Assembly (NCBI GenBank): GCA_903847975.1 | Contig: CAINFC010000052.1 | Location: forward strand, 1-64,000 | Reading direction: 5' to 3' | DNA: 64,000 nt | Source: an uncultured Acidobacteriota bacterium | GTDB lineage: Bacteria; Acidobacteriota; UBA6911; CAINFC01 | Shown here: piece by piece, positions 1 to 64,000 of the stretch | How positions within the stretch are numbered: position 1 is the first letter of the stretch | Layout of the letters: every line of letters starts with the position of its first letter | The notes under the pieces: generated by a model | Told to the model about the DNA's origin: nothing | Seen by the model: only the letters and a program-made list of their open reading frames with translations | Databases searched by the model: none | Program-made: the position numbers and the translations under genes

Positions 1-433
1 GCCATCGACTAAATTGGGCACGTTTCCGATTAATCGTAGATCTGTGGATCCCCAAAGCCAAGATTCTGCATCCGTATCCTTCTCAACGCTTTTTCGCCAA
101 TCATCCGAGGTAGGAGCCGTGTGCACTAAAGTGTGCTCGCAAGGATCTGTGCGGGGGGCGACGGGTAACCGCCGTCCCTACCGCGACCAAACCTTTAATC
201 AAGGAGGATTTAAGTAGTAGAATTATCCTAAACTGTTCACTTCATATTTGTCTACTTCCCTAATTCTATTCTCCGTAGAACAAGTCCTATTCCATTGCTC
301 TAATCAAGAGATTTTGATGGAGAGAACATGACCGGTTGCAGGCGTTACATTAAAGTTTGCCTTCTTTTGGCGCTTTGTGCTAGGGTAGTAGGTCAAACCG
401 GATGCCGAAAAATTAGAGAGTGACGACTTAGTT
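1..433. other. Upstream region with no confident gene
   Basis: I see no convincing gene here. The first bases read gcc atc gac taa and could be the last codons of a gene outside the window. A composite palindromic repeat lies at 109-182, and an orphan Shine-Dalgarno-like AGGAGG is at 201-206 with no gene behind it. A 31-codon open frame at 328-423 has a GGAGAG four bases upstream and encodes a hydrophobic, signal-peptide-like stretch ending at TGA ten bases before the M16 gene, in another frame. It may be a remnant or a leader; I do not call it a gene. Confidence 0.5.
109..182. repeat. Composite palindromic intergenic repeat (REP/MITE-like)
   Basis: The ends form an imperfect terminal inverted repeat, GGTAGGAGCCG at 109-119 and CCGTCCCTACC at 172-182, with 8 of 11 positions matching. 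Inside are two smaller palindromic modules. One is centred on GTGCACTAAAGTGTGC (about 121-136). The other, around 160-176, has GACGG pairing with CCGTC across GTAACCG. The base composition is unlike the flanking AT-rich DNA. Only one copy lies in this window, so its being a dispersed repeat is inference from its structure. Confidence 0.45.
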
Positions 434-1696
434 ATGAGTGTGCGCCGCGAAAAACTGAAGAACGGACTGACGATTCTGACCGAGAACCTGCCGCATTTGC
501 GCTCGGTGGCTTTAAGCGTATGGATTCGCAGGGGATCGCGCCACGAAGCGGCGGAACGCAGCGGGATTTCCCACTTCCTCGAACACCTGCTCTTCAAAGG
601 CACGCGGAAACGCAGCGCGCGCCAGCTGGCCCTGGACATCGATGCCATCGGCGGCCAGATGGATGCCTTCACCTCCCGCGAATATGTCGGCTTCTACGTC
701 AAGGCTCTCGATTCCCACCTGCCCGAGGCCCTGGACCTGCTTTCCGAGATCGTGCTGCTGCCGAGCTTTCCGGGCCCGGAAATCGACCGCGAGCGGAATG
801 TAATTTGTGAAGAAATCGCCATGACCGAAGACACTCCCGGCGACCTGGTGCACGATCTTTTTATTGAAAACTTCTGGAAAAACCACCCCCTGGGCCGGTC
901 CATTTCCGGCACCAAAAAGATCATCCGCTCCCTGGGGCGCGCCACCCTGCTCCGCTACTTCCGCAAGGTCTATGTTCCCGAGAACATGGTCGTGGCCGCC
1001 ACCGGGCACCTGGATCACCGCCAGATCGTCGACATGGTGGCCGAACGGTTTTCGGCCCTGAAGGGCACCGCCGATCCGCCGGACATCCAGGCTCCCACGC
1101 CCTGCCGGCTTAAAAGAGTGCGCCACAAGGCCAATCTGGAGCAGACCCACATCTGCATCGGCACTATCAGCCCCCCGGTCACCTCCAGCCGGCGCTTTGC
1201 CGCCGTCGTGCTGAGCACCATACTGGGCGGGAATTTGAGCTCCCGGCTGTTTCAGAAAATCCGGGAAAAGCACGGCCTGGCCTACAACGTTTACTCCAGC
1301 CTGAATATGCACCAGGACGCCGGGATGCTGCTGATCTATGCCGCCACCGGCAAAGCCACCGCCCACAGGGTGGTGGATATGATCGCCGAGGAATGCGGCA
1401 GCTTCCGCAAGGACAGCGTCACCGCCAACGAACTGAAGCACGCCAAGGAAAACATCAAGGGTTCCCTGGTGCTCAGCCTGGAGAGCTCTTCCAGCCGGAT
1501 GATGCAAATGGCCCAGCAGGAGATCTACTTTCAACATCAGTACCCCATCGGCGACATCCTGGCCGCCCTGGACCGCGTCACCCAGGACGACATCGGGGCG
1601 CTGGCCCGGGAAATTTTCGACGAACGCTATTTATCGCTGGCCCTGATCGGCGACCTGGGAAAGGACCGCTCGTTCTCCCTGAATATGAATCTGTAA
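434..1696 (+). CDS. M16 family zinc metalloprotease (processing-peptidase type)
   Basis: This 420-residue protein belongs to the insulinase/mitochondrial processing peptidase (M16) family. The inverted zinc motif HFLEH (residues 47-51) supplies H47, catalytic E50 and H51; E127 in the ICEEI segment is the expected third zinc ligand, about 76 residues downstream. The C-terminal half has the usual inactive-type M16 fold with the RLFQKIREKHGLAYNV segment. There is no signal peptide, so a cytoplasmic YmxG/PqqL-like protease is likely; the substrate is unknown. The ATG at 434 has only a weak ribosome site. The stop lies nine bases before the next gene, so co-transcription with the hydrolase and purB is likely. 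Confidence 0.9.
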   Translation: MSVRREKLKNGLTILTENLPHLRSVALSVWIRRGSRHEAAERSGISHFLEHLLFKGTRKRSARQLALDIDAIGGQMDAFTSREYVGFYVKALDSHLPEALDLLSEIVLLPSFPGPEIDRERNVICEEIAMTEDTPGDLVHDLFIENFWKNHPLGRSISGTKKIIRSLGRATLLRYFRKVYVPENMVVAATGHLDHRQIVDMVAERFSALKGTADPPDIQAPTPCRLKRVRHKANLEQTHICIGTISPPVTSSRRFAAVVLSTILGGNLSSRLFQKIREKHGLAYNVYSSLNMHQDAGMLLIYAATGKATAHRVVDMIAEECGSFRKDSVTANELKHAKENIKGSLVLSLESSSSRMMQMAQQEIYFQHQYPIGDILAALDRVTQDDIGALAREIFDERYLSLALIGDLGKDRSFSLNMNL

Positions 1697-1705
1697 GGAA
1701 AGACC

Positions 1706-2521
1706 ATGTCCTTTTCCTTTACCATTCTGGGAAGCGGCAGCTCCGGCAACTGCACTCTGCTGCAGCACAACGGCTACCACCTGCTGATCGATGCCGGCTT
1801 GAGCGGCCGGGAAACCTGCCGGCGCCTAGCGGCGCTCGGCGTGGCACCCGAATCGGTGCGCGGCATCCTGCTGACCCATGAGCACCAGGATCACATTCAG
1901 GGGCTGGCCGGCCTGACCCGGCGGTTCCGCATGCCGGTCTTTGCGGGATCCGCCACCCTGGATGCCCTTCGCCCCGGCAGCCCCATTTCCGCGGCGGAAC
2001 CGATCGCCTGCGGGCAGGAGTTCGTCCTCGGCGGCATGTCGATCCAGCCGTTTTCCATCTCCCATGACTGCGCCGACCCGATGGCCTTCCTGATCCGGGC
2101 CGACGGGCTTCAGCTGGGCTTCGCCATGGACCTCGGCTATATCTCCGGCCTGGTGCGGGAACGGCTGCTCGGCTGCGACGCCCTGGTCCTGGAATCCAAT
2201 CACGACCTGGAGATGCTGAAAGCCGGCCCCTATCCCTGGGAATTGAAACAACGGGTCCTCGGCCGGCTGGGGCACCTGTCCAATGAGGCGGTGGCCCAGT
2301 TTCTGGAAAAGGATTTCGACGGCAGGGCGCGCCACATCGTCCTGGCGCACCTCAGTCAAAACAACAACCACCCGGATCTGGCCGTGCTCTCCGCCCGGAG
2401 GGCCCTGCTGGGACGCGGCATCCAGGAAGAGGAGGTCGATCGCCGAGTCCGCCTCTCCTTCCAGCACCGGGTGAGCGAGACCATACGGCCGGATGAGGAA
2501 AACAACAGGAGGGATCAATGA
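1706..2521 (+). CDS. Metallo-beta-lactamase-fold hydrolase, WalJ/YycJ-like
   Basis: The 271-residue protein opens with the GSGSSGNCTLL signature of the YycJ/WalJ group and carries the metal-binding HEHQDH motif (H58, H60, D62, H63). A later HDC and a C-terminal LAHLSQNNNHP segment supply the remaining expected ligands. Members are cytoplasmic nucleases or phosphodiesterases, in Bacillus linked to cell-wall control and DNA repair; the exact substrate here is not shown. It starts nine bases after the M16 gene and its TGA overlaps the purB ATG (ATGA at 2518-2521), which indicates translational coupling. Confidence 0.85.
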   Translation: MSFSFTILGSGSSGNCTLLQHNGYHLLIDAGLSGRETCRRLAALGVAPESVRGILLTHEHQDHIQGLAGLTRRFRMPVFAGSATLDALRPGSPISAAEPIACGQEFVLGGMSIQPFSISHDCADPMAFLIRADGLQLGFAMDLGYISGLVRERLLGCDALVLESNHDLEMLKAGPYPWELKQRVLGRLGHLSNEAVAQFLEKDFDGRARHIVLAHLSQNNNHPDLAVLSARRALLGRGIQEEEVDRRVRLSFQHRVSETIRPDEENNRRDQ

Positions 2522-3828
2522 TTGCACGTTACACCCGCAAGGAAATGGCCGCCCTTTGGAACGACGAAAACAAGTTTCGATCCTGGCTGGAAGTGGAGCT
2601 GGCCGTCTGCGATGTCCTTGCCGAAGAGGGATGGATTCCCGAAGAGGCCGCCCGCTTCATCCGCAAAAAAGCCCGCATCCGGGCCAGGCGGATTTCCGAG
2701 CTGGAAGTTACCCTGAAGCACGATGTGGTGGCCTTCACCACCTCGGTCGGCGAACAGATCGGCAATGATTCGCGCTATTTTCATTTCGGCCTGACCTCGA
2801 CGGACGTGGTGGACACCGGACAGGCCCTGGTGTTGCGACAGGCCATCGGTCTGATCTTTGACGAGCTGGAGCCGCTCCTGGAAGTGCTGCGCCAGAAAGC
2901 GCTCCAATACCGGGATACCCCGGTCATCGGACGAACCCACGGTGTTCATGCCGAACCCACCACCTTCGGCCTGAAGCTGCTGGTGTGGTATCAGGAGCTG
3001 CAGCGCCACCTGGGCCGCCTGGCGCAGGCCCGGGACGCCGTGGTCTGCGGCAAGATCAGCGGCGCGGTGGGTACCTTTGCCCACCTGCCCCCGGAAATTG
3101 AGGAAAAGACCTGCCGCCGGCTGGGACTTCCCTATGCCCTGGTCAGCACCCAGACCCTGCAGCGCGACCGGCACGCCGAGCTGATGTCCGTGCTGGCCAA
3201 CATCGCCGCCTCTTTTGAAAAGTGGGCCACCGAAATCCGCCACCTGCAAAGGACGGAGGTTCGCGAAGCCAACGAGCCGTTCGGCTCCGGGCAGAAAGGA
3301 TCTTCGGCCATGCCTCATAAGCGCAACCCGATTACCTGCGAGCAGATTTGCGGGCTGGCCCGGGTGGTGCGCTCCTTTGCACTCACCGCCTTTGAAAATG
3401 TCGCCCTGTGGCATGAACGCGACATTTCGCATTCCTCCGCCGAGAGGGTCATCCTGGCCGATGGAACGACGCTGGTGCACTACCTGGCCGGCCGGATGCG
3501 CTGGGTCCTGGAAAACCTGAACGTCTTCCCGGAGCGCATGCTCGAGAACCTGAATGCCACCGGTGGGCTTTTCTTTTCCGGAACCCTGCTCCTGGAGCTG
3601 GCCCGTCGGGGCATCTCCCGTGAAGAAGCCTACGGCTGGGTGCAGCGATGCTCCGCCCGGGTGTGGGATGAGGGGGCCGATTTCCGGAAGGCGGTTCTGG
3701 CAGATCCGAATATCCGCCAGGTTTTATCCCGCAAGGAAATCTCCCGGCTTTTCGAACTGAAGCATGCCTTGCGGCACGTTCCCGCGATTTTCGAGAGGGT
3801 GCTCGGCCCGGAGAAGCCTGCTGCCTAG
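2518..3828 (+). CDS. purB: Adenylosuccinate lyase
   Basis: PurB removes fumarate from SAICAR and from adenylosuccinate in purine synthesis. The 436-residue length fits the short (Bacillus/Thermotoga-type) family. The fumarase/aspartase-superfamily signature GSSAMPHKRNP is at residues 261-271, with catalytic S262 in the mobile loop; the catalytic His candidate is H141 in the GRTHGVHAEPT segment. TSTDVVDTG (93-101) is the substrate-binding loop. The start overlaps the stop of the preceding hydrolase by four bases and a GGAGGG site lies just upstream. Confidence 0.97.
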   Translation: MIARYTRKEMAALWNDENKFRSWLEVELAVCDVLAEEGWIPEEAARFIRKKARIRARRISELEVTLKHDVVAFTTSVGEQIGNDSRYFHFGLTSTDVVDTGQALVLRQAIGLIFDELEPLLEVLRQKALQYRDTPVIGRTHGVHAEPTTFGLKLLVWYQELQRHLGRLAQARDAVVCGKISGAVGTFAHLPPEIEEKTCRRLGLPYALVSTQTLQRDRHAELMSVLANIAASFEKWATEIRHLQRTEVREANEPFGSGQKGSSAMPHKRNPITCEQICGLARVVRSFALTAFENVALWHERDISHSSAERVILADGTTLVHYLAGRMRWVLENLNVFPERMLENLNATGGLFFSGTLLLELARRGISREEAYGWVQRCSARVWDEGADFRKAVLADPNIRQVLSRKEISRLFELKHALRHVPAIFERVLGPEKPAA

Positions 3829-3944
3829 CGTTGCGGGCCATACCTGCAGTCCAAGGGGTGTTTTCCCTGTGCCGGACGGAATCCTCTTCGATATTATTAG
3901 CGACAAGCCCCTGAGGGCCGAAACCTCACCAATATGGATTTAAT

Positions 3945-4460
3945 ATGGACTTCCTGGAAACCATTCAATCGCGATACAGCGTCCGTGCCTACCGCTCCGA
4001 TCCGGTGGAAGCGGAGAAACTCAACCAGGTGCTGGAAGCGGCCCGCCTGGCCCCCACCGCCTGCAACCTGCAGCCCTTTGTCCTCTGGGTAATTCCGACG
4101 GCCGGCCACCGGGAAGAGCTGTCCCGCATCTACCCGAAGCCCTGGTTCTCCGATGCCCCGCTGGTTCTGGCCATCTGCTCTCACCCGGTCGAAGGCTGGG
4201 TCAGAAAAGACGGAAAGAATTACACGGAAGTGGACGCCGCCATTGCCATGGATCACCTGATCCTGGCAGCGGCATCCCTGGGCCTGGGGACCTGCTGGGT
4301 TGCCGCCTTTCAGCCTCAGGCCGCACACGATATCCTGCATCTGCCCGATGGCCTGGTCCCTTTGGCCTTCACCCCGCTCGGTTACCCCGCAGACACACCC
4401 GGGGTCAAAAAGCGAAAACCCCTGGAAGAGCTGGTCCGGTATCATCGCTGGCCGGATTGA
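3945..4460 (+). CDS. Nitroreductase-family flavoprotein
   Basis: This 171-residue protein has the N-terminal pattern IQSRYSVRAYRSDPV and the AARLAPTACNLQPF segment typical of FMN-binding nitroreductases. A second conserved stretch, AIAMDHLILAAASLGLGTCW, is near residues 98-117. Such proteins are cytosolic homodimers that use NAD(P)H to reduce nitro groups, quinones or other acceptors; the natural substrate cannot be read from sequence. It is short compared with NfsB (about 217), like the smaller clostridial/archaeal forms. It stands alone, 116 bases after purB and facing thiL. Confidence 0.88.
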   Translation: MDFLETIQSRYSVRAYRSDPVEAEKLNQVLEAARLAPTACNLQPFVLWVIPTAGHREELSRIYPKPWFSDAPLVLAICSHPVEGWVRKDGKNYTEVDAAIAMDHLILAAASLGLGTCWVAAFQPQAAHDILHLPDGLVPLAFTPLGYPADTPGVKKRKPLEELVRYHRWPD

Positions 4461-4520
4461 TCTCTTCCGGAAAGCAGACCCAACCCGGGCCGGAGGCGCC
4501 TGGTTTCTGCTGTGCTCGCG

Positions 4521-5600
4521 TCATGCGGGCCGTGCAAAATGGTCGTAGCCCCGAACCGGAAGCTCGCTTTCTTTCCCGTCTTTCACCAGGCTCAGGCGGC
4601 CTGCTTCCGCGCTCATTTCGCCGATGGCGACCACCGGCACAGGGCTCCGGGCCCGCAGCGCGGCCAGCGCCCGCCGGGCTTTTTTAGGGGGGAGGGTAAA
4701 AAGCAGGGCATAGTCCTCTCCGCCATGAAGAAGAGCATGCTGCTGCTCTTCCGGCGGGACCAGGTGGACGGGACAGCCGGGAAGCCGATCCATCTCCACC
4801 CGGCAGCCCGTGCCGCTGGCCTCGCAAAGCCGCGCGAGGTCGATGGATAATCCATCGCTGACATCCATCATGGCCGTGGGCGGGCATTGGCGCCCCAGCC
4901 AGCGGGAGAGGGAAACCATGGGCTCCGGAGCCAGGTGCTCCAGGAGGCAGCGATTCCGCCAGCCGTTCGCGGTAGACGGCGTGGCTCTGCGGTTGGAACG
5001 GAGGATCCTCTCCCAGCTTTCCGCCCGGGCTCCTTCCTGGTGCAAAAACCGCAGACCCATGGCGGAAAGTCCAAGCCATCCGGCCACGCAGACCACGTCC
5101 CCGGGCCGCGCTCCGCTGCGCAGGATGGGCCGCGGCCCCCATGGCTCACCCAGGACGGCGATGCTCAGGCATAATCCTTTCGGACTCCGGGAAAGATCGC
5201 CCCCCGCCAGGGCTCCCCCAAAGCGACGGGCGGCCAGATCCATGCCCCGATACAGCTCCTCGATGTACGACGCTGACAGGTCCCCGGTAAAGGACAGGTT
5301 CACCACAAACACCAGGGGCTTGCCCCCCATGGCGGCCAGGTCGCTCTGATTGACGGTCAAGGACTTATATCCAAGAAGAAAGGGGGTCGTCCATTCCCGC
5401 CGGAAATGAATCTCCTCATTCAGAATGTCGGTGGTCAGCAGCAGCGGCTTCTTGCGTCCGGGCAGCTGCAGTACGGCGCAGTCATCGCCGATTCCGGTTT
5501 CCAGTATCGGCTCCCTGGCCCGGATGGTTCCCCGGATCCGCTCCAGCAGGACGCTTTCTGAAAGCGACTCATTCTTCTTTTGCTTCCGGATCGGCTTCAT
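4521..5600 (-). CDS. thiL: Thiamine-monophosphate kinase
   Basis: ThiL phosphorylates thiamine monophosphate to the cofactor thiamine diphosphate with ATP. The 359-residue protein has the PurM/AIR synthetase-like pattern: GIGDDCAVL (36-44), LLTTDIL (54-60) and the NQSDLAAMGG loop, with a second Mg-binding MDVSDGL and the C-terminal HGGEDYALLF motif. The start is supported by AAGGAG about five bases upstream on the minus strand. It is convergent with the nitroreductase gene and divergent from the small membrane protein. The cofactor serves the thiamine-diphosphate ferredoxin oxidoreductase encoded at 56 kb. Confidence 0.95.
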   Translation of the reverse strand: MKPIRKQKKNESLSESVLLERIRGTIRAREPILETGIGDDCAVLQLPGRKKPLLLTTDILNEEIHFRREWTTPFLLGYKSLTVNQSDLAAMGGKPLVFVVNLSFTGDLSASYIEELYRGMDLAARRFGGALAGGDLSRSPKGLCLSIAVLGEPWGPRPILRSGARPGDVVCVAGWLGLSAMGLRFLHQEGARAESWERILRSNRRATPSTANGWRNRCLLEHLAPEPMVSLSRWLGRQCPPTAMMDVSDGLSIDLARLCEASGTGCRVEMDRLPGCPVHLVPPEEQQHALLHGGEDYALLFTLPPKKARRALAALRARSPVPVVAIGEMSAEAGRLSLVKDGKESELPVRGYDHFARPA

Positions 5601-5733
5601 TCTTTCTCCTTTTGCTTTGTTTTGCTCCCATCGCCTTCCCTGTTAAAAGATAAACCCGTTCTTTTTTTCCCCAAACCGGATGGCGTACAATTTCCCTGGA
5701 AAATCCATTTTTTCTTGTTTTGGGAAACGAACT

Positions 5734-6054
5734 ATGCAAAATGCTTTTCTTTCTTTCGGGCTCCCTCTGCTGCTGGCCCTGGCGGCGGTGGCCGCCACCC
5801 TGTATTACCTTCGGGTGCGGGAAAACCGCTGGCTGGACCAGTGCTGGACCGGATCCCTGCTGGACAAGGAGAGTGAGCGGAAACGGCGCGGCCCCCTGGT
5901 CCAGGTTCATTACTGGCTGATCATCCGCACGGATACGGGAGAAACCATCCGCAAGGAGGTCTTTTCGGAAAGATTCTTCGACTCCTTCGAGCCCGGGGAC
6001 CGGCTGGAAAAAAGAAAAGGCGAGGAATATCCTCGCAAGCAGGACATCTGCTAG
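5734..6054 (+). CDS. Small membrane-anchored protein of unknown function
   Basis: From the ATG at 5734 the product is 106 residues. An N-terminal hydrophobic segment (about residues 8-24, LPLLLALAAVAATLYY) is followed by a charged soluble domain containing RGPLVQVHYWLIIRTDTGE. An earlier in-frame ATG at 5680 would add 18 residues ahead of the membrane segment; I prefer 5734 because the hydrophobic segment then sits at the N terminus. No family is recognised. Its TAG shares the palindrome CTAG (6051-6054) with the stop of the convergent nrdR gene. Confidence 0.65.
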   Translation: MQNAFLSFGLPLLLALAAVAATLYYLRVRENRWLDQCWTGSLLDKESERKRRGPLVQVHYWLIIRTDTGETIRKEVFSERFFDSFEPGDRLEKRKGEEYPRKQDIC

Positions 6055-6509
6055 GTTTTCCGGGTAATCAGGATGTTGACTTCCCGCAGGAATTCGGCAA
6101 CGTCCTCGAACTCCAGGTACACCGAGGCAAAGCGAAGATAGGCAACCTTATCCAGGTCTTTAAGCTCGGAAAGCAGCAGTTTGCCTATTTCCACCGAGTG
6201 GACCTCCCGGTCCGGGTTCTCCTGGACCATCATTTCCACCCTGTTGACCACCCTTTCCAGCGCCAAGGGGGAAACCGGTCGCTTTTCACAGGCCTTCATC
6301 AATCCGGACATTACCTTGGCCCGGTCGAACAGCTCACGCGAGCCGTTCTTTTTTATCACCATGTAAGGGATCTCTTCGATCCGCTCATAGCTGGTAAACC
6401 GACGGCCGCAATCCAGGCACTCCCGGCGGCGCCGAATGTGCTGCGCTTCCCGACTTTCCCGGGAATCGACGACCCTGTCTTTGGTATGTCCGCAATATGG
6501 GCACCGCAT
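6051..6509 (-). CDS. nrdR: Transcriptional repressor NrdR
   Basis: NrdR senses ATP/dATP and represses ribonucleotide reductase genes by binding NrdR boxes. The 152-residue protein has the N-terminal zinc ribbon (C3, C6, C31, C34) followed by an ATP-cone domain from about residue 49, which matches the family exactly in length. The start MRCPYCG is the universal NrdR start. A strong promoter (TTGCAC, 17 bases, TATAAT) lies upstream at 6587-6615 on the minus strand. No ribonucleotide reductase gene is in the window, so its targets are elsewhere. Confidence 0.97.
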   Translation of the reverse strand: MRCPYCGHTKDRVVDSRESREAQHIRRRRECLDCGRRFTSYERIEEIPYMVIKKNGSRELFDRAKVMSGLMKACEKRPVSPLALERVVNRVEMMVQENPDREVHSVEIGKLLLSELKDLDKVAYLRFASVYLEFEDVAEFLREVNILITRKT

Positions 6510-6586
6510 GCCTTTGCTTTCCTTGATAACCGACCTGAATAATTCTATTTCCTGCTTCCGATTAGACTTCTTTTTCTATTTGCGAG

Positions 6587-6615
6587 ATTATATAGAAACA
6601 GAAAAAGCAGTGCAA
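6587..6615 (-). promoter_or_regulatory. Sigma-70 promoter of nrdR
   Basis: Read on the minus strand, -35 TTGCAC (6615-6610) and a perfect -10 TATAAT (6592-6587) are 17 bases apart. Transcription would start near 6580 and leave a leader of about 70 bases before nrdR. Confidence 0.7.
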
Positions 6616-6635
6616 GCCGGCATTTTTCTGGAAAC

Positions 6636-6664
6636 GGAACTTTTTTCGATCCCTTTTCGTCATT
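6636..6664 (+). promoter_or_regulatory. ECF (sigma-E-like) promoter of the sigma factor gene
   Basis: GGAACTT at 6636-6642 and GTCATT at 6659-6664 are separated by 16 bases, matching the -35 and -10 pattern known for E. coli sigma-E promoters (GGAACTT, 15-17 bases, GTC plus A/T). It lies 20 bases before the ECF sigma start, as expected for a sigma factor that switches on its own gene. Recognition by this particular sigma factor is inference. Confidence 0.65.
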
Positions 6665-6683
6665 TTGAATTGGATGAGCAAGA

Positions 6684-7298
6684 ATGAGTTTTTGGAACCC
6701 GGCACAGTTTGAAGAAAAACTTGCCAAACGCTGTCTGGAAGGAGACGCTAGGGCATGGGAAGAACTGGTTCGTCTATATACGCGAAGAATTTACAACCTC
6801 GCGTACCGCTATCTGAGGAATGCCAGTCAGGCGGAAGACCTTACCCAGGAAATTTTCCTGCGAGTCTACCAGACCCTTTCCTCCTACCGGGCAGAAACGG
6901 GCAGTCTGACCAACTGGCTGCTGCGGGTGGCGCGCAACCTGATTATCGACCACTACCGGCAGGCCAAGCGGCATGCCGGGCATTCGGGAAGCGAGGAAAT
7001 GGAAAAGCTGGAGCTGGCCGATTCCAAGCAGGGAAGCGCCCTGGAGCGGGTTCAGCATCACCAGGACTGCCAGGCACTCTGGACGGCGCTGGGGAAGCTT
7101 TCGCCCGAATTGCGCGAAGCCGTGGTCTTGCGGGACCTGGAGGAGTTGAGCTACCAGGAAATCGAATCCATTCTTGGGGTTCCCCAGGGAACGGTCAAAT
7201 CCCGCATCAACCGGGGACGGCTGGAACTGGCCAGGGCCATGCGCGGTAGCCCGGAACAAAAATGGAAGCTTTCTTCGGCAGTCTCTGCCGCGGAGTAA
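6684..7298 (+). CDS. ECF-type RNA polymerase sigma factor (RpoE-like)
   Basis: The 204-residue protein has sigma region 2 (NLAYRYLRNASQAEDLTQEI, then the LTNWLLRVARNLIIDHYR core-binding and -10 recognition part) and region 4 with LRDLEELSYQEIESILGV and TVKSRINRGR as the -35-binding helix-turn-helix. There is no region 1 or 3, so it is an extracytoplasmic-function (group 4) sigma factor. The next gene, five bases on, encodes a zinc anti-sigma factor, and the upstream DNA carries a sigma-E-like promoter. These point to an envelope-stress circuit with autoregulation. Start ATG 6684 is the first in frame and follows a weak GAGCAAG site. Confidence 0.95.
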   Translation: MSFWNPAQFEEKLAKRCLEGDARAWEELVRLYTRRIYNLAYRYLRNASQAEDLTQEIFLRVYQTLSSYRAETGSLTNWLLRVARNLIIDHYRQAKRHAGHSGSEEMEKLELADSKQGSALERVQHHQDCQALWTALGKLSPELREAVVLRDLEELSYQEIESILGVPQGTVKSRINRGRLELARAMRGSPEQKWKLSSAVSAAE

Positions 7299-7302
7299 GA
7301 AA

Positions 7303-7947
7303 ATGCTTTGTCGAGAGTTTGAAGACTATATCAGCGATTATTGCGATGGCCTGCTGGGGGAAGCAGAACAAAAAAGCCTGGCCACCCATGCCGCCAGCTG
7401 TTCCGCCTGCCGGGAGTTGCTTCAGGATGTCCGGAACATCATCCAGCTCGGCCGGCGCTTTCCTGCCGACCCCGCGCCGGCCCGCCTCGAGGAGCGGATC
7501 CTGGCCGCAACCCTGGGGACGCAGGAGCGATTCTCCTGGAAGGACCTCCTGACAGGAAATTTCGCCTTCCTCAACCGCGTGCCGCGCCTGGTCATGGGCT
7601 GCTCGCTGGTGATCTGCTTTCTGAGCCTTTCGGCCTGGCGCCTGCAGACCAGCATCCCGGAGGGGGGCACCGCCACGCAGGTGATCCTTTCGCAGGTCGA
7701 CAGCTTCGCGCACGGAATTTACACGCAGGGTTTGCAGCTCTACTACGCCAAGAACCGGGTGGTCTCCGAGCTGGACTACATCAAGACCAGCCTGACCAGC
7801 CAGATCGAATACAGCTGGAACCAGATCACCGGGGGCAAAAAGAAGGAACCGGCCAAACCGGGCGCCGACTCCCTGCCGGGAAACAAGAAGCAGGAAAAGG
7901 AAGAGAAGCAGCATTCCATGGGACCATGCGATTCTTTTTCCGGTTAA
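7303..7947 (+). CDS. Membrane-anchored zinc-finger anti-sigma factor
   Basis: From ATG 7303 (in-frame upstream codons overlap the sigma gene) the product is 214 residues. The N-terminal zf-HC2 motif HAASCSAC gives H29, C33 and C36, the ZAS signature that binds an ECF sigma factor in the cytoplasm. One transmembrane segment lies at about residues 95-112. The remaining 100 residues would be outside, with a Lys/Glu-rich tail near the C terminus. Known members release the sigma factor after proteolysis or redox change; the signal here is unknown. Tight spacing to the sigma gene supports the pairing. Confidence 0.88.
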   Translation: MLCREFEDYISDYCDGLLGEAEQKSLATHAASCSACRELLQDVRNIIQLGRRFPADPAPARLEERILAATLGTQERFSWKDLLTGNFAFLNRVPRLVMGCSLVICFLSLSAWRLQTSIPEGGTATQVILSQVDSFAHGIYTQGLQLYYAKNRVVSELDYIKTSLTSQIEYSWNQITGGKKKEPAKPGADSLPGNKKQEKEEKQHSMGPCDSFSG

Positions 7948-7994
7948 TCATTGGATAGAAAACAGGGTTTTTAAAACAGAGCGAGGGGTGGTTT

Positions 7995-8630
7995 ATGAAT
8001 TGCGCCTACCATAACGATATCAGCGCGGAAAATCAATGCAAAAGCTGCGGGAGGGGCCTTTGCGCCGCATGCCATCACCAGATCCGTGGTAATGCCTACT
8101 GCCAGGACTGCCTGGTGCAGGGTGCGGAAATTGCGGAAAAAATACACACCGGCAAAACCTTTCTCCCGAACCCCACCAAGGCCGCTTTGTGTGCGATCAT
8201 TCCCGGCCTGGGCCAGGTCTATAACGGGATGTACTCCCTGGCCCTGAAGCAGTTCGCCATCTTTATCACCCTGAGCTGGATTTCCGACGAACTGCGCGGA
8301 CCGATTCACCTGGCCACCGTCTGCTTCTATTTTTACATGATCTTCGATGCCTTCCGGACGGCCCAGCTCCTGCAGGCCAAAGCCCTGCAGGGAGAACCGG
8401 TCGGCACCGGCGGTTTCGACCTGCTGGAAGAGAAGCAGACCCCGGTATGGGGTATCACCATGATCGTCCTGGGGGTCATTTTTCTGCTCAACAACCTGCG
8501 CATCATCGACGAAACGTTCGTCCGGCACGTATGGCCGCTGGCGCTGATCGGCGGCGGGGCTTACCTTATTTATCGCCACATGAAAAAGTCGCCGCAGCCC
8601 GCCGCCGTACCGCCTCCTCCGCAGGTCTGA
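7995..8630 (+). CDS. Zinc-ribbon/B-box, TM2-like and LiaF-like membrane protein
   Basis: The 211-residue protein starts with a B-box-like zinc cluster (C3, H6, C15, C18, C23, C26, C36, C39). It is followed by a TM2-like segment containing IIPGLGQVYNGM (about 68-79) with two or three membrane helices, and ends with a LiaF/DUF5668-like hydrophobic hairpin around WPLALIGGGAYLIY. The last segment recurs in the next two genes. No enzyme motif is visible. It lies 47 bases after the anti-sigma gene on the same strand and is probably part of the stress operon; function unknown. Confidence 0.7.
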   Translation: MNCAYHNDISAENQCKSCGRGLCAACHHQIRGNAYCQDCLVQGAEIAEKIHTGKTFLPNPTKAALCAIIPGLGQVYNGMYSLALKQFAIFITLSWISDELRGPIHLATVCFYFYMIFDAFRTAQLLQAKALQGEPVGTGGFDLLEEKQTPVWGITMIVLGVIFLLNNLRIIDETFVRHVWPLALIGGGAYLIYRHMKKSPQPAAVPPPPQV

Positions 8631-8693
8631 TTTTCCGCCCCGTTTCGCTCCCGGCAAAAACCTCTATCCTTTTATAAAGAATTGGAGTGTCTT

Positions 8694-8885
8694 ATGAACG
8701 GATCTAACACGAAAGGCCCCCTGATCTGGGGCGTGATCCTGATTCTGCTTGGACTGCTTTTTCTTATGCAGAACTGGTTTGGCGTACGTTTTGTATGGCG
8801 CTTGCTCGTCGACTGGTGGCCGCTTATCCTGATTGCCATCGGCGCCCGCAAAATCTACCGCTATTTTACCTTTCGCGGTGTCTAA
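8694..8885 (+). CDS. Small LiaF-like (DUF5668-type) membrane protein
   Basis: The 63-residue protein is almost only two hydrophobic helices: IWGVILILLGLLFLMQNW and WWPLILIAIGARKIY. It resembles the N-terminal transmembrane region of LiaF, a regulator of cell-envelope stress signalling in Firmicutes. ATG 8694 is chosen because GGAG at 8684-8687 is six bases upstream; the TTG at 8682 would place that site inside the gene. It ends ten bases before the next gene, which has its own strong AAGGAGGT site. Confidence 0.7.
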   Translation: MNGSNTKGPLIWGVILILLGLLFLMQNWFGVRFVWRLLVDWWPLILIAIGARKIYRYFTFRGV

Positions 8886-8895
8886 GGAGGTAACC

Positions 8896-10467
8896 ATGAG
8901 CCAGCAGAAGGTTCCAAGGAAAAGCGGCTTGTTCGGCTGTCTTCTGTTTCTTTACGTCGGCCTGGTTTTCCTGCTGGCAAAGGCGGGATACCTCTCCGAC
9001 GCCTGGCGGTTCATTGGACGCTACTGGCCGCTGCTGCTTATTCTGGCCGGAATTGCCAAGACCGTCGAATATCTGACCGGCGGCGCTTCGAAGCTGTTTC
9101 GCTGGGGCGAGGTTTTTCTGGTTCTCCTTTTGATCCTTTTCGGCCAGATCATCAACAAGGCGGCGCCCTTCCTGGATTCGCTGCCAAAAATCATCGACTG
9201 GGAAAGAGGCAGCCTGTCCGTGCAGTCGCTGTTCCGCGAGCCGTTCTCCTTTCCGGAGGAGCGAATCGTGGAGCTTAAGCCGGAAACGGTACTGTCCATC
9301 CACAACCGCCGGGGAGATATTTCCGTGATACCCGCTTCGGGGGGGCCCACCAGGATCCGCATTCAGAGGCAGGCTTTCGCCGATTCCGAAGAGGAAGCCA
9401 AAAGGGCCGCCGACAAAATTCAACCATCGATTGTCCAGGAGGGGGACCAGACCCGGATTACCGTCGATCCCCCGGAAGGAACGCGAGCCCACCTGGAAAT
9501 TCTGGCCCCTTCCCAGAGTACCCTCCTCCTCGATAGCGGCAATGGAGATATCAAGGCGGAGGGTTTCAGCGGCAAAGCCCACACCTTCCGATGCCAGCAT
9601 GGAAAGATACAGATCAGCGGCCTCACCGGCGAGGTAAACGCCTCCAATCAGAACGGCCGGATCCAGGCTGAAAACCTGACCGGGGCCGCCACCCTGAACA
9701 CTTCTCACGGCTCGCTGACGGCCCGTGAGATCCGTGGCGACCTGACCGTTGGCAACGAGAGCGGTTCCTCCGAGCTCTCGGACATAAAAGGAAATGTCCT
9801 GGTCCGCAGCGATCATGGCTCCGTTGCGGTCTTTAAGGCCGGCGGAAAAGTGGATATCGTTGCCCCGCAGTCCAAAATCATACTGGAAGAAGTCCAGGGA
9901 CCGGTGCTGATTGAGTCCAGCCATCGGGAAGTGCGCCTGACCCGAATCGCCTCTGCGGTAGAGGTAAAGCAAAAATACGGTTCCCTGCGCCTGGAAAGAA
10001 TCGTCGGGGCTGCCAAAGCCATCCTGGAGCACACCGAACTCAACGGTTTCGACCTGCAAGCCGGCCTGCAGGTGGAAGCGGAATACTCGGAAATCCACCT
10101 GGAAAAGACTGCCGGCCTGATTCACATTCGCAACCGGCTGAAACCGGTCACCATCGAGGAATTCAACTCCGCGATCCAGGTGGAAAACGAGAACGCCTCC
10201 GTGTACCTCATCTCCTCGGAATCCGTTCAGCAGCCGGTCCAGGTGCGGACGGACCATGGCAAAATCGAATTCCTGCAGCCGGAAAACAGCCGCTTCCGGT
10301 TGGCGGCCAGCACGCAAAGCGGACGAATTGTCTGCGAATTCCCGGATCTGCAGCCGGCCCGAAGCGAACGAAACCAGAAAAACCTGCAAGGAGAGCTTGG
10401 CAAGGGCGGTCCTCTGGTGACCCTGGAATCCAACCAGGGATCGATCTGGATCAAAAAGAAATCCTGA
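8896..10467 (+). CDS. LiaF-like membrane segment fused to a DUF4097-like beta-helix
   Basis: From ATG 8896 (perfect AAGGAGGT seven bases before it) the product is 523 residues. The first 100 residues hold three hydrophobic segments, including the WPLLLILAGIAKTVEYL stretch shared with the two preceding proteins. The rest is built of roughly eleven 20-residue strands ending in patterns such as GDIKAEGFSG, GKIQISGLTG, GRIQAENLTG and GSLTAREIRG. This is the repeating form of the DUF4097 putative adhesin, expected to make a right-handed beta-helix outside the membrane. It closes the stress operon; a structural or sensing role is inference. Confidence 0.75.
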   Translation: MSQQKVPRKSGLFGCLLFLYVGLVFLLAKAGYLSDAWRFIGRYWPLLLILAGIAKTVEYLTGGASKLFRWGEVFLVLLLILFGQIINKAAPFLDSLPKIIDWERGSLSVQSLFREPFSFPEERIVELKPETVLSIHNRRGDISVIPASGGPTRIRIQRQAFADSEEEAKRAADKIQPSIVQEGDQTRITVDPPEGTRAHLEILAPSQSTLLLDSGNGDIKAEGFSGKAHTFRCQHGKIQISGLTGEVNASNQNGRIQAENLTGAATLNTSHGSLTAREIRGDLTVGNESGSSELSDIKGNVLVRSDHGSVAVFKAGGKVDIVAPQSKIILEEVQGPVLIESSHREVRLTRIASAVEVKQKYGSLRLERIVGAAKAILEHTELNGFDLQAGLQVEAEYSEIHLEKTAGLIHIRNRLKPVTIEEFNSAIQVENENASVYLISSESVQQPVQVRTDHGKIEFLQPENSRFRLAASTQSGRIVCEFPDLQPARSERNQKNLQGELGKGGPLVTLESNQGSIWIKKKS

Positions 10468-10480
10468 CCCGCGAGGATCT

Positions 10481-10825
10481 TCAGCCCGGCGGCCAGTGCA
10501 TGGCGCGGCCGCCCAGCAGGTGGACGTGCAGGTGGAATACGGTCTGCCCGGCTTCCGCATTGGTGTTGACCACCAGGCGGTATCCTTTCTGGTGAATGCC
10601 CTTGGCTTCCGCCAGCTTGCGGGCTGCCGTCAGGACCTTTCCCAGCAGCCGCTCCTCTCCTTCCGAAAGCTGGTTCATGGAAGGAATGTGCTTTCTGGGA
10701 ATGACCAGCGAATGGACCGGGGCCTGCGGATTGATATCGTCGAAGGCCACTACCTCCTCGTCTTCGTAAACCAGGCGGGCTTTTATTTCCTGGCGGGCAA
10801 TTTTACAAAAAAGGCAGTCTTCCAT
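10481..10825 (-). CDS. HIT-family nucleotide hydrolase (HinT-like)
   Basis: The 114-residue protein starts with MEDCLFCKIARQEI, the usual HinT zinc-associated CxxC start, and carries the histidine triad HLHVHLL (H98, H100, H102). HinT proteins are small homodimeric phosphoramidases that hydrolyse AMP-lysine and similar adenylated compounds. Length and motifs match the family fully. It is read toward the DUF4097 gene, with only 13 bases between their ends, and stands alone upstream of prmC and prfA in the same direction. A second, longer HIT protein is at 16.7 kb. Confidence 0.93.
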   Translation of the reverse strand: MEDCLFCKIARQEIKARLVYEDEEVVAFDDINPQAPVHSLVIPRKHIPSMNQLSEGEERLLGKVLTAARKLAEAKGIHQKGYRLVVNTNAEAGQTVFHLHVHLLGGRAMHWPPG

Positions 10826-10873
10826 AGGATTCTCTCGGGAAGAAAAACGATTTTTAGAACCGACCGTTCATTA

Positions 10874-11794
10874 TCATAGCGCATGGATGCCGGTGGCGCA
10901 ATCTTTTCTCCATGCCTCCACGCAGCGAGGAATGCCTTGCAAGTCAGGCCATACCTGTTTCGTTTCCCAATGATTTCCGGCAAGCAGGGTCAGGACCGCC
11001 TCGCTTTGCCCCAGACCGATTTCCAGCAGAAGCAATCCGCCCGGGACCAGCAGCTCCCCGGCGGCAGGGACGATGCGGCGGATGACGTCAAGACCGTCCG
11101 GACCGCCGAACAGGGCTTCCTCCGGTTCAAAATCCCGCACTTCCGGATCCAGGCCGGCCTTATCGCCCAGGGCAACATACGGGGGATTGCTGACCAGCAG
11201 ATGAAAGGGCCCCGCGGCTTTCCTGGCCCGCGCCGGCGGAACCAGGTCACTCCTGATAAAACGGATCTCCCGGGAAGGCGCCAGGGCGCGGGCATTCCTC
11301 CGGGCCGTCCGCAGGGCCGAGGCGCTGCAGTCCAAAGCCAGAACGGACGAACCTTCCAGTTCCAAAGCCAGTGTGATCGCCAGACAGCCCGAGCCGGTGC
11401 CGATATCCGCCACCCGCAGGGGTCCGCCTTGGGCCAGGTTTTTCAGCTTCTCCCGGCAAGCCAGAGCCCTTTCGACGAGCAGCTCTGTTTCCGGCCGGGG
11501 AATCAGAACCGCCGGATTCACCCGGAACGTCCGGCCCCAGAACTCCTGCGTGCCGCATAGATATTGCAGCGGTGTCCTTTGCTGTCGGGCAAGAAGCAGC
11601 TTTTGGAAGCGGGCGACCCGGGCGGCAGGAATCATTTGATCCGGATGGGACAGGACAAACTCCTTCTCCTGGTTCAGGAGGAAGGCCAGCAGGATCAAGG
11701 CATCCCACGATGCCTGCGCCAGGCCGGCCTGCTGCAACTGCCGACGGCCGGAAAAAAGGAGGGATCGGATGGTGTGCGGCGGCGGCCGGTTCAT
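10874..11794 (-). CDS. prmC: Release-factor glutamine methyltransferase
   Basis: PrmC methylates the glutamine of the GGQ motif in release factors RF1 and RF2 with S-adenosylmethionine. The 306-residue protein has an N-terminal helical domain, the SAM site VADIGTGSGCLAITLALE near residue 128, and the catalytic NPPY motif (203-206). It lies 16 bases after prfA on the same strand, so enzyme and substrate are co-transcribed, as in many bacteria. The start MNRPPPHTIR has no clear Shine-Dalgarno site, which fits coupling to prfA. Confidence 0.95.
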   Translation of the reverse strand: MNRPPPHTIRSLLFSGRRQLQQAGLAQASWDALILLAFLLNQEKEFVLSHPDQMIPAARVARFQKLLLARQQRTPLQYLCGTQEFWGRTFRVNPAVLIPRPETELLVERALACREKLKNLAQGGPLRVADIGTGSGCLAITLALELEGSSVLALDCSASALRTARRNARALAPSREIRFIRSDLVPPARARKAAGPFHLLVSNPPYVALGDKAGLDPEVRDFEPEEALFGGPDGLDVIRRIVPAAGELLVPGGLLLLEIGLGQSEAVLTLLAGNHWETKQVWPDLQGIPRCVEAWRKDCATGIHAL

Positions 11795-11810
11795 GGCGCC
11801 GTGGTGCCGC

Positions 11811-12884
11811 TCAGGCGATCTGCTGCTGCTTGAGCTTTTCCGCCTGGTCGTGCGCCGTCAGGGCGTCCACAAAAGGATCAATGGAGCCGTCCATGACTTC
11901 GTCCAGCTGGTACATGGTCAGGCCGACACGGTGATCGGTGACCCGGTTTTGCGGAAAATTGTAGGTGCGGATTTTTTCACTGCGGTCTCCGGTGCCGACC
12001 ATCTGCCTCCGGTTTTCGGAAATGGAAGCCATCTGCTCGTTCCTGGCTTTTTCCAGCAGCCGGGACCTGAGTACACGCATGGCTTTGGCCCGGTTCTTGA
12101 TCTGCGACTTTTCGTCCTGGCAGGAAACCACCATGCCGGAAGGAATATGGGTGATGCGCACCGCGGAATAGGTGGTATTGACCGACTGGCCACCGGGTCC
12201 GGAGGAGCAGAACGTATCGATGCGGATTTCCTTGGGATCGATGCTGACTTCCACTTCATCCGCCTCGGGAAGAACGGCGACGGTGACGGCGGAAGTGTGT
12301 ACCCGGCCGGAGGCCTCGGTTTTCGGCACGCGCTGCACGCGGTGCACCCCGCTTTCGTATTTCAGCCGGCTGTAAACCCGCTCGCCCTCGACCATGGCAA
12401 TGATCTCCTTCACGCCACCCACTCCGCTTTCATGCAGGGTGGTCAGCTGCATCTTCCAGTTGCGCCGCTCGCAATAGCGGCTGTACATCCGGAAGATTTC
12501 CTGGGCAAACAGCGTGGCTTCGTCCCCTCCCGTCCCGGCGCGGATTTCCAATAGGACATTCTTGTGGTCCTCCGGATCCTTGGGCGTCAGAAGATCGCGA
12601 AGCTCTTCCCCGCAGGCGGCCTCCTGCTTCTCCAGCTCCGTCACTTCTTCGGCCGCCATCTGCTGCATATCCGGATCTTCCTCTTCCGCCGCCAGATGGC
12701 GGGCTTCCGCCAGGCGCTCCCGCAGCTGGCGATAAGCCCCGTATTTGGAGACGATTTCTTCCAGCTCTTTATGCTGTTTGGTGCACTGCAGGTATTTTTG
12801 CCGGTCGGCGATGATCTCGGGATCCGTCAACTGCAGGGAGAGCTGGTCGAAGGTCTTTTGGATTTCTTCCAGTTTGGCAAGCAT
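11811..12884 (-). CDS. prfA: Peptide chain release factor 1
   Basis: RF1 ends translation at UAA and UAG. The 357-residue protein has the catalytic GGQ at 231-233 in [14 protein letters not shown]. The tripeptide anticodon position (PAT or PVT in well-studied RF1) reads PKT at 187-189 in [12 protein letters not shown]. The middle residue differs, but PxT is the RF1 pattern, while RF2 has SPF. The GGQ glutamine is the target of PrmC encoded just downstream. It follows rpmE on the same strand after an 81-base gap holding a strong hairpin. Confidence 0.97.
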
Positions 12885-12901
12885 AAAACCGCTCGGTTTT
12901 C

Positions 12902-12939
12902 CGCAGCAGGGCCTTTTTCCAGGAAAAAGCCCCGCTGCG
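12902..12939 (-). terminator. Strong hairpin between rpmE and prfA
   Basis: CGCAGCAGGGCCTTTTTCC and GGAAAAAGCCCCGCTGCG form an almost complete inverted repeat around one base. It has no run of U after the stem in either direction. It is therefore a possible attenuator, processing site or weak terminator and not a textbook terminator. It sits between the stop of rpmE and the start of prfA. Confidence 0.45.
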
Positions 12940-12965
12940 CTTTCCGCCGGGATACTCCGGTCGGA

Positions 12966-13166
12966 CTACTTCTTTTTATACTTGCGCTGAAATTTCTCGA
13001 TACGGCCGGCGGTGTCGATCAGTTTTTGCTTGCCGGTGAAGAAAGGATGGCACTGGGAACAGATTTCCAGGCGGATTTCCGGCTTGGTGGAACTGGTTTC
13101 AAACCGGTTTCCGCAGGCACAGGTGACCGTAACCGTATGATACTTCGGGTGAATATCTTTTTTCAT
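12966..13166 (-). CDS. rpmE: 50S ribosomal protein L31 (zinc form)
   Basis: The 66-residue protein matches L31 from end to end, with [10 protein letters not shown] at the start. It is the zinc-binding (C+) form: C16, C18, C36 and C39 are all present. The zinc form is normally used when zinc is plentiful; a zinc-free paralog, if any, is not in the window. A -10 element TATAAT lies on the minus strand at 13213-13208, about 42 bases upstream of the ATG, with no good -35 element. It heads a run of rpmE, prfA, prmC. Confidence 0.97.
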
Positions 13167-13259
13167 TAAAACACAACCTCTATCTAAAATTTATGTCAGA
13201 ACTGGATATTATAACCCAAAACCAAATTCATGCCCGGGAAAAATTTTTCAGCTCTCTCC

Positions 13260-13288
13260 TTGACAAAAAGAACGGTTCGCGTTAAAAA
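13260..13288 (+). promoter_or_regulatory. Candidate rpsA promoter
   Basis: TTGACA at 13260-13265 and TAAAAA at 13283-13288 are 17 bases apart. Transcription from here would give rpsA a leader of about 310 bases. The -10 departs from consensus at two positions. Confidence 0.5.
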
Positions 13289-13550
13289 AGAAGCCTTTAA
13301 AATCTAGGAAAAAAGAGGTTTCTCGTTTTTTGCCCAATCCTTCGGCTTCATTCTGCGCTTCGGGGAGCAAGCTTGGCCGTCCACTACCCGCTGTGAAGGG
13401 GTTTTTTGCGTCCGGGAGAGGCTTCGTCGCCCCGATTTCATCCCGCTTCTTTCTTTTCACGGCGAAGCATGCCCGAAGGTTTATGCCGACCTTTTTCTCC
13501 CGACACACGGGTAACCCTCTTTTTCCCCCGGCAATCATAAAGATTGGTCC

Positions 13551-13573
13551 CCGGCGGAGGCATTCTCTGCCGG
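13551..13573 (+). promoter_or_regulatory. Hairpin in the rpsA leader
   Basis: CCGGCGGAG (13551-13559) and CTCTGCCGG (13565-13573) pair with one bulge, leaving a five-base loop, and end about 18 bases before the CGGAGG ribosome site of rpsA. In E. coli, S1 represses its own mRNA through leader hairpins; a similar role here is inference from position. Confidence 0.4.
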
Positions 13574-13607
13574 CGGAAGAATTTTACTATCGGAGGCACT
13601 TTCATTC

Positions 13608-15419
13608 ATGGATGCAAACAACCTAAAGAAAAAACAGGAAACGGCAGAAAGCCTTATGCTCGGCAGGCCGGAGGCGGAAAAACCGTCCGGCCTGGTCCAG
13701 CAAAGGATTCAGTTCGAGGATCCGAGCAGCGTCGACTACGCGCAGATGCTCGATTCCTACTACGGCGGCTTCAAGAAATTCTCGGAAGGGGACGTGATTC
13801 GCGGACGCGTCGTTAATGTCAGCGAATCGAAGGTCACGGTCGACATCGGCTTCAAGTCCGAAGGGGTTATCCCCATCGAAGAGTTTGCCGGCGAAAACGG
13901 CAAGATCGATGTCCGGCCAGGGCAGGACGTAGATGTCTACCTGGAGCAGACCGAGGACCAGAACGGCTATATCGCCCTCTCCCGCGAAAAAGCGGAGAGG
14001 ATGAAAATCTGGGATGAGATCGAGAAGGCCTATCGCGACAACTCGGTGATTGTCGGCCGGGTGATCGAGCGAATCAAAGGGGGGCTGGCCGTGGATATCG
14101 GGGTTCGCGCCTTCCTGCCCGGCTCCCAGATCGACGTCCGTCCGGTCCGCAACCTGGACGCTCTGCGGGGCGAAGAGTTCCGCATGAAGGTCATCAAGGT
14201 GAACCGCCGGCGCGGAAACATCGTCCTGTCCCGGAAAGCAGTCCTGGAACTGGAGCTGGAACAGGAAAAGAAGCGCACCCTGGAAACCCTGGAGGAGGGC
14301 TGCGTTGTGGATGGCGTGGTGAAAAACATCACGGAATACGGTGCCTTTATTGACCTGGGCGGAATTGACGGGCTGCTGCACATCACCGACATGTCTTACG
14401 GCCGGGTGAAACATCCTTCCGAGCGGCTCAGCATCGGTGAGCGGGTCAAAGTCAAAGTCATCAAATTCGACCGCGCGGAAAACCGCGTCTCTCTGGGTCT
14501 CAAGCAGATGAACGCCGATCCCTGGGAAACGGCCGCCGAGCGCTACCCGAAAAACTCCCGGGTCAGCGGCAAGGTAGTCAATATTACCGAATACGGCGCC
14601 TTCATCGAACTGGAGCCCGGCGTGGAAGGGCTGATTCACATTTCGGAAATGACCTGGAACAAGCGCATCAAGCACCCCTCTAAGATCCTGAACGAAGGAG
14701 AGCTGGTGGAGGCCCAGGTTCTGGAAATTGACACCGAAAACCGCCGCATCTCTTTGGGCATCAAACAGACGGAACCCAACCCGTGGCACCAGATCCTGGA
14801 AAAGTATACGATCGGCTCCATTGTCACCGGCAAGGTTCGTAACCTGACCGAATTCGGCGCCTTTGTGGAAATCGAGGACGGCATCGACGGCCTGGTGCAC
14901 GTCAGCGACATGTCCTGGACCAAGCGGATCAAGCACCCCAGCGAAGTTTTAAAAAAGGGGGACACGGTGAACGCCGTCATTCTGAGCATCGACTCGGACA
15001 ACCAGAAGATTTCTCTGGGAATCAAGCAGCTGGAGCCGGATCGCTGGGAGGATTTCGCTTCCCGCCATCAGATCGGAGATGTCGTCCGCGGTCAGGTGGT
15101 CCGAATCACGAACTTTGGTGCTTTCGTTCAGCTGGCGGATGGAATCGAGGGCCTGTGCCATGTGTCCGAGCTGGATGAACATCATGTCGAAAAGCCGGAA
15201 GAAATCCTGCGCGCCGGTCAGGAAATCGACATGCGGATTATCAAGATGAATATATCCGAGAAAAAGATCGGTCTGAGCCTGAAGGCCATGAAGGAAGACG
15301 ATACCCGGATTATTCGTGCCATGGCCGAGAGCGAACCCGCTCCGGTGACCATGGGAGATCGCGTGGGAGATCAGCTCAAAGACCTTCTCTCCGGACAGCG
15401 CCGTTCGGGAGATAACTGA
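13608..15419 (+). CDS. rpsA: 30S ribosomal protein S1
   Basis: S1 binds mRNA and helps load it on the ribosome. The 603-residue protein contains six S1 (OB-fold) repeats, starting near residues 62, 147, 232, 316, 403 and 490. Repeats 3 to 6 are the most regular, for example VVKNITEYGAFIDLGG and VVNITEYGAFIELEPG. This is the full-length six-domain form found in Gram-negative bacteria. An N-terminal extension of about 60 residues precedes repeat 1. Its start has CGGAGG eleven bases upstream, and sppA follows 51 bases after it. Confidence 0.96.
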   Translation: MDANNLKKKQETAESLMLGRPEAEKPSGLVQQRIQFEDPSSVDYAQMLDSYYGGFKKFSEGDVIRGRVVNVSESKVTVDIGFKSEGVIPIEEFAGENGKIDVRPGQDVDVYLEQTEDQNGYIALSREKAERMKIWDEIEKAYRDNSVIVGRVIERIKGGLAVDIGVRAFLPGSQIDVRPVRNLDALRGEEFRMKVIKVNRRRGNIVLSRKAVLELELEQEKKRTLETLEEGCVVDGVVKNITEYGAFIDLGGIDGLLHITDMSYGRVKHPSERLSIGERVKVKVIKFDRAENRVSLGLKQMNADPWETAAERYPKNSRVSGKVVNITEYGAFIELEPGVEGLIHISEMTWNKRIKHPSKILNEGELVEAQVLEIDTENRRISLGIKQTEPNPWHQILEKYTIGSIVTGKVRNLTEFGAFVEIEDGIDGLVHVSDMSWTKRIKHPSEVLKKGDTVNAVILSIDSDNQKISLGIKQLEPDRWEDFASRHQIGDVVRGQVVRITNFGAFVQLADGIEGLCHVSELDEHHVEKPEEILRAGQEIDMRIIKMNISEKKIGLSLKAMKEDDTRIIRAMAESEPAPVTMGDRVGDQLKDLLSGQRRSGDN

Positions 15420-15470
15420 ACCCTGTGTTCCAAGGCGTTCAACCGCTCCTTTCATCCACATAGGTAACCC

Positions 15471-16370
15471 ATGAACAAAGGTAAGCTGGCCCTCTGGTTC
15501 ATCGTTGGAGGTGTGGCCTTCCTGTTTTTCGTCCTCTGCCTGGCGGCTCTGATGCTCTATGTTCAGCCGGACAGCGAATGGGACATCTCTTTCGATTCGG
15601 GCCAGGTGGCTCTGATTGAACTGTACGGCACGATCTACGATCCCAAGCCGATTGTCGACCAGATGAAGCTCTACCGGAAGCAAACGCAGATCAAAGCCCT
15701 CGTCCTGCACATCAACAGTCCGGGCGGGGGCGCGGCTGCCTCCCAGGAGATCTATTCGGAAGTCCTGCGCATGCGCAAGGAATACAAGAAGAAAGTCGTA
15801 GCCGCCATGGGCAGCGTGGCCGCCAGCGGGGGTTTTTACGTGGCTTGCGCCGCGGATAAAATCGTCGCCAATCCGGCCACCGTGACCGGGAGCATCGGGG
15901 TCATCGCCGAATGGATCAACTGGGGCGAGTTAATGAGCTGGGCCAAGCTGAAAAGCGAAATCATCAAAAGCGGAGAGTACAAGGACGCCGGCAATCCGAC
16001 CCGGCCGCTGACAGAAAACGAACGGCGTTATTTCCAAGGGCTGATTGACGGCCTTTACAGGCAGTTCGTACAAGCCGTTGCGGACGGGCGGCACATGACC
16101 CTGGACGAGGTTAAGCCGCTGGCGGACGGACGGGTTTTTACCGGAGAAGATGCACGGGCCAAGGGTCTGGTGGACGAACTGGGCACTTTGCAGGACGCCA
16201 TCCGTCTTGCCGGAAAAATGGCCAACCTGGGCGGTGAGCCCAAAGTGGTTTCTCCGAAAAAAAAGAAGGTTTCCCTCTGGGATCTTCTGCTGAACGATGC
16301 CAGTTCGCTTCTGCCTTTTTCCGGGGATCCGTCTCAATCGAGCATACGTTTTCAATATCTTTGGAGGTAA
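15471..16370 (+). CDS. sppA: Signal peptide peptidase SppA (S49 family)
   Basis: SppA degrades leftover signal peptides in the membrane. The 299-residue protein has one N-terminal transmembrane segment (about residues 8-30) followed by a single S49 protease domain. The catalytic Ser is S119 in GSVAASGGFY and the Lys is K171 in SGEYKDAGNP, the dyad known from Bacillus SppA. The protein is thus the short, single-domain type, unlike the 618-residue E. coli enzyme. It lies between rpsA and an HU-family gene on the same strand. Confidence 0.94.
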   Translation: MNKGKLALWFIVGGVAFLFFVLCLAALMLYVQPDSEWDISFDSGQVALIELYGTIYDPKPIVDQMKLYRKQTQIKALVLHINSPGGGAAASQEIYSEVLRMRKEYKKKVVAAMGSVAASGGFYVACAADKIVANPATVTGSIGVIAEWINWGELMSWAKLKSEIIKSGEYKDAGNPTRPLTENERRYFQGLIDGLYRQFVQAVADGRHMTLDEVKPLADGRVFTGEDARAKGLVDELGTLQDAIRLAGKMANLGGEPKVVSPKKKKVSLWDLLLNDASSLLPFSGDPSQSSIRFQYLWR

Positions 16371-16374
16371 TCAA

Positions 16375-16656
16375 ATGACCAAAGCAGAGCTGGTAGAAGA
16401 AGTGGCGAAAAGCTCCGACTTAACAAAGAAAGATGCGGAAGTTATCGTCCAGATTCTCTTAGACAGCATTATCGACTCCTTGAAAAAGGGTGAGAAAATT
16501 GAGCTGCGCGGCTTCGGCAGCTTTCGAATCCGGCAGCGGGGAGGCCGCCAGGGAAGAAATCCTAAAACAGGTACGGTGGTTTCCGTCCCCCCCAAGAAGG
16601 TTCCTTTCTTCAAGCCGGGCAAGGAACTGAAGGATCTGATCAACCTGGGCGAATAG
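16375..16656 (+). CDS. HU/IHF-family DNA-binding protein
   Basis: The 93-residue protein is a complete HU/IHF-type histone-like DNA-bending protein. The beta-arm signature GRNPKTG is near residues 61-67, and the tip Pro follows. ATG 16375 has GGAGGT seven bases upstream; the longer open frame overlaps sppA and is rejected. The position just after rpsA resembles the rpsA-ihfB order of proteobacteria, so an IHF-beta-like role is possible, but sequence alone does not separate HU from IHF here. Confidence 0.94.
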   Translation: MTKAELVEEVAKSSDLTKKDAEVIVQILLDSIIDSLKKGEKIELRGFGSFRIRQRGGRQGRNPKTGTVVSVPPKKVPFFKPGKELKDLINLGE

Positions 16657-16660
16657 GGCC

Positions 16661-17158
16661 ATGGAAAGGCTTTGGACGCCATGGCGGTTTTCGTACATTT
16701 CGCAGCCCGCCGCCAGCGTGGAAAAAACCGATTGTATCTTCTGCTCCCTTTTACGGGCGGACCGAGATAGAGACCACTTTCTGCTCTATCGCGGTCCGTC
16801 CTGCTTTGTCCTCCTGAACCGATTTCCTTACACCTCCGGGCATCTGATGATTTCCCCGTATCGGCACGTCCCCCTGCTCACCCATCTGCGGCCGGAGGAA
16901 ACCGAGGAAATGATGTCCCTGGCCCAGCGCGCCCAGGCAGCACTGAGCGAGCGATACCGGCCGGAGGGATTTAACATCGGCATGAATCTCGGCGCCTGCG
17001 CCGGCGCCGGCGTTGCCGGCCACGTTCATCTCCACGTGGTTCCGCGCTGGGTCGGCGACAGCAATTTCATGACCGTCCTGGGAGAGACCCGCGTCCTTCC
17101 GGAAACCCTCGAACAGACCTTCGAAAAGCTCCTCCCTTTCTTTCCCGCCAGCCAGTAG
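16661..17158 (+). CDS. HIT-family protein (Ap4A phosphorylase/hydrolase-like)
   Basis: The 165-residue protein has the CIFC start motif near residue 26 (DCIFCSLL) and the histidine triad HVHLHVVPRW near residues 126-135. This longer HIT group, common in Acidobacteriota, Mycobacterium and Aquifex relatives, includes Ap4A phosphorylases and hydrolases. It follows the HU gene by four bases, so the two are probably co-transcribed. The substrate cannot be fixed from sequence. Confidence 0.88.
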   Translation: MERLWTPWRFSYISQPAASVEKTDCIFCSLLRADRDRDHFLLYRGPSCFVLLNRFPYTSGHLMISPYRHVPLLTHLRPEETEEMMSLAQRAQAALSERYRPEGFNIGMNLGACAGAGVAGHVHLHVVPRWVGDSNFMTVLGETRVLPETLEQTFEKLLPFFPASQ

Positions 17159-17255
17159 CCTTCCGCGCGGTCACGCCCTAAAATCCTTGCAGGGCGGCCT
17201 CTCGCGACGCCCCTGGCGATTTCTTTTCCCTGTCAAAAAATGACTTGCTCTTTGC

Positions 17256-17284
17256 TTGGCGAGGGGACGGTGGTGTGTTACTGT
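17256..17284 (+). promoter_or_regulatory. Candidate tnaA promoter (extended -10)
   Basis: TTGGCG at 17256-17261 and TACTGT at 17279-17284 are 17 bases apart, and a TG one base before the -10 makes it an extended -10. Transcription would begin at about 17291, on or next to the ATG at 17292, so the message may be leaderless. No Shine-Dalgarno site is visible. Confidence 0.35.
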
Positions 17285-17291
17285 TATGGCC

Positions 17292-18671
17292 ATGAAATTT
17301 CCATCGGAACCCTTCAAGATAAAGGTGGTGGAGCCCATTCGCACCACCACCCGGGAAGAGCGCAGCCGGCTCATCCAGCAGGCCGGGTTCAACATTTTCA
17401 ATCTCCCCGCGGAAAGCGTGTACGTGGACCTGCTCACCGACAGCGGAACCGCGGCGATGAGCGACCAGCAGTGGGCCGGAATCATGCTGGGTGACGAATC
17501 CTATGCCGGCAGCCGAAACTACCACCATTTCGAAAAAACCATCCAGGAAATTTTCGGATACAAGCACGTTATTCCCACACACCAGGGCCGGATGGCGGAG
17601 AACCTGCTTTTTTCCGCCTGCGTTCGCCCCGGGGATATCGTTCCCAACAATACGCACTTTGACACCACCCGCGCCAACGTCGAGTTCTACCGCGCCCAGG
17701 CCCTGGATCTGCCGGTGGTCGCGGCCCGCACCCCCTCCTTGCCCCATCCCTTTAAAGGAAATATGGATCTGGAGAAGCTTGCCGCCCTGCTGCAGGAAAA
17801 GGGAAGAGAAAAGATTCCCCTGGTGCTGATGACCATCACCAACAATAGCGTCGGCGGCCAGCCCGTCTCCCTGGAAAACATCCGCGCGGTGCGGGATTTA
17901 TGCCGTCTTCATCAAATCCCGCTTTTCTTTGATGCCGCGCGCTTCGCGGAAAATGCCTTTTTCATCCAGGAGAGGGAACCGGGTTATCGGAATGTTCCCA
18001 TCCCGGAGATCGTGCGGGAGATTTTTTCCCTGGGAGACGGCTGCACCATGAGCGCCAAGAAAGACGGCCTCGTCAACATTGGCGGTTTCGTGGCCCTCAA
18101 CGATGATTCCCTGGCCGAAGAAATCACTCACATGCTGATTCTGGTGGAGGGTTTTCCCACCTATGGCGGCATGGCCGGCCGGGACCTGGAGGCCATATCC
18201 ATCGGCTTGCGGGAAGTTCTGGATGAAAATTATTTGAGTTTTCGGATCAGTCAGGTCCGATATCTGGGGGACCAGCTGGACCAGGCCGGGGTTCCGATCA
18301 TCAAGCCGGTGGGGGGGCATGCTGTTTTTCTGGACGCCTCCGCCTTCCTGCCTCATATTCCCCCGGACCTTTTTCCCGGACAGGCCCTGGTAGTGGCTTT
18401 GTACAAGGATTATGGAATTCGGGGCGTTGAGATCGGTAGCCTGATGTTCGGCCGCAAGGATCCTCTGACCGGCCGGGACCTCCCCGCTCCAAACGAACTG
18501 GTTCGCCTGGCTATCCCGCGGCGGGTCTACACCAATATGCATATCAGTTACGTCGCCGAAAGCGTCATCGACCTTTTTTCCAGGGCCTCTTCGTTGAAAG
18601 GGCTCCAAATCGTTCATGAGGCCAAGCGGCTTCGACACTTTACGGCGCGCCTCTGTGAGGTGGGACCCTGA
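17292..18671 (+). CDS. tnaA: Tryptophanase
   Basis: Tryptophanase cleaves L-tryptophan to indole, pyruvate and ammonia with pyridoxal phosphate. The 459-residue protein is in the beta-eliminating lyase family; the second Lys of SAKKD (K257) should hold the cofactor. It is separated from tyrosine phenol-lyase by diagnostic residues: Asp in HFDTTRA (D124), Ile in GVEIGSL where the tyrosine enzyme has Arg (SMERG), and His in LRHFTA (H449) where the tyrosine enzyme has Phe. No tnaC leader peptide or tryptophan permease is nearby. ATG 17286 is an alternative start. Confidence 0.88.
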   Translation: MKFPSEPFKIKVVEPIRTTTREERSRLIQQAGFNIFNLPAESVYVDLLTDSGTAAMSDQQWAGIMLGDESYAGSRNYHHFEKTIQEIFGYKHVIPTHQGRMAENLLFSACVRPGDIVPNNTHFDTTRANVEFYRAQALDLPVVAARTPSLPHPFKGNMDLEKLAALLQEKGREKIPLVLMTITNNSVGGQPVSLENIRAVRDLCRLHQIPLFFDAARFAENAFFIQEREPGYRNVPIPEIVREIFSLGDGCTMSAKKDGLVNIGGFVALNDDSLAEEITHMLILVEGFPTYGGMAGRDLEAISIGLREVLDENYLSFRISQVRYLGDQLDQAGVPIIKPVGGHAVFLDASAFLPHIPPDLFPGQALVVALYKDYGIRGVEIGSLMFGRKDPLTGRDLPAPNELVRLAIPRRVYTNMHISYVAESVIDLFSRASSLKGLQIVHEAKRLRHFTARLCEVGP

Positions 18672-18964
18672 TGCTACTTATACCGCCAGGCCTGCGCTCC
18701 CGCCCCTTCGTCCCGGATAATTTTTTCTTCCCTGGCGGTTGCTTTGCTGCTGCCCCGTATGCTATTGTTCTTTACCCCATTTCACCAGGAGGATTAAAAA
18801 AGCAGGATCCTTTTTTTCCACAGGTCGGATAAGTGTGTGGAAAACTATTCTGCTTTGGTTTTGCCAGTTAATTTATTGAGCTGTTTAAACGATAGATTGC
18901 GTTAACTTTAAATACTTTGCTGTAATCCTTATAAACGATTTACTAGCCGCTCTTATCTGATTTT
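18672..18964. other. Candidate oriC part upstream of dnaA
   Basis: This 293-base gap before dnaA turns AT-rich from about 18840. It holds two DnaA-box matches to TTWTNCACA: TTTTCCACA at 18814-18822 and, inverted, TGTGGAAAA at 18836-18844. An orphan AGGAGG is at 18786-18791. The AT-rich stretch 18851-18960 could be an unwinding element. A possible dnaA promoter, TTGCGT (18897-18902), 18 bases, TGTAAT (18921-18926), lies inside it. Boxes next to dnaA are typical of bacterial origins; activity is inference. Confidence 0.55.
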
Positions 18965-20287
18965 ATGGACTTGTGGAAAAACATACTCGCTTCTGTTGCC
19001 GCTCGAACCAACGAATCCACCTTTCAAACCTGGTTTAATCCAATCAAGTTCGTATCCCGAGATGAAAAATCCATCCGGATCTGCGTCCCCAATTCTTATT
19101 TCCGCAACGCTTTCCTGGAAAAGTTCTCGTCCCTTTTTCAAGGCCTTTTTGACGAGATGGACATGGGAACGCTGCAGCTGCAGCTGATTGTCGAGGACGA
19201 GTCTTCTCCCCGGAGCAGCCTGGCCACCATTTCGAACAACCCGGCGGAAAAGCCGGCCGGACTCGGGTTGAGCATCAACCTGAATCCCAAATATACCTTC
19301 GACACTTTCGTCATCGGTACCTCCAACGAGTTTGCCCACGCCGCATCCTGTGCGGTCTCCCAAAAACCGGCCAACGCTTATAATCCGCTCTACATTTACG
19401 GCGGCGTCGGGCTGGGAAAAACGCACCTGATGCACGCCATCGGCCATTTCCTGATCCGAAAAAATCCGCATCTGCGCCTGGTGTATGTCCCCGCGGAAAA
19501 GTTCACCAACGATCTGATCAGCTCCATTCGTCTGGAGAAAACCTCTCAGTTCCGGGAAACGTACCGCAACATTGACGTACTGCTTATGGATGACATCCAG
19601 TTTCTGGCGGGAAAAGAAAGGACGCAGGAAGAATTTTTCCACACCTTCAACAGCCTGTATGACGCCCAGAAACAGATCGTCATTACCAGTGATTGTCCCC
19701 CCAAGGAAATACCTACCCTGGAAGAAAGACTGCTCAGCCGTTTCGACTGGGGACTGATCGTGGATATTCAGCCCCCGGATGTGGAAACCAAAGTGGCTAT
19801 CCTTAAAAAGAAATCACTGGAGGCAAGAATAGATCTCCCGGATGAAGTTGCCTTCTTCGTGGCCCACCACATCAAGTCCAATGTGCGCGAACTGGAAGGA
19901 ACGCTGAACCGGTTGCGCGGTCTCAGTTCCCTGACCGGATCTCAGATCGATCTGGCTTTTGCCGAGGAGGTTCTTTCGGGGATTGTCCAGAGCGGAAGGA
20001 AAAACCTGACTACCGAAATCATTTTGCGGGCGGTCGCCGATCACTTTCGTATGAAACCCTCCACGCTCAAGGAAAAGAACAATTCCCGGGATGTGGCTAT
20101 ACCCAGGCAGATCGCCATGTACCTCTGTAAGGAGCTGGCGCAGATTTCCTTGCCCTCCATTGGCAAGACGTTCGGGGGAAAACACCATACCACGGTTCTC
20201 CACTCCGTGCGCAAAATTGCGGCGGTTCGAAAAAAGGACCGGGAGATCGACGATCTGATCCAGAGAATATCCTCCAAGTTCCGGTAG
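18965..20287 (+). CDS. dnaA: Chromosomal replication initiator DnaA
   Basis: DnaA binds DnaA boxes and melts the origin with ATP. The 440-residue protein has all four domains: an N-terminal helicase-interaction domain (1-75), a short linker, the AAA+ ATPase (Walker A GGVGLGKT at 146-153; Walker B VLLMDDIQF at 205-213), and the C-terminal helix-turn-helix with the DNA-binding signature GGKHHTTVLHSVRKI. The start codon has no visible Shine-Dalgarno site. DnaA-box-like sequences flank the gene on both sides. Confidence 0.98.
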   Translation: MDLWKNILASVAARTNESTFQTWFNPIKFVSRDEKSIRICVPNSYFRNAFLEKFSSLFQGLFDEMDMGTLQLQLIVEDESSPRSSLATISNNPAEKPAGLGLSINLNPKYTFDTFVIGTSNEFAHAASCAVSQKPANAYNPLYIYGGVGLGKTHLMHAIGHFLIRKNPHLRLVYVPAEKFTNDLISSIRLEKTSQFRETYRNIDVLLMDDIQFLAGKERTQEEFFHTFNSLYDAQKQIVITSDCPPKEIPTLEERLLSRFDWGLIVDIQPPDVETKVAILKKKSLEARIDLPDEVAFFVAHHIKSNVRELEGTLNRLRGLSSLTGSQIDLAFAEEVLSGIVQSGRKNLTTEIILRAVADHFRMKPSTLKEKNNSRDVAIPRQIAMYLCKELAQISLPSIGKTFGGKHHTTVLHSVRKIAAVRKKDREIDDLIQRISSKFR

Positions 20288-20564
20288 AGATTTCCTCTGT
20301 TTTCCGCCATCACAGTTTTGGAAGACCCGTGCAACCGCTGTGAATTTATGTGGAAAAATAGGTGCCGTAACTTTCTTTTCCCCATGGTCCACGAATCCTC
20401 TCGGGGTGCTGTGGAATCGCTCTGGATCCTAACTTCATGCCTCTCTTCCTTTTTCCCCAATTTCCACAGTTTTCACAGCACCTACGATGACTGCGATTTC
20501 TGTTAAAATATTTCCGTGCCGTATATAAGACGGCTCCGTGAAAAAATTATCCGAGGAGACTCGA
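20288..20564. other. Candidate oriC part between dnaA and dnaN
   Basis: The 277-base gap holds TGTGGAAAA (20349-20357), a full match to the inverted DnaA-box consensus, and near matches TGTGGAATC (20410-20418) and ATTTCCACA (20460-20468). Together with the boxes upstream, dnaA is bracketed by binding sites, as in the bipartite origins of Bacillus and Helicobacter. A dnaN promoter may lie near 20500, but no clear pair of elements was found. Confidence 0.5.
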
Positions 20565-21710
20565 ATGGAATTCTCTGTAAAAAGAAGCGATCTGATCGAA
20601 GAACTAAGCCTGGTTTCCGCCATCGTGGACAAGCGTCCTCTGATGCCCATCCTGGGATACGTCCTCCTGGAGGCCGGTAAGAACACTCTGGTGCTTACCG
20701 GTCGGGGAAAGGATCTTTCCCTGCGTTGCTGTTGTCCCTGCAAATCCCCTTTTGTCGACTCCATTGCGATTCCCCCCAAGAAACTGATGGATATCGTTCG
20801 TCTGCTTCCGGAGTCGGATATTCTTTTCCGGATTCCCAATGAAAGCTCTCTGGAAATAAGGCACGAAAAATCCTTCTTCCGTCTTTCCGGCCTCCCCAAA
20901 GATCAGTTTCCCGATATTCCGGCCGGCGATCAATATTCCATATCCCTGCCGGCAGCTGTAATCAAGGAGATGATTGTTCGAACGGTTTTTGCCGCTTCCC
21001 AGCAGGAGAATGAACGGTTTGTTCTGGGGGGGGCACAGGTGGAGATACGCCCCGATTCCATACGGATGATCACTTCGGACGGCCACCGTCTGGTTTATGC
21101 CGAAAAGAAGTATGAAGTGGAGGGACTTTCCGAGGAAATTCGTTTTCTTATTCCACAAAAGAGCCTGAATGAACTTTCCCGAATGATCGATAAGCAGGAT
21201 CTTGTCCTGTTTTCCCGGGATGAGCGCCATGCGTATTTCAAAGTGGGAGAACGGGAGCTGATTTCAGCCCTGCTGGGCGGGGCCTTTCCGAACTACGAGC
21301 TGATTATTCCCCGGGATAACAAGGCGGTCATGACGGTTCATAGCGCCTTGTTTAACGATTGCTTGCGGCGCTCCTGCGTTCTGGCGGAAGAAAGCAACAT
21401 TGAAAACCAGATGATGAGGAAGGTCAAATTCCGTCTGCGGCCGGGGAGCCTGGATATTATCGCCAGGTCGAATTCCTCCGGAGAATCCCAGGAAAGCCTG
21501 GATGTGGAGTACAGCGGATCTTTCATCGAAACCGAATTTAACGCTCCCTATATTGTGGATTTTCTGAACGTTGTAAAAACAGACCAGGTGGAAATGCTGC
21601 TGAAAGATGACGAAAATCCGGTGCTCATGAAAACCAAAGGAGAAGATGACCTGATTTATCAGTATGTTCTGGCGGTTATTTCTGTAAAGGAAAGCCAGAC
21701 AAGGAGCTGA
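20565..21710 (+). CDS. dnaN: DNA polymerase III sliding clamp (beta subunit)
   Basis: DnaN forms the ring that tethers DNA polymerase III to DNA. The 381-residue product has three clamp domains of about 120 residues each, with the usual PLMPILGYVLLEA and RMITSDGHRLVYAE stretches and a C-terminal DLIYQYVLAVISVK end. ATG 20565 follows GAGGAG (20553-20558); a GTG at 20538 would put that site inside the gene. It is separated from dnaA by box-containing DNA and is followed by a terminator, not by recF. Confidence 0.97.
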   Translation: MEFSVKRSDLIEELSLVSAIVDKRPLMPILGYVLLEAGKNTLVLTGRGKDLSLRCCCPCKSPFVDSIAIPPKKLMDIVRLLPESDILFRIPNESSLEIRHEKSFFRLSGLPKDQFPDIPAGDQYSISLPAAVIKEMIVRTVFAASQQENERFVLGGAQVEIRPDSIRMITSDGHRLVYAEKKYEVEGLSEEIRFLIPQKSLNELSRMIDKQDLVLFSRDERHAYFKVGERELISALLGGAFPNYELIIPRDNKAVMTVHSALFNDCLRRSCVLAEESNIENQMMRKVKFRLRPGSLDIIARSNSSGESQESLDVEYSGSFIETEFNAPYIVDFLNVVKTDQVEMLLKDDENPVLMKTKGEDDLIYQYVLAVISVKESQTRS

Positions 21711-21739
21711 TTCGGATCCATCGGAACAACCGCTCACCC

Positions 21740-21776
21740 GGGGGAGAGGAAGGAATCCGGCTCCCCCTTCTTTCTC
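21740..21776 (+). terminator. Probable terminator after dnaN
   Basis: GGGGGAG (21740-21746) and CTCCCCC (21761-21767) form a seven-pair GC stem with a 14-base loop, followed by the pyrimidine run TTCTTTCTC. It lies 30 bases after the dnaN stop. Confidence 0.6.
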
Positions 21777-21867
21777 TCCTGTTGCAACCTTTTCTGTCTT
21801 CCGGTCGTACCTCCCCTTTTTTTAGTATTTTTTTTTAAATTCATCTTAATTAATTCGTTTTTTCGGC

Positions 21868-21897
21868 TTGGTTCGAAGGCCTTTTTAGTGGTATAAT
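21868..21897 (+). promoter_or_regulatory. Candidate gyrB promoter
   Basis: TTGGTT at 21868-21873 and a perfect TATAAT at 21892-21897 are 18 bases apart, inside a very AT-rich stretch (21800-21965). The leader to gyrB would be about 105 bases. Confidence 0.6.
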
Positions 21898-21954
21898 CTG
21901 GTTTCCATTTTTTTATTTAAACCATTGTTTTTTATTCATTTAGATAAATAGTAA

Positions 21955-24483
<2,529 letters not shown>

Positions 24484-24536
24484 TTTATCGGGGAGAACGC
24501 TTTTCTCCCGGCTTTGGGGAGAAATGAAAAAAGTAT

Positions 24537-27020
24537 ATGGATATTGCACAGGAACAGGTTTCTGTTGCCATTAAAGATGAGATGCGCAAGTCCTATATGG
24601 ACTATGCCATGTCTGTTATCGTGGGACGGGCGCTGCCCGACGTACGCGACGGGCTGAAGCCCGTCCACCGGCGTGTTCTTTATGCCATGCACGACCTGGG
24701 AAACCGGCATAACAAACCCTACAAGAAGTCCGCCCGCATCGTCGGAGATGTCATTGGAAAATATCATCCCCATGGAGACAGTGCGGTTTATGACGCCATT
24801 GTGCGCATGGAGCAGGAGTTCTCTCTGCGCTACCCCCTCATCGACGGACAGGGAAATTTCGGTTCGATCGATGATGACCCCCCGGCGGCCATGCGCTATA
24901 CCGAGATCCGCATGCAGAAGATCGCCGAGGAGATGCTGGCGGATCTGGAAAAAGAAACCGTCGATTTTCTGCCCAACTACGACGGGACCCTCAACGAGCC
25001 CCTGGTTTTGCCCGCCAAGATTCCCAACCTTCTGGTCAACGGCTCTTCCGGGATTGCCGTGGGAATGGCCACCAACATTCCGCCGCATAACCTGAAGGAG
25101 ATACTGGATGCCGCCATTCATCTGGTTCGAAATCCGCAATCCACTCTGGACGACCTGATGAAGTTTGTCAAAGGGCCGGATTTTCCGACAGCCGGAACGA
25201 TCCATGGATGGGAGGGCATTCGGGCCGCCTACTCCACCGGAAGAGGAATCATTCAAATTCGCGCCAAAGCGGAAATAGAGATTCTTCGGGAAAATCAGCA
25301 GGCCATTGTGGTGACCGAAATTCCCTATCAGGTCAACAAGGCCCGGCTGATCGAGAGAATAGCGGAACTGGTACGCGAAAAGAAAATAGAGGGGATCAGG
25401 GATCTGCGCGATGAATCCGACCGCGATGGGATGAGAATCGTCGTGGAGGTCAAGAACGACTATCCGGCGCAGGTAGTTCTCAGCACCCTGTTCAAGCTGA
25501 CGCCGATGCAAACCAGTTTTGGGGTGATTCTGCTGGCCATCGTCAACAATCAGCCCAAGGTCCTGACCTTGTCAGAGATGCTCCGGTGTTATATTTCGCA
25601 CAGAAAAGATGTGGTCCGCCGCAGAACCATATTTGATCTGAACAAAGCCAAGGCCCGGGCTCATATTCTGGAAGGATTAAACAAGGCGCTGGATCTCCTG
25701 GATGAAGTGATTGACCGAATTCGTCAGTCCAAGGAGGCGGCGGAAGCCAAACAGAAACTGATCGAGGATCTGGGGTTTACGGATGTGCAGAGCCAGGCCA
25801 TCCTGGAGATGAGACTGCAGCGGCTGACCGGCCTGGAAAGGGAAAAAATCCGGGAGGAACTGGCGGCCACCCTTCGTCTGATCGAGGAACTGACCGCCAT
25901 CTTATCCAGCGAATTCCGGCTGAACGAGGTCATTGTCAGCGAGATGGAGGAAGTCAAGGAGTTGTACGGCGACGAGAGAAGAACGCAGATTGAGGACCAG
26001 CCGGCGGACGTTGTGATCGAAGATCTGATTCCCAACGAACCGGTGGTCATCACCGTTACCTACTCCGGTTTCATCAAAAGAACGGCCAAGGACACCTATC
26101 GTTCCCAGCGGCGAGGAGGGAAAGGGCGGAAGGCAATGAATATCCGCGAAGAGGATTTCATTACCAAGGTATTTACCTCCACCAACCACAGCTATCTGCT
26201 GATTTTCACCAATAAGGGACGCGTCTACTGGCTCAAGGTCTATGAAATTCCCAAAGCGGAAGCCCAGGCACGGGGAAAAGCGATCGTGAACCTGATTCAG
26301 ATCGAAAGGGAGGAGAAGATCACCGACATCATATCCGTCAATGATTTCGAGGAAGGAAAGTTCCTGATCATGTGCACCCGCAAGGGAATTGTCAAGAAGA
26401 CCGCCCTGGCGGCCTACAGCAATCCGCGTGTGGCTGGGATCTGGGCTATTTCGGTGGACGAGGGGGATGAACTTCTGCGCGTCAAGATGACCGATGGAAA
26501 TCAGGACGTGCTCCTCGGAACCTGCGACGGCCTGGCCATCCGTTTCCCGGAAAGCGACGTACGGGATGTCGGACGCACGGCGCGGGGAGTCATCGGAATC
26601 GATCTGGCAGAAGGGGATTATGTGGTCGGCATGGAAACCTTCATGAATTCGGGAACCGTTCTTTCGGTCACAGAAAATGGATATGGAAAACGCACCCACA
26701 TCGAAGAATATCGCCGCCAGGGAAGAGGGGGAAAAGGGATCATCAATATCAACACCAGCGAAAGGAACGGCAAGGTCGTAGATGTGTGCCATGTTACCGA
26801 TACCTCGGAAGTCATGCTGATTACCGAGCAGGGTAAAATAATATGCCTGGCCGCAACGGATATTACCGAAACCGTTACCAGGAATGCCCAAGGAGTCCGA
26901 TTGATCCAACGGGAGGAAAATGATCGCCTGGCAGCCGTTACAGCCTTTGAAGGGCAAGAAAACGATACTACCCCGGCTGATGCCGAGGATACCGCCACTC
27001 GATCCCAGGAGACGACGTAA
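24537..27020 (+). CDS. gyrA: DNA gyrase subunit A
   Basis: GyrA breaks and rejoins DNA through Y121 (AMRYTEIR). The 827-residue protein has the GyrA box QRRGGKG in the C-terminal wrapping domain, which marks gyrase and not topoisomerase IV. The quinolone-determining stretch [15 protein letters not shown] keeps S82 and D86, equivalent to the wild-type S83 and D87 of E. coli. A short Asp/Glu/Thr-rich tail ends the protein. It follows gyrB by 53 bases, with GGGGAG upstream of its ATG. Confidence 0.98.
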
Positions 27021-27885
27021 GGCTTTCCTTAGAGTCGTTTCCCTGGGAATTCTTCTTTCTGCGGCGGGATGCGCCTACTACCTTCTCTCCAGCCGCTACA
27101 CGGAGGAGGGTCTCTACCGCAGTTCGGAGCTCCTGATCCGACAGGGGAGGCATAAGGAAGCGACCCGAATCCTGGAGGACCTGCTGCAGAAATACTCCGG
27201 CGGGGAATATTATACGGCGGCATTAATAGATGCCGCCAATGCCTATAATTTTTTTCTGCGCAACATTCCCAGGGCGATTGAGTTGTACAAAAGCGCCACC
27301 GAGGAGCCGACGCTTCCGCTGGAAAAAAAGCTGGAGGCCAAGGAAAGACTGGCCGAGATATATGTGCAGGATGTGGGAGATCTGGAGCAGGCTCTCTCGG
27401 AATACAAGGCTTTACGGATTGAGCAGTCCGATCGGAAGCAGCGGCAGAAAAGCACCTACCAGATCGGACTTATTTACCTGAAGCAGAATCAGTTCGAAAA
27501 GGCGCTGCAGGAGCTGGAAGATGTCGCGAAAATGAAAGGAGAAGAGGACCTGAGGGAAAGGGCTCTTCTCAAGATCGGAACAATCCACACCTTCCTCGGC
27601 AATTACTCGGATGCCGAGGCGCCCCTTCTGGAAATCGAAAAGAGCGCGAAAGCGGATGAAGTCAGGATGCAGGCCAAGCAGGCTCTCGTGGATGTCTGGG
27701 AAGCAATGGAAAAATATGACAAAGCATTGGATGTCCTCAACAGCATGAGCGGCGGTGCGGAAGTGGAGACGTTCAAGCGGGAAGAGCAAAAGCGTATCCG
27801 GGAAAAAGCGGGTATACTTAGAAACAAGGCATCCTCCCCGTGGGGAGTGAAAAAAAACAAAACCCCGGTAAAAGAAGGACAGTAA
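26980..27885 (+). CDS. TPR-type lipoprotein (BamD/YfiO-like architecture)
   Basis: The gene begins inside gyrA, in another frame. From ATG 26980 the product is 301 residues: an Arg-rich start, a hydrophobic segment and a lipobox ending LLSAAGC (Cys about 31), so it is a predicted lipoprotein. The rest is helical with tetratricopeptide-type repeats, for example [24 protein letters not shown]. An ATG at 26920 has GGGAGG three bases upstream but would give an unusually long N-region before the lipobox. Function is unknown; such proteins often act in outer-membrane assembly or complexes. Confidence 0.75.
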
Positions 27886-27890
27886 AAGAT

Positions 27891-28415
27891 ATGGAAGCCA
27901 ACACCACTTATTTTCTAGCGGCTTGCTGCCTTCTGGCGCTCGGTGTGCTGTCCGTGCTTTTGTTGAGGCGCAAAGGAAAGAAAAAAAGCCAGCAGGCCAG
28001 GAAGCTGCGGGGAGGGGTACCGGCCCAAAAGCCAAGCAGCAGTCCGGTATCCGCCAAGCCGGTAGAACCCCAAATCGAGAAGATTGTCCTGGGGTTGAAA
28101 GAGGTGAACGAGGAATTCACCGCCATATTGAATTACCTCCTTACAAAAACCACCGCCCATGAACTGATGAAGAATGTCGAGCTGAAGCGCAAGCTGTCGC
28201 ACATCGAACTCCTTCTACCCCATGTTCAGCGCAACAAGCCGCCCGCGGCACGCGATGCCCAGGCCGGCCCGCAAGGTAAGTCCTTCGTTTTTTCCCCGGA
28301 CCTGCAGGCGACCATGGTCAGCGTGGTACGCATCCTCCAGGAAATGCCGGAGCTCCAGGAAAAGGGGGGCAAAAACCTCAACGAGCTGGTCGATGCCTTC
28401 CTGGACAGGATTTAG
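27891..28415 (+). CDS. Membrane-anchored helical protein of unknown function
   Basis: From ATG 27891 (GAAGGA eleven bases upstream) the product is 174 residues. One N-terminal hydrophobic helix, YFLAACCLLALGVLSVLLL, is followed by a Lys/Arg stop-transfer stretch, a Pro/Ser-rich linker and two predicted helical segments. No enzyme motif is visible and I do not recognise the family. It lies five bases after the lipoprotein gene on the same strand, so the two probably work together. Confidence 0.65.
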   Translation: MEANTTYFLAACCLLALGVLSVLLLRRKGKKKSQQARKLRGGVPAQKPSSSPVSAKPVEPQIEKIVLGLKEVNEEFTAILNYLLTKTTAHELMKNVELKRKLSHIELLLPHVQRNKPPAARDAQAGPQGKSFVFSPDLQATMVSVVRILQEMPELQEKGGKNLNELVDAFLDRI

Positions 28416-28435
28416 CTTTAAGGGGATTCTTTTCG

Positions 28436-30184
28436 TCAGTACGGACTGCGGTTGGTGATCGGCATGCGTCGGTCCCGGCCGAAAGCTCGGGAGGTGATCT
28501 TGATTCCCGGCGGTCCCTGCCGGCGCTTGTACTCGTTCCTGTCAATCATTCGGAGAACCTTGCGGACCAGCGCGGGGTCGAATCCCATGGCGGCGATTTC
28601 GTCCGGTCCTCTCTCCTCCTCCACATAGGCAATCAGAATGGGATCCAGTGTGGCGTAGGGCGGCAGGGAGTCCGAGTCCAGCTGGTTGGGGCGCAATTCG
28701 GCAGACGGCGGCCGGGTGAGGGTGTTGAGGGGGATGGGGCTGTTTTCCGGGGATGCGTTGCGCAGGGAGGCCAGACGTTGTACCAGGGTTTTGGGAACGT
28801 CTTTGATAACCGCGAAACCGCCGGCCATGTCCCCGTACAGGGTACAGTAGCCGACACCCATTTCGCTTTTGTTTCCCGTGGTAAGAACCAGCCAGCCGAA
28901 TTTGTTGGATAGGGCCATCAGGTAGTTTCCCCGGATTCTGGCCTGGATGTTTTCTTCCGTAACGTCTTCGGCCCGGCCCCGGAAGGCTTCGGCCAGGGCC
29001 CGGTCATAGCTCTCCATAACACCGTCGATGGGGATTTCCAGAAAACGGATGCCCAGGTTGGCCGCCAGAACACGGGCATCCTCGCGGCTGGCTTCCGAGG
29101 TGTAGAGGGAGGGCATGGAGACCCCGACCACTCTTTGCGGTCCCAGGGCATCGGAGGCGATACAGGCGACCAGTGCCGAATCGATCCCGCCGCTTAGACC
29201 GATCACAACGGTATGGAATCCGTTCTTGTCGACATAGTCCCCGGTTCCGCAGATCAGGGCCCGATATACTTCTTCTTCCGGAGTCGACTCCCTGGCTTTC
29301 TGTATGGCTAGTGGCGGGCGGGCCGGAGGTGCGGAGTTCCGGGCGGGGATGCGGATGTGGTCCACGTCCTGAAGACAGGAGGAATCCGGTGACCGCCGGT
29401 TGGTCCGGTTGCGAGGATCCCGCAGGCGATCGCGGAAGACGGCATCTACCGGCAGGTCCACCACCAGAAGTTCTTCCCGAAACTGCCCGGCCAGGGCCAG
29501 AATTTCGCCCTCCTGATCGATGACCATGCTGCCGCCGTCAAAAACCAGCTCATCCTGTCCGCCTACCATGTTCACATAGGCCAGCAAAAGCGTATTGTCG
29601 GAAGCCCGGGTAGCGAGCATTCTCTGCCGCTGGTGAAATTTTCCGGCCTGGAACGGGGAGGCGGATATGTTGATAACCACTTCCGCTTTGCCCATCACCG
29701 CCTGGGTAAGGGTCGGACCATCGGGATACCAAATATCTTCACAGATGCTCAGTCCGCAGGTAACCCCATGGATTTCAAAAACCTTGCAGGTTTCTCCGCC
29801 CTTGAAGTAGCGGAATTCGTCAAAAACTCCGTAATTGGGCAGATACATCTTATGATAAATTCCCTGGATGCCCCCTCCGTAGATGACGGCTGCGGAATTG
29901 AATATGTCCTCGTGGTGATCCACAAACCCGATGACGCTGGCGACGGGGCTGTCTTTCGTCTCCCGGACTACGGTGTGCAAAGCATCCAGGTTGGCTTTGA
30001 TAAAGGCGGGCCGGAGCAGCAGGTCCTCCGGCGGATAGCCTGTCAAAGCCAGTTCGGGAAAACAGATCAGATCCGCCTGTTGCTCCTCCGCCTGGTGAAT
30101 ATAGCGAAGGATTTTACAGCAATTCCCCTGAAAATCGCCTACCGTGGGATTGATCTGGGCCAGGGCGATACGCAGAATTTTCAT
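28436..30184 (-). CDS. nadE: Glutamine-dependent NAD+ synthetase
   Basis: NadE makes NAD+ from deamido-NAD+ with ATP and ammonia taken from glutamine. The 582-residue two-domain protein has an N-terminal nitrilase-type amidase with the triad E44, K112 and C148 (in CGLSICEDIW), then a synthetase domain with the ATP pyrophosphatase loop LSGGIDSALV near residue 312. Its length is close to that of fused bacterial NadE. It is read convergently with the helical membrane protein, with 20 bases between them. Confidence 0.95.
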   Translation of the reverse strand: MKILRIALAQINPTVGDFQGNCCKILRYIHQAEEQQADLICFPELALTGYPPEDLLLRPAFIKANLDALHTVVRETKDSPVASVIGFVDHHEDIFNSAAVIYGGGIQGIYHKMYLPNYGVFDEFRYFKGGETCKVFEIHGVTCGLSICEDIWYPDGPTLTQAVMGKAEVVINISASPFQAGKFHQRQRMLATRASDNTLLLAYVNMVGGQDELVFDGGSMVIDQEGEILALAGQFREELLVVDLPVDAVFRDRLRDPRNRTNRRSPDSSCLQDVDHIRIPARNSAPPARPPLAIQKARESTPEEEVYRALICGTGDYVDKNGFHTVVIGLSGGIDSALVACIASDALGPQRVVGVSMPSLYTSEASREDARVLAANLGIRFLEIPIDGVMESYDRALAEAFRGRAEDVTEENIQARIRGNYLMALSNKFGWLVLTTGNKSEMGVGYCTLYGDMAGGFAVIKDVPKTLVQRLASLRNASPENSPIPLNTLTRPPSAELRPNQLDSDSLPPYATLDPILIAYVEEERGPDEIAAMGFDPALVRKVLRMIDRNEYKRRQGPPGIKITSRAFGRDRRMPITNRSPY

Positions 30185-30273
30185 ACGAGTGCCAGTCTGG
30201 GAGACGACAACAATACCGCAGCAAGTCCAGCAGAAGACAGCAGGGCTTTGTTCCTCCCGGGATCCAAGGCGGG

Positions 30274-31581
30274 TTAATCCAAAAAAGTACGCAGAATAAA
30301 GGATTTGGAAGAGCGCCGCAGCTTCTGCAAAGCGTTGCTCTCAATCTGGCGGATCCTCTCCCGGGTTACAGTAAGGATGCGCCCGACCTCTTCGAGGGTG
30401 TGCTCCTTGCCCTGCGGATTCAGTCCGAAGCGAAGCCGCACGACCTGCTGCTCACGAGGAGAAAGGGTGTCCAGCAGGGAGGTGGTAAGCTCGCGGAAAT
30501 TGCTTTCGATAGTACGCTCCAGCGGAGAGCGAACCCGGGCGTCTTTTAATAGATCCTTGAGCTGTGCTTCCCCTTCGGCGGAAAGGGGGTCATCCAGGGA
30601 GTGTATTTCGCCGGTGACCTTCAATACCTTGCGCACCTTGCCGACCGGAAGGTTGGACTCCTTGGCAACTTCATCTTCGGTGGGCTGCCGGTTCAGGTTT
30701 TTGTAAAGGATTTCCGTGGCCTTCAGGATTTTGCTCAACGTTTCGGAAATGTGCGCCGGATAGCGAATGGTGCGCCCTTTGTCGACAATGGCCCGGGCAA
30801 TCGCCTGCCGGATCCACCAGGTGGCGTAGGTGGAGAATTTGTTTCCCATCTTGTAGTCGAACTTTTCGGCGGCTTTCATCAGCCCGAGGTTTCCCTCTTG
30901 AATCAGATCCAGAAGGTGCATGTCCGGGTGGTAGAACTTTTTGGCGATGGATACCACCAGCTTTAAATTGCGGCGGACCAGCTCGGCGCGGGCACTCTCG
31001 ATGGTGGTCAGACTTTTCTTCTTGCGCCCGCTCTCCATCTGTTTCGCTATATCCACCTCTTCTTCTCTTTTCAAAAGGGGGATTTTGCTGATATTTTTAA
31101 AATAGATGTTCAGATTAATGTCGCCGGTTCGGTCGAAGGAGGGGATGCTTTCGCTGACCGTTTTGGCTTTGGTCCCCACCTCCAGTTCCTGCTCTTCTCC
31201 GTCCTCGCTGTCGTCCAGGGCGGCAGCCACCTCCGCCATGAGGCTTTCCTTTTTAATTTTTGCCTCCTTGGAGCCTTCGGAGGAGCGGAAAAACCGTGCA
31301 TTCGGATTCGGCATTTTAGGGGCGGGTACCTTGGGGGCGGGTACCTTGGGGGCGGGTGCTTTGGGGGCGGGTGCTTTGGGAGCCGCCTCTTTGGGGCTGC
31401 TTTTTTTCGAAGCGGCCGCTTTGGCGGGAACCGGGGCGGGCTTCGGGGCTTTGGTCTTTACTTCCTGCGTCTTCTTTCCCTTGGAAGCCGGGGTTGTTTT
31501 TTTTGCGGCACTCTTTGCCGAAGCATCAGCATGTGAGCCTTCTGTTTTATGTGCGACACGGGGGTGGCGAACGGAAGCCAT
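30274..31581 (-). CDS. Sigma-70 family sigma factor (RpoD/RpoS-type) with repetitive N-terminus
   Basis: The 435-residue protein has sigma regions 1.2 to 4: region 2 with [17 protein letters not shown] and [19 protein letters not shown], then region 3, and region 4 with [22 protein letters not shown], the -35-binding helix. In place of region 1.1 it has about 100 residues rich in Ala, Lys and Pro with tandem [10 protein letters not shown] repeats. Region 2.4 reads RTIRYPAH (primary factors usually RTIRIPVH), so a group 2 factor is possible. ATG 31581 is preferred to the TTG at 31590, which overlaps upstream sequence. Confidence 0.88.
31321..31380 (-). repeat. Four 15-base tandem repeats in the sigma factor gene
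   Basis: Four perfect or near-perfect 15-base units, two of GGCGGGTACCTTGGG and two of GGCGGGTGCTTTGGG, run head to tail. Each codes for five residues (PKVPA or PKAPA on the minus strand). Because the unit is a multiple of three, copy-number change would alter the length but not the frame. Confidence 0.9.
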
Positions 31582-31768
31582 AGATGTCAACTCAACCTTT
31601 TATGTTTTGGATTAAACCTTTTAGGGAACGGTTCAGGGACCTCTTGTTGTAATTTAATAAGATGCCAGGCTTGTTGGGGGAAGGAACAGCGTAATGGCCT
31701 TGCATCGGGCTGCGGAGAAAAAAATTCCTCCCTCGTTGGAAATTCCCATATGAATACTAGAGCCTTGC

Positions 31769-31797
31769 ATGTTAGCAAGTATTTCCTTTGTTGTCAA
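31769..31797 (-). promoter_or_regulatory. Sigma-70 promoter toward the sigma factor gene
   Basis: On the minus strand a perfect -35 TTGACA (31797-31792) and TAACAT (31774-31769) are 17 bases apart. The transcript would carry a leader of about 180 bases before ATG 31581. The -35 shares bases 31792-31796 with the opposite promoter. Confidence 0.65.
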
Positions 31798-31819
31798 GCT
31801 TTAACTTCAAGTGTATATT
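31791..31819 (+). promoter_or_regulatory. Sigma-70 promoter toward the polytopic membrane protein
   Basis: TTGTCA at 31791-31796 and TATATT at 31814-31819 are 17 bases apart. It points away from the sigma factor promoter and overlaps its -35, so the two polymerases cannot bind at once. Confidence 0.65.
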
Positions 31820-31874
31820 GAAAAATGTTAAAAACGATAACTCGGCATAGCGGCCGCTTTTTCAAGGATAAAAG

Positions 31875-33746
31875 ATGCTTTGGGAATTTGGATTTTGGGA
31901 AACGGTTCGCATCCTGTTGGCATGGTTCCTCCTGGCCTTCCTGCCGGGCCGGGCGCTTCTGCGTTTCACCTCATGGAAGAATGAGGATCCGTTGCAAACC
32001 GCAGCCGTTTCTCTGGGTTTCAGCGTATCCCTGGTTTCCCTCCTTTTTCTGCTCGGCTTTTTCTTCTCGCAGCCGGTCGGCCCCCTCTTTCTATGGATTG
32101 CTTTGGGTGTGATGGGGGCCCTGTGGCTCCTTTTTCCGGAAAGAGGCGCCTTGGTTTTACGGGAGACAGGGCGCGGAAGCGGTATCTTGATCCTGTGCGT
32201 CTTAACCGGCCTGTTCTGGCGTTTTTTTCAGGTCAAGGAACTGGTCCTGCCCGCCTGGGTCGATCCTTTGCACCATGTTACCATCGTTCGAAAAATGATC
32301 GAGTCCGGCGGAATACCGGCCTCGCTGGAGCCATATCTGCCCATTCCCTTTTACTATCATTTCTCTTTTCACGCCTTCTGCACCGGCTTTGCCTGCCTGG
32401 CAGGAGTTCCTGCGGAGGCCGCGGTATTTATGACGGGTCAGGCATTCAACGCCCTGGTCGCCTTATCGCTGTTCCGGTTCTTCGTGGTGGTCTCCGCAGA
32501 TCGCTGGATATCGGCCGTTGCCGCCCTGTTGACGGTTTTCTTTATGCAGATGCCCGGATATTACGTCAGCTGGGGACGCTACACACTGCTGACCGGGTTG
32601 GTCCTGCTACCGTTAGCCATGGCGGAGGTGGAGCGGTTGCGCAGAGAACCCTGCCACAAAAGCGCCGTGCGGCTATGCCTCCTGACGGCAGGCGTTTTGC
32701 TGGCCCATTTTTTTGCCGGCTTTCTGCTGGCGCTCTACGTGGCGATTTGCTTCTTTTCTGTTCTTGTGAATAAGGACCGAAGCATGAAGGACAAGAGGAC
32801 TTTTGCTCTTCTTTTTTCTGCCGCCGTCGGAACCGGCCTGCTTCTTGCCGCACCCTGGCTCCATCGAATGTGGGTAATGGGAAATCTTTATGTGCGCGTG
32901 GGAGCGACGCTTCCCCGGGATTCCATTGACCAGGTCTTTTTTCCCAACTACGGATCGTACCTGATCTACCTGCTGGGCCCCCTGCGGGTTCATCTCCTGG
33001 AGGCTGCCGCCCTGGCTGGACTTGGCCTGGCTTGGTGCCGCAAGGATTTGCGGGTGTTTGCCGCCTGGGCAACCCTGCTTTGCCTGGGGGCCATGCCCTG
33101 GGGCATCCGGCTGAATCCCTTGCGGCCCGATCACATCGTGATCGTTCTTTTTATCCCTGCCGTGTTTTTCTTCTCTCTGCTGCTGGCCAATGGAAAAAGA
33201 TTCCTGGGACAAAGATGGAACCCCCTGGCGGCAGAGAGAACCATCCTCGTACTGGTCATGGCCATGATCCTGGTGGGCGTCCGCCAGACGCGGACAATTG
33301 TCAACCGGGAGACCATTCTGGCCGAAAAAGAGGACCTGCTTGCCCTGCGGTGGCTGCAGGCCAATGTACCCCGGGAAGCCCGATTCCTGGTAAACACCAC
33401 TCCCTGGGAGTGGGGCAGCTTTCGTGGTGCGGACGGAGGGGCCTGGATTCTCCCGCTCACCGGGAGGTGGACGATTGCGCCGCCGCCGCTCTTCTTTCTG
33501 GGGGATCCGGCCTATGTGCTGCATACCAGGCAGGTGGCTCAGAAAACCAGCCAGATGACAGGCTGCGATTCGCAGCTGGCCGCTCTACTGCAGCAGGAAA
33601 AGATCAGCCACGTCTATCTGGGTGTAAAACAGGGAAGCCTGCGCCCCGAAGCGCTGGACAACTGCTCCTTCCTGCGCACCCTCTATCGTCAGGGCGAGGT
33701 TCGGATCTTCCGCGTGGATCTGGAGGCTGCCGGCGGATCCCAATAG
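31875..33746 (+). CDS. Large polytopic membrane protein, possibly GT-C glycosyltransferase-like
   Basis: The 623-residue protein has about eleven or twelve predicted membrane helices followed by a soluble C-terminal part of about 130 residues. Near residue 130 is LPAWVDPLHHVTIVRKM between two helices, an acidic loop position like the catalytic Asp of GT-C glycosyltransferases; PYLPIPFYYHFSFH follows. These features and the layout suggest a lipid-linked sugar transferase or related enzyme, but I do not recognise a definite family and this remains inference. It faces the UbiA gene, with seven bases between their ends. Confidence 0.7.
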   Translation: MLWEFGFWETVRILLAWFLLAFLPGRALLRFTSWKNEDPLQTAAVSLGFSVSLVSLLFLLGFFFSQPVGPLFLWIALGVMGALWLLFPERGALVLRETGRGSGILILCVLTGLFWRFFQVKELVLPAWVDPLHHVTIVRKMIESGGIPASLEPYLPIPFYYHFSFHAFCTGFACLAGVPAEAAVFMTGQAFNALVALSLFRFFVVVSADRWISAVAALLTVFFMQMPGYYVSWGRYTLLTGLVLLPLAMAEVERLRREPCHKSAVRLCLLTAGVLLAHFFAGFLLALYVAICFFSVLVNKDRSMKDKRTFALLFSAAVGTGLLLAAPWLHRMWVMGNLYVRVGATLPRDSIDQVFFPNYGSYLIYLLGPLRVHLLEAAALAGLGLAWCRKDLRVFAAWATLLCLGAMPWGIRLNPLRPDHIVIVLFIPAVFFFSLLLANGKRFLGQRWNPLAAERTILVLVMAMILVGVRQTRTIVNRETILAEKEDLLALRWLQANVPREARFLVNTTPWEWGSFRGADGGAWILPLTGRWTIAPPPLFFLGDPAYVLHTRQVAQKTSQMTGCDSQLAALLQQEKISHVYLGVKQGSLRPEALDNCSFLRTLYRQGEVRIFRVDLEAAGGSQ

Positions 33747-33753
33747 GGCGCCG

Positions 33754-34620
33754 TCAGCGCAATGTCAGGTCGGCGGCAACCGTAAAAAAGAGGACCGAGC
33801 TGATGACCGCATTCATGGTGAAAAAAGCGGTATTCACGCGGCGGATATCGTTCGGGGAAACCAGACGGTGTTCGATCGTCAGGAGCAGGACCACGACAAA
33901 GTACCCGCCCCAGGAGATCCAGCCCAGGCGGAAGTAAAGAAAGGCCATGGCCAGGGCAATCAGCATGACCAGGTGCAGGACCACGGCCGTGCGCAGGGCG
34001 ACGTTTATTCCCCATCGGGCCGGAATGGAGTAAAGGCCGACGCGCCGGTCGAAATCGATATCCATGCAGGCGTAAAGGATGTCGCCGCCACCGATCCAGA
34101 GTGCCACCACCAGGCCGAACAGCAGCATGCCCGGGTCCAGGGACCCCCGTACGGCAATCCAGCCGCCGATGGGAGCGCAGGCCAGCGATAAACCCAGAAA
34201 AAAGTGAGAAGACCAGGTGAAGCGCTTGGTGAACGAATAGAAAAAAACGATCAGCAGCGCCAAGGGCGAAAGAGCCAGGGAAAGCCGGTTCAACCGGGAG
34301 CAGGCGGCCAGGAAAAGACCGGAGGACAGAACAGTAAAGCTCATTACGTAAATCCGGGAAAGCTGTCCGGAGGGAAGAGCGCGGCTGCTGGTTCTCGGAT
34401 TCTGGGCATCATAGGCATGGTCGACCCATCGGTTGAAGGCCATCGCCGCGCTTCTGGCGGCGGCCATGGCAATAGCGATCCAGAGCCAGCGGATTGGCTC
34501 GGGAAAGCCGCCGGAGCCCAGGAAGGCCCCCAGAAAAGCAAAAGGAAGGGCAAACAGGGTATGCTCGACCTTGATCATTTCCAAGGTGATTCGAAAATTG
34601 CTGCGCCACCGCTTCTTCAT
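33754..34620 (-). CDS. UbiA-family prenyltransferase (menaquinone-type candidate)
   Basis: The 288-residue membrane enzyme has eight or nine helices and the two Asp-rich prenyl-diphosphate motifs. The first is NRWVDHAYDAQNPRT (N63, D67, D71); the second is within DILYACMDIDFDRRVG near residue 180. The YDAQNPRT form is typical of MqnP-like members, which add the prenyl chain in the futalosine menaquinone route. The mqnD gene at 44.4 kb supports this pathway. Ubiquinone or haem-type UbiA relatives are less likely but not excluded. Confidence 0.85.
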   Translation of the reverse strand: MKKRWRSNFRITLEMIKVEHTLFALPFAFLGAFLGSGGFPEPIRWLWIAIAMAAARSAAMAFNRWVDHAYDAQNPRTSSRALPSGQLSRIYVMSFTVLSSGLFLAACSRLNRLSLALSPLALLIVFFYSFTKRFTWSSHFFLGLSLACAPIGGWIAVRGSLDPGMLLFGLVVALWIGGGDILYACMDIDFDRRVGLYSIPARWGINVALRTAVVLHLVMLIALAMAFLYFRLGWISWGGYFVVVLLLTIEHRLVSPNDIRRVNTAFFTMNAVISSVLFFTVAADLTLR

Positions 34621-34624
34621 TGCG

Positions 34625-34654
34625 TTGTCACTCTACCTTATTCCGTGCTAAACT
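34625..34654 (+). promoter_or_regulatory. Promoter of the outer-membrane-like protein gene
   Basis: TTGTCA at 34625-34630 and TAAACT at 34649-34654 are 18 bases apart, 69 bases upstream of ATG 34723. Confidence 0.5.
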
Positions 34655-34722
34655 GCCACACGGAAGCGCGCCGCTTTTTCCTGCGGAATGAACCGGAAAC
34701 CGAAACAAAGAAGGGACCATCC

Positions 34723-35559
34723 ATGAGGCCAATCATTCACAAGGCAATGCTCTTTATTGCTCTGGCCGGCACCGGGGGATTGGCCTGGAGCCAGCAGCGA
34801 CCCTTGCAGACCGAGGATGCGGCGACGCTGCCCCTGGGCAGCATGCGCGTGCAGGTTGGAACCGAGTTCCTGCAGGGGCAGACCTTCCGGCTGTCCGGAT
34901 TAAAGGGGGATCTTTTCCGGCACGGCGTTATGGGTGTGTTTATCGGAGTGGGGTCGGCGGTCGAATTCCAGATGGAGGGCACGCTGCTCAACTCCCTGCA
35001 TATCGCCGAGAGGATCCCGGCTTTTTCCTCTCCGGAGCTGGAGGTGAGCGGCGATACCACCCGCAGCGTAGGAGATCTTGTTTTAGGAACGAAAATGCGC
35101 CTGGTAAAAGAGCGCCTGGGCATGCCGGCGATTGCCTTTCGGTTCGCCGTAGAGCTGCCCAACGCCGGAAACCAGAAGGGGCTGAGCAACGACGAAACAA
35201 ACTTCTATGCCTCTCTTCTGGCCGCCAAGCAGATCGGCCGGCTGCGGGGAATGGCCAGCCTGGGAATGGCCATCCTCGGGGATCCGACCGCCACCAGCTC
35301 CCAGGATGACCTCCTGACCTATGGGCTGGGCGGATTCTACCGATTGCACCGGCAGGTGGACCTGGCGGCGGAGGTTTGCGGGCGCACCGGACCGGGCGGT
35401 CCGGGGACCGACGATCAATCCCATGTGCGGCTGGGCCTCCGGATTCATGCCGGGAACCTCTCGATCGATGCGGCGGCCGTGAACGGCCTCACCCGGGATG
35501 ACGGCAAGGCGGGCTTTACCTTCGGTCTCAGCTACCAGTTTTCTTTGTTTCATCCCTGA
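34723..35559 (+). CDS. Probable outer-membrane beta-barrel protein
   Basis: The 278-residue protein has an N-terminal signal peptide (about 1-23, ending GLAWSQ) followed by RPLQTEDAATLPLG. The mature part has many alternating strands and ends ..FTFGLSYQFSLFHP, the C-terminal aromatic-rich end of outer-membrane barrels. It resembles the uncharacterised transporter-like proteins of the PF13557 type; substrate unknown. ATG 34723 has AAGGGA seven bases upstream; the far longer frame runs into UbiA antisense. Its last 32 bases overlap the 3' end of the convergent DUF167 gene. Confidence 0.75.
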   Translation: MRPIIHKAMLFIALAGTGGLAWSQQRPLQTEDAATLPLGSMRVQVGTEFLQGQTFRLSGLKGDLFRHGVMGVFIGVGSAVEFQMEGTLLNSLHIAERIPAFSSPELEVSGDTTRSVGDLVLGTKMRLVKERLGMPAIAFRFAVELPNAGNQKGLSNDETNFYASLLAAKQIGRLRGMASLGMAILGDPTATSSQDDLLTYGLGGFYRLHRQVDLAAEVCGRTGPGGPGTDDQSHVRLGLRIHAGNLSIDAAAVNGLTRDDGKAGFTFGLSYQFSLFHP

Positions 35560-35878
35560 GCGCACCCGGCTGCCGGCGGCGGCACCAGTCGAGAAGCCTT
35601 TCCCTCTCCGGAGGGGAGAGCGCGGAAATACGCAGGGTCTTTTCCCGGGAATGTTCCCCGATGAGGTGAATGCGGCTGGAGCCGATGCCCAGCTCTCCTG
35701 CCAGGTAGCGCGTCAGGTGGTCGTTGGCGCGTCCCTCCACGGGGGGTGCGGTAATGCGCACTTTCAGCCTTGGGCCGTGCAGGCCGTCGATGGCGTCCCG
35801 CGAGGCACGTGGCAGGACGTGCAGGCGCAGAACCAGATTGCCTTGATTGTCCAGGGAATAAAAGGGAGAATCGGACAT
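35528..35878 (-). CDS. DUF167 (YggU-type) protein
   Basis: The 116-residue protein carries the conserved DUF167 stretch ITAPPVEGRANDHLTRYLA with a following GSSRIHLIGEHSREKTL. Family members are small soluble alpha/beta proteins of unknown function. The Met at 35878 is chosen because it gives the usual family start; an earlier Met at 35911 would overlap the symporter gene. The gene is tail-to-tail with the outer-membrane protein gene (32-base overlap) and head-to-head with the symporter. Confidence 0.82.
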   Translation of the reverse strand: MSDSPFYSLDNQGNLVLRLHVLPRASRDAIDGLHGPRLKVRITAPPVEGRANDHLTRYLAGELGIGSSRIHLIGEHSREKTLRISALSPPERERLLDWCRRRQPGALRDETKKTGS

Positions 35879-35894
35879 AAAAGAGGAGGATGCT

Positions 35895-37376
35895 TTGGGT
35901 TTTTCCATCATCGATTACGGTATCGTCATAGCCTACCTGGTCGGGGTCACCATAGCGGGAACCTGGGTGGCCGGTAAGCAGAAAAGCTCACGGGATTATT
36001 TTCTTGGCGGAAAAGAGATGTCCTGGTGGTCTGTGGGTTTTTCCATTGTAGCCAGCGAAACAAGCGCTCTGACCTTCATCAGTATTCCCGGATTGGCCTA
36101 CAAAGGCAACATGAATTTTCTGCAGCTGGTTTTTGGATATTTCATCGGGCGGCTGCTGGTCAGCGTATGGTTCATTCCCGCCTATTACAAAGGAGACCTG
36201 GAAACCGCCTATGATTTTCTTGGCAAGCGTTTCGGGATGAGCCTGCGCAAGTTCACCTCCACCGTTTTTATCGTTACCCGCGTGCTGGCTTCCGGCGTCA
36301 GACTGTTCGCCACGGCCATTCCTGTGCACATCATCACCGGGTTCAGCTATACCACCAGCATTCTGGCCATCGGATTGTTTACGCTTGCCTACACATACCT
36401 CGGCGGGCTGAAGGCGGTGGTCGCCATGGATGTGGTGCAGATGTTTATCTACCTGAGCGGCGCCCTGGCAGCCATGGGGCTGATTCTTTACCAGCTGCCC
36501 CAGGGACTGCAGGATGTGGTTGCTTTTGCCGCCCAGGGCGGAAACAAGTTCGAGATATTCAACCTCCGGCTCGGCAGCAGCTGGCTGGAGTTTCTCTCTT
36601 CCCCCTACACGTTGGTGGGGGGGATCCTGGGCGGTACGTTCCTGACCATGGCGTCCCACGGAACCGACCACCTGCTGGTCCAGAGGCTTCTCGGGTGCAA
36701 GAGCCGCTGGGACAGCCAGAAAGCCCTGATGCTGGATGCCTCGTTTATTGTAATCCAGTTTGCCTTCTTCCTGTTTCTGGGCATTTGCCTGTTTGCGTTC
36801 TACCGCGGCGTTCCCTACACCCAGCTGGGGTTGAACTCCTCCGATGAAATCTTCCCGAAATTCATTGTCGAGAACATGCCGGTCGGCCTGGCGGGATTGC
36901 TGATTGCCGGAGTTCTGGCCTCGGCCATGGGGACGCTGAGCAGCTCCATCAGCTCCCTGGCCTCCTCCACGTTCCTGGATCTTTTCAAGTGGACGGAGAG
37001 GGGCAAGAATCTGACGGCCAAGCAGGAAATGTTCTGGTCGCGCGGCTTGACGCTGTTCTGGGGGTTGGTTCTGATCGGCGGAGCCCTGCTGTTCGCGGAT
37101 AACAAAAACCCGGTCGTGGAACTGGGTTTGAAAATAGCCTCCTTTACCTACGGCGGTCTTTTAGGTACCTTTTCTCTTGGTCTGCTTTGTCCGCGCACGA
37201 GCCAGAGGGATGCCTTTGTCGGGTTCGTCGGCGGATTGCTGACCATGGTTTTCGTCTGGTCTTTGACCAGGATCGATTTTAACTGGTATACCCTGATCGG
37301 GTGTGCGGCCACGGTCGGGTTCGGGAACCTGAGCCGCTGGATCGGCGGGAGCGATAAACAAAGGAGAGAAACATGA
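35895..37376 (+). CDS. Sodium:solute symporter family transporter
   Basis: The 493-residue protein has about 13 membrane helices and SSS-family features: GGKEMSWWSVGFSIVASETS near residue 36, and ASAMGTLSSSISSLASSTFLD near residue 344, the Ser-rich stretch of the sodium site. The solute is not clear; closest types transport sugars, nucleosides or organic acids. The TTG start at 35895 is preceded by GAGGAGG with five bases between. Its TGA overlaps the ATG of the DAHP synthase gene (ATGA). Confidence 0.88.
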   Translation: MGFSIIDYGIVIAYLVGVTIAGTWVAGKQKSSRDYFLGGKEMSWWSVGFSIVASETSALTFISIPGLAYKGNMNFLQLVFGYFIGRLLVSVWFIPAYYKGDLETAYDFLGKRFGMSLRKFTSTVFIVTRVLASGVRLFATAIPVHIITGFSYTTSILAIGLFTLAYTYLGGLKAVVAMDVVQMFIYLSGALAAMGLILYQLPQGLQDVVAFAAQGGNKFEIFNLRLGSSWLEFLSSPYTLVGGILGGTFLTMASHGTDHLLVQRLLGCKSRWDSQKALMLDASFIVIQFAFFLFLGICLFAFYRGVPYTQLGLNSSDEIFPKFIVENMPVGLAGLLIAGVLASAMGTLSSSISSLASSTFLDLFKWTERGKNLTAKQEMFWSRGLTLFWGLVLIGGALLFADNKNPVVELGLKIASFTYGGLLGTFSLGLLCPRTSQRDAFVGFVGGLLTMVFVWSLTRIDFNWYTLIGCAATVGFGNLSRWIGGSDKQRRET

Positions 37377-38386
37377 TCATTGTCATGCGATACGGGGCCA
37401 GCGAGGAGGATATCCTTCGGGTCATCGAGCAGGTGGAGCGGTCCGGATGCGAAGCCCACCTCGACCGAGGCGTGGAGCGCACCATCATCGGAGTGCGCAG
37501 CGGCCGGCATGACCTGTCGCCCGAATCCTTTCAGCGGCTTCCCGGGGTGGCCGATGCCGTGCGGATCCTGAAGCCTTACAAACTGGCCAGCCGGGAATTC
37601 CATCCATCCTTCACCCGTATTGGCCTCGGCCGGTTCGAAATCAACGAGGCCAGCTTTGGCGTGATCGCCGGTCCCTGCAGCGTGGAAAGCCGGGAGCAGA
37701 TCACAGAAACCGCCAAAGCAGTCAAGGCGGCAGGGGCCCATGCCTTGCGCGGGGGCGCATTCAAGCCTCGAAGTTCGCCGTACGCCTTTCAGGGCTTTGG
37801 AGAAGAAGGGCTGAAGTGGCTTTTATGCGCCGGCCAGGAGGCCGAACTGCCGGTGGTAACCGAAGTCATGCATCCGGGCAATATCGAAATGGTGGCTCGA
37901 TATGCCGATGTCCTGCAGATCGGCGCCCGAAACATGCAGAATTACGATCTTCTGAAAGAAGTAGCCTCTGTCGGCAAGCCGGTTTTCCTGAAGAGAGGAA
38001 TGGCAGCCCGGGTGGAGGATCTGCTGCTATCGGCCGAATACCTGCTGGATGGCGGCTGCGGCCAGGTAATACTTTGTGAGAGAGGGATCCGTACCTTTGA
38101 GACCGCGACGCGCAACACGATGGACATCGCCGCCGTCCCGGTGTTGAAGAAGCTGACGCACCTGCCGGTGTTCGTGGATCCCTCCCATGCCGCCGGATAC
38201 TCCGACTATGTCATGCCGCTGGCTCTGGCCGCCGCGGCCGCCGGAGCGGACGGGATCATGGTAGAGGTTCACCCCAATCCGGCGGAAGCCAGGAGCGATG
38301 GACCGCAGTCCTTGACTTTTCCCTCGTTTGCGGAGTTGATGGAGTCCTGCCGTCGCGTTGCTCAGGTCGTGGGGCGGCAGGTCTGA
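37373..38386 (+). CDS. aroF: 3-deoxy-7-phosphoheptulonate (DAHP) synthase
   Basis: It joins phosphoenolpyruvate and erythrose 4-phosphate in the first step of the shikimate pathway. The 337-residue protein is the AroA-beta type with an N-terminal ferredoxin-like domain of about 70 residues (MIIVMRYGASEEDI, the likely feedback domain) and a TIM barrel with GPCSVESREQ, LRGGAFKPRSSPYAFQG, QIGARNMQNYDLL and VDPSHAAGYSDYV. The gene overlaps the symporter by four bases, so the two are translated together. Confidence 0.95.
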   Translation: MIIVMRYGASEEDILRVIEQVERSGCEAHLDRGVERTIIGVRSGRHDLSPESFQRLPGVADAVRILKPYKLASREFHPSFTRIGLGRFEINEASFGVIAGPCSVESREQITETAKAVKAAGAHALRGGAFKPRSSPYAFQGFGEEGLKWLLCAGQEAELPVVTEVMHPGNIEMVARYADVLQIGARNMQNYDLLKEVASVGKPVFLKRGMAARVEDLLLSAEYLLDGGCGQVILCERGIRTFETATRNTMDIAAVPVLKKLTHLPVFVDPSHAAGYSDYVMPLALAAAAAGADGIMVEVHPNPAEARSDGPQSLTFPSFAELMESCRRVAQVVGRQV

Positions 38387-38418
38387 AGAATAAGGAAAGG
38401 TCCGCCACCCGGGATTCG

Positions 38419-38448
38419 TTGACAGCACCGGTTGCAGGGGGGTAGAAT
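38419..38448 (+). promoter_or_regulatory. Promoter of the secreted coiled-coil protein gene
   Basis: A perfect -35 TTGACA (38419-38424) and TAGAAT (38443-38448) are 18 bases apart. The ribosome site GAGAGGGGG follows at 38472-38480. Confidence 0.65.
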
Positions 38449-38488
38449 CACTTTAGGTAAACCCTCACACTGAGAGGGGGAATGGTTT

Positions 38489-39055
38489 ATGGAAAAAAGA
38501 TATTCTATCTTGAGAAAAATGTTAATCCCCCTGTTTTTGCTCTGCCTGGGTATTCCTGCGGTGGCCGGTCAGACCCTGGCGGACCTGGCCAAAGAAGAAC
38601 GGGAAAGGCGGGCCAACAGCAAGCCGAAAGTCCGGGTTCTCTCCAATAAGTCCGTAGAGTCCTTTCAGAAAGGATCGGTCTCCACCGGTGTCTATGGAGA
38701 GGCGACGCAGGGCGAAAAGAAGGAAAGCCAGGCCGAAGGCCAGGATGGCGAGAAGGAAAAACCGGCGCCGGAAAAGGATGAAAGGTATTGGCGAGAGGAA
38801 TTCAAAAAAGCGGGTGAGGAGGTTAAAGCCGCGGATAACAAGAGCACCCTGGCGCAGCTGCAGCTGAATCAGCTTTGGAACGAATTCTACCGGGAAGACG
38901 ACGGGTTTTTCCGGGAAACGATCATGAAGAAAATTACGGACAAGAACAGCGAGATCGAAAAACTGAAAAAAGATCTGGAGGAAGCGCAAAAAGCGCTGGA
39001 CAAACTGAACAAGGAAGCGCGCCAGAACAACGTCCCCCCCGGATGGCTCCGATAA
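38489..39055 (+). CDS. Secreted coiled-coil protein of unknown function
   Basis: The 188-residue protein has a signal peptide (about 1-28, ending AVAGQ) and then TLADLAKEERERRANSK, a stretch I have seen in Acidobacteriota-type secreted proteins. A Lys/Glu-rich linker is followed by a C-terminal coiled coil (about residues 100-180) full of Leu, Lys and Glu heptads. It may act in the periplasm or be attached to the envelope. Promoter and ribosome site are both strong. Confidence 0.72.
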   Translation: MEKRYSILRKMLIPLFLLCLGIPAVAGQTLADLAKEERERRANSKPKVRVLSNKSVESFQKGSVSTGVYGEATQGEKKESQAEGQDGEKEKPAPEKDERYWREEFKKAGEEVKAADNKSTLAQLQLNQLWNEFYREDDGFFRETIMKKITDKNSEIEKLKKDLEEAQKALDKLNKEARQNNVPPGWLR

Positions 39056-39088
39056 TTTTCAGGAAGGGGATCGTTTCCTTTCGCTCTG

Positions 39089-39400
39089 CTACCCGAGATC
39101 CTTCAGCCAGACCAGAGTCGCCCCGTAATGACCCAGCTCCGGAGGCGCATCGCGGAAGGCGGATACGATTGACAGGCCGGAAAGCAGGGTACGTACTTGC
39201 GCCCGCTGTACCCCTTTTCCTTTCCCGTGAATCAGCCGGACCCGGCTAAAACCCTTCCGCTGACATTCCTGCAGATACTCCGGAATCAGGTTTTCCAACT
39301 CCCTTGGGGCAAAGGTGTGAAGATCCAGGCAGTCGGAAACCGGTATCACGATGGCATCCTCCGGGAACGTGGAATCGGAAAAAGAAGGAGGAACAGTCAT
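39089..39400 (-). CDS. Smr-domain protein (MutS2 C-terminal type)
   Basis: The 103-residue protein is an Smr domain: LDLHTFAPRELENLIPEYL, followed by the RLIHGKGKGVQR loop and a C-terminal GHYGATLVWL. These domains are nucleases acting on DNA or RNA, and free-standing ones resemble YdaL. I start it at ATG 39400, which overlaps by one base (TGATG) the stop of an 11-codon mini-ORF with a near-perfect ribosome site. The longer frames to 39457 or 39568 are disfavoured, as they cover the mini-ORF and its promoter. Confidence 0.8.
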   Translation of the reverse strand: MTVPPSFSDSTFPEDAIVIPVSDCLDLHTFAPRELENLIPEYLQECQRKGFSRVRLIHGKGKGVQRAQVRTLLSGLSIVSAFRDAPPELGHYGATLVWLKDLG

Positions 39401-39435
39401 CAGGACCGATCCTTTTCTCCGGAGCAGCTCACCAT
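39400..39435 (-). CDS. Eleven-codon leader ORF ahead of the Smr gene
   Basis: On the minus strand an ATG at 39435 follows AGGAGG with eight bases between, an ideal ribosome site. It reads MVSCSGEKDRS and stops at TGA, whose last base is the A of the Smr start (TGATG). The Smr gene itself has only a weak site, so re-initiation after this mini-ORF is plausible. The frame also overlaps a longer in-frame TTG reading of the Smr gene, so the call is tentative. Confidence 0.35.
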   Translation of the reverse strand: MVSCSGEKDRS

Positions 39436-39508
39436 GCAAACAACCTCCTGACGTCATACTATAGCACCCGAAAGAGCCTGACAAGGCCGGTTGGAAAGAA
39501 AAAAACAG

Positions 39509-40804
39509 ATGAGTTCGCTTTTGTGGTTTCTGATTGCCGCCAATACGTTGAACTTCTACGACCGGCAACTGCTGGGAGCGGTTGCTGAACCGCTTCGCAT
39601 CGAGATGGGGTGGAACGATTTTCAGCTTGGCATTTTAAGTACCGCGTTTACTCTTCTTTATGCTCTGGCAAGCCTGCCCATGGGGAGGATCGCCGATCGG
39701 TGCAACCGGCAGTCGGTCCTGGGCATCGGCCTGGCCACCTGGAGCCTGTTCACGGCTTTGTGCGGCTTTGCCTGGAACTTCTCTTCCATGTTGGCCTTTC
39801 GGCTGGGAACAGGCATGGGAGAGGCCACCTGTGCTCCGACGGCAACCGCTCTGGTCGGAGAACAATTTCCTGAAAGCCGCCGTGCCGGGGCCCTCTCTCT
39901 GTTTATGTTGGGATTGCCTTTGGGTTCCGCGCTGAGCTATTCCCTCGGCGGCTGGCTGACGCAGAGCTACGGATGGAGAGTCGCATTTTTCTCGGCGGGT
40001 ATTGCCGGATTGCTTCTGGCTCTGCTGGGGGTGTCCAGGAGCGCGAAGATCGGAAGAAAAAGAAGTGAAACCGGCAGGGAGCCGGCCCAGGACCCGGTAG
40101 TGGTTGCGGTTCGCAAAATGCTCAAACTCCCTGCCTTCGGATGGATGATCGGATCCGGAGCCATCCATAACTTCAACCTTTATGCGATCAGCGCCTTTCT
40201 CCCCGCCTTTTTGATTCGGTACCACCATGTCGATGTAAAAACAGCCGGCCTGATGACCGGCCTGGCTTATGCCGCCCTGGGTGGAACCGGAATCCTGATC
40301 GGCGGGTACGCTTCCGATCGATTCCGTCTTTCCGCTTCCCGCTCCGCATCGCGGCTTTGGGTGGCCTTTGGCGCTTGCCTCTTTTCCATTCCTCCCTTTC
40401 TTCTGGCCTTGTCGTGTGCCCCGGGACAACTTATGCTTTTTGCAGGAAGCATCGCGCCGGCCGCCCTGCTCCTGTATATGTATTATCCTGCGGTTTATGC
40501 CGCCATTCAGGATATCGTTCCCGGCTCCTCCCGAGGCCTCGCTATGGCTGTCTACCTGACCGTCATGTATCTGCTGGGCGGCTCCCTGGGACCCGCTGTG
40601 GTGGGCTGGCTGAGCGATCGCTTTCGGGAGCAGGGAATGCGCGCGCTGCCGCCGGGAGTCTCCCCGGAGTTGCTCTGGGCCGACGGATTGCACCGGGCCA
40701 TGTACCTGATTCCCTTTCTTACCTTGTTTCTTGCTGGAACACTGGCTCTGGCCGCTGCCGCCTCGCGCAAATCCGGAAGGCACGAACCCTCAGAAAAAAG
40801 CTAG
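39509..40804 (+). CDS. Major facilitator superfamily transporter
   Basis: The 431-residue protein has about twelve membrane helices and the MFS loop motif ASLPMGRIADRCNRQ after helix 2. The N-terminal NTLNFYDRQLLGAVAEPLR is typical of the anion:cation/organophosphate and Spinster-like group, which suggests an organic acid or lipid-like substrate; it cannot be fixed from sequence. ATG 39509 is preferred to the TTG at 39491. It precedes rpmH on the same strand after 76 bases. Confidence 0.88.
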   Translation: MSSLLWFLIAANTLNFYDRQLLGAVAEPLRIEMGWNDFQLGILSTAFTLLYALASLPMGRIADRCNRQSVLGIGLATWSLFTALCGFAWNFSSMLAFRLGTGMGEATCAPTATALVGEQFPESRRAGALSLFMLGLPLGSALSYSLGGWLTQSYGWRVAFFSAGIAGLLLALLGVSRSAKIGRKRSETGREPAQDPVVVAVRKMLKLPAFGWMIGSGAIHNFNLYAISAFLPAFLIRYHHVDVKTAGLMTGLAYAALGGTGILIGGYASDRFRLSASRSASRLWVAFGACLFSIPPFLLALSCAPGQLMLFAGSIAPAALLLYMYYPAVYAAIQDIVPGSSRGLAMAVYLTVMYLLGGSLGPAVVGWLSDRFREQGMRALPPGVSPELLWADGLHRAMYLIPFLTLFLAGTLALAAAASRKSGRHEPSEKS

Positions 40805-40807
40805 CCA

Positions 40808-40836
40808 TTGATTTCAGCCTCTGTTTTGAGTAAAAT
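40808..40836 (+). promoter_or_regulatory. rpmH promoter
   Basis: TTGATT at 40808-40813 and TAAAAT at 40831-40836 are 17 bases apart. The leader to rpmH would be about 38 bases and contains the ribosome site TTTGGAG (40863-40869). Confidence 0.6.
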
Positions 40837-40880
40837 AAGCGGTTCCCGAAATTTGTGAAAGATTTGGAGTAATTGAATTT

Positions 40881-41021
40881 ATGAAAAGAACGTTTCAACC
40901 CAACAATCGGCGCCGCCTGAAGACCCATGGTTTCCGCGCCCGTATGAGTACCAAGCAGGGACAAGAAGTGCTGAAAAGGCGCAGAGCAAAGGGCCGGCAT
41001 CGGTTGACGGTGAGTGGATAA
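40881..41021 (+). CDS. rpmH: 50S ribosomal protein L34
   Basis: The 46-residue, strongly basic protein matches L34 from end to end: [19 protein letters not shown] and [19 protein letters not shown]. It is too short for an ordinary open-frame search. It heads the conserved block rpmH, rnpA, yidD, yidC, khpB. The rnpA start lies eight bases before its stop, in another frame. Confidence 0.98.
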
Positions 41022-41385
41022 GCTTCAGGAAAGATTTAACAGGGAACAAAGACTTCGCCAATCCAAGCAGTTCGAGCACACCTACAAAAGCGGAGCGAAG
41101 GTACAAAGCCCTCATTTTGTACTTTACGGAACGCTCAATCAAGAAAAGTTTCACCGCCTCGGCATTACGGTATCCCGAAAAATAGGGAAAGCGGTGGTCC
41201 GAAACAAAATCAAACGAAGGATTCGTGAGATTTTCCGAAGGGATCTCGATCCGGCAATGGCGCCGATGGACTTGATTATGAACGTGAAAAAGGCCATCTG
41301 TCTTTGTGCATTTTCTCTCCTGAAAGAAGAGTTTGTGCAAGGTTCCGTTCGCATGAACAGGCTGTTGATGCGAAAAAAAATCTGA
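41014..41385 (+). CDS. rnpA: Ribonuclease P protein component
   Basis: RnpA binds the catalytic RNA of RNase P and helps mature tRNA 5' ends. The 123-residue protein has the RNR motif region [17 protein letters not shown] (about residues 63-79) and the N-terminal [12 protein letters not shown] stretch. The start is GTG 41014, eight bases inside the end of rpmH, the usual gene-order coupling. The RNA subunit gene rnpB is not in the window. Confidence 0.95.
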
Positions 41386-41386
41386 C

Positions 41387-41617
41387 ATGGAAAATGCCCT
41401 TGGACAGGTCGGGCGCCTGGTGATTTTCTTTCTCCAGACCTACAAAAAATGGGTATCCCCCATTTTGCCTCCCGCCTGCCGGTTTTATCCCACCTGCTCC
41501 GAGTACATGATGGAGTCGATGCGTCGATACGGCCTGAGAAGAGGGATTTCCCTGGGATTGCTTCGTCTGCTGCGATGTCATCCCTTTCACCCCGGCGGCT
41601 TTGACCCGGTCCCTTAG
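41387..41617 (+). CDS. yidD: Membrane protein insertion efficiency factor YidD
   Basis: The 76-residue protein has the full YidD pattern: FLQTYKKWVSPILPPACRFY, then PTCSEYMMESMRRYG and a CHPFHPGGFDPVP end. Three conserved Cys are present. YidD assists YidC-dependent insertion of inner membrane proteins. Its ATG follows the rnpA stop by one base, and yidC follows eleven bases after it. Confidence 0.95.
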   Translation: MENALGQVGRLVIFFLQTYKKWVSPILPPACRFYPTCSEYMMESMRRYGLRRGISLGLLRLLRCHPFHPGGFDPVP

Positions 41618-41628
41618 GAAGTTTATCT

Positions 41629-43323
41629 ATGCAGCAAGAACAGAGGCTGATACTGGCACTGGCTTTGTCCATTCTGGTTTTGTTTTTGAGCCGGATGTAC
41701 TTTTCACCGACCCCGGCGACAAAACCTCCCGAAAAGGAAGCCGTCACCAGGGGCATGGCCGCCGAAGGGGTGACGAAAAGCGGCCCGGAGGGCCAGGAGG
41801 AAAAGGGGAAGGTGCCCCTGGTGACAGGGATTCACCAGGCAGGTCAGATGGAATTGCCGGCCACCCAGGTTACTCTTCAGACCGTCACCGTGCAGGATCC
41901 CAGATACAGCGTGCTTCTAACCAATCGAGGCGCGAAGATTACCAGCTGGCTTTATCAGGAAGCTTCGGGAAATACAACCGAGCTGGTTCTGCAGGAAACC
42001 CCGGAAGAGCTGTTCGGCATCACGTCTCTGATCACGGAAGACGAAGCCCTGACGCAGAAGCTGAACCGGGCCCAGTATGAAGTACAGGTCGAGGGAAGCT
42101 CTGGTGATCCAAGCCGCCTAACAACCCCGGCGGTTATCAACTTTCACTATCAGGAAGGGAATCTTACGGTTGACAAGAAAATGAAGTTCAACCCTTCTTC
42201 CTGCCAGGTGGAGGTCGTCGCGGTAGTAAAGCGAAACGGAATACCGGTTTCGCCGGTACGCATGCGAATCGGACCGGCGATGGGTGCCACGGATGCTCTG
42301 CTGGGCACGGAGACCTGGCCCTCACAGGGTGTCGTCCACCTGACCGAAGGGTCCTTCACGAACCTGGCCTACAAGTCGATCGAAGGCAGCCAGACGTTGA
42401 CCGGAAACACACAATGGGCCGGGCTGCAGACTCATTATTTCGCCGTACTGGCGCTGGCCAATGAGGGGAAAACCCTGGAGGGAAGCAAGGTAAACTCCTG
42501 GAAGTACAAGGCAAAGGATGAAAAAAACCAGGAAACCGAAAGGATTGTCGGATGGGTCGATATTCCTATGCCGGCAGGGGATGCCCATCGGGTTTTTCTG
42601 GGGCCGAAAGAGGAATACACATTAAAAAGCGTTCATCCGTTGCTGCCACTGGTGGTCGATTATGGCTGGTTCCGGATGATCGCCGAACCCCTGCTTGCCG
42701 CTCTGCGCTGGGTGCACTCCTGGGTGCCAAACTACGGAATCGCGGTCATACTTTTGACATTTCTGATCACCCTGGCTCTTTTTCCGCTTCGCTACAAGCA
42801 GCTGATCTCGATGAAAAAGATGCAGAAAATCCAACCGCAGATCCGTGCCATTCAGGATCGATATAAAAAAGCGAAAAGCAGCGCGGAAGAGCGGCAAAAA
42901 ATGAACACGGAGATGATGGGGCTTTACAAGCAGCATGGCGTTAATCCGGTTGGGGGGTGCCTCCCGCTTCTGCTGCAGTTCCCTTTCTTTTTCGCTTTCA
43001 ACTCCATGATGAATAACTGCTTCGAATTGCGAGGTGCCCCGTTTGCCTTGTGGATAAAGAACCTGGCCGCCCCGGATCCCTATTACATCACACCGATCGT
43101 CATGGGGTTGACCATGTACCTTTCCATGAAAATCACCACCCCTCCCACCACCGGCGACCCCATGCAGAATAAAATGATGTCCTGGATGATGCCGGGCATG
43201 ATGACCTTCATGTTTCTGGGTTTGTCCGCGGGTCTGAACCTTTACTTCCTATTCAGCAATATCTTCAGTATTGCCATGCAAAAAGCAGCGGAAAAATATA
43301 TTCCCGCCATTCGAAACGCATAG
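41629..43323 (+). CDS. yidC: Membrane protein insertase YidC
   Basis: YidC inserts and folds inner-membrane proteins. The 564-residue protein is the Gram-negative type: an N-terminal membrane anchor (about 8-24), a large periplasmic beta domain (to about 340), and the C-terminal five-helix insertase core with YGIAVILLTFLITLALFPL and NPVGGCLPLLLQFPFFFAF. The Arg of the hydrophilic groove is expected in PLRYKQ. It is followed by khpB after 59 bases. Confidence 0.97.
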   Translation: MQQEQRLILALALSILVLFLSRMYFSPTPATKPPEKEAVTRGMAAEGVTKSGPEGQEEKGKVPLVTGIHQAGQMELPATQVTLQTVTVQDPRYSVLLTNRGAKITSWLYQEASGNTTELVLQETPEELFGITSLITEDEALTQKLNRAQYEVQVEGSSGDPSRLTTPAVINFHYQEGNLTVDKKMKFNPSSCQVEVVAVVKRNGIPVSPVRMRIGPAMGATDALLGTETWPSQGVVHLTEGSFTNLAYKSIEGSQTLTGNTQWAGLQTHYFAVLALANEGKTLEGSKVNSWKYKAKDEKNQETERIVGWVDIPMPAGDAHRVFLGPKEEYTLKSVHPLLPLVVDYGWFRMIAEPLLAALRWVHSWVPNYGIAVILLTFLITLALFPLRYKQLISMKKMQKIQPQIRAIQDRYKKAKSSAEERQKMNTEMMGLYKQHGVNPVGGCLPLLLQFPFFFAFNSMMNNCFELRGAPFALWIKNLAAPDPYYITPIVMGLTMYLSMKITTPPTTGDPMQNKMMSWMMPGMMTFMFLGLSAGLNLYFLFSNIFSIAMQKAAEKYIPAIRNA

Positions 43324-43382
43324 AATTGCCAATAAGGATTCCTTCGTGGAATTTTTACCTCTATATATTCGGGAGATGTAAC

Positions 43383-43838
43383 GTGAACACGGATCTAAGA
43401 GAACAAATTCGGGAAACGGCGGCACAAATCTGTAGTTGCATGAAATTTACCGTGGCGGTAGAGATCGGAGAGGACGAAGAAGGCTTTCTTGTCGTTTTCT
43501 CCGGAAAAGACAGCGAGTTTTTACTCCAGAAAAACGGAGACGTTCTCAATTCGCTGGAATATGTCCTCAACCGGATTTTTTCGGATCGGCTGAAAAAAGA
43601 CCTGAAAATCACTACGGATGCCAACGACTTTCGAAGGATTCGAAGGGAAGAGCTCTGCCTGATTGCTGAGAAAGCCTCAGAAAAGGTGGGCAACTACGGA
43701 ACGACCATTAATCTGCAGGCCATGCCTCCCCACGAGCGGCGCATCATCCACATGGCCCTGAAGGATAATCCCAAGGTCAAAACGGTCAGCGAAGGGATGG
43801 GAGAAGACCGAAAAGTAATTATCATGCCCTCGCGATAA
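43383..43838 (+). CDS. khpB: KhpB/Jag RNA-binding protein (KH and R3H domains)
   Basis: From GTG 43383 (GGGAG seven bases before) the product is 151 residues. It has a KH domain with GKDSEFLLQKNGDVLNSLEYVLN and a C-terminal R3H domain with MPPHERRIIHMALKDNPKV. The N-terminal Jag domain of the longer Firmicutes proteins is absent. The protein binds small RNA and mRNA with KhpA in other bacteria. It is placed directly after yidC, as is usual. Confidence 0.9.
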   Translation: MNTDLREQIRETAAQICSCMKFTVAVEIGEDEEGFLVVFSGKDSEFLLQKNGDVLNSLEYVLNRIFSDRLKKDLKITTDANDFRRIRREELCLIAEKASEKVGNYGTTINLQAMPPHERRIIHMALKDNPKVKTVSEGMGEDRKVIIMPSR

Positions 43839-43873
43839 GCCGAAGGGGACCGTGCGCGGTGCGAAGAAAGGGG

Positions 43874-44293
43874 TTAAGAACGGATTTTCCCGGAAAACAG
43901 GAGGGACAAAAAGGCGATATCCGCCTCCGGAAAAACAAGATCGGCAAAGTCCGGCTGTCGGACCCAGCGGAATTCGCTGCATTCCAGGGCCTGAGGCTCT
44001 CCGCGGAGGCGTGAGGCCTGGAAAAAATGAAGGATCACCATACGATCCGGGTAGCGATGGGATAAAGTAGTTATAAGCTCTCCCACGACTATTTCGATAC
44101 CCAGCTCTTCGCGAAGTTCCCGAACCAGGCAATCCTCCAGGCGCTCTCCCGCCTTCCTCTTCCCTCCGGGAAACTCCCAAAGCAGACCGCAATGACTTTC
44201 CGCCAGCCGGCGGGTCAGGAGATAGCGGTCATCTTCGACGATTACCGCCGCACAAACTTCTATGGCCGTGTCTGCCGCTTTTTCTTGTCGCAT
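43874..44293 (-). CDS. Nudix hydrolase (MutT-like)
   Basis: The 139-residue protein carries a complete Nudix box GX5EX7REUXEEXGU at residues 44-66 (G44, E50, R58-E59, E62-E63, G65). The N-terminal AAVIVEDDRYLLTRR and the HCGLLWEFPGGK context fit 8-oxo-dGTP diphosphatases of the MutT group. The exact nucleotide substrate is not shown. It is the only minus-strand gene in the rpmH-parB block and faces khpB, with 35 bases between their ends. Confidence 0.92.
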   Translation of the reverse strand: MRQEKAADTAIEVCAAVIVEDDRYLLTRRLAESHCGLLWEFPGGKRKAGERLEDCLVRELREELGIEIVVGELITTLSHRYPDRMVILHFFQASRLRGEPQALECSEFRWVRQPDFADLVFPEADIAFLSLLFSGKIRS

Positions 44294-44383
44294 GATATCG
44301 TGCTCTGCCGGGAATAGAATGTTGACATATAATCAGGTAAGCGAAAAGACGAAATGACCATCTTTCCATCAAAAAGGAGAAGA

Positions 44384-45247
44384 ATGCATACGGACAAAGA
44401 AAAGATCAGGATTCAGATCGCACACAGCCCCGATTCGGATGACGCTTTCATGTTTTATGCGCTGGCCAAGGAAAAGCTGACCGACCCGGGCATGGAATTT
44501 CACCACATCCTCAGCGATATCGAAACCCTGAACCGCAAGGCGCTGGAGGGGCAATACGAGGTTAGCGCCGTGTCCTTTCATGCGTACGCCTACCTCGCCG
44601 AGCGGTATGTCCTATTGCCCTGCGGGGCCAGCGTGGGAAACGGGTACGGCCCCATTGTGGTAGGACCGAAAGAGTCGCAGGCCAGGCCGCTGGCCGGCCG
44701 GAGGATTGCCATTCCCGGAGAATGGACCACGGCCCATCTGGCCTTGCGACTTTATGAACCACGGTTTCAGGCCGTGGTGGTTCCTTTTGACCGGATTCTG
44801 GACGAAGTTGCCGCCGGTTCCGTAGATGCCGGTTTGATCATCCACGAGGGACAGCTCACTTTCCGCAGTTGGGGGGTGGAGAAAATTGCCGATCTGGGAG
44901 AATGGTGGATGGAGAAAACCGGCCTGCCGCTGCCCCTGGGAGGAAATGTCATCCGTCGGGATCTGGGGATCGACATCATGAAAAAGGTCGGCTACTGGAT
45001 CCGACAGAGTATCGCCTATGGCTTGAGCCACAGGGAAGAAGCCCTGGCCTACGCCGCAGGTTTTGCCCGCGGACTGACCGCCGAACAGATCGACCGATTT
45101 GTGCAAATGTATGTCAATGAATTTACCCTGGAATACAGCCCGGAAGCCAAAAGGGCCGTAGCGCGGCTGCTGGAGGACGGCTATCGGGCAGGAGTCGTGC
45201 CCCGGATGGTGGCTCCGGAATTTCTGGAAATTCCCGACGCCATATAG
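44384..45247 (+). CDS. mqnD: 1,4-dihydroxy-6-naphthoate synthase
   Basis: MqnD converts cyclic de-hypoxanthine futalosine to 1,4-dihydroxy-6-naphthoate in the futalosine route to menaquinone. The 287-residue protein starts with QIAHSPDSDDAFMFYAL, a typical MqnD opening, and has the periplasmic-binding-protein-like fold with GNGYGPIVVG and RIAIPGEWTTAHLALRL. ATG 44384 with AAGGAG four bases upstream is preferred to ATG 44354. The other mqn genes are not in the window; a UbiA-family gene at 33.8 kb could be the prenyl step. The gene is followed by mnmE after 12 bases. Confidence 0.9.
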   Translation: MHTDKEKIRIQIAHSPDSDDAFMFYALAKEKLTDPGMEFHHILSDIETLNRKALEGQYEVSAVSFHAYAYLAERYVLLPCGASVGNGYGPIVVGPKESQARPLAGRRIAIPGEWTTAHLALRLYEPRFQAVVVPFDRILDEVAAGSVDAGLIIHEGQLTFRSWGVEKIADLGEWWMEKTGLPLPLGGNVIRRDLGIDIMKKVGYWIRQSIAYGLSHREEALAYAAGFARGLTAEQIDRFVQMYVNEFTLEYSPEAKRAVARLLEDGYRAGVVPRMVAPEFLEIPDAI

Positions 45248-45259
45248 GCGGCATGGAAG

Positions 45260-46633
45260 ATGCGCTTTTCCATACAGGATACCATTGCGGCCATGGCGAC
45301 GCCGCAAGGCAAGGGGGCCATCAGCCTTATCCGGGTGAGCGGGGAAGGTGCCATGGCAATCGCCCGGAGGTTTTTCCAGACCCGAAGCAAAAAGGAAATA
45401 CGGGCCCACCGTGCGCAGGTGGGAGAATTCTTTTCCAGCCGGAAACAATTCATCGACCAGGTCGTGCTGGTTTCTTACCCGAAACCGAAATCCTATACGG
45501 GCGAAGACATGCTGGAAATTTCCTGTCATGGAAGCCCGGTGGTTGCCGCAGAGATTCTGGAAACCTTGATTTCCGGCGGGGCCAGGCTGGCCGAGCCAGG
45601 AGAGTTTACCTTTCGGGCGTTCCTTCACGGGAAAATGGACCTGGTTCAGGCAGAGGCCATCGAGCAGCTGATCGCCGCCCAAACCAGGAGACAGGTGCAA
45701 CTGGCGGCAGGCCAGCTTCGCGGTCGGGTATCGGGCTGTTTGAAAGAAATAAAAGAGCGGCTGATACAGATTCTTATCGAGCTGGAAACGGCAGTTGAGT
45801 TTGTGGAGGATCAGCTGGAGAAGGAACCTTTCGAAAAGCGCCTGTGCCTGCTGAATGATGTTTGCCGCGGCCTGGAACGCCTGTCGCGCTCTTACGGCAC
45901 CGGAAGTACCGTCTGCCAGGGAAGAAAAGTTGCGGTTATGGGACGATCCAATGTTGGAAAGTCAAGTCTATTCAATAGTTTACTAAACGACGAGCGCGCC
46001 ATCGTCTGCGATCTGGCCGGAACCACGCGGGATACCCTGCACAGCACTATGGAACTGGAGGGTGTGCCGGTGCAGATCATCGATACGGCCGGGTGGAGAA
46101 AAACAAAGAGTCGAATCGAGCAGGAGGGCCTTCGGCGCAGCGGGTTGGCCATGGAGAGCGCAGACCTGGTCCTTCTGGTTCTCGACGCCCAAAAAGGTTG
46201 GACCCAGGGCGACCGGACCATCCTGAACAGAACGGAAGGAAAAAAAGTACTCCTGGTCTGGAATAAAATGGACCTGGTTGAGTCGGAAACCATGCCGGAC
46301 TGTCCTGCGACAAGGGACATGCCGGTCTGCCATGTTTCGGCTCTTACCGGCATGGGCATAGAAGAGTGCAGAAAAGAGATCGGACGGCTGTTGCTACCGG
46401 ATCCGGTGGCAGAAGAGGAGCCGATGATCAGCAATCTGAGGCACAAGCAGAAAATGGACGCATCCCTGCAATACATGGTACAGGCCAGGGAGGCAATGCG
46501 CAGCGGTTTCTCGGAGGAATATGTTCTGGCGGATATGAAAAAAGCGCTGGAATGCCTGGATGAAATTACCGGGGAGACCACAAGCGAAGAGCTTTTGGGA
46601 AAAATATTTTCCCGTTTTTGCATCGGAAAATAG
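45260..46633 (+). CDS. mnmE: tRNA modification GTPase MnmE
   Basis: MnmE with MnmG modifies wobble U34 of tRNAs. The 457-residue protein has an N-terminal tetrahydrofolate-binding domain (DTIAAMATPQGKGAISLIR), a helical domain split by a G domain with G1 GRSNVGKSS (228-236), G3 DTAG and G4 NKMD, and the C-terminal CIGK with the family's conserved Cys. All functional sites are present. It is followed by mnmG at nine bases. Confidence 0.97.
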   Translation: MRFSIQDTIAAMATPQGKGAISLIRVSGEGAMAIARRFFQTRSKKEIRAHRAQVGEFFSSRKQFIDQVVLVSYPKPKSYTGEDMLEISCHGSPVVAAEILETLISGGARLAEPGEFTFRAFLHGKMDLVQAEAIEQLIAAQTRRQVQLAAGQLRGRVSGCLKEIKERLIQILIELETAVEFVEDQLEKEPFEKRLCLLNDVCRGLERLSRSYGTGSTVCQGRKVAVMGRSNVGKSSLFNSLLNDERAIVCDLAGTTRDTLHSTMELEGVPVQIIDTAGWRKTKSRIEQEGLRRSGLAMESADLVLLVLDAQKGWTQGDRTILNRTEGKKVLLVWNKMDLVESETMPDCPATRDMPVCHVSALTGMGIEECRKEIGRLLLPDPVAEEEPMISNLRHKQKMDASLQYMVQAREAMRSGFSEEYVLADMKKALECLDEITGETTSEELLGKIFSRFCIGK

Positions 46634-46642
46634 AGGCGGGAA

Positions 46643-48532
46643 GTGAACGGCAGGGAAGATGATTTTGATGTAGCGGTCATTGGAGCCGGGCATGCCGGGT
46701 GCGAAGCCGCTGTGGCCTCATCCCGAATCGGATGCCGGACCGCTCTCATCACCATGAACATCGACCTGGTGGCTCAAATGTCCTGCAACCCTTCCATTGG
46801 CGGAATTGGAAAGGGCCATCTGGTTTGCGAAATCGATGCTCTCGGTGGTGTCATGGGAATGATCGCCGACAGGGCTGCCATTCAATACCGTCTCTTGAAC
46901 CAGAGCCGGGGGCCTGCCGTACAGGCTACCAGGATCCAGGCGGATAAGGCCGAATACCGAAGAGAGATGAAAAATCTGCTGGAAAAAGAAAAGAACCTGC
47001 ATTTTATACAGGGAGAAGCGGTCCGTTTCGACATCCAGGATGGAAAAATTGACGGCATTTTTCTTCACGACACCCGAAAAATTCGCGTAAAAGCGGTTGT
47101 CCTGACCGCCGGAACCTTTCTGAACGGCCTGGTACACATCGGGGACTGTCAGTTTCATGCCGGAAGAGCGGGAGAACCGGCTGCCCGGGAGCTGGCCGAG
47201 CACCTTAAAACGATAGGCTTTGCCGTTGGACGATTGAAGACGGGAACCCCGGCCCGGTTGGACCGGGAATCGCTCGACTATTCCAGGATGGAAGCCCAGG
47301 AGGGCGACGCAAGACCCGTTTTCTTTTCCTCGCAAACGGGAAAGTGCCTTCTTCCGCAGCTACCCTGTCACGTGACCTATACAAACCAGGAAGTGCATCA
47401 GGTCATACGGAACAACCTGAACAGATCCCCGCTGTACGGTGGTCGGATTGTGGGGATCGGTCCCAGATACTGCCCTTCCATAGAAGACAAAGTCGTCAAA
47501 TTTCCCGAAAGAAACCGCCACCAGCTTTTTATTGAGCCGGAGGGGATTGAAAACAGAGAAGTGTATGTCAACGGATTATCCACCAGCCTTCCGGTGGACG
47601 TTCAGCGGGCCATGCTGGAAAAAATTCCTGGCCTGGAAAATGCCCGGATGATTCGACCTGGATACGCCATCGAATATGATTTTGTGCAGCCCACCGAATT
47701 GAAAAGAAACCTGGAAACCAAACGGATTGCCGGCCTGTTTCATGCCGGGCAGATCAATGGAACGACCGGATATGAAGAGGCTGCCGCTCAGGGAATGGTT
47801 GCCGGTATTAATGCCGCCATGTATGCTACGGGGAGGAAAGCGGTCCTTTTCGAACGGGACCAGAGCTATATCGGCATCCTTATCGATGATTTGACAGGCA
47901 AGGGGGTGGATGAGCCCTACAGGATGTTTACTTCAAGATCGGAGTACCGACTTCTGCTCCGCTGCGACAATGCCGACTCGCGGTTGCGGCAGATCGGAAT
48001 GGAAGCCGGCCTGGTATCTTCCCTGGAATTCCAAAAAACGAAGGAAAAATATCGCCGAATGGAGAAAGGAATCCACCTCCTTCGGGTCACACGGGCCAAA
48101 GAACTTCTGGCCTTTCCAACCGTGGGGGAAAAAAAGAGGTGGCCGGACGGAATTAAAAACCTCAGCCTTGCTGAGTTGCTCCGGAGGCCGGAGATCACCA
48201 TCGGCGATCTGATGCCTCTGCTGGAAACAAGAATGGAAGGCGAAACACTGGAAGCAGAGCAGTTGAAGATCCTGGAAAATGAAATCAAATACGAGGGATA
48301 TATCGTCCGGCAGAAACAGGATGTTGAAAAGAATAGAAAAAGAGAAGACATGGCGCTTCCCGGTGATATGGAATATGAAAAAATAGACGGAATATCAAGA
48401 GAAATTAGAAAAAAACTGGGAGAACGAAAGCCGGCCACACTGGAAGAGGCAGCAAGAATGCCGGGAATTACCCCCGCTGCCATCATGATTTTAAGGATTC
48501 ACTTGGAAATGATCAGGAAGAAAAAGATATGA
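46643..48532 (+). CDS. mnmG: tRNA uridine 5-carboxymethylaminomethyl modification enzyme MnmG
   Basis: MnmG is the FAD- and NADH-dependent partner of MnmE. The 629-residue protein has the FAD-binding [19 protein letters not shown] at about residue 13, the [21 protein letters not shown] stretch near 52, and the [18 protein letters not shown] segment near 433 in the C-terminal half. The start is GTG 46643, preceded by GAGGCGGG. Its TGA overlaps the ATG of rsmG by four bases (ATGA). Confidence 0.97.
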
Positions 48533-49164
48533 TTTCCTGGCAGGTGAGAGAAAACCTGGAGCGAATCGGGGTCAGGGTTGAAAAGAGTCTGCTGGAAAAA
48601 GTTGAAGAATACGATCAAACACTATTGAAGTGGAATCGGAAAATTAACCTGACCGGCCTGAAAACGGAGGAAGAAAGGGCCATGTGGTTGTATTCCGAAT
48701 CCATATGGGCGGCCGTCACCTTTCCCGTTCAGGGCGGAATGATTGATGTCGGATGCGGATGCGGTTTTCCCGGCCTGGCTTTTCACTGGGTGAACCAATG
48801 TAAACTGACACTTATCGAACAAAAGGAAAAGAAGGTCCATTTTTTAAAAGAAGCCGTGCGGCGGTTGGAAATGAAAAATGTAACCACCAGAAATCAGACG
48901 TTTGACGGATATCTCGGTTTTTACGAAAGAGAGAAAGAAGAACAAATCGGAATCAGCTGGAGGGCTCTCTGTCTTAACCGGGATACCATTCAAAAAATGG
49001 TTGGAGAAATGAGGAACGGCGACAGCGCGATCTGTTTTCTGGGAAAAGACAGTAGGGAAACCGACTGGGTGGGGCAGACAAAAGGGTTGTCTGTCAAAAA
49101 AAGAAAATTCTTTCCATTGTCCGAACACAGATTCGTCATTCAAATGGTAAAATGTTCCACGTGA
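48529..49164 (+). CDS. rsmG: 16S rRNA (guanine-N7) methyltransferase RsmG
   Basis: RsmG methylates G527 of 16S rRNA with S-adenosylmethionine. The 211-residue protein has the SAM motif [17 protein letters not shown] near residue 71 and [18 protein letters not shown] near residue 102. It is lower in GC than the genes around it. Its stop codon lies inside a parS site: the last codons tgt tcc acg tga are part of the ParB-binding palindrome. It is coupled to mnmG by the ATGA overlap. Confidence 0.93.
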
Positions 49165-49168
49165 AACG
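49153..49168. promoter_or_regulatory. parS site 1 (overlaps the rsmG stop codon)
   Basis: TGTTCCACGTGAAACG matches the parS consensus TGTTTCACGTGAAACA at 14 of 16 positions. It covers the rsmG stop codon and the last three sense codons. It is the ParB-binding centromere site for chromosome partition. Confidence 0.88.
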
Positions 49169-49188
49169 CTCCGTGGGTCAATCCATTT

Positions 49189-49204
49189 TGTTCCACGTGA
49201 AACA
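49189..49204. promoter_or_regulatory. parS site 2
   Basis: TGTTCCACGTGAAACA matches the parS consensus at 15 of 16 positions. It starts 36 bases after site 1, between rsmG and parA, the usual origin-proximal placement. Confidence 0.95.
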
Positions 49205-49251
49205 TTTTTTATAAAAGGCTTTGAATAAAAGGAAAACGAAGGTCTTTCCTC

Positions 49252-50028
49252 ATGTGCAAAATTTTTGCAATCGCCAACCAGAAGGGGGGCGTCGGTAAAA
49301 CCACCACGGCAATCAATTTGGGGGCAGCGCTGGCCTCAGGGGATCACAGTGTTCTTCTGGTGGATACGGATGCCCAGGCCAATTGCAGCAGCGGATTGGG
49401 TTGGAGGCGCCAGGAGTCTCAACCGACTCTGTATGATCTGCTCCTGGACGGCCTTTCTCCCGACAAAATAATCGTCGACACGGATCTGCCCAGGCTCAAG
49501 CTTTTGCCTGCCGACAGGCGCCTTGCCGGCGCTGCGGTTGAGCTGCTTCAAATGGAAGACCGGGAGTTTTTGCTGAGCCGCCTTCTGGAAACGCTCCGCA
49601 AGGACTTTGAGTTTATCCTGATCGACTGCCCGCCTTCTCTGAACCTGTTAACCATCAATGCCCTGGTCGCTGCTGACGGGCTCCTGGTTCCGATTCAGAG
49701 CGAATACATGGCGCTCGAGGGAGTTTCCGATCTGATGGATACCGTGGAAAGGGTCCGTCGTCGGTTCAATCCCAAACTTCAGATTACCGGGGTTTTGGCT
49801 ACCATGTTTGACGAAAGGACGAATCTTTCCAACCAGATCCTGCAGGAGCTGGAAAGATACTTTTCCGCCAAGCTTTATCGAACGGTCATTCCCAGGAATA
49901 TCCGCCTGGCGGAAGCCCCCAGCTTTGGGAAACCTGTCATTCTCTACGATGTCCGCTCGAAAGGGGCGGAATCCTATATCAGCTTAGCGAAGGAAATTCT
50001 GGCCCATGAAAAAGAAAGTATTGGGTAG
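49252..50028 (+). CDS. parA: Chromosome partition ATPase ParA (Soj)
   Basis: ParA moves ParB-parS complexes by cycling on and off DNA with ATP. The 258-residue protein has the deviant Walker A KGGVGKTT (11-18), the A' region LLVDTDAQANCSSG and Walker B ILIDCPPSLNLL. It has no N-terminal extension, so it is the chromosomal (Soj) type. Its end overlaps the start of parB by 23 bases. Confidence 0.97.
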   Translation: MCKIFAIANQKGGVGKTTTAINLGAALASGDHSVLLVDTDAQANCSSGLGWRRQESQPTLYDLLLDGLSPDKIIVDTDLPRLKLLPADRRLAGAAVELLQMEDREFLLSRLLETLRKDFEFILIDCPPSLNLLTINALVAADGLLVPIQSEYMALEGVSDLMDTVERVRRRFNPKLQITGVLATMFDERTNLSNQILQELERYFSAKLYRTVIPRNIRLAEAPSFGKPVILYDVRSKGAESYISLAKEILAHEKESIG

Positions 50029-50854
50029 GGGCCTGGACGCCCTCATTCCGGACAGCGGTCCGGGACCCGGGGAGACCCTTCGGGAGTTGGACCTTGATTT
50101 GATTGATCCCAACCCGGTCCAGCCGAGGATGCGCAGCAATTTCGGGGATCTGGAGGGTCTCTCTGCCTCGATTCGTGAGTGCGGGGTGATTCAGCCGATT
50201 ATCGTCCGGCGCAAGGGAGCCCGCTATCAGCTGATTGCCGGCGAAAGGCGCTGGATGGCTACCCAGCAGGCCGGTTATCTTAAAATCCCGGCCATCATCC
50301 GTGATGTTGAGGACGAGAATCTCCTGCAGGTTACCCTGGTGGAAAATATCCAGCGCAAGGAATTGACTGCATTGGAAGAAGCACAGGCATACCAGGAGCT
50401 GATTCAAGCCAGCCTGACCCAGGAGGAAATCGCCCACAAGGTCGGTAAAGATCGGGCGACTGTGGCCAACTTTCTCCGCCTGCTCAAGCTGCCAGCGGAA
50501 ATTCAGACCTGGATTCAGGAAGGCAAGCTCGCCATGGGCCATGCCCGCCCGCTTCTTTCCCTGGAGCTTTCCAGCGAGCAGATTGAGCTTGCCAGGGAGG
50601 CTATTCAACATGGGTACAGCGCGCGGATGGTCGAGGAAAAAGTCGACCGAATTCTGCATCGCAGCGGTGTAAAAAAGAAAAAGAGCAAAAACTTCCTTGA
50701 GGATGTGAATGTGGAGTCCGCCATATCGGACCTGCGCCACCGGCTTGGTACCAAGGTGGAACTGATAGGAGAGAGAAAAAGAGGTAAAATCATTTTACAT
50801 TACTTTTCGGAGGAGGAGCTGGAAAGGCTCTTTGGCTTACTGACGGGTAAATAG
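50006..50854 (+). CDS. parB: Chromosome partition protein ParB (Spo0J)
   Basis: The 282-residue protein opens with KKKVLGRGLDALIPD, typical of ParB and the likely ParA-stimulating part. The CTPase part has ENIQRKELTALEEA and GERRWMATQQAG, and a helix-turn-helix LTQEEIAHKVGKDRATVANF binds parS. The two parS sites lie 0.8 kb upstream, just before parA. Start ATG 50006 is in another frame inside parA. Confidence 0.97.
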   Translation: MKKKVLGRGLDALIPDSGPGPGETLRELDLDLIDPNPVQPRMRSNFGDLEGLSASIRECGVIQPIIVRRKGARYQLIAGERRWMATQQAGYLKIPAIIRDVEDENLLQVTLVENIQRKELTALEEAQAYQELIQASLTQEEIAHKVGKDRATVANFLRLLKLPAEIQTWIQEGKLAMGHARPLLSLELSSEQIELAREAIQHGYSARMVEEKVDRILHRSGVKKKKSKNFLEDVNVESAISDLRHRLGTKVELIGERKRGKIILHYFSEEELERLFGLLTGK

Positions 50855-50922
50855 GTTTCGGTTTGGCGGCAGATCGGCCATAATCAGGTTATCATTTTTT
50901 ACGAAAGGCAGGGCTGGAAACC

Positions 50923-51330
50923 ATGCTAAATAAGGGAAAACAGGGAGAGCTCGAGGGTTTTTTAGGACCGGCGACCAGCTTGAAAGGGGAGCTTCGGTTC
51001 AAAGAGATGTTGCGTATTGACGGCAGCTTCGATGGTTCGGTTGAAAGTTCCGGTACCCTGCAGGTAGGCGAAACCGGCCACCTGACTGCCACCGTGAACG
51101 CAAAAAACATCGAAATTTCCGGCAAGGTGGAAGGAACCCTTAAGGCAACAGGGATTATATCCATTCTCCATCAGGGGAAAGTCATGGGTGACATCACCAC
51201 GCCAATCCTGGTGGTTGAGGAAGGAGCCATTCTGGACGGAAAGTGCAATATGGTGAGTGCCTCCAGCGATTCGGCAAAAGCGGCCTCCGAGCAAAAAGCG
51301 GCCGGGTCCAAAGGAGAGAGCAAAAAGTAG
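50923..51330 (+). CDS. Bactofilin-family cytoskeletal protein
   Basis: The 135-residue protein has the bactofilin domain (ATSLKGELRFKEMLRIDGSFDG), made of short beta-helical repeats such as GTLQVGETGHLTATVNAKNI. Bactofilins polymerise without nucleotides and serve in cell shape or chromosome organisation. In Myxococcus, bactofilins near parABS work with ParB; the position here directly after parB fits such a role, by inference. The C-terminal Ala/Ser/Lys-rich tail looks unstructured. An ATG is clear at 50923. Confidence 0.9.
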   Translation: MLNKGKQGELEGFLGPATSLKGELRFKEMLRIDGSFDGSVESSGTLQVGETGHLTATVNAKNIEISGKVEGTLKATGIISILHQGKVMGDITTPILVVEEGAILDGKCNMVSASSDSAKAASEQKAAGSKGESKK

Positions 51331-51352
51331 GCGGCAGGCTTCCCCGGTTGCA

Positions 51353-52279
51353 ATGGCCGACCTATTGGATCCAAAGTTTGCTGCATTTCTTGCCCATCTG
51401 CAGTACGAGCGGCTTTGCTCCGTTCACACCATCCGGAACTATTCCTCCGATCTGGTCCAGTTCCGCGATTTTCTGAAGTCGGTTTCGTGCGGCGATAAAC
51501 CACCGGAATGGAAGGAAATCGATCACCGGACAATCCGGGAGTTCCTGGCTTGGCTCTACGCCCGAGGAGTTAAAAAATCCTCCATCAACCGGAAGCTGTG
51601 CGCCGTACGTTCCTTTTTTTCCTTTTTACAGCGCCAGGATAAACTGGAAACAAACCCTGCCTGCCTGGTTTCCTCACCCAGGCAGGAAAAGCGGCTTCCC
51701 GAATACCTGACTGTGGACTATGCGGTGGAGCTGGTCAGCAAACCGGATCCCTCCACGCCGGTAGGCGCTCGTGATCGGGCGATTCTGGAAATGCTTTATG
51801 CCAGCGGAGTCAGGGTCAGCGAGCTGGTCGGTCTGAACTGGGCCGATGTGCGGCTGGAAGAATGTCTTGTCCTTGTCCGGGGGAAAAGAAAAAAAGAGAG
51901 GCTTATCCCTTTTGGGGAAAAGGCCCGCGAAGCCCTGGAGTTATGCAAAGCGCTGCGTTCGGGAGTGCCGGCCAGGGGTGCCGATCCCTCCCGAAAAAAC
52001 CACGAAGCCGTTTTTATCAACCAGCGCGGCGGCCGCCTGACGGCCCGCTCGGTACGAAGGATCCTGAACCACTATGTCAACCTCTGTGCCCTGCAAAACC
52101 ATGTGTATCCGCACATGATTCGCCACTCTTTTGCCACACACCTGCTCAATGCCGGGGCCGACCTGCGCCTGATCCAGGAGCTATTGGGTCACGAGAGTCT
52201 GGCGACTACACAAAAGTACACCCATGTTTCTCTGGATCAGCTGATGGCAGTCTATGATAAAGCCCACCCCAAAGCCTGA
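51353..52279 (+). CDS. xerC: Tyrosine recombinase XerC/XerD
   Basis: Xer recombinases resolve chromosome dimers at dif. The 308-residue protein has the N-terminal SAM-like DNA-binding domain (VHTIRNYSSDLVQF) and the catalytic set: R154 (ASGVRVSEL), a Lys in GKRKKER near 180, H254 and R257 (HMIRH), H280 (LLGHES) and nucleophile Y289 (QKYTH). It is complete and not phage-like. ATG 51353 is chosen because the longer frame overlaps the bactofilin gene. C or D type cannot be separated here. Confidence 0.93.
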   Translation: MADLLDPKFAAFLAHLQYERLCSVHTIRNYSSDLVQFRDFLKSVSCGDKPPEWKEIDHRTIREFLAWLYARGVKKSSINRKLCAVRSFFSFLQRQDKLETNPACLVSSPRQEKRLPEYLTVDYAVELVSKPDPSTPVGARDRAILEMLYASGVRVSELVGLNWADVRLEECLVLVRGKRKKERLIPFGEKAREALELCKALRSGVPARGADPSRKNHEAVFINQRGGRLTARSVRRILNHYVNLCALQNHVYPHMIRHSFATHLLNAGADLRLIQELLGHESLATTQKYTHVSLDQLMAVYDKAHPKA

Positions 52280-52292
52280 CTTGAATCAAGTT

Positions 52293-54761
52293 TCAGGGTT
52301 GTGCCAGCCTGGACAGGTTTCCGCCCAACCGCGCCTCTCCGCCGAATGAGGGCATCGGAGAAGGCTCTTTGGGTGGTGGGTTAACTCCTACCATGGCATA
52401 AATTTCATCCTTGGTCCACCCATCGCGGATAAGGGTCAGGTACATCTTCTGTTTGGCTTCGTCTTCCTTTCGCAGTTGCTCTTTATTCTCTGGGTTTGAT
52501 TCGTAATTTATTGATATAGAATGCTTTAAGGTCACAAGCAGGATGTTGTCGGAGTCCCCGATCCGCTTTTTAAGAGCCAGCAGGCGGCCGGCCACCTGGG
52601 CCGGTTCCGAGGGATCCCACTCGATAGCCACCAGGGCATTCTTTTCGTTGATCCGCCTGGCAGTGGCTTCATCCGGCAGCGTATTGTCCAGGGAGATGAG
52701 GAACGGCTTTTGCGCTGCCTCCAGGATATCCTCGCAAAGACGCTTGGGCGGATCGATGAAGTTCAGAGTGATTCGGTTGGCTTCAAAGGCTTTAAGCGCG
52801 GCGCGTCCCCGTTCGGTAATTCCGGAGGAGGCAAACCAGATGCCGTCTCCACGGGAAGCCACATCCACTCTTCCGACGCTGAGCAGCTTTCCGGCCAGAT
52901 CGATCAGGGTGACATTGCCGTCGAAGGCGGATGTGTCGCTCAGGCCGATATGCAGCCGCGGGCCGGCGGAACCGCCCTGGGTTCCTTCCTGGCGATATCG
53001 GCGCCCTCGCCCCGTCTGGTTTTCCGCCAGATTAACCGGCGTCAGCCGCATTCCGTTATAGAGGTGCAACCGGTCCGGGACAAGCAGCTCCACAGCCGTT
53101 TCCCGTGCCAGGTTGATGGTTCCCTGTAAAACGAACTGGCCCGTTTTGCGAAGAATTTCCGAATCGATTTTTTCCGACTTGTCGGCGGCGTCATGGTAAT
53201 CCGGATGGCCCACGCCGCCGCTGGTCATCAGGGCCAGAGATTCGATCCCTTTTTCAATGAAAGCGGAATGATCGCTTCCTCCGGGCCCGCCGGTGGAGGG
53301 ATCCACGATGCTGGCTATGTCCGCATCCTGGAATTTCAGTATAACGTTGTAAATGGATGGGAAATTGAGCGCCCCCGGGGCGCCGATACGATTTCCCAGT
53401 CCGACCATGTCGGCATTGAAATTGACCACGATGTCGTCGATTTTTATCCCGCCGCTGGGATTCTTGGCGAAGTAGTTCGATCCGAGGAGGCCCATCTCCT
53501 CTCCGCACCAGAGCGCGAAAACAATGGTCCGCTTCGGTTTGATCGCGGCGGCGCCGGCGGCAATTAAACGGCCCATTTCCATGGTTAAGGCCGCTCCGGA
53601 GGCGTCATCATCGGCCCCGTTGTAAATGAGATCGTTGGTCATCCCCAGGTGGTCCAGGTGTCCGCCGATGAGGATGACCTGGTTTTTAAGCTGAGGGTCT
53701 GTCCCTTCCACTTTCCCGATTACATTGTGAGAGATATTGTTCTTGAATTTTTCGCCATAGTAATCGGTGGTCCTGTAGCCTTTGATCTGGCCCTGTACAC
53801 CGGTTGCCATCGACCGAGGCTTCTTGCTGCGGATATCGCGCCGGATCGCATCCATCCGCCCAAGGAAAGCTCGGGGCGATTCCTGCGGATCACGCCACAG
53901 AATCTGCCGGAAAATCCTTTCGTTGATATCGCTGACCACCAGGAAGGGTCGCAGGTAGGGGGAGCCTTCGAGCGCATCCCGGCCGCCCATGGGGCGACGG
54001 GCGGCCGCCGCCGGGGGTTGCGCGGCCGGTCCGAATGGATTTTCCAATACCAGCTTGTCGGTGTTGAACAGCAGAATCGCCGCGGCCCCTTTATCATAGG
54101 CCGTTTTAATCTTGGTCCGGTCACTCGATTCCTCCGACCAGGATTCCGTTTCCTTGACTTCCGCGGCCGCCGGCCCGAACATGGATCGCGCTGCCGGGGC
54201 GTCTTTGGGGGATCCCTTTAAAACCAGAACGATTTTCCCGGATAGGTCCAGCCCGGCATATTCGTCGAGTCCCTTGGCTGGTGCGGATATTCCGTAGCCG
54301 AGGAAGACGATCTCGTTACTGACCTGCGTGCCGGGGGTGGATGAGCTTTCCAATGTAAAGTCGCCGTCCCGCAGATAGAACGTGCGGCCATCGACCGAAA
54401 GCTCCGGGATACCGCGGGTCCAGGCAAAGGAGCTGCGGAAACCGGTGATCGGTACATTCTGCAGGTAGCTGCCGTTGTCGCCGGCGGGTTGCAGACCCCA
54501 CTCCTTGAATTTTCCGGCGGCCCAATCCACCGTTTTCTCGAAGCCGGGAGTCAGGGATTTCCGTCCTTCCTTGTCGGGAGCCGAAAGGAATTCAATGTAG
54601 GATTTGATAATGCCTCCATCCACCCGAATGGAGGTTGGGCCCTCCGTGGCAGCGGGCGGGGGCGAGCTCTTTTTCCTGGTCTGGGCCGGTGCCGACGGGC
54701 ACAGAAGCAAGCCGGTCAGGATGATAATCCAAAATCGTAAGGTGCGGTTTCCATTTTGCAT
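52293..54761 (-). CDS. Secreted M28-family zinc aminopeptidase with PA domain
   Basis: From ATG 54761 the product is 822 residues with a signal peptide (about 1-30, ending PSAPAQ). An inserted protease-associated (PA) domain (about 150-290) interrupts the M28 domain. Zinc ligands are visible: GGHLDHLG near residue 366, NGADDDASG and LWCGEEMG. A long C-terminal part (about 550-822) contains UBA-like and substrate-type regions I cannot name. Such enzymes are extracellular or periplasmic aminopeptidases. It has its own strong promoter, divergent from the ferredoxin oxidoreductase operon, and meets xerC with 13 bases between. Confidence 0.85.
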   Translation of the reverse strand: MQNGNRTLRFWIIILTGLLLCPSAPAQTRKKSSPPPAATEGPTSIRVDGGIIKSYIEFLSAPDKEGRKSLTPGFEKTVDWAAGKFKEWGLQPAGDNGSYLQNVPITGFRSSFAWTRGIPELSVDGRTFYLRDGDFTLESSSTPGTQVSNEIVFLGYGISAPAKGLDEYAGLDLSGKIVLVLKGSPKDAPAARSMFGPAAAEVKETESWSEESSDRTKIKTAYDKGAAAILLFNTDKLVLENPFGPAAQPPAAAARRPMGGRDALEGSPYLRPFLVVSDINERIFRQILWRDPQESPRAFLGRMDAIRRDIRSKKPRSMATGVQGQIKGYRTTDYYGEKFKNNISHNVIGKVEGTDPQLKNQVILIGGHLDHLGMTNDLIYNGADDDASGAALTMEMGRLIAAGAAAIKPKRTIVFALWCGEEMGLLGSNYFAKNPSGGIKIDDIVVNFNADMVGLGNRIGAPGALNFPSIYNVILKFQDADIASIVDPSTGGPGGSDHSAFIEKGIESLALMTSGGVGHPDYHDAADKSEKIDSEILRKTGQFVLQGTINLARETAVELLVPDRLHLYNGMRLTPVNLAENQTGRGRRYRQEGTQGGSAGPRLHIGLSDTSAFDGNVTLIDLAGKLLSVGRVDVASRGDGIWFASSGITERGRAALKAFEANRITLNFIDPPKRLCEDILEAAQKPFLISLDNTLPDEATARRINEKNALVAIEWDPSEPAQVAGRLLALKKRIGDSDNILLVTLKHSISINYESNPENKEQLRKEDEAKQKMYLTLIRDGWTKDEIYAMVGVNPPPKEPSPMPSFGGEARLGGNLSRLAQP

Positions 54762-54854
54762 CGGATTTTCCCTATCCCAATCTCTCTCCGTCTCCTCCCA
54801 ACCGCGGACAGAAAACAATTCAGTAATATTGCAATCCCCACTCGAAAAGTAAGC

Positions 54855-54883
54855 ATTTTAAATGGACGGGCCAGGTGTGTCAA
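54855..54883 (-). promoter_or_regulatory. Promoter of the M28 peptidase gene
   Basis: On the minus strand a perfect -35 TTGACA (54883-54878) and TAAAAT (54860-54855) are 17 bases apart. The leader would be about 87 bases. Both elements are identical to those of the divergent promoter at 54955-54983. Confidence 0.75.
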
Positions 54884-54954
54884 GCCTCGGATGGCGCAAC
54901 CCACCCGCTTCCCGGCGGGTGAGGCGGACCATCCGGACGATAATCCCCCTTCTC

Positions 54955-54983
54955 TTGACATCCCCATGGGCGCCATCTAAAAT
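54955..54983 (+). promoter_or_regulatory. Promoter of the ferredoxin oxidoreductase operon
   Basis: A perfect -35 TTGACA (54955-54960), 17 bases and TAAAAT (54978-54983) point into the operon. The ATG at 54990 is only seven bases after the -10, so transcription would start at or next to the start codon. Confidence 0.75.
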
Positions 54984-54989
54984 CGAGAT

Positions 54990-55256
54990 ATGGAAATATC
55001 GCCAAACGAGAAGGAGGCCGCTCCCGTAGAGAGCAAGAGCCGTGGGACCAGGCCGGAGGTGACTTTTAACGAAAAGGAATGCAAAGGCTGTGAGCTGTGC
55101 GTTTCCGTCTGTCCCAAAAAAATACTCAAACTGGATACTTCGCGGGTGAATGTCAAGGGATATTTTCCCTCGACGATTTACAATCCGGACGAATGCATCG
55201 GCTGCGGAAACTGTGCCAAGATGTGTCCGGATTCGGTGATCACGGTACGAAAATAG
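54990..55256 (+). CDS. korD: 2-oxoacid:ferredoxin oxidoreductase, delta subunit (2[4Fe-4S] ferredoxin)
   Basis: The 88-residue ferredoxin has two [4Fe-4S] motifs, CKGCELCVSVCP (C31, C34, C37, C41) and CIGCGNCAKMCP (C69, C72, C75, C79). It passes electrons from the oxidoreductase to ferredoxin. The N-terminal 24 residues are a charged extension. There is no ribosome site before ATG 54990, and the promoter -10 ends seven bases upstream, so the message is likely leaderless; GTG 55059 is an alternative start. The alpha subunit gene follows ten bases on. Confidence 0.85.
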   Translation: MEISPNEKEAAPVESKSRGTRPEVTFNEKECKGCELCVSVCPKKILKLDTSRVNVKGYFPSTIYNPDECIGCGNCAKMCPDSVITVRK

Positions 55257-55266
55257 GAACCCGGCT

Positions 55267-56337
55267 ATGGCTAAAAAGCTCATGAAGGGGAATGAGGCGA
55301 TTGCCGCGGCGGCCATAAACGCCGGCTGTCGGTATTTCTTCGGCTATCCGATTACCCCGCAGAACGAAATTCCCGAATACATGTCCAAGGAGATGCCCAA
55401 AGCCGGCGGGACCTACCTGCAGGCGGAATCGGAAGTGGCGGCCATCAATATGGTTTACGGCGCTGCCGGCGCCGGCGCCCGGGTTCTGACATCCTCCTCC
55501 AGTCCCGGGATCAGCCTGATGCAGGAGGGCATATCCTATATCGCTGCCGCGGAACTGCCCTGCGTGATTGTAAACATCATGCGTGCCGGACCGGGCCTGG
55601 GCGGGATTCAGCCGGCACAGGCGGATTACTTTCAGGCCACCAAAGGGGGGGGGCACGGGGACTACCGACTTTTGGTACTGGCACCTTCCAATTTGCAGGA
55701 AGCGGTCGACCTGACCCAAAAGGCGTTTGACCTGGCGGACCGCTATCGGAACCCGGTCATGATCCTGGCCGACGGGATGATTGGTCAGATTATGGAGCCG
55801 GTAGAAATTTTACCGTATGAGTCCCCCTCCGACCTGCCGGCCAAAGACTGGGCGACCACCGGAACGGTTCACAGCGGCGGGCGCCGCCGGGTTATCAACT
55901 CCCTGTTTTTGAATCCGGACGACCTGGAGAACCACATCGAAGGAATCTATAAAAAATATGCCGAAATGGAATCCCGGGAGGTTCGCTACGAGCTGTTCCA
56001 GTGCGAGCAGGCCGATGTGATCCTGGTGGCTTACGGGACCATGTCCCGCATTGCCCGCACGGTGATTGAAAAATGCGCCGCCCTTGGTTTGCGCGTCGGC
56101 CTGCTGCGACCGATCACGCTTTATCCGTTTCCGGCTCCGGCCTTCGATCAGGTCGTCGAAACCGCCCGGGCCTTTCTGGTGGTGGAAATGAGCAAAGGTC
56201 AGATGTTGGACGACGTCAGGATTTCCGTAGCCGGGAGGAGGCCGGTTCACTTTTATGGGCGCACCGGCGGTGTGGTCCCCACGCCCATGGAAATCCTGGA
56301 AAAAATACAGGATATTTTGGGGAGGCCGCGCCCATGA
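55267..56337 (+). CDS. korA: 2-oxoacid:ferredoxin oxidoreductase, alpha subunit (VorB/KorA type)
   Basis: The 356-residue protein has the pyruvate-ferredoxin oxidoreductase N-terminal pattern: KGNEAIAAAAINAGCRYFFG, YPITPQNEIPEYM and LTSSSSPGISLMQEG. Substrate type (2-oxoglutarate or branched-chain 2-oxoacid) is not fixed by these motifs, and this form is often named VorB. The position beside sucCD, acnA and gltA favours 2-oxoglutarate, giving succinyl-CoA with reduced ferredoxin. The TGA overlaps the ATG of the beta subunit. Confidence 0.88.
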   Translation: MAKKLMKGNEAIAAAAINAGCRYFFGYPITPQNEIPEYMSKEMPKAGGTYLQAESEVAAINMVYGAAGAGARVLTSSSSPGISLMQEGISYIAAAELPCVIVNIMRAGPGLGGIQPAQADYFQATKGGGHGDYRLLVLAPSNLQEAVDLTQKAFDLADRYRNPVMILADGMIGQIMEPVEILPYESPSDLPAKDWATTGTVHSGGRRRVINSLFLNPDDLENHIEGIYKKYAEMESREVRYELFQCEQADVILVAYGTMSRIARTVIEKCAALGLRVGLLRPITLYPFPAPAFDQVVETARAFLVVEMSKGQMLDDVRISVAGRRPVHFYGRTGGVVPTPMEILEKIQDILGRPRP

Positions 56338-57080
56338 AAACAGTCTATGAAAAATCCGCCGGTCTGACCGATGTAACCATGCACTATTGCCCTGGCTGCA
56401 CCCACGGGGTTATTCACAAGCTGGTGGCGGAATCGCTGGTGGAATTGAATGTACTGGACAAGGCGGTGGCGGTAGCCCCGGTAGGCTGCGCGGTTTTTGC
56501 CTACGAGTATTTCAACTGCGACTCCCAGGAGGCGGCGCACGGACGAGCTCCGGCGGTGGCTACGGGGATCAAGAGGGTTCACCCTGAGAACATTGTTTTC
56601 ACCTACCAGGGGGACGGGGACCTGGCCTCCATCGGAATGGCCGAAATCGTTCATGCCGCGATGCGCGGCGAAAACATCACTGTGATTTTCGTGAACAATG
56701 CCATCTACGGCATGACCGGTGGCCAGATGGCCCCAACCACCCTGATCGGGCAGCGCACCACCACCTCTCCGGCGGGAAGAAACCAGGCCGGACAGGGGCT
56801 GCCGCTGCACATCAGCGAAATGCTGGCCACCGTGGAGGGTTCGGCCTTCATCGCCCGTGTCGCGGTACACACCATTCCCCGGCTCAATGCCGCCAAGCGC
56901 TCCATTAAAAAGGCTTTTCAGCTGCAGATCGAGGGGCGCGGCTTCAGCATGGTGGAAATCCTTTCCACCTGTCCCACCAACTGGGGCATTTCCCCGGTGG
57001 AATCCCTGCGCTGGGTCGAGGAAAACATGGTGCCCAAGTATCCCCTGGCGGTCTACAAAGATATCGATGGAGGAGCATGA
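56334..57080 (+). CDS. korB: 2-oxoacid:ferredoxin oxidoreductase, beta subunit (thiamine-PP binding)
   Basis: The 248-residue subunit carries the thiamine diphosphate motif: GDGD (93-96) through NN (121-122), with NNAIYGMTGGQMAPTT, the ferredoxin-oxidoreductase form. The N-terminal CPGCTHG (C19, C22) and a later Cys (C52) are candidates for an Fe-S cluster, as in related enzymes. ATG 56334 overlaps the stop of korA (ATGA); the longer frame back to 56073 lies inside korA and is rejected. Confidence 0.92.
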   Translation: MKTVYEKSAGLTDVTMHYCPGCTHGVIHKLVAESLVELNVLDKAVAVAPVGCAVFAYEYFNCDSQEAAHGRAPAVATGIKRVHPENIVFTYQGDGDLASIGMAEIVHAAMRGENITVIFVNNAIYGMTGGQMAPTTLIGQRTTTSPAGRNQAGQGLPLHISEMLATVEGSAFIARVAVHTIPRLNAAKRSIKKAFQLQIEGRGFSMVEILSTCPTNWGISPVESLRWVEENMVPKYPLAVYKDIDGGA

Positions 57081-57625
57081 CTATGGCCGAAGAGCGAATC
57101 ATCATATCCGGGTTCGGCGGCCAGGGCGTCCTGATGATCGGGAAGCTTTTAGCTCAGGCGGGCATGCAGGAGGGCAAGAATGTCACCTGGCTTCCCTCCT
57201 ACGGGCCGGAGATGCGCGGCGGAACGGCCAACTGTTCCGTCATTCTCTCGGATTTCGTAATCGGGGCTCCGGTGGTTTCCGAGGCAACCTGTGTGATTGC
57301 CATGAATTTGCCCTCCCTGGATAAATTTGAATCTGCCGTTCAGCCCGGGGGCTGCCTCCTTTATAATACCTCGCTTATCCCGCGCAGCCCGCAGAGAACG
57401 GATATCCGGATTCTGGCTATTCCGGTTACCGGGATTGCCACCCGGCAGGGAAGTCCCAAGGTGGCAAACGTCGTCATGCTGGGAGCCTATCTGGCCTTAA
57501 CCGGGGGCGTGCAGAAGGAGACCGTAGTTACTGCCATAAAGGAGGTACTGGGAACCAAGCAGCATCTGCTGGCCATCAATTTGAATGCCCTGAACGAAGG
57601 CATACAGTTTTCTTCCAAGGAGTAG
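57077..57625 (+). CDS. korC: 2-oxoacid:ferredoxin oxidoreductase, gamma subunit
   Basis: The 182-residue protein has the gamma-subunit start [21 protein letters not shown] and the [22 protein letters not shown] stretch, of which the core PEMRGG is strongly conserved. It overlaps the beta-subunit gene by four bases. The four subunits thus lie in the order delta, alpha, beta, gamma in one operon. Confidence 0.93.
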
Positions 57626-57634
57626 ACCGGGTTT

Positions 57635-58081
57635 ATGCAAAAAGAAAAAATCGTTCTGGAAATCCCTGCCAAGTCGCTGCACCTGGAGCATGCCCACTGC
57701 CCGCAGGGCCACAGCCTGATGGATCCCACGGTTCTGATTAACGGCTACCCTTCGGTAAAAGTCGTCCTTCAATATGGAAGCATTCGAGGCAACGTGCATC
57801 TGGACCCCATTTACGGAAGTTTTCACAACGTTTTTGACGTCGACATCCCCGAAGGGGTAGTTGTGGACATGTTTTGTCCGACTTGCGATGTGCCTTTAGG
57901 TGTGCCGCACCATAGCTGCGATTACTGCTTCTCTCCTGTTTTCGAACTTTATCTCCCCAACGGCGGAATACTGGAAGGGTGTCTTAAAGTCGGGTGCCAC
58001 CAGCACAAATTGAGGCTCGTGGATGTCGATGAGCAGCTCGGCATGATCCACGGCCAGGACCAGATCCAGCTGCTGATGTGA
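57635..58081 (+). CDS. Cys/His-rich protein of unknown function in the kor operon
   Basis: The 148-residue protein starts nine bases after the gamma subunit gene on the same strand. It has four clusters of metal-binding-type residues: HCPQGH (H21, C22, H26), CPTC (C81, C84), HHSCDYC (H92, H93, C95, C98) and CLKVGCHQH (C116, C121, H122, H124). A zinc or Fe-S site is likely, but I recognise no family. It is predicted soluble with mostly beta structure. Its operon place suggests a role in assembly, regulation or electron transfer of the oxidoreductase; this is inference. Confidence 0.72.
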   Translation: MQKEKIVLEIPAKSLHLEHAHCPQGHSLMDPTVLINGYPSVKVVLQYGSIRGNVHLDPIYGSFHNVFDVDIPEGVVVDMFCPTCDVPLGVPHHSCDYCFSPVFELYLPNGGILEGCLKVGCHQHKLRLVDVDEQLGMIHGQDQIQLLM

Positions 58082-58115
58082 AGAACCGGCGGTTTCAGAT
58101 CCGGGACCCAGGGTC

Positions 58116-58364
58116 CTAAATCAGGAAGCCGCACTGGCCGCAAAAAGCCCTTCTTGAAATCCTGCTTTGGAGATGCAATCCGAAGATCAGAATAGGGATT
58201 CCTACCAGAAAAGGAATAAAAAACAGCCCGATTGCGCAAACCAGAAGCCCGGTTTCTTTTTCCGCTGGGTTTGCTCTGTGGACACCGCCGCAGCCGCAGC
58301 CGAGGCATACGGTCTCTGCGCGGCGAACAGCCAGTGCAATGTCTTGCTCTGAGGCGATTTTCAT
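58116..58364 (-). CDS. Small zinc-ribbon-like membrane protein of unknown function
   Basis: From the Met at 58364 the product is 82 residues. A hydrophobic hairpin (about 39-63, LLVCAIGLFFIPFLVGIPILIF) lies between CLGCGCGG (C20, C23, C25) and CGQCGF (C75, C78), as in LITAF-like or zinc-ribbon membrane proteins. There is no clear ribosome site, and a longer frame to 58424 is possible. The conserved-looking Cys pairs make chance unlikely, but support is modest. Confidence 0.45.
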   Translation of the reverse strand: MKIASEQDIALAVRRAETVCLGCGCGGVHRANPAEKETGLLVCAIGLFFIPFLVGIPILIFGLHLQSRISRRAFCGQCGFLI

Positions 58365-58548
58365 GGCGAAAAGACGGGAGCCAAAACCATGGGGCAATAG
58401 TTTTGGCCCCCTAGCCAAAGTCATTAGTTAGGAGGATTAATGATAGTGGCTATATCTTCTTACCTTCCGGATAAAAAAAAGTTTCTTTTTTTTTGTAAAA
58501 AACTAAAAAATTTTTTGAATTTCGTCAAAAGCAGCCCGACGGGGCATA

Positions 58549-58577
58549 TTGTCCTTTTTCCCCTCTTGTACTACAAT
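58549..58577 (+). promoter_or_regulatory. sucC promoter
   Basis: TTGTCC at 58549-58554 and TACAAT at 58572-58577 are 17 bases apart. The ribosome site AAGGAG (58597-58602) and ATG 58612 follow. A strongly AT-rich stretch of A and T runs (58474-58520) lies just upstream and may act as an UP element. Confidence 0.65.
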
Positions 58578-58611
58578 CTGGTTTCCCAATTTGCATAAGG
58601 AGTCCCCGATT

Positions 58612-59784
58612 ATGAACATTCATGAATATCAGGCCAAGGCCCTTTTCCAGGAATTCGGCGTGGCAACGCTGGGCGGGAAGGCGGCCTTTTCTCCGGAAGA
58701 AGCCAAAGCGGCTGCGGAAGAGCTGGGAGGATCCGTTTGGGTGGTTAAGGCCCAGATTCATGCCGGGGGACGGGGCAAGGCGGGTGGCGTCAAGCTGGCC
58801 CGGAGCCCGGAGGAGGTTGCTTCGATCACCGGAAACCTGCTTGGAAAGACGCTGGTAACCCCGCAGACCGGGCCGGCCGGCAAATTGGTCCAGAAGGTTT
58901 TTGTGGAGCAGGGGTGCCGGATAGCCAGGGAGCTTTATCTGGGAATGGTTCTCGACCGGGCCACATCGAGGATTACGGTCATGGCCTCCACCGAAGGCGG
59001 CGTGGAGATTGAGGAAGTGGCTGCCCGGACTCCCGAGAAAATCGTAAGGGAAGCCATCGACCCCCTGGTTGGCCTGGCCGACTATCAGGGCCGCAACATT
59101 GCTTTTGCTCTGGGGCTAAAAGACAAGGAGGTGGCGCGGGCGGTGCAATTCATGAAGGGGCTCTACCGGCTGATGATTACCAAAGATGCCTCAGTGGTGG
59201 AAATCAACCCGCTGGTTCTTACCGAGGACGGCAATGTGATTGCGCTGGACGGGAAAGTGAACTTTGACGACAACGGCCTTTTCCGGCACCCGGAAATAGA
59301 AAAACTCCGGGACCTTTCCGAGGAGGACCCCAAGGAGACGGAAGCGAAGAGATATGATTTAAGCTATATCTCCCTGGAGGGCAACATCGGCTGTATGGTA
59401 AACGGTGCAGGGCTGGCCATGGCTACCATGGACATTATCAAGCTGGCGGGAGGAGAGCCGGCCAATTTTCTGGATGTGGGCGGGGGGGCCACCGCCGAAA
59501 AGGTCACCGCTGCCTTCAAGATCATTGTGCGGGATCCCAACGTCAAGGTGATACTGGTCAACATCTTCGGCGGAATCATGCGCTGTGATGTGATTGCCGA
59601 GGGGATCATTGCTGCCATCCGGGAGGTCGGATTGACCATGCCGTTGGTGGTTCGTCTGGAAGGGACCAATGTCGAACTGGGAAAGAAAATGCTCGAAGAG
59701 GCCCGTCTCAACATTGTTTCTGCGGAGGACCTCGGAGATGCCGCCCGAAAAGCAGTGGCCTGTTTGAACGGAAGAGGGGAATAG
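58612..59784 (+). CDS. sucC: Succinyl-CoA synthetase, beta subunit
   Basis: SucC and SucD interconvert succinyl-CoA and succinate with formation of ATP or GTP. The 390-residue subunit starts [17 protein letters not shown], the usual SucC start, and has the ATP-grasp domain with [17 protein letters not shown] and the C-terminal [19 protein letters not shown] 58612 with AAGGAG nine bases upstream is preferred to the longer frame. It is one base before sucD. Confidence 0.97.
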
Positions 59785-59785
59785 G

Positions 59786-60670
59786 ATGAGCGTACTAGTC
59801 AATAAGGAAACCAGGGTGCTCTGCCAGGGAATTACCGGTAAAACCGGGATGTTTCACACCGATCAGGCCATCAAGTACGGTACGCGGATGGTGGCCGGAG
59901 TGACGCCGGGGAAAGCCGGAGAGACAGTTCTCGGCCTCCCCGTTTTCAACACGGTGGCGGAAGCCAGAAATAAAACCGGGTGTACCGCCTCCGTCATTTA
60001 TGTTCCTCCCGCCTTTGCGGCCGACTCCATTATGGAAGCGGTGGCCGCCGATCTGGATCTGGTGGTCTGCATTACCGAGGGGATCCCGATTAATGACATG
60101 GTCCAGGTAAAGCGGTTTATGGAGGGGAAGCGGACCCGCCTGATCGGTCCGAACTGTCCCGGCATTATTACCCCCGACGAATGTAAAATCGGAATCATGC
60201 CCGGGTACATTCATAAAAAGGGGCCGATCGGGATTGTCAGCCGGAGTGGCACTCTGACCTACGAGGCTGTCTGGCAGACACGCGAACTGGGTCAGTCCAC
60301 CTGCGTCGGAATCGGCGGAGACCCGGTCAACGGGACGAACTTTGTGGATTGCCTGCGCCTGTTCCAGGAGGATGACGAAACCAGGGCGATTGTGATGATC
60401 GGCGAAATCGGCGGCTCCGCGGAGGAAGAAGCCGCCGCTTTCATCCAGGCCAGGGTGACCAAGCCGGTGGTCGGCTTCATCGCCGGACAGACGGCTCCGA
60501 AAGGGAAAAGGATGGGCCATGCCGGGGCCATTATTGCCGGGGGAAAGGGGACCGCTGCGGAAAAGGTGCTGGCTCTTCGGGATGCCGGAGTGGTCATGGC
60601 CGGCTCCCCCGCGGAAATCGGCAGGGAAATGCTGGCACTCTACGCAAAGACATACGGGTGTAAAAATTAA
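59786..60670 (+). CDS. sucD: Succinyl-CoA synthetase, alpha subunit
   Basis: The 294-residue subunit has a CoA-binding Rossmann domain with [17 protein letters not shown] and the phospho-histidine H245 in [26 protein letters not shown]-type sequence ([17 protein letters not shown]) lies in the ligase domain. It directly follows sucC, and acnA follows 15 bases on, so the three form one operon. Confidence 0.97.
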
Positions 60671-60685
60671 GGAAGGGGAACGACT

Positions 60686-63373
60686 ATGTGGCAAGCCGAA
60701 ACGATTTTGAAAACCGGATCCGGGGAGTACTTCCTTTCCAGCCTGCCGGCTCTGGCGGCGAGGCAGGGAGCAGACCTTGGGCGACTGCCCTTCTCGATCC
60801 GCGTGGTTCTGGAAGCCGCCCTGCGCCGCTGCGACGGTTCGGTCATCACCGAGCAGCAGGTTCTCGACCTGCTCCGCTGGAAAAACAGAGATGAGCAGCG
60901 GCCGGCGATCTCTTTTTATCCCGGCCGGGTATTGATGCAGGATTTCAGCGGCGTTCCGGTGGTGAACGACCTGGCGGGCATGCGCGCCGCGATGGCGCGA
61001 CTGGGAAAGGATCCGGAGCGCATTCAGCCGCTGATTCCGGTCGACCTGGTGGTCGATCATTCCCTGCAGGTGGACTATGCCGGCACCCCGGATGCCCTGC
61101 AGCGCAACGTGGATCTGGATTACAAGCGCAACGGCGAGCGCTATGCCTTTCTGCGCTGGAGCCAGCAGGCCTTCCGCAACCTGCGGATCGCCCCGCCCTC
61201 CTCGGGCATTATTCACCAGGTCAACATCGAGTTTCTGGCCACCCTGGTTCTGACCCAGGCCATGGAAGGACTTAGCCGGCCGGTGGCATTCCCGGATACG
61301 CTCCTCGGCACGGATTCTCACACCACCATGGTAAACGGAATGGGGGTTGTCGGCTGGGGTGTGGGCGGCATTGAGGCCGTGGCGGCCATGCTGGGCGAGC
61401 CGATCGAAATGCTGATTCCGGATGTCATCGGCTTCCGACTGACCGGAGAGCTTCGCGAAGGAGTCACGCCCACGGACCTGACCCTGACCATTACCCAGAT
61501 GCTGCGCAAAAAGGGCGTCGTGGAAAAATTCGTGGAGTATTGCGGACCGGGGATTGCCTCTCTTTCGACGGCCGACCGGGTGATGGTGGCCAACATGACC
61601 CCGGAAACCGGGGCGACCATGGGCTTTTTCCCGGTGGATGCCCAGACGCTGGAATACCTGCGGGCCACGGGGCGGACGGCGGACGCCGTGGATCTGGCAG
61701 AACAGTACTACCGCGCCCAGGGAATGTTCCGGGAGGAAGGACAGCCGGAGCCGCAATTCACCGACATGCTGGAGCTGAATCTGGCGGATGTGGAGCCGAG
61801 CCTGGCGGGGCCCAAGCGCCCGCAGGATCGCGTCTCCCTGAGCACCATGAAGGAAAATTTCCGCAGCTCGCTTTCCAAGCCGACCGCCGAGCGCGGCTAC
61901 GGCTTGACCGGCGGAGATCTGGACCGCAGCCAGCCGGTAGAGGGTATGGATGTCCGGCTTCGCCATGGGGCGGTGCTGATTGCCGCGCTGACCTCCTGCA
62001 CCAACACCTCCAACCCGTTCGTAATGCTTTCCGCCGGCCTTCTGGCCAAAAAAGCCGTGGAAAAGGGCCTGCAGGTTCCGCCCTATGTCAAATGCAGCCT
62101 GACGCCGGGGTCCCGGGTGGTGGCTTCCTATCTGGATGCCGCCGGACTGATGGAACCCCTGGCCAGGCTGGGGTTCGATCTGGCCGGCTACGGCTGTGCC
62201 ACCTGCATCGGCAACTCCGGTCCACTGCCCGACACCCTGGTCCGGGCAGTCGAGGAAGGGAAAATTGTGGCCGCTTCGGTTCTGTCGGGGAACCGTAACT
62301 TCGAGGGGCGCGTTCACCCGCAGACCCGGGCGAACTATCTGGCTTCTCCGCCTCTGGTTGTGGCTTATGCCATCGCCGGGACGGTGGATATCGATCTGCA
62401 GAGCGAGCCGCTCGGCATCGGACGGGACGGAAAGCCGGTTTACCTGCGCGACGTTTATCCCACCTCCCGTGAGGTGATGGCTCTCGTCGAAAAGGAGGTT
62501 TATCCGCAGCTCTATTCCCGGAACTATGCCGGGATTTTCACCGACAGCGAGACCTGGAACCGGATACCCGCGGGGTCCGGAAGTCTCTATCCATGGCAGG
62601 CCGATTCCACCTATCTGCAGGAGCCCCCCTTTCTCCTGGACCTGCCCGCCGAACCTCCGGCCGTCTGCAATATCCGGGATGCGCGCGTGCTCGCCCTGCT
62701 GGGCGACTCGGTGACCACCGACCACATTTCCCCGGCGGGCAACATAAGCCCGAAAAGCCCGGCCGGTAAATATCTGCTCTCCCTCGGGGTGGCCGTCGAG
62801 GACTTCAATGCTTACGGAGCCAGGCGGGGAAACGATCGGGTGATGACCCGAGGGACATTCGCCAACGTTCGCCTGCGTAACCTGCTGCTTTCCGGGGTCG
62901 AGGGGGGGCTCACCCTGCACCTGCCGGACGGAGAGCAGAAAACCATTTATGAGGCTGCGGTTCAATACCGGGAGGATGGAGTGCCCCTGGTGGTGATCGC
63001 CGGAAAAGAATATGGTACGGGATCCAGCCGCGACTGGGCCGCCAAAGGAGTCCAGCTGCTCGGTGTGAAGGCCATTCTGGCGGAATCCTTCGAGCGCATT
63101 CACCGCTCCAACCTGGTGGAGATGGGCGTGCTGCCGCTGCAGTTTCTCCCGGGAGACAGCGCCGCCTCCCTGGGCTTGACCGGCCGGGAGGTTTACTCGG
63201 TGGAAGGCCTGGAGAAGGGACTGGCACCCGCAATGACCGTGGAGGTCTGCGCCCGGGCGGAAGACGGGGAGAAGCGATTCCGCATGAAAGCCCGCCTGGA
63301 TACCCCGGGGGAAGTGGAATACTACCGCAACGGAGGCGTGCTACAGACCATTCTTTACAAGCAGAGTTCCTAG
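60686..63373 (+). CDS. acnA: Aconitate hydratase (AcnA/IRP1 type)
   Basis: Aconitase isomerises citrate to isocitrate. The 895-residue protein is the AcnA/IRP1 type. The [4Fe-4S] ligands are C438 (TSCTNTSNP), C504 and C507 (GYGCATCIGNSGP). The C-terminal swivel domain has YGTGSSRDWAAKG and the ESFERIHRSNL segment. It starts 15 bases after sucD with GGAAGGGG upstream and ends before a strong terminator. Confidence 0.97.
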   Translation: MWQAETILKTGSGEYFLSSLPALAARQGADLGRLPFSIRVVLEAALRRCDGSVITEQQVLDLLRWKNRDEQRPAISFYPGRVLMQDFSGVPVVNDLAGMRAAMARLGKDPERIQPLIPVDLVVDHSLQVDYAGTPDALQRNVDLDYKRNGERYAFLRWSQQAFRNLRIAPPSSGIIHQVNIEFLATLVLTQAMEGLSRPVAFPDTLLGTDSHTTMVNGMGVVGWGVGGIEAVAAMLGEPIEMLIPDVIGFRLTGELREGVTPTDLTLTITQMLRKKGVVEKFVEYCGPGIASLSTADRVMVANMTPETGATMGFFPVDAQTLEYLRATGRTADAVDLAEQYYRAQGMFREEGQPEPQFTDMLELNLADVEPSLAGPKRPQDRVSLSTMKENFRSSLSKPTAERGYGLTGGDLDRSQPVEGMDVRLRHGAVLIAALTSCTNTSNPFVMLSAGLLAKKAVEKGLQVPPYVKCSLTPGSRVVASYLDAAGLMEPLARLGFDLAGYGCATCIGNSGPLPDTLVRAVEEGKIVAASVLSGNRNFEGRVHPQTRANYLASPPLVVAYAIAGTVDIDLQSEPLGIGRDGKPVYLRDVYPTSREVMALVEKEVYPQLYSRNYAGIFTDSETWNRIPAGSGSLYPWQADSTYLQEPPFLLDLPAEPPAVCNIRDARVLALLGDSVTTDHISPAGNISPKSPAGKYLLSLGVAVEDFNAYGARRGNDRVMTRGTFANVRLRNLLLSGVEGGLTLHLPDGEQKTIYEAAVQYREDGVPLVVIAGKEYGTGSSRDWAAKGVQLLGVKAILAESFERIHRSNLVEMGVLPLQFLPGDSAASLGLTGREVYSVEGLEKGLAPAMTVEVCARAEDGEKRFRMKARLDTPGEVEYYRNGGVLQTILYKQSS

Positions 63374-63420
63374 GCCGGAATTCCCTCCTGGGCTGCCCGG
63401 TCCTGGCCGGGGGAAAGCAC

Positions 63421-63455
63421 AAAAAAACCCGCGATGGCCATCGCGGGTTTTTTTT
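63421..63455. terminator. Bidirectional terminator between acnA and gltA
   Basis: CCCGCGATGG and CCATCGCGGG (63428-63447) are a perfect 20-base inverted repeat, followed by eight T on the right and preceded by seven A on the left. It can end both acnA and the convergent gltA. Confidence 0.92.
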
Positions 63456-63491
63456 GGAACGGTCCGCAGATTCCGGCTGCGAAAGTTGTCT

Positions 63492-64000
<509 letters not shown>

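Follow-up and report, generated by a model that had tools for sequence, protein, structure and literature searches.

Within the window (the whole 64,000-nucleotide stretch of DNA that was analysed), GGAACTTTTTTCGATCCCTTTTCGTCATT begins at position 6636 and heads a row of five genes on the + strand, the whole module spanning 6636-10467. An ECF-type promoter is followed, in order, by genes encoding an ECF sigma factor, a ZAS anti-sigma factor, a zinc-finger/TM2/LiaF-TM protein, a 63-aa hairpin protein, and a 523-aa toastrack protein. This promoter and gene row had been described in the first-pass annotation, and direct reading and Pfam searches confirm both. Its neighbours are nrdR, on the opposite strand, and a convergent HIT-family gene. 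A search for RNA elements gave zero Rfam matches in the window.

The promoter (6636-6664, + strand) was read directly and consists of a -35 element GGAACTT at 6636-6642 and a -10 element CGTC/GTCATT at 6658-6664. The first gene (6684-7298, + strand) encodes a 204-aa ECF factor in which Pfam recognises Sigma-70 regions 2 (Sigma70_r2, 5e-22) and 4 (Sigma70_r4_2, 1.5e-17) and no region 3; TIGR02937 also scores above its cut-off. The second gene (7303-7947, + strand) encodes a 214-aa ZAS-type anti-sigma factor matching zf-HC2 (1.4e-8). Its zinc motif H29-x3-C33-x2-C36 (HxxxCxxC) is invariant across 22 aligned sequences and is followed by a hydrophobic stretch. One transmembrane (TM) helix lies at approximately residues 94-112, with a short C-terminal part predicted outside. 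By their domains and motifs, the ECF factor and the adjoining zinc-finger anti-sigma factor classify as an ECF sigma/ZAS pair.

Three proteins with LiaF-type hairpins

The third gene (7995-8630, + strand) encodes a 211-aa protein with an N-terminal, B-box-like Cys/His finger, a TM2-like pair and a LiaF-type hairpin, the last matching both PF18917 (LiaI-LiaF-like_TM1, 1.2e-10) and PF22570 (LiaF-TM, 3e-8). The B-box/TM2 front first assigned to this protein stands in part. The Cys/His finger pattern is present and AlphaFold2 predicts the finger fold confidently (mean pLDDT 85.3 for the protein), but Pfam does not recognise a B-box and TM2 appears only as a sub-threshold DUF5683 match. A structure search returned no significant solved relative, only weak matches to LIM-type zinc fingers. 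The model has four TM-length helices, which would place both ends of the protein on one side, presumably the cytoplasm. Relatives in L036, L048 and L066 (and L033) lack the N-terminal zinc finger, which shows that the module can do without it.

The fourth gene (8694-8885, + strand) encodes a 63-aa protein that comprises a LiaI-LiaF-TM hairpin and nothing more (PF18917, 4e-9). Some genomes keep it as a separate gene and many relatives have it fused with the toastrack gene, an alternation that argues for a physical partnership between the two products.

The fifth gene (8896-10467, + strand) encodes a 523-aa protein in which a LiaF hairpin and a third TM helix precede a long toastrack beta-helix. 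It matches PF13349 (DUF4097 Toastrack) at 6.7e-9 and LiaF-TM at 9e-6, the latter with 26.9 bits, slightly below the 27-bit cut-off; PF18917 scores 30.4 bits in the genome search. The hairpin had been said to be common to all three products, and PF18917 indeed has three matches in the 8.13 Mb genome, all of them inside this operon, which argues that the shared hairpin is no loose resemblance.

The AlphaFold2 model of the 523-aa protein (mean pLDDT 88.7, at least 95 through most of the beta-helix) contains helices at residues 12-29, 33-60 and 70-95, followed by a continuous beta-helix. The eleven rungs proposed earlier are borne out as a confident, continuous solenoid but not in number, since about thirteen 20-residue repeats are seen by eye. 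Toastrack structures are the nearest solved folds: Foldseek ranks 4qrk best (5.8e-6), then 3pet, 3ljy and 4opw. A second structure comparison aligns 204-218 residues to 3lyc, 3pet, 3ljy and 4opw (Z approximately 17, rmsd approximately 3), and longer, unrelated beta-solenoids score similarly in it. The protein therefore has a toastrack (DUF4097/DUF2154/DUF2807) sequence profile together with a predicted single-strand beta-helix fold.

Toastrack proteins of this type are predicted to have three TM helices here, five where the 63-aa hairpin is fused, and one where both hairpin parts are separate. Most of 28 relatives have one, three or five TM segments, a positive N-terminus and a beta-helix free of TM segments, and several have a single N-in TM helix directly ahead of the beta-helix; the even count in a few probably reflects a missed helix. 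An alignment of 28 rows had no conserved stretch, while one of seven rows was usable. The topology is drawn from a hydropathy script, charge counts and the AlphaFold model. An odd number of TM helices behind a positive N-terminus places the beta-helix in the periplasm, and we therefore predict a periplasmic toastrack domain, contrary to the general prediction by Ravi et al. 2024 (PMC11237479) that toastrack is intracellular.

The profile search of the whole genome found no LiaF domain outside the operon, indicating that there is no classical liaFSR locus. Neither a LiaS histidine kinase nor a LiaR response regulator is present in the operon, and the ECF factor and its anti-sigma factor occupy their place, as the first reading of the locus had held. 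A PspA/LiaH effector is also absent from the operon. The sole PspA match of the genome lies on another contig (L172, G000:C6:239705-240373), distant from the operon, with an ATPase-type gene on one side and a substrate-binding/ABC transporter cluster on the other. The same genome encodes a second toastrack pair, with signal peptides, at L171:6300-9500 (G000:C322). That pair sits behind its own ECF and anti-sigma genes and has no motif in front.

Conservation of gene order and promoter

Across the Acidobacteriota, the third gene lies downstream of 67 ECF genes; a recognisable anti-sigma gene accompanies 61 of them and a toastrack gene 58. Conversely, loci fetched by the third gene alone carry a same-strand ECF gene upstream in 18 of 20 cases. 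Relatives of the third gene occur in 88 of 149 sampled Acidobacteriota genomes, the weaker ones spanning the TM2/LiaF part only, and by sequence comparison no other protein accompanies the sigma/anti-sigma pair as constantly as the third. More than 20 of 60 relatives encode a full-length toastrack relative (25-29% identity), and toastrack neighbourhoods keep the same gene order wherever the contig is long enough. Named Acidobacteriota with this order include Terriglobia, Bryobacterales, gp1, gp5 and Solibacteraceae. Nearly all relatives found in named records come from Acidobacteriota MAGs, of which a few may duplicate other sampled genomes; six recognised duplicates (L080-L085) were excluded. 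Searching the named genomes with P0004 alone gave no match. Bacteroidota were considered as a wider home and rejected, since 3 of 99 genomes yielded LiaF-hairpin fragments only and no full third-gene protein. The claim that these genes belong together thus holds in dozens of Acidobacteriota.

Four operons (L119, L132, L133 and L134) have the ECF gene, the anti-sigma gene and the third gene with no toastrack gene after them, showing that toastrack is not obligatory.

The putative promoter was compared across the same operons. Of 65 orthologous ECF genes that have the third gene downstream, 49 carry the motif GAAC-N17-CGTY in front (25 of 29 in the first set alone), against a mean of 0.4 and a maximum of 3 in dinucleotide shuffles, the operons sharing ancestry so that these counts are not independent. 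Other spacers between 10 and 25 nt gave at most 4 matches. Of the eight ECF genes in these loci that lack the third gene, one has the motif. The strict motif is missing from 16 of the 65 operons. The window's own copy is typical, except that it reads CGTC where CGTT is commoner. Selection acting on a promoter would be expected to leave such an exact 17-nt spacer in distant families, and the putative autoregulation of the sigma factor at its own promoter, as first suggested for this locus, is strongly supported on comparative grounds. Judged from sequence, an operon that recurs across the phylum with the same promoter is a real system.

A large regulon was considered and rejected. The strict motif has 7 matches in the window's own genome against 3 in the reversed control, and it is not enriched genome-wide across 38 genomes of the class (60 matches against 95). 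Any regulon is therefore likely to be very small, with the circuit mainly serving its own operon. Two further matches in the window's genome were set aside as unconvincing promoters: L067 falls at the beginning of what reads as a pyruvate phosphate dikinase gene, and L070 has no clear target.

One candidate target in trans was found in relatives. The 17-nt-spacer motif lies 19-133 nt upstream of an unlinked toastrack lipoprotein gene in five of six close orthologues (L169, L170, L182, L183 and L190, but not L173); L169 and L170 were found through the motif itself, and among the other four orthologues it is present in three. The L190 orthologue is a signal-peptide toastrack protein instead of a lipoprotein. 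For comparison, none of 18 other toastrack ORFs has the motif, and the background is 0.07 per stretch. At L170:4244-6347 (G027:C246) the lipoprotein gene is divergent from a Band_7/SPFH gene, and two motifs stand back to back, one for each gene. No orthologue of the lipoprotein appeared in the window's genome in the searches made.

Proposed circuit and alternative readings

The gene order, promoter conservation, domains, predicted topology and fold, and in-trans motif can all be read from the sequences, and they form the basis of the following proposal. We consider it moderately probable that the operon encodes an autoregulated ECF sigma/membrane anti-sigma circuit for inner-membrane (envelope) stress, with a LiaF/toastrack membrane complex as its output. 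In the resting state, the zinc-finger anti-sigma factor, anchored by its one TM helix, would hold the sigma factor. Release of the sigma factor would follow a disturbance sensed at the membrane or from the periplasm, and the factor would then start transcription at GGAACTT-N16-GTC before its own gene. The single transcript would yield more sigma and anti-sigma factor together with three inner-membrane proteins bearing LiaF-type hairpins. These three probably bind one another, packing via the hairpins into one complex with the zinc finger exposed to the cytoplasm and the long toastrack beta-helix projecting into the periplasm.

Within such a complex, the anti-sigma factor would more likely pair with the third protein, as a feedback element or co-sensor, because that protein is retained even where toastrack has been lost. 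For the toastrack proteins an effector role is likelier, since this promoter is also found ahead of the unlinked toastrack lipoprotein gene in relatives. The operon is probably an envelope-protecting system; we infer its role, whether in envelope stress or in surface sensing.

A different and rather doubtful reading makes the LiaF-type proteins the sensor and inhibitor. Their complex would keep the anti-sigma factor bound to the sigma factor until a ligand on the periplasmic beta-helix brought about release, and co-transcription would provide homeostatic feedback. LiaF inhibits LiaS in Firmicutes, which offers a precedent; the third gene accompanies the ECF/anti-sigma pair more constantly than any other (18 of 20 loci), as a regulator would be expected to do; and the long periplasmic beta-helix offers a surface for a ligand. 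If so, the LiaF/toastrack complex might control an anti-sigma factor in the way that a histidine kinase is controlled by LiaF, one sensing module being joined to another transducer phylum-wide, an analogy that we put forward tentatively. Against this reading, the promoter motif on the unlinked toastrack lipoprotein gene looks like output, and some intact ECF/ZAS/third-gene operons have no toastrack.

It is quite improbable that the operon is a surface or adhesion module, in which the beta-helix would bind to a surface layer or to polysaccharide, its amount being set by the ECF circuit. Its structural neighbours do include annotated putative adhesins and other beta-helix surface proteins, but the adhesin names are depositors' guesses on toastrack folds, or reflect the common solenoid shape. 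There is also no sign of export to the cell surface, and three TM helices would hold the protein in the inner membrane. That an ordinary ECF/anti-sigma pair adjoins unrelated membrane genes by chance, both being common in themselves, is refuted, to the point of near certainty, by the phylum-wide gene order and promoter conservation and by the presence here of all three LiaF domains of the genome.

Comparison with known systems

Toastrack and LiaI-LiaF-TM were defined by Ravi et al. 2024 (PMC11237479), who describe PspA-free toastrack contexts with a B-box, LiaF-TM and an operonically linked sigma factor, and who propose sub-membrane signalling complexes. The four-gene context that they name is built around a DUF2089 zinc-ribbon/HTH/SHOCT protein, for which none of the five operon proteins has a Pfam match; their other toastrack contexts do not require DUF2089. 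The main text of that study names no ECF/ZAS pair, promoter or Acidobacteriota.

The LiaFSR/VraTSR systems of Firmicutes likewise place LiaF-TM hairpins and toastrack beside a regulator of membrane stress. Their regulator is a histidine kinase/response regulator pair, whereas here it is an ECF sigma/anti-sigma pair. Further, the parts are here distributed among three genes, and the TM helices number three in the toastrack protein (five if fused) as against four in LiaF.

A regulatory parallel is SigW/RsiW, also an ECF sigma factor with a ZAS anti-sigma factor that drives toastrack genes. The B. subtilis SigW regulon includes yvlABCD (toastrack and PspC), pspA, and the flotillin-type yuaG in yuaFGI (PMC3498285). 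In that regulon the toastrack genes are remote members accompanied by PspC, whereas here they share one operon with the sigma factor, and the operon, unlike the SigW targets, uses LiaF-type hairpins and a zinc-finger/TM2 protein. No link to the operon could be established for the SigW induction seen with high sugar in Granulicella WH15 (PMC7074687). The RpoE-RseA and SigE-type pairs are also alike in having sigma regions 2 and 4, a zinc-finger anti-sigma factor with one TM helix and a GAAC...CGT-type promoter, autoregulated in those pairs and putatively so here. They differ from the present system in that it has dedicated, co-transcribed LiaF/toastrack genes and hardly any other strict-motif targets.

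The novelty first claimed for this arrangement is accordingly narrowed. ECF control of toastrack genes is already known in principle, SigW being an example, and contexts with a B-box, LiaF-TM and a sigma factor were sketched in 2024. The literature searched contained no pairing of DUF4097 with an ECF operon of this form, and we found no description of a self-contained operon with its own anti-sigma factor, phylum-wide conservation, promoter, periplasmic topology and in-trans target. A widespread putative signalling system of the Acidobacteriota, a dominant and poorly understood soil phylum, gains a concrete anatomy of promoter consensus, operon, topology and candidate remote target. Two questions thereby become testable: on which side of the membrane toastrack domains lie, and whether LiaF-type proteins act beyond histidine kinases.
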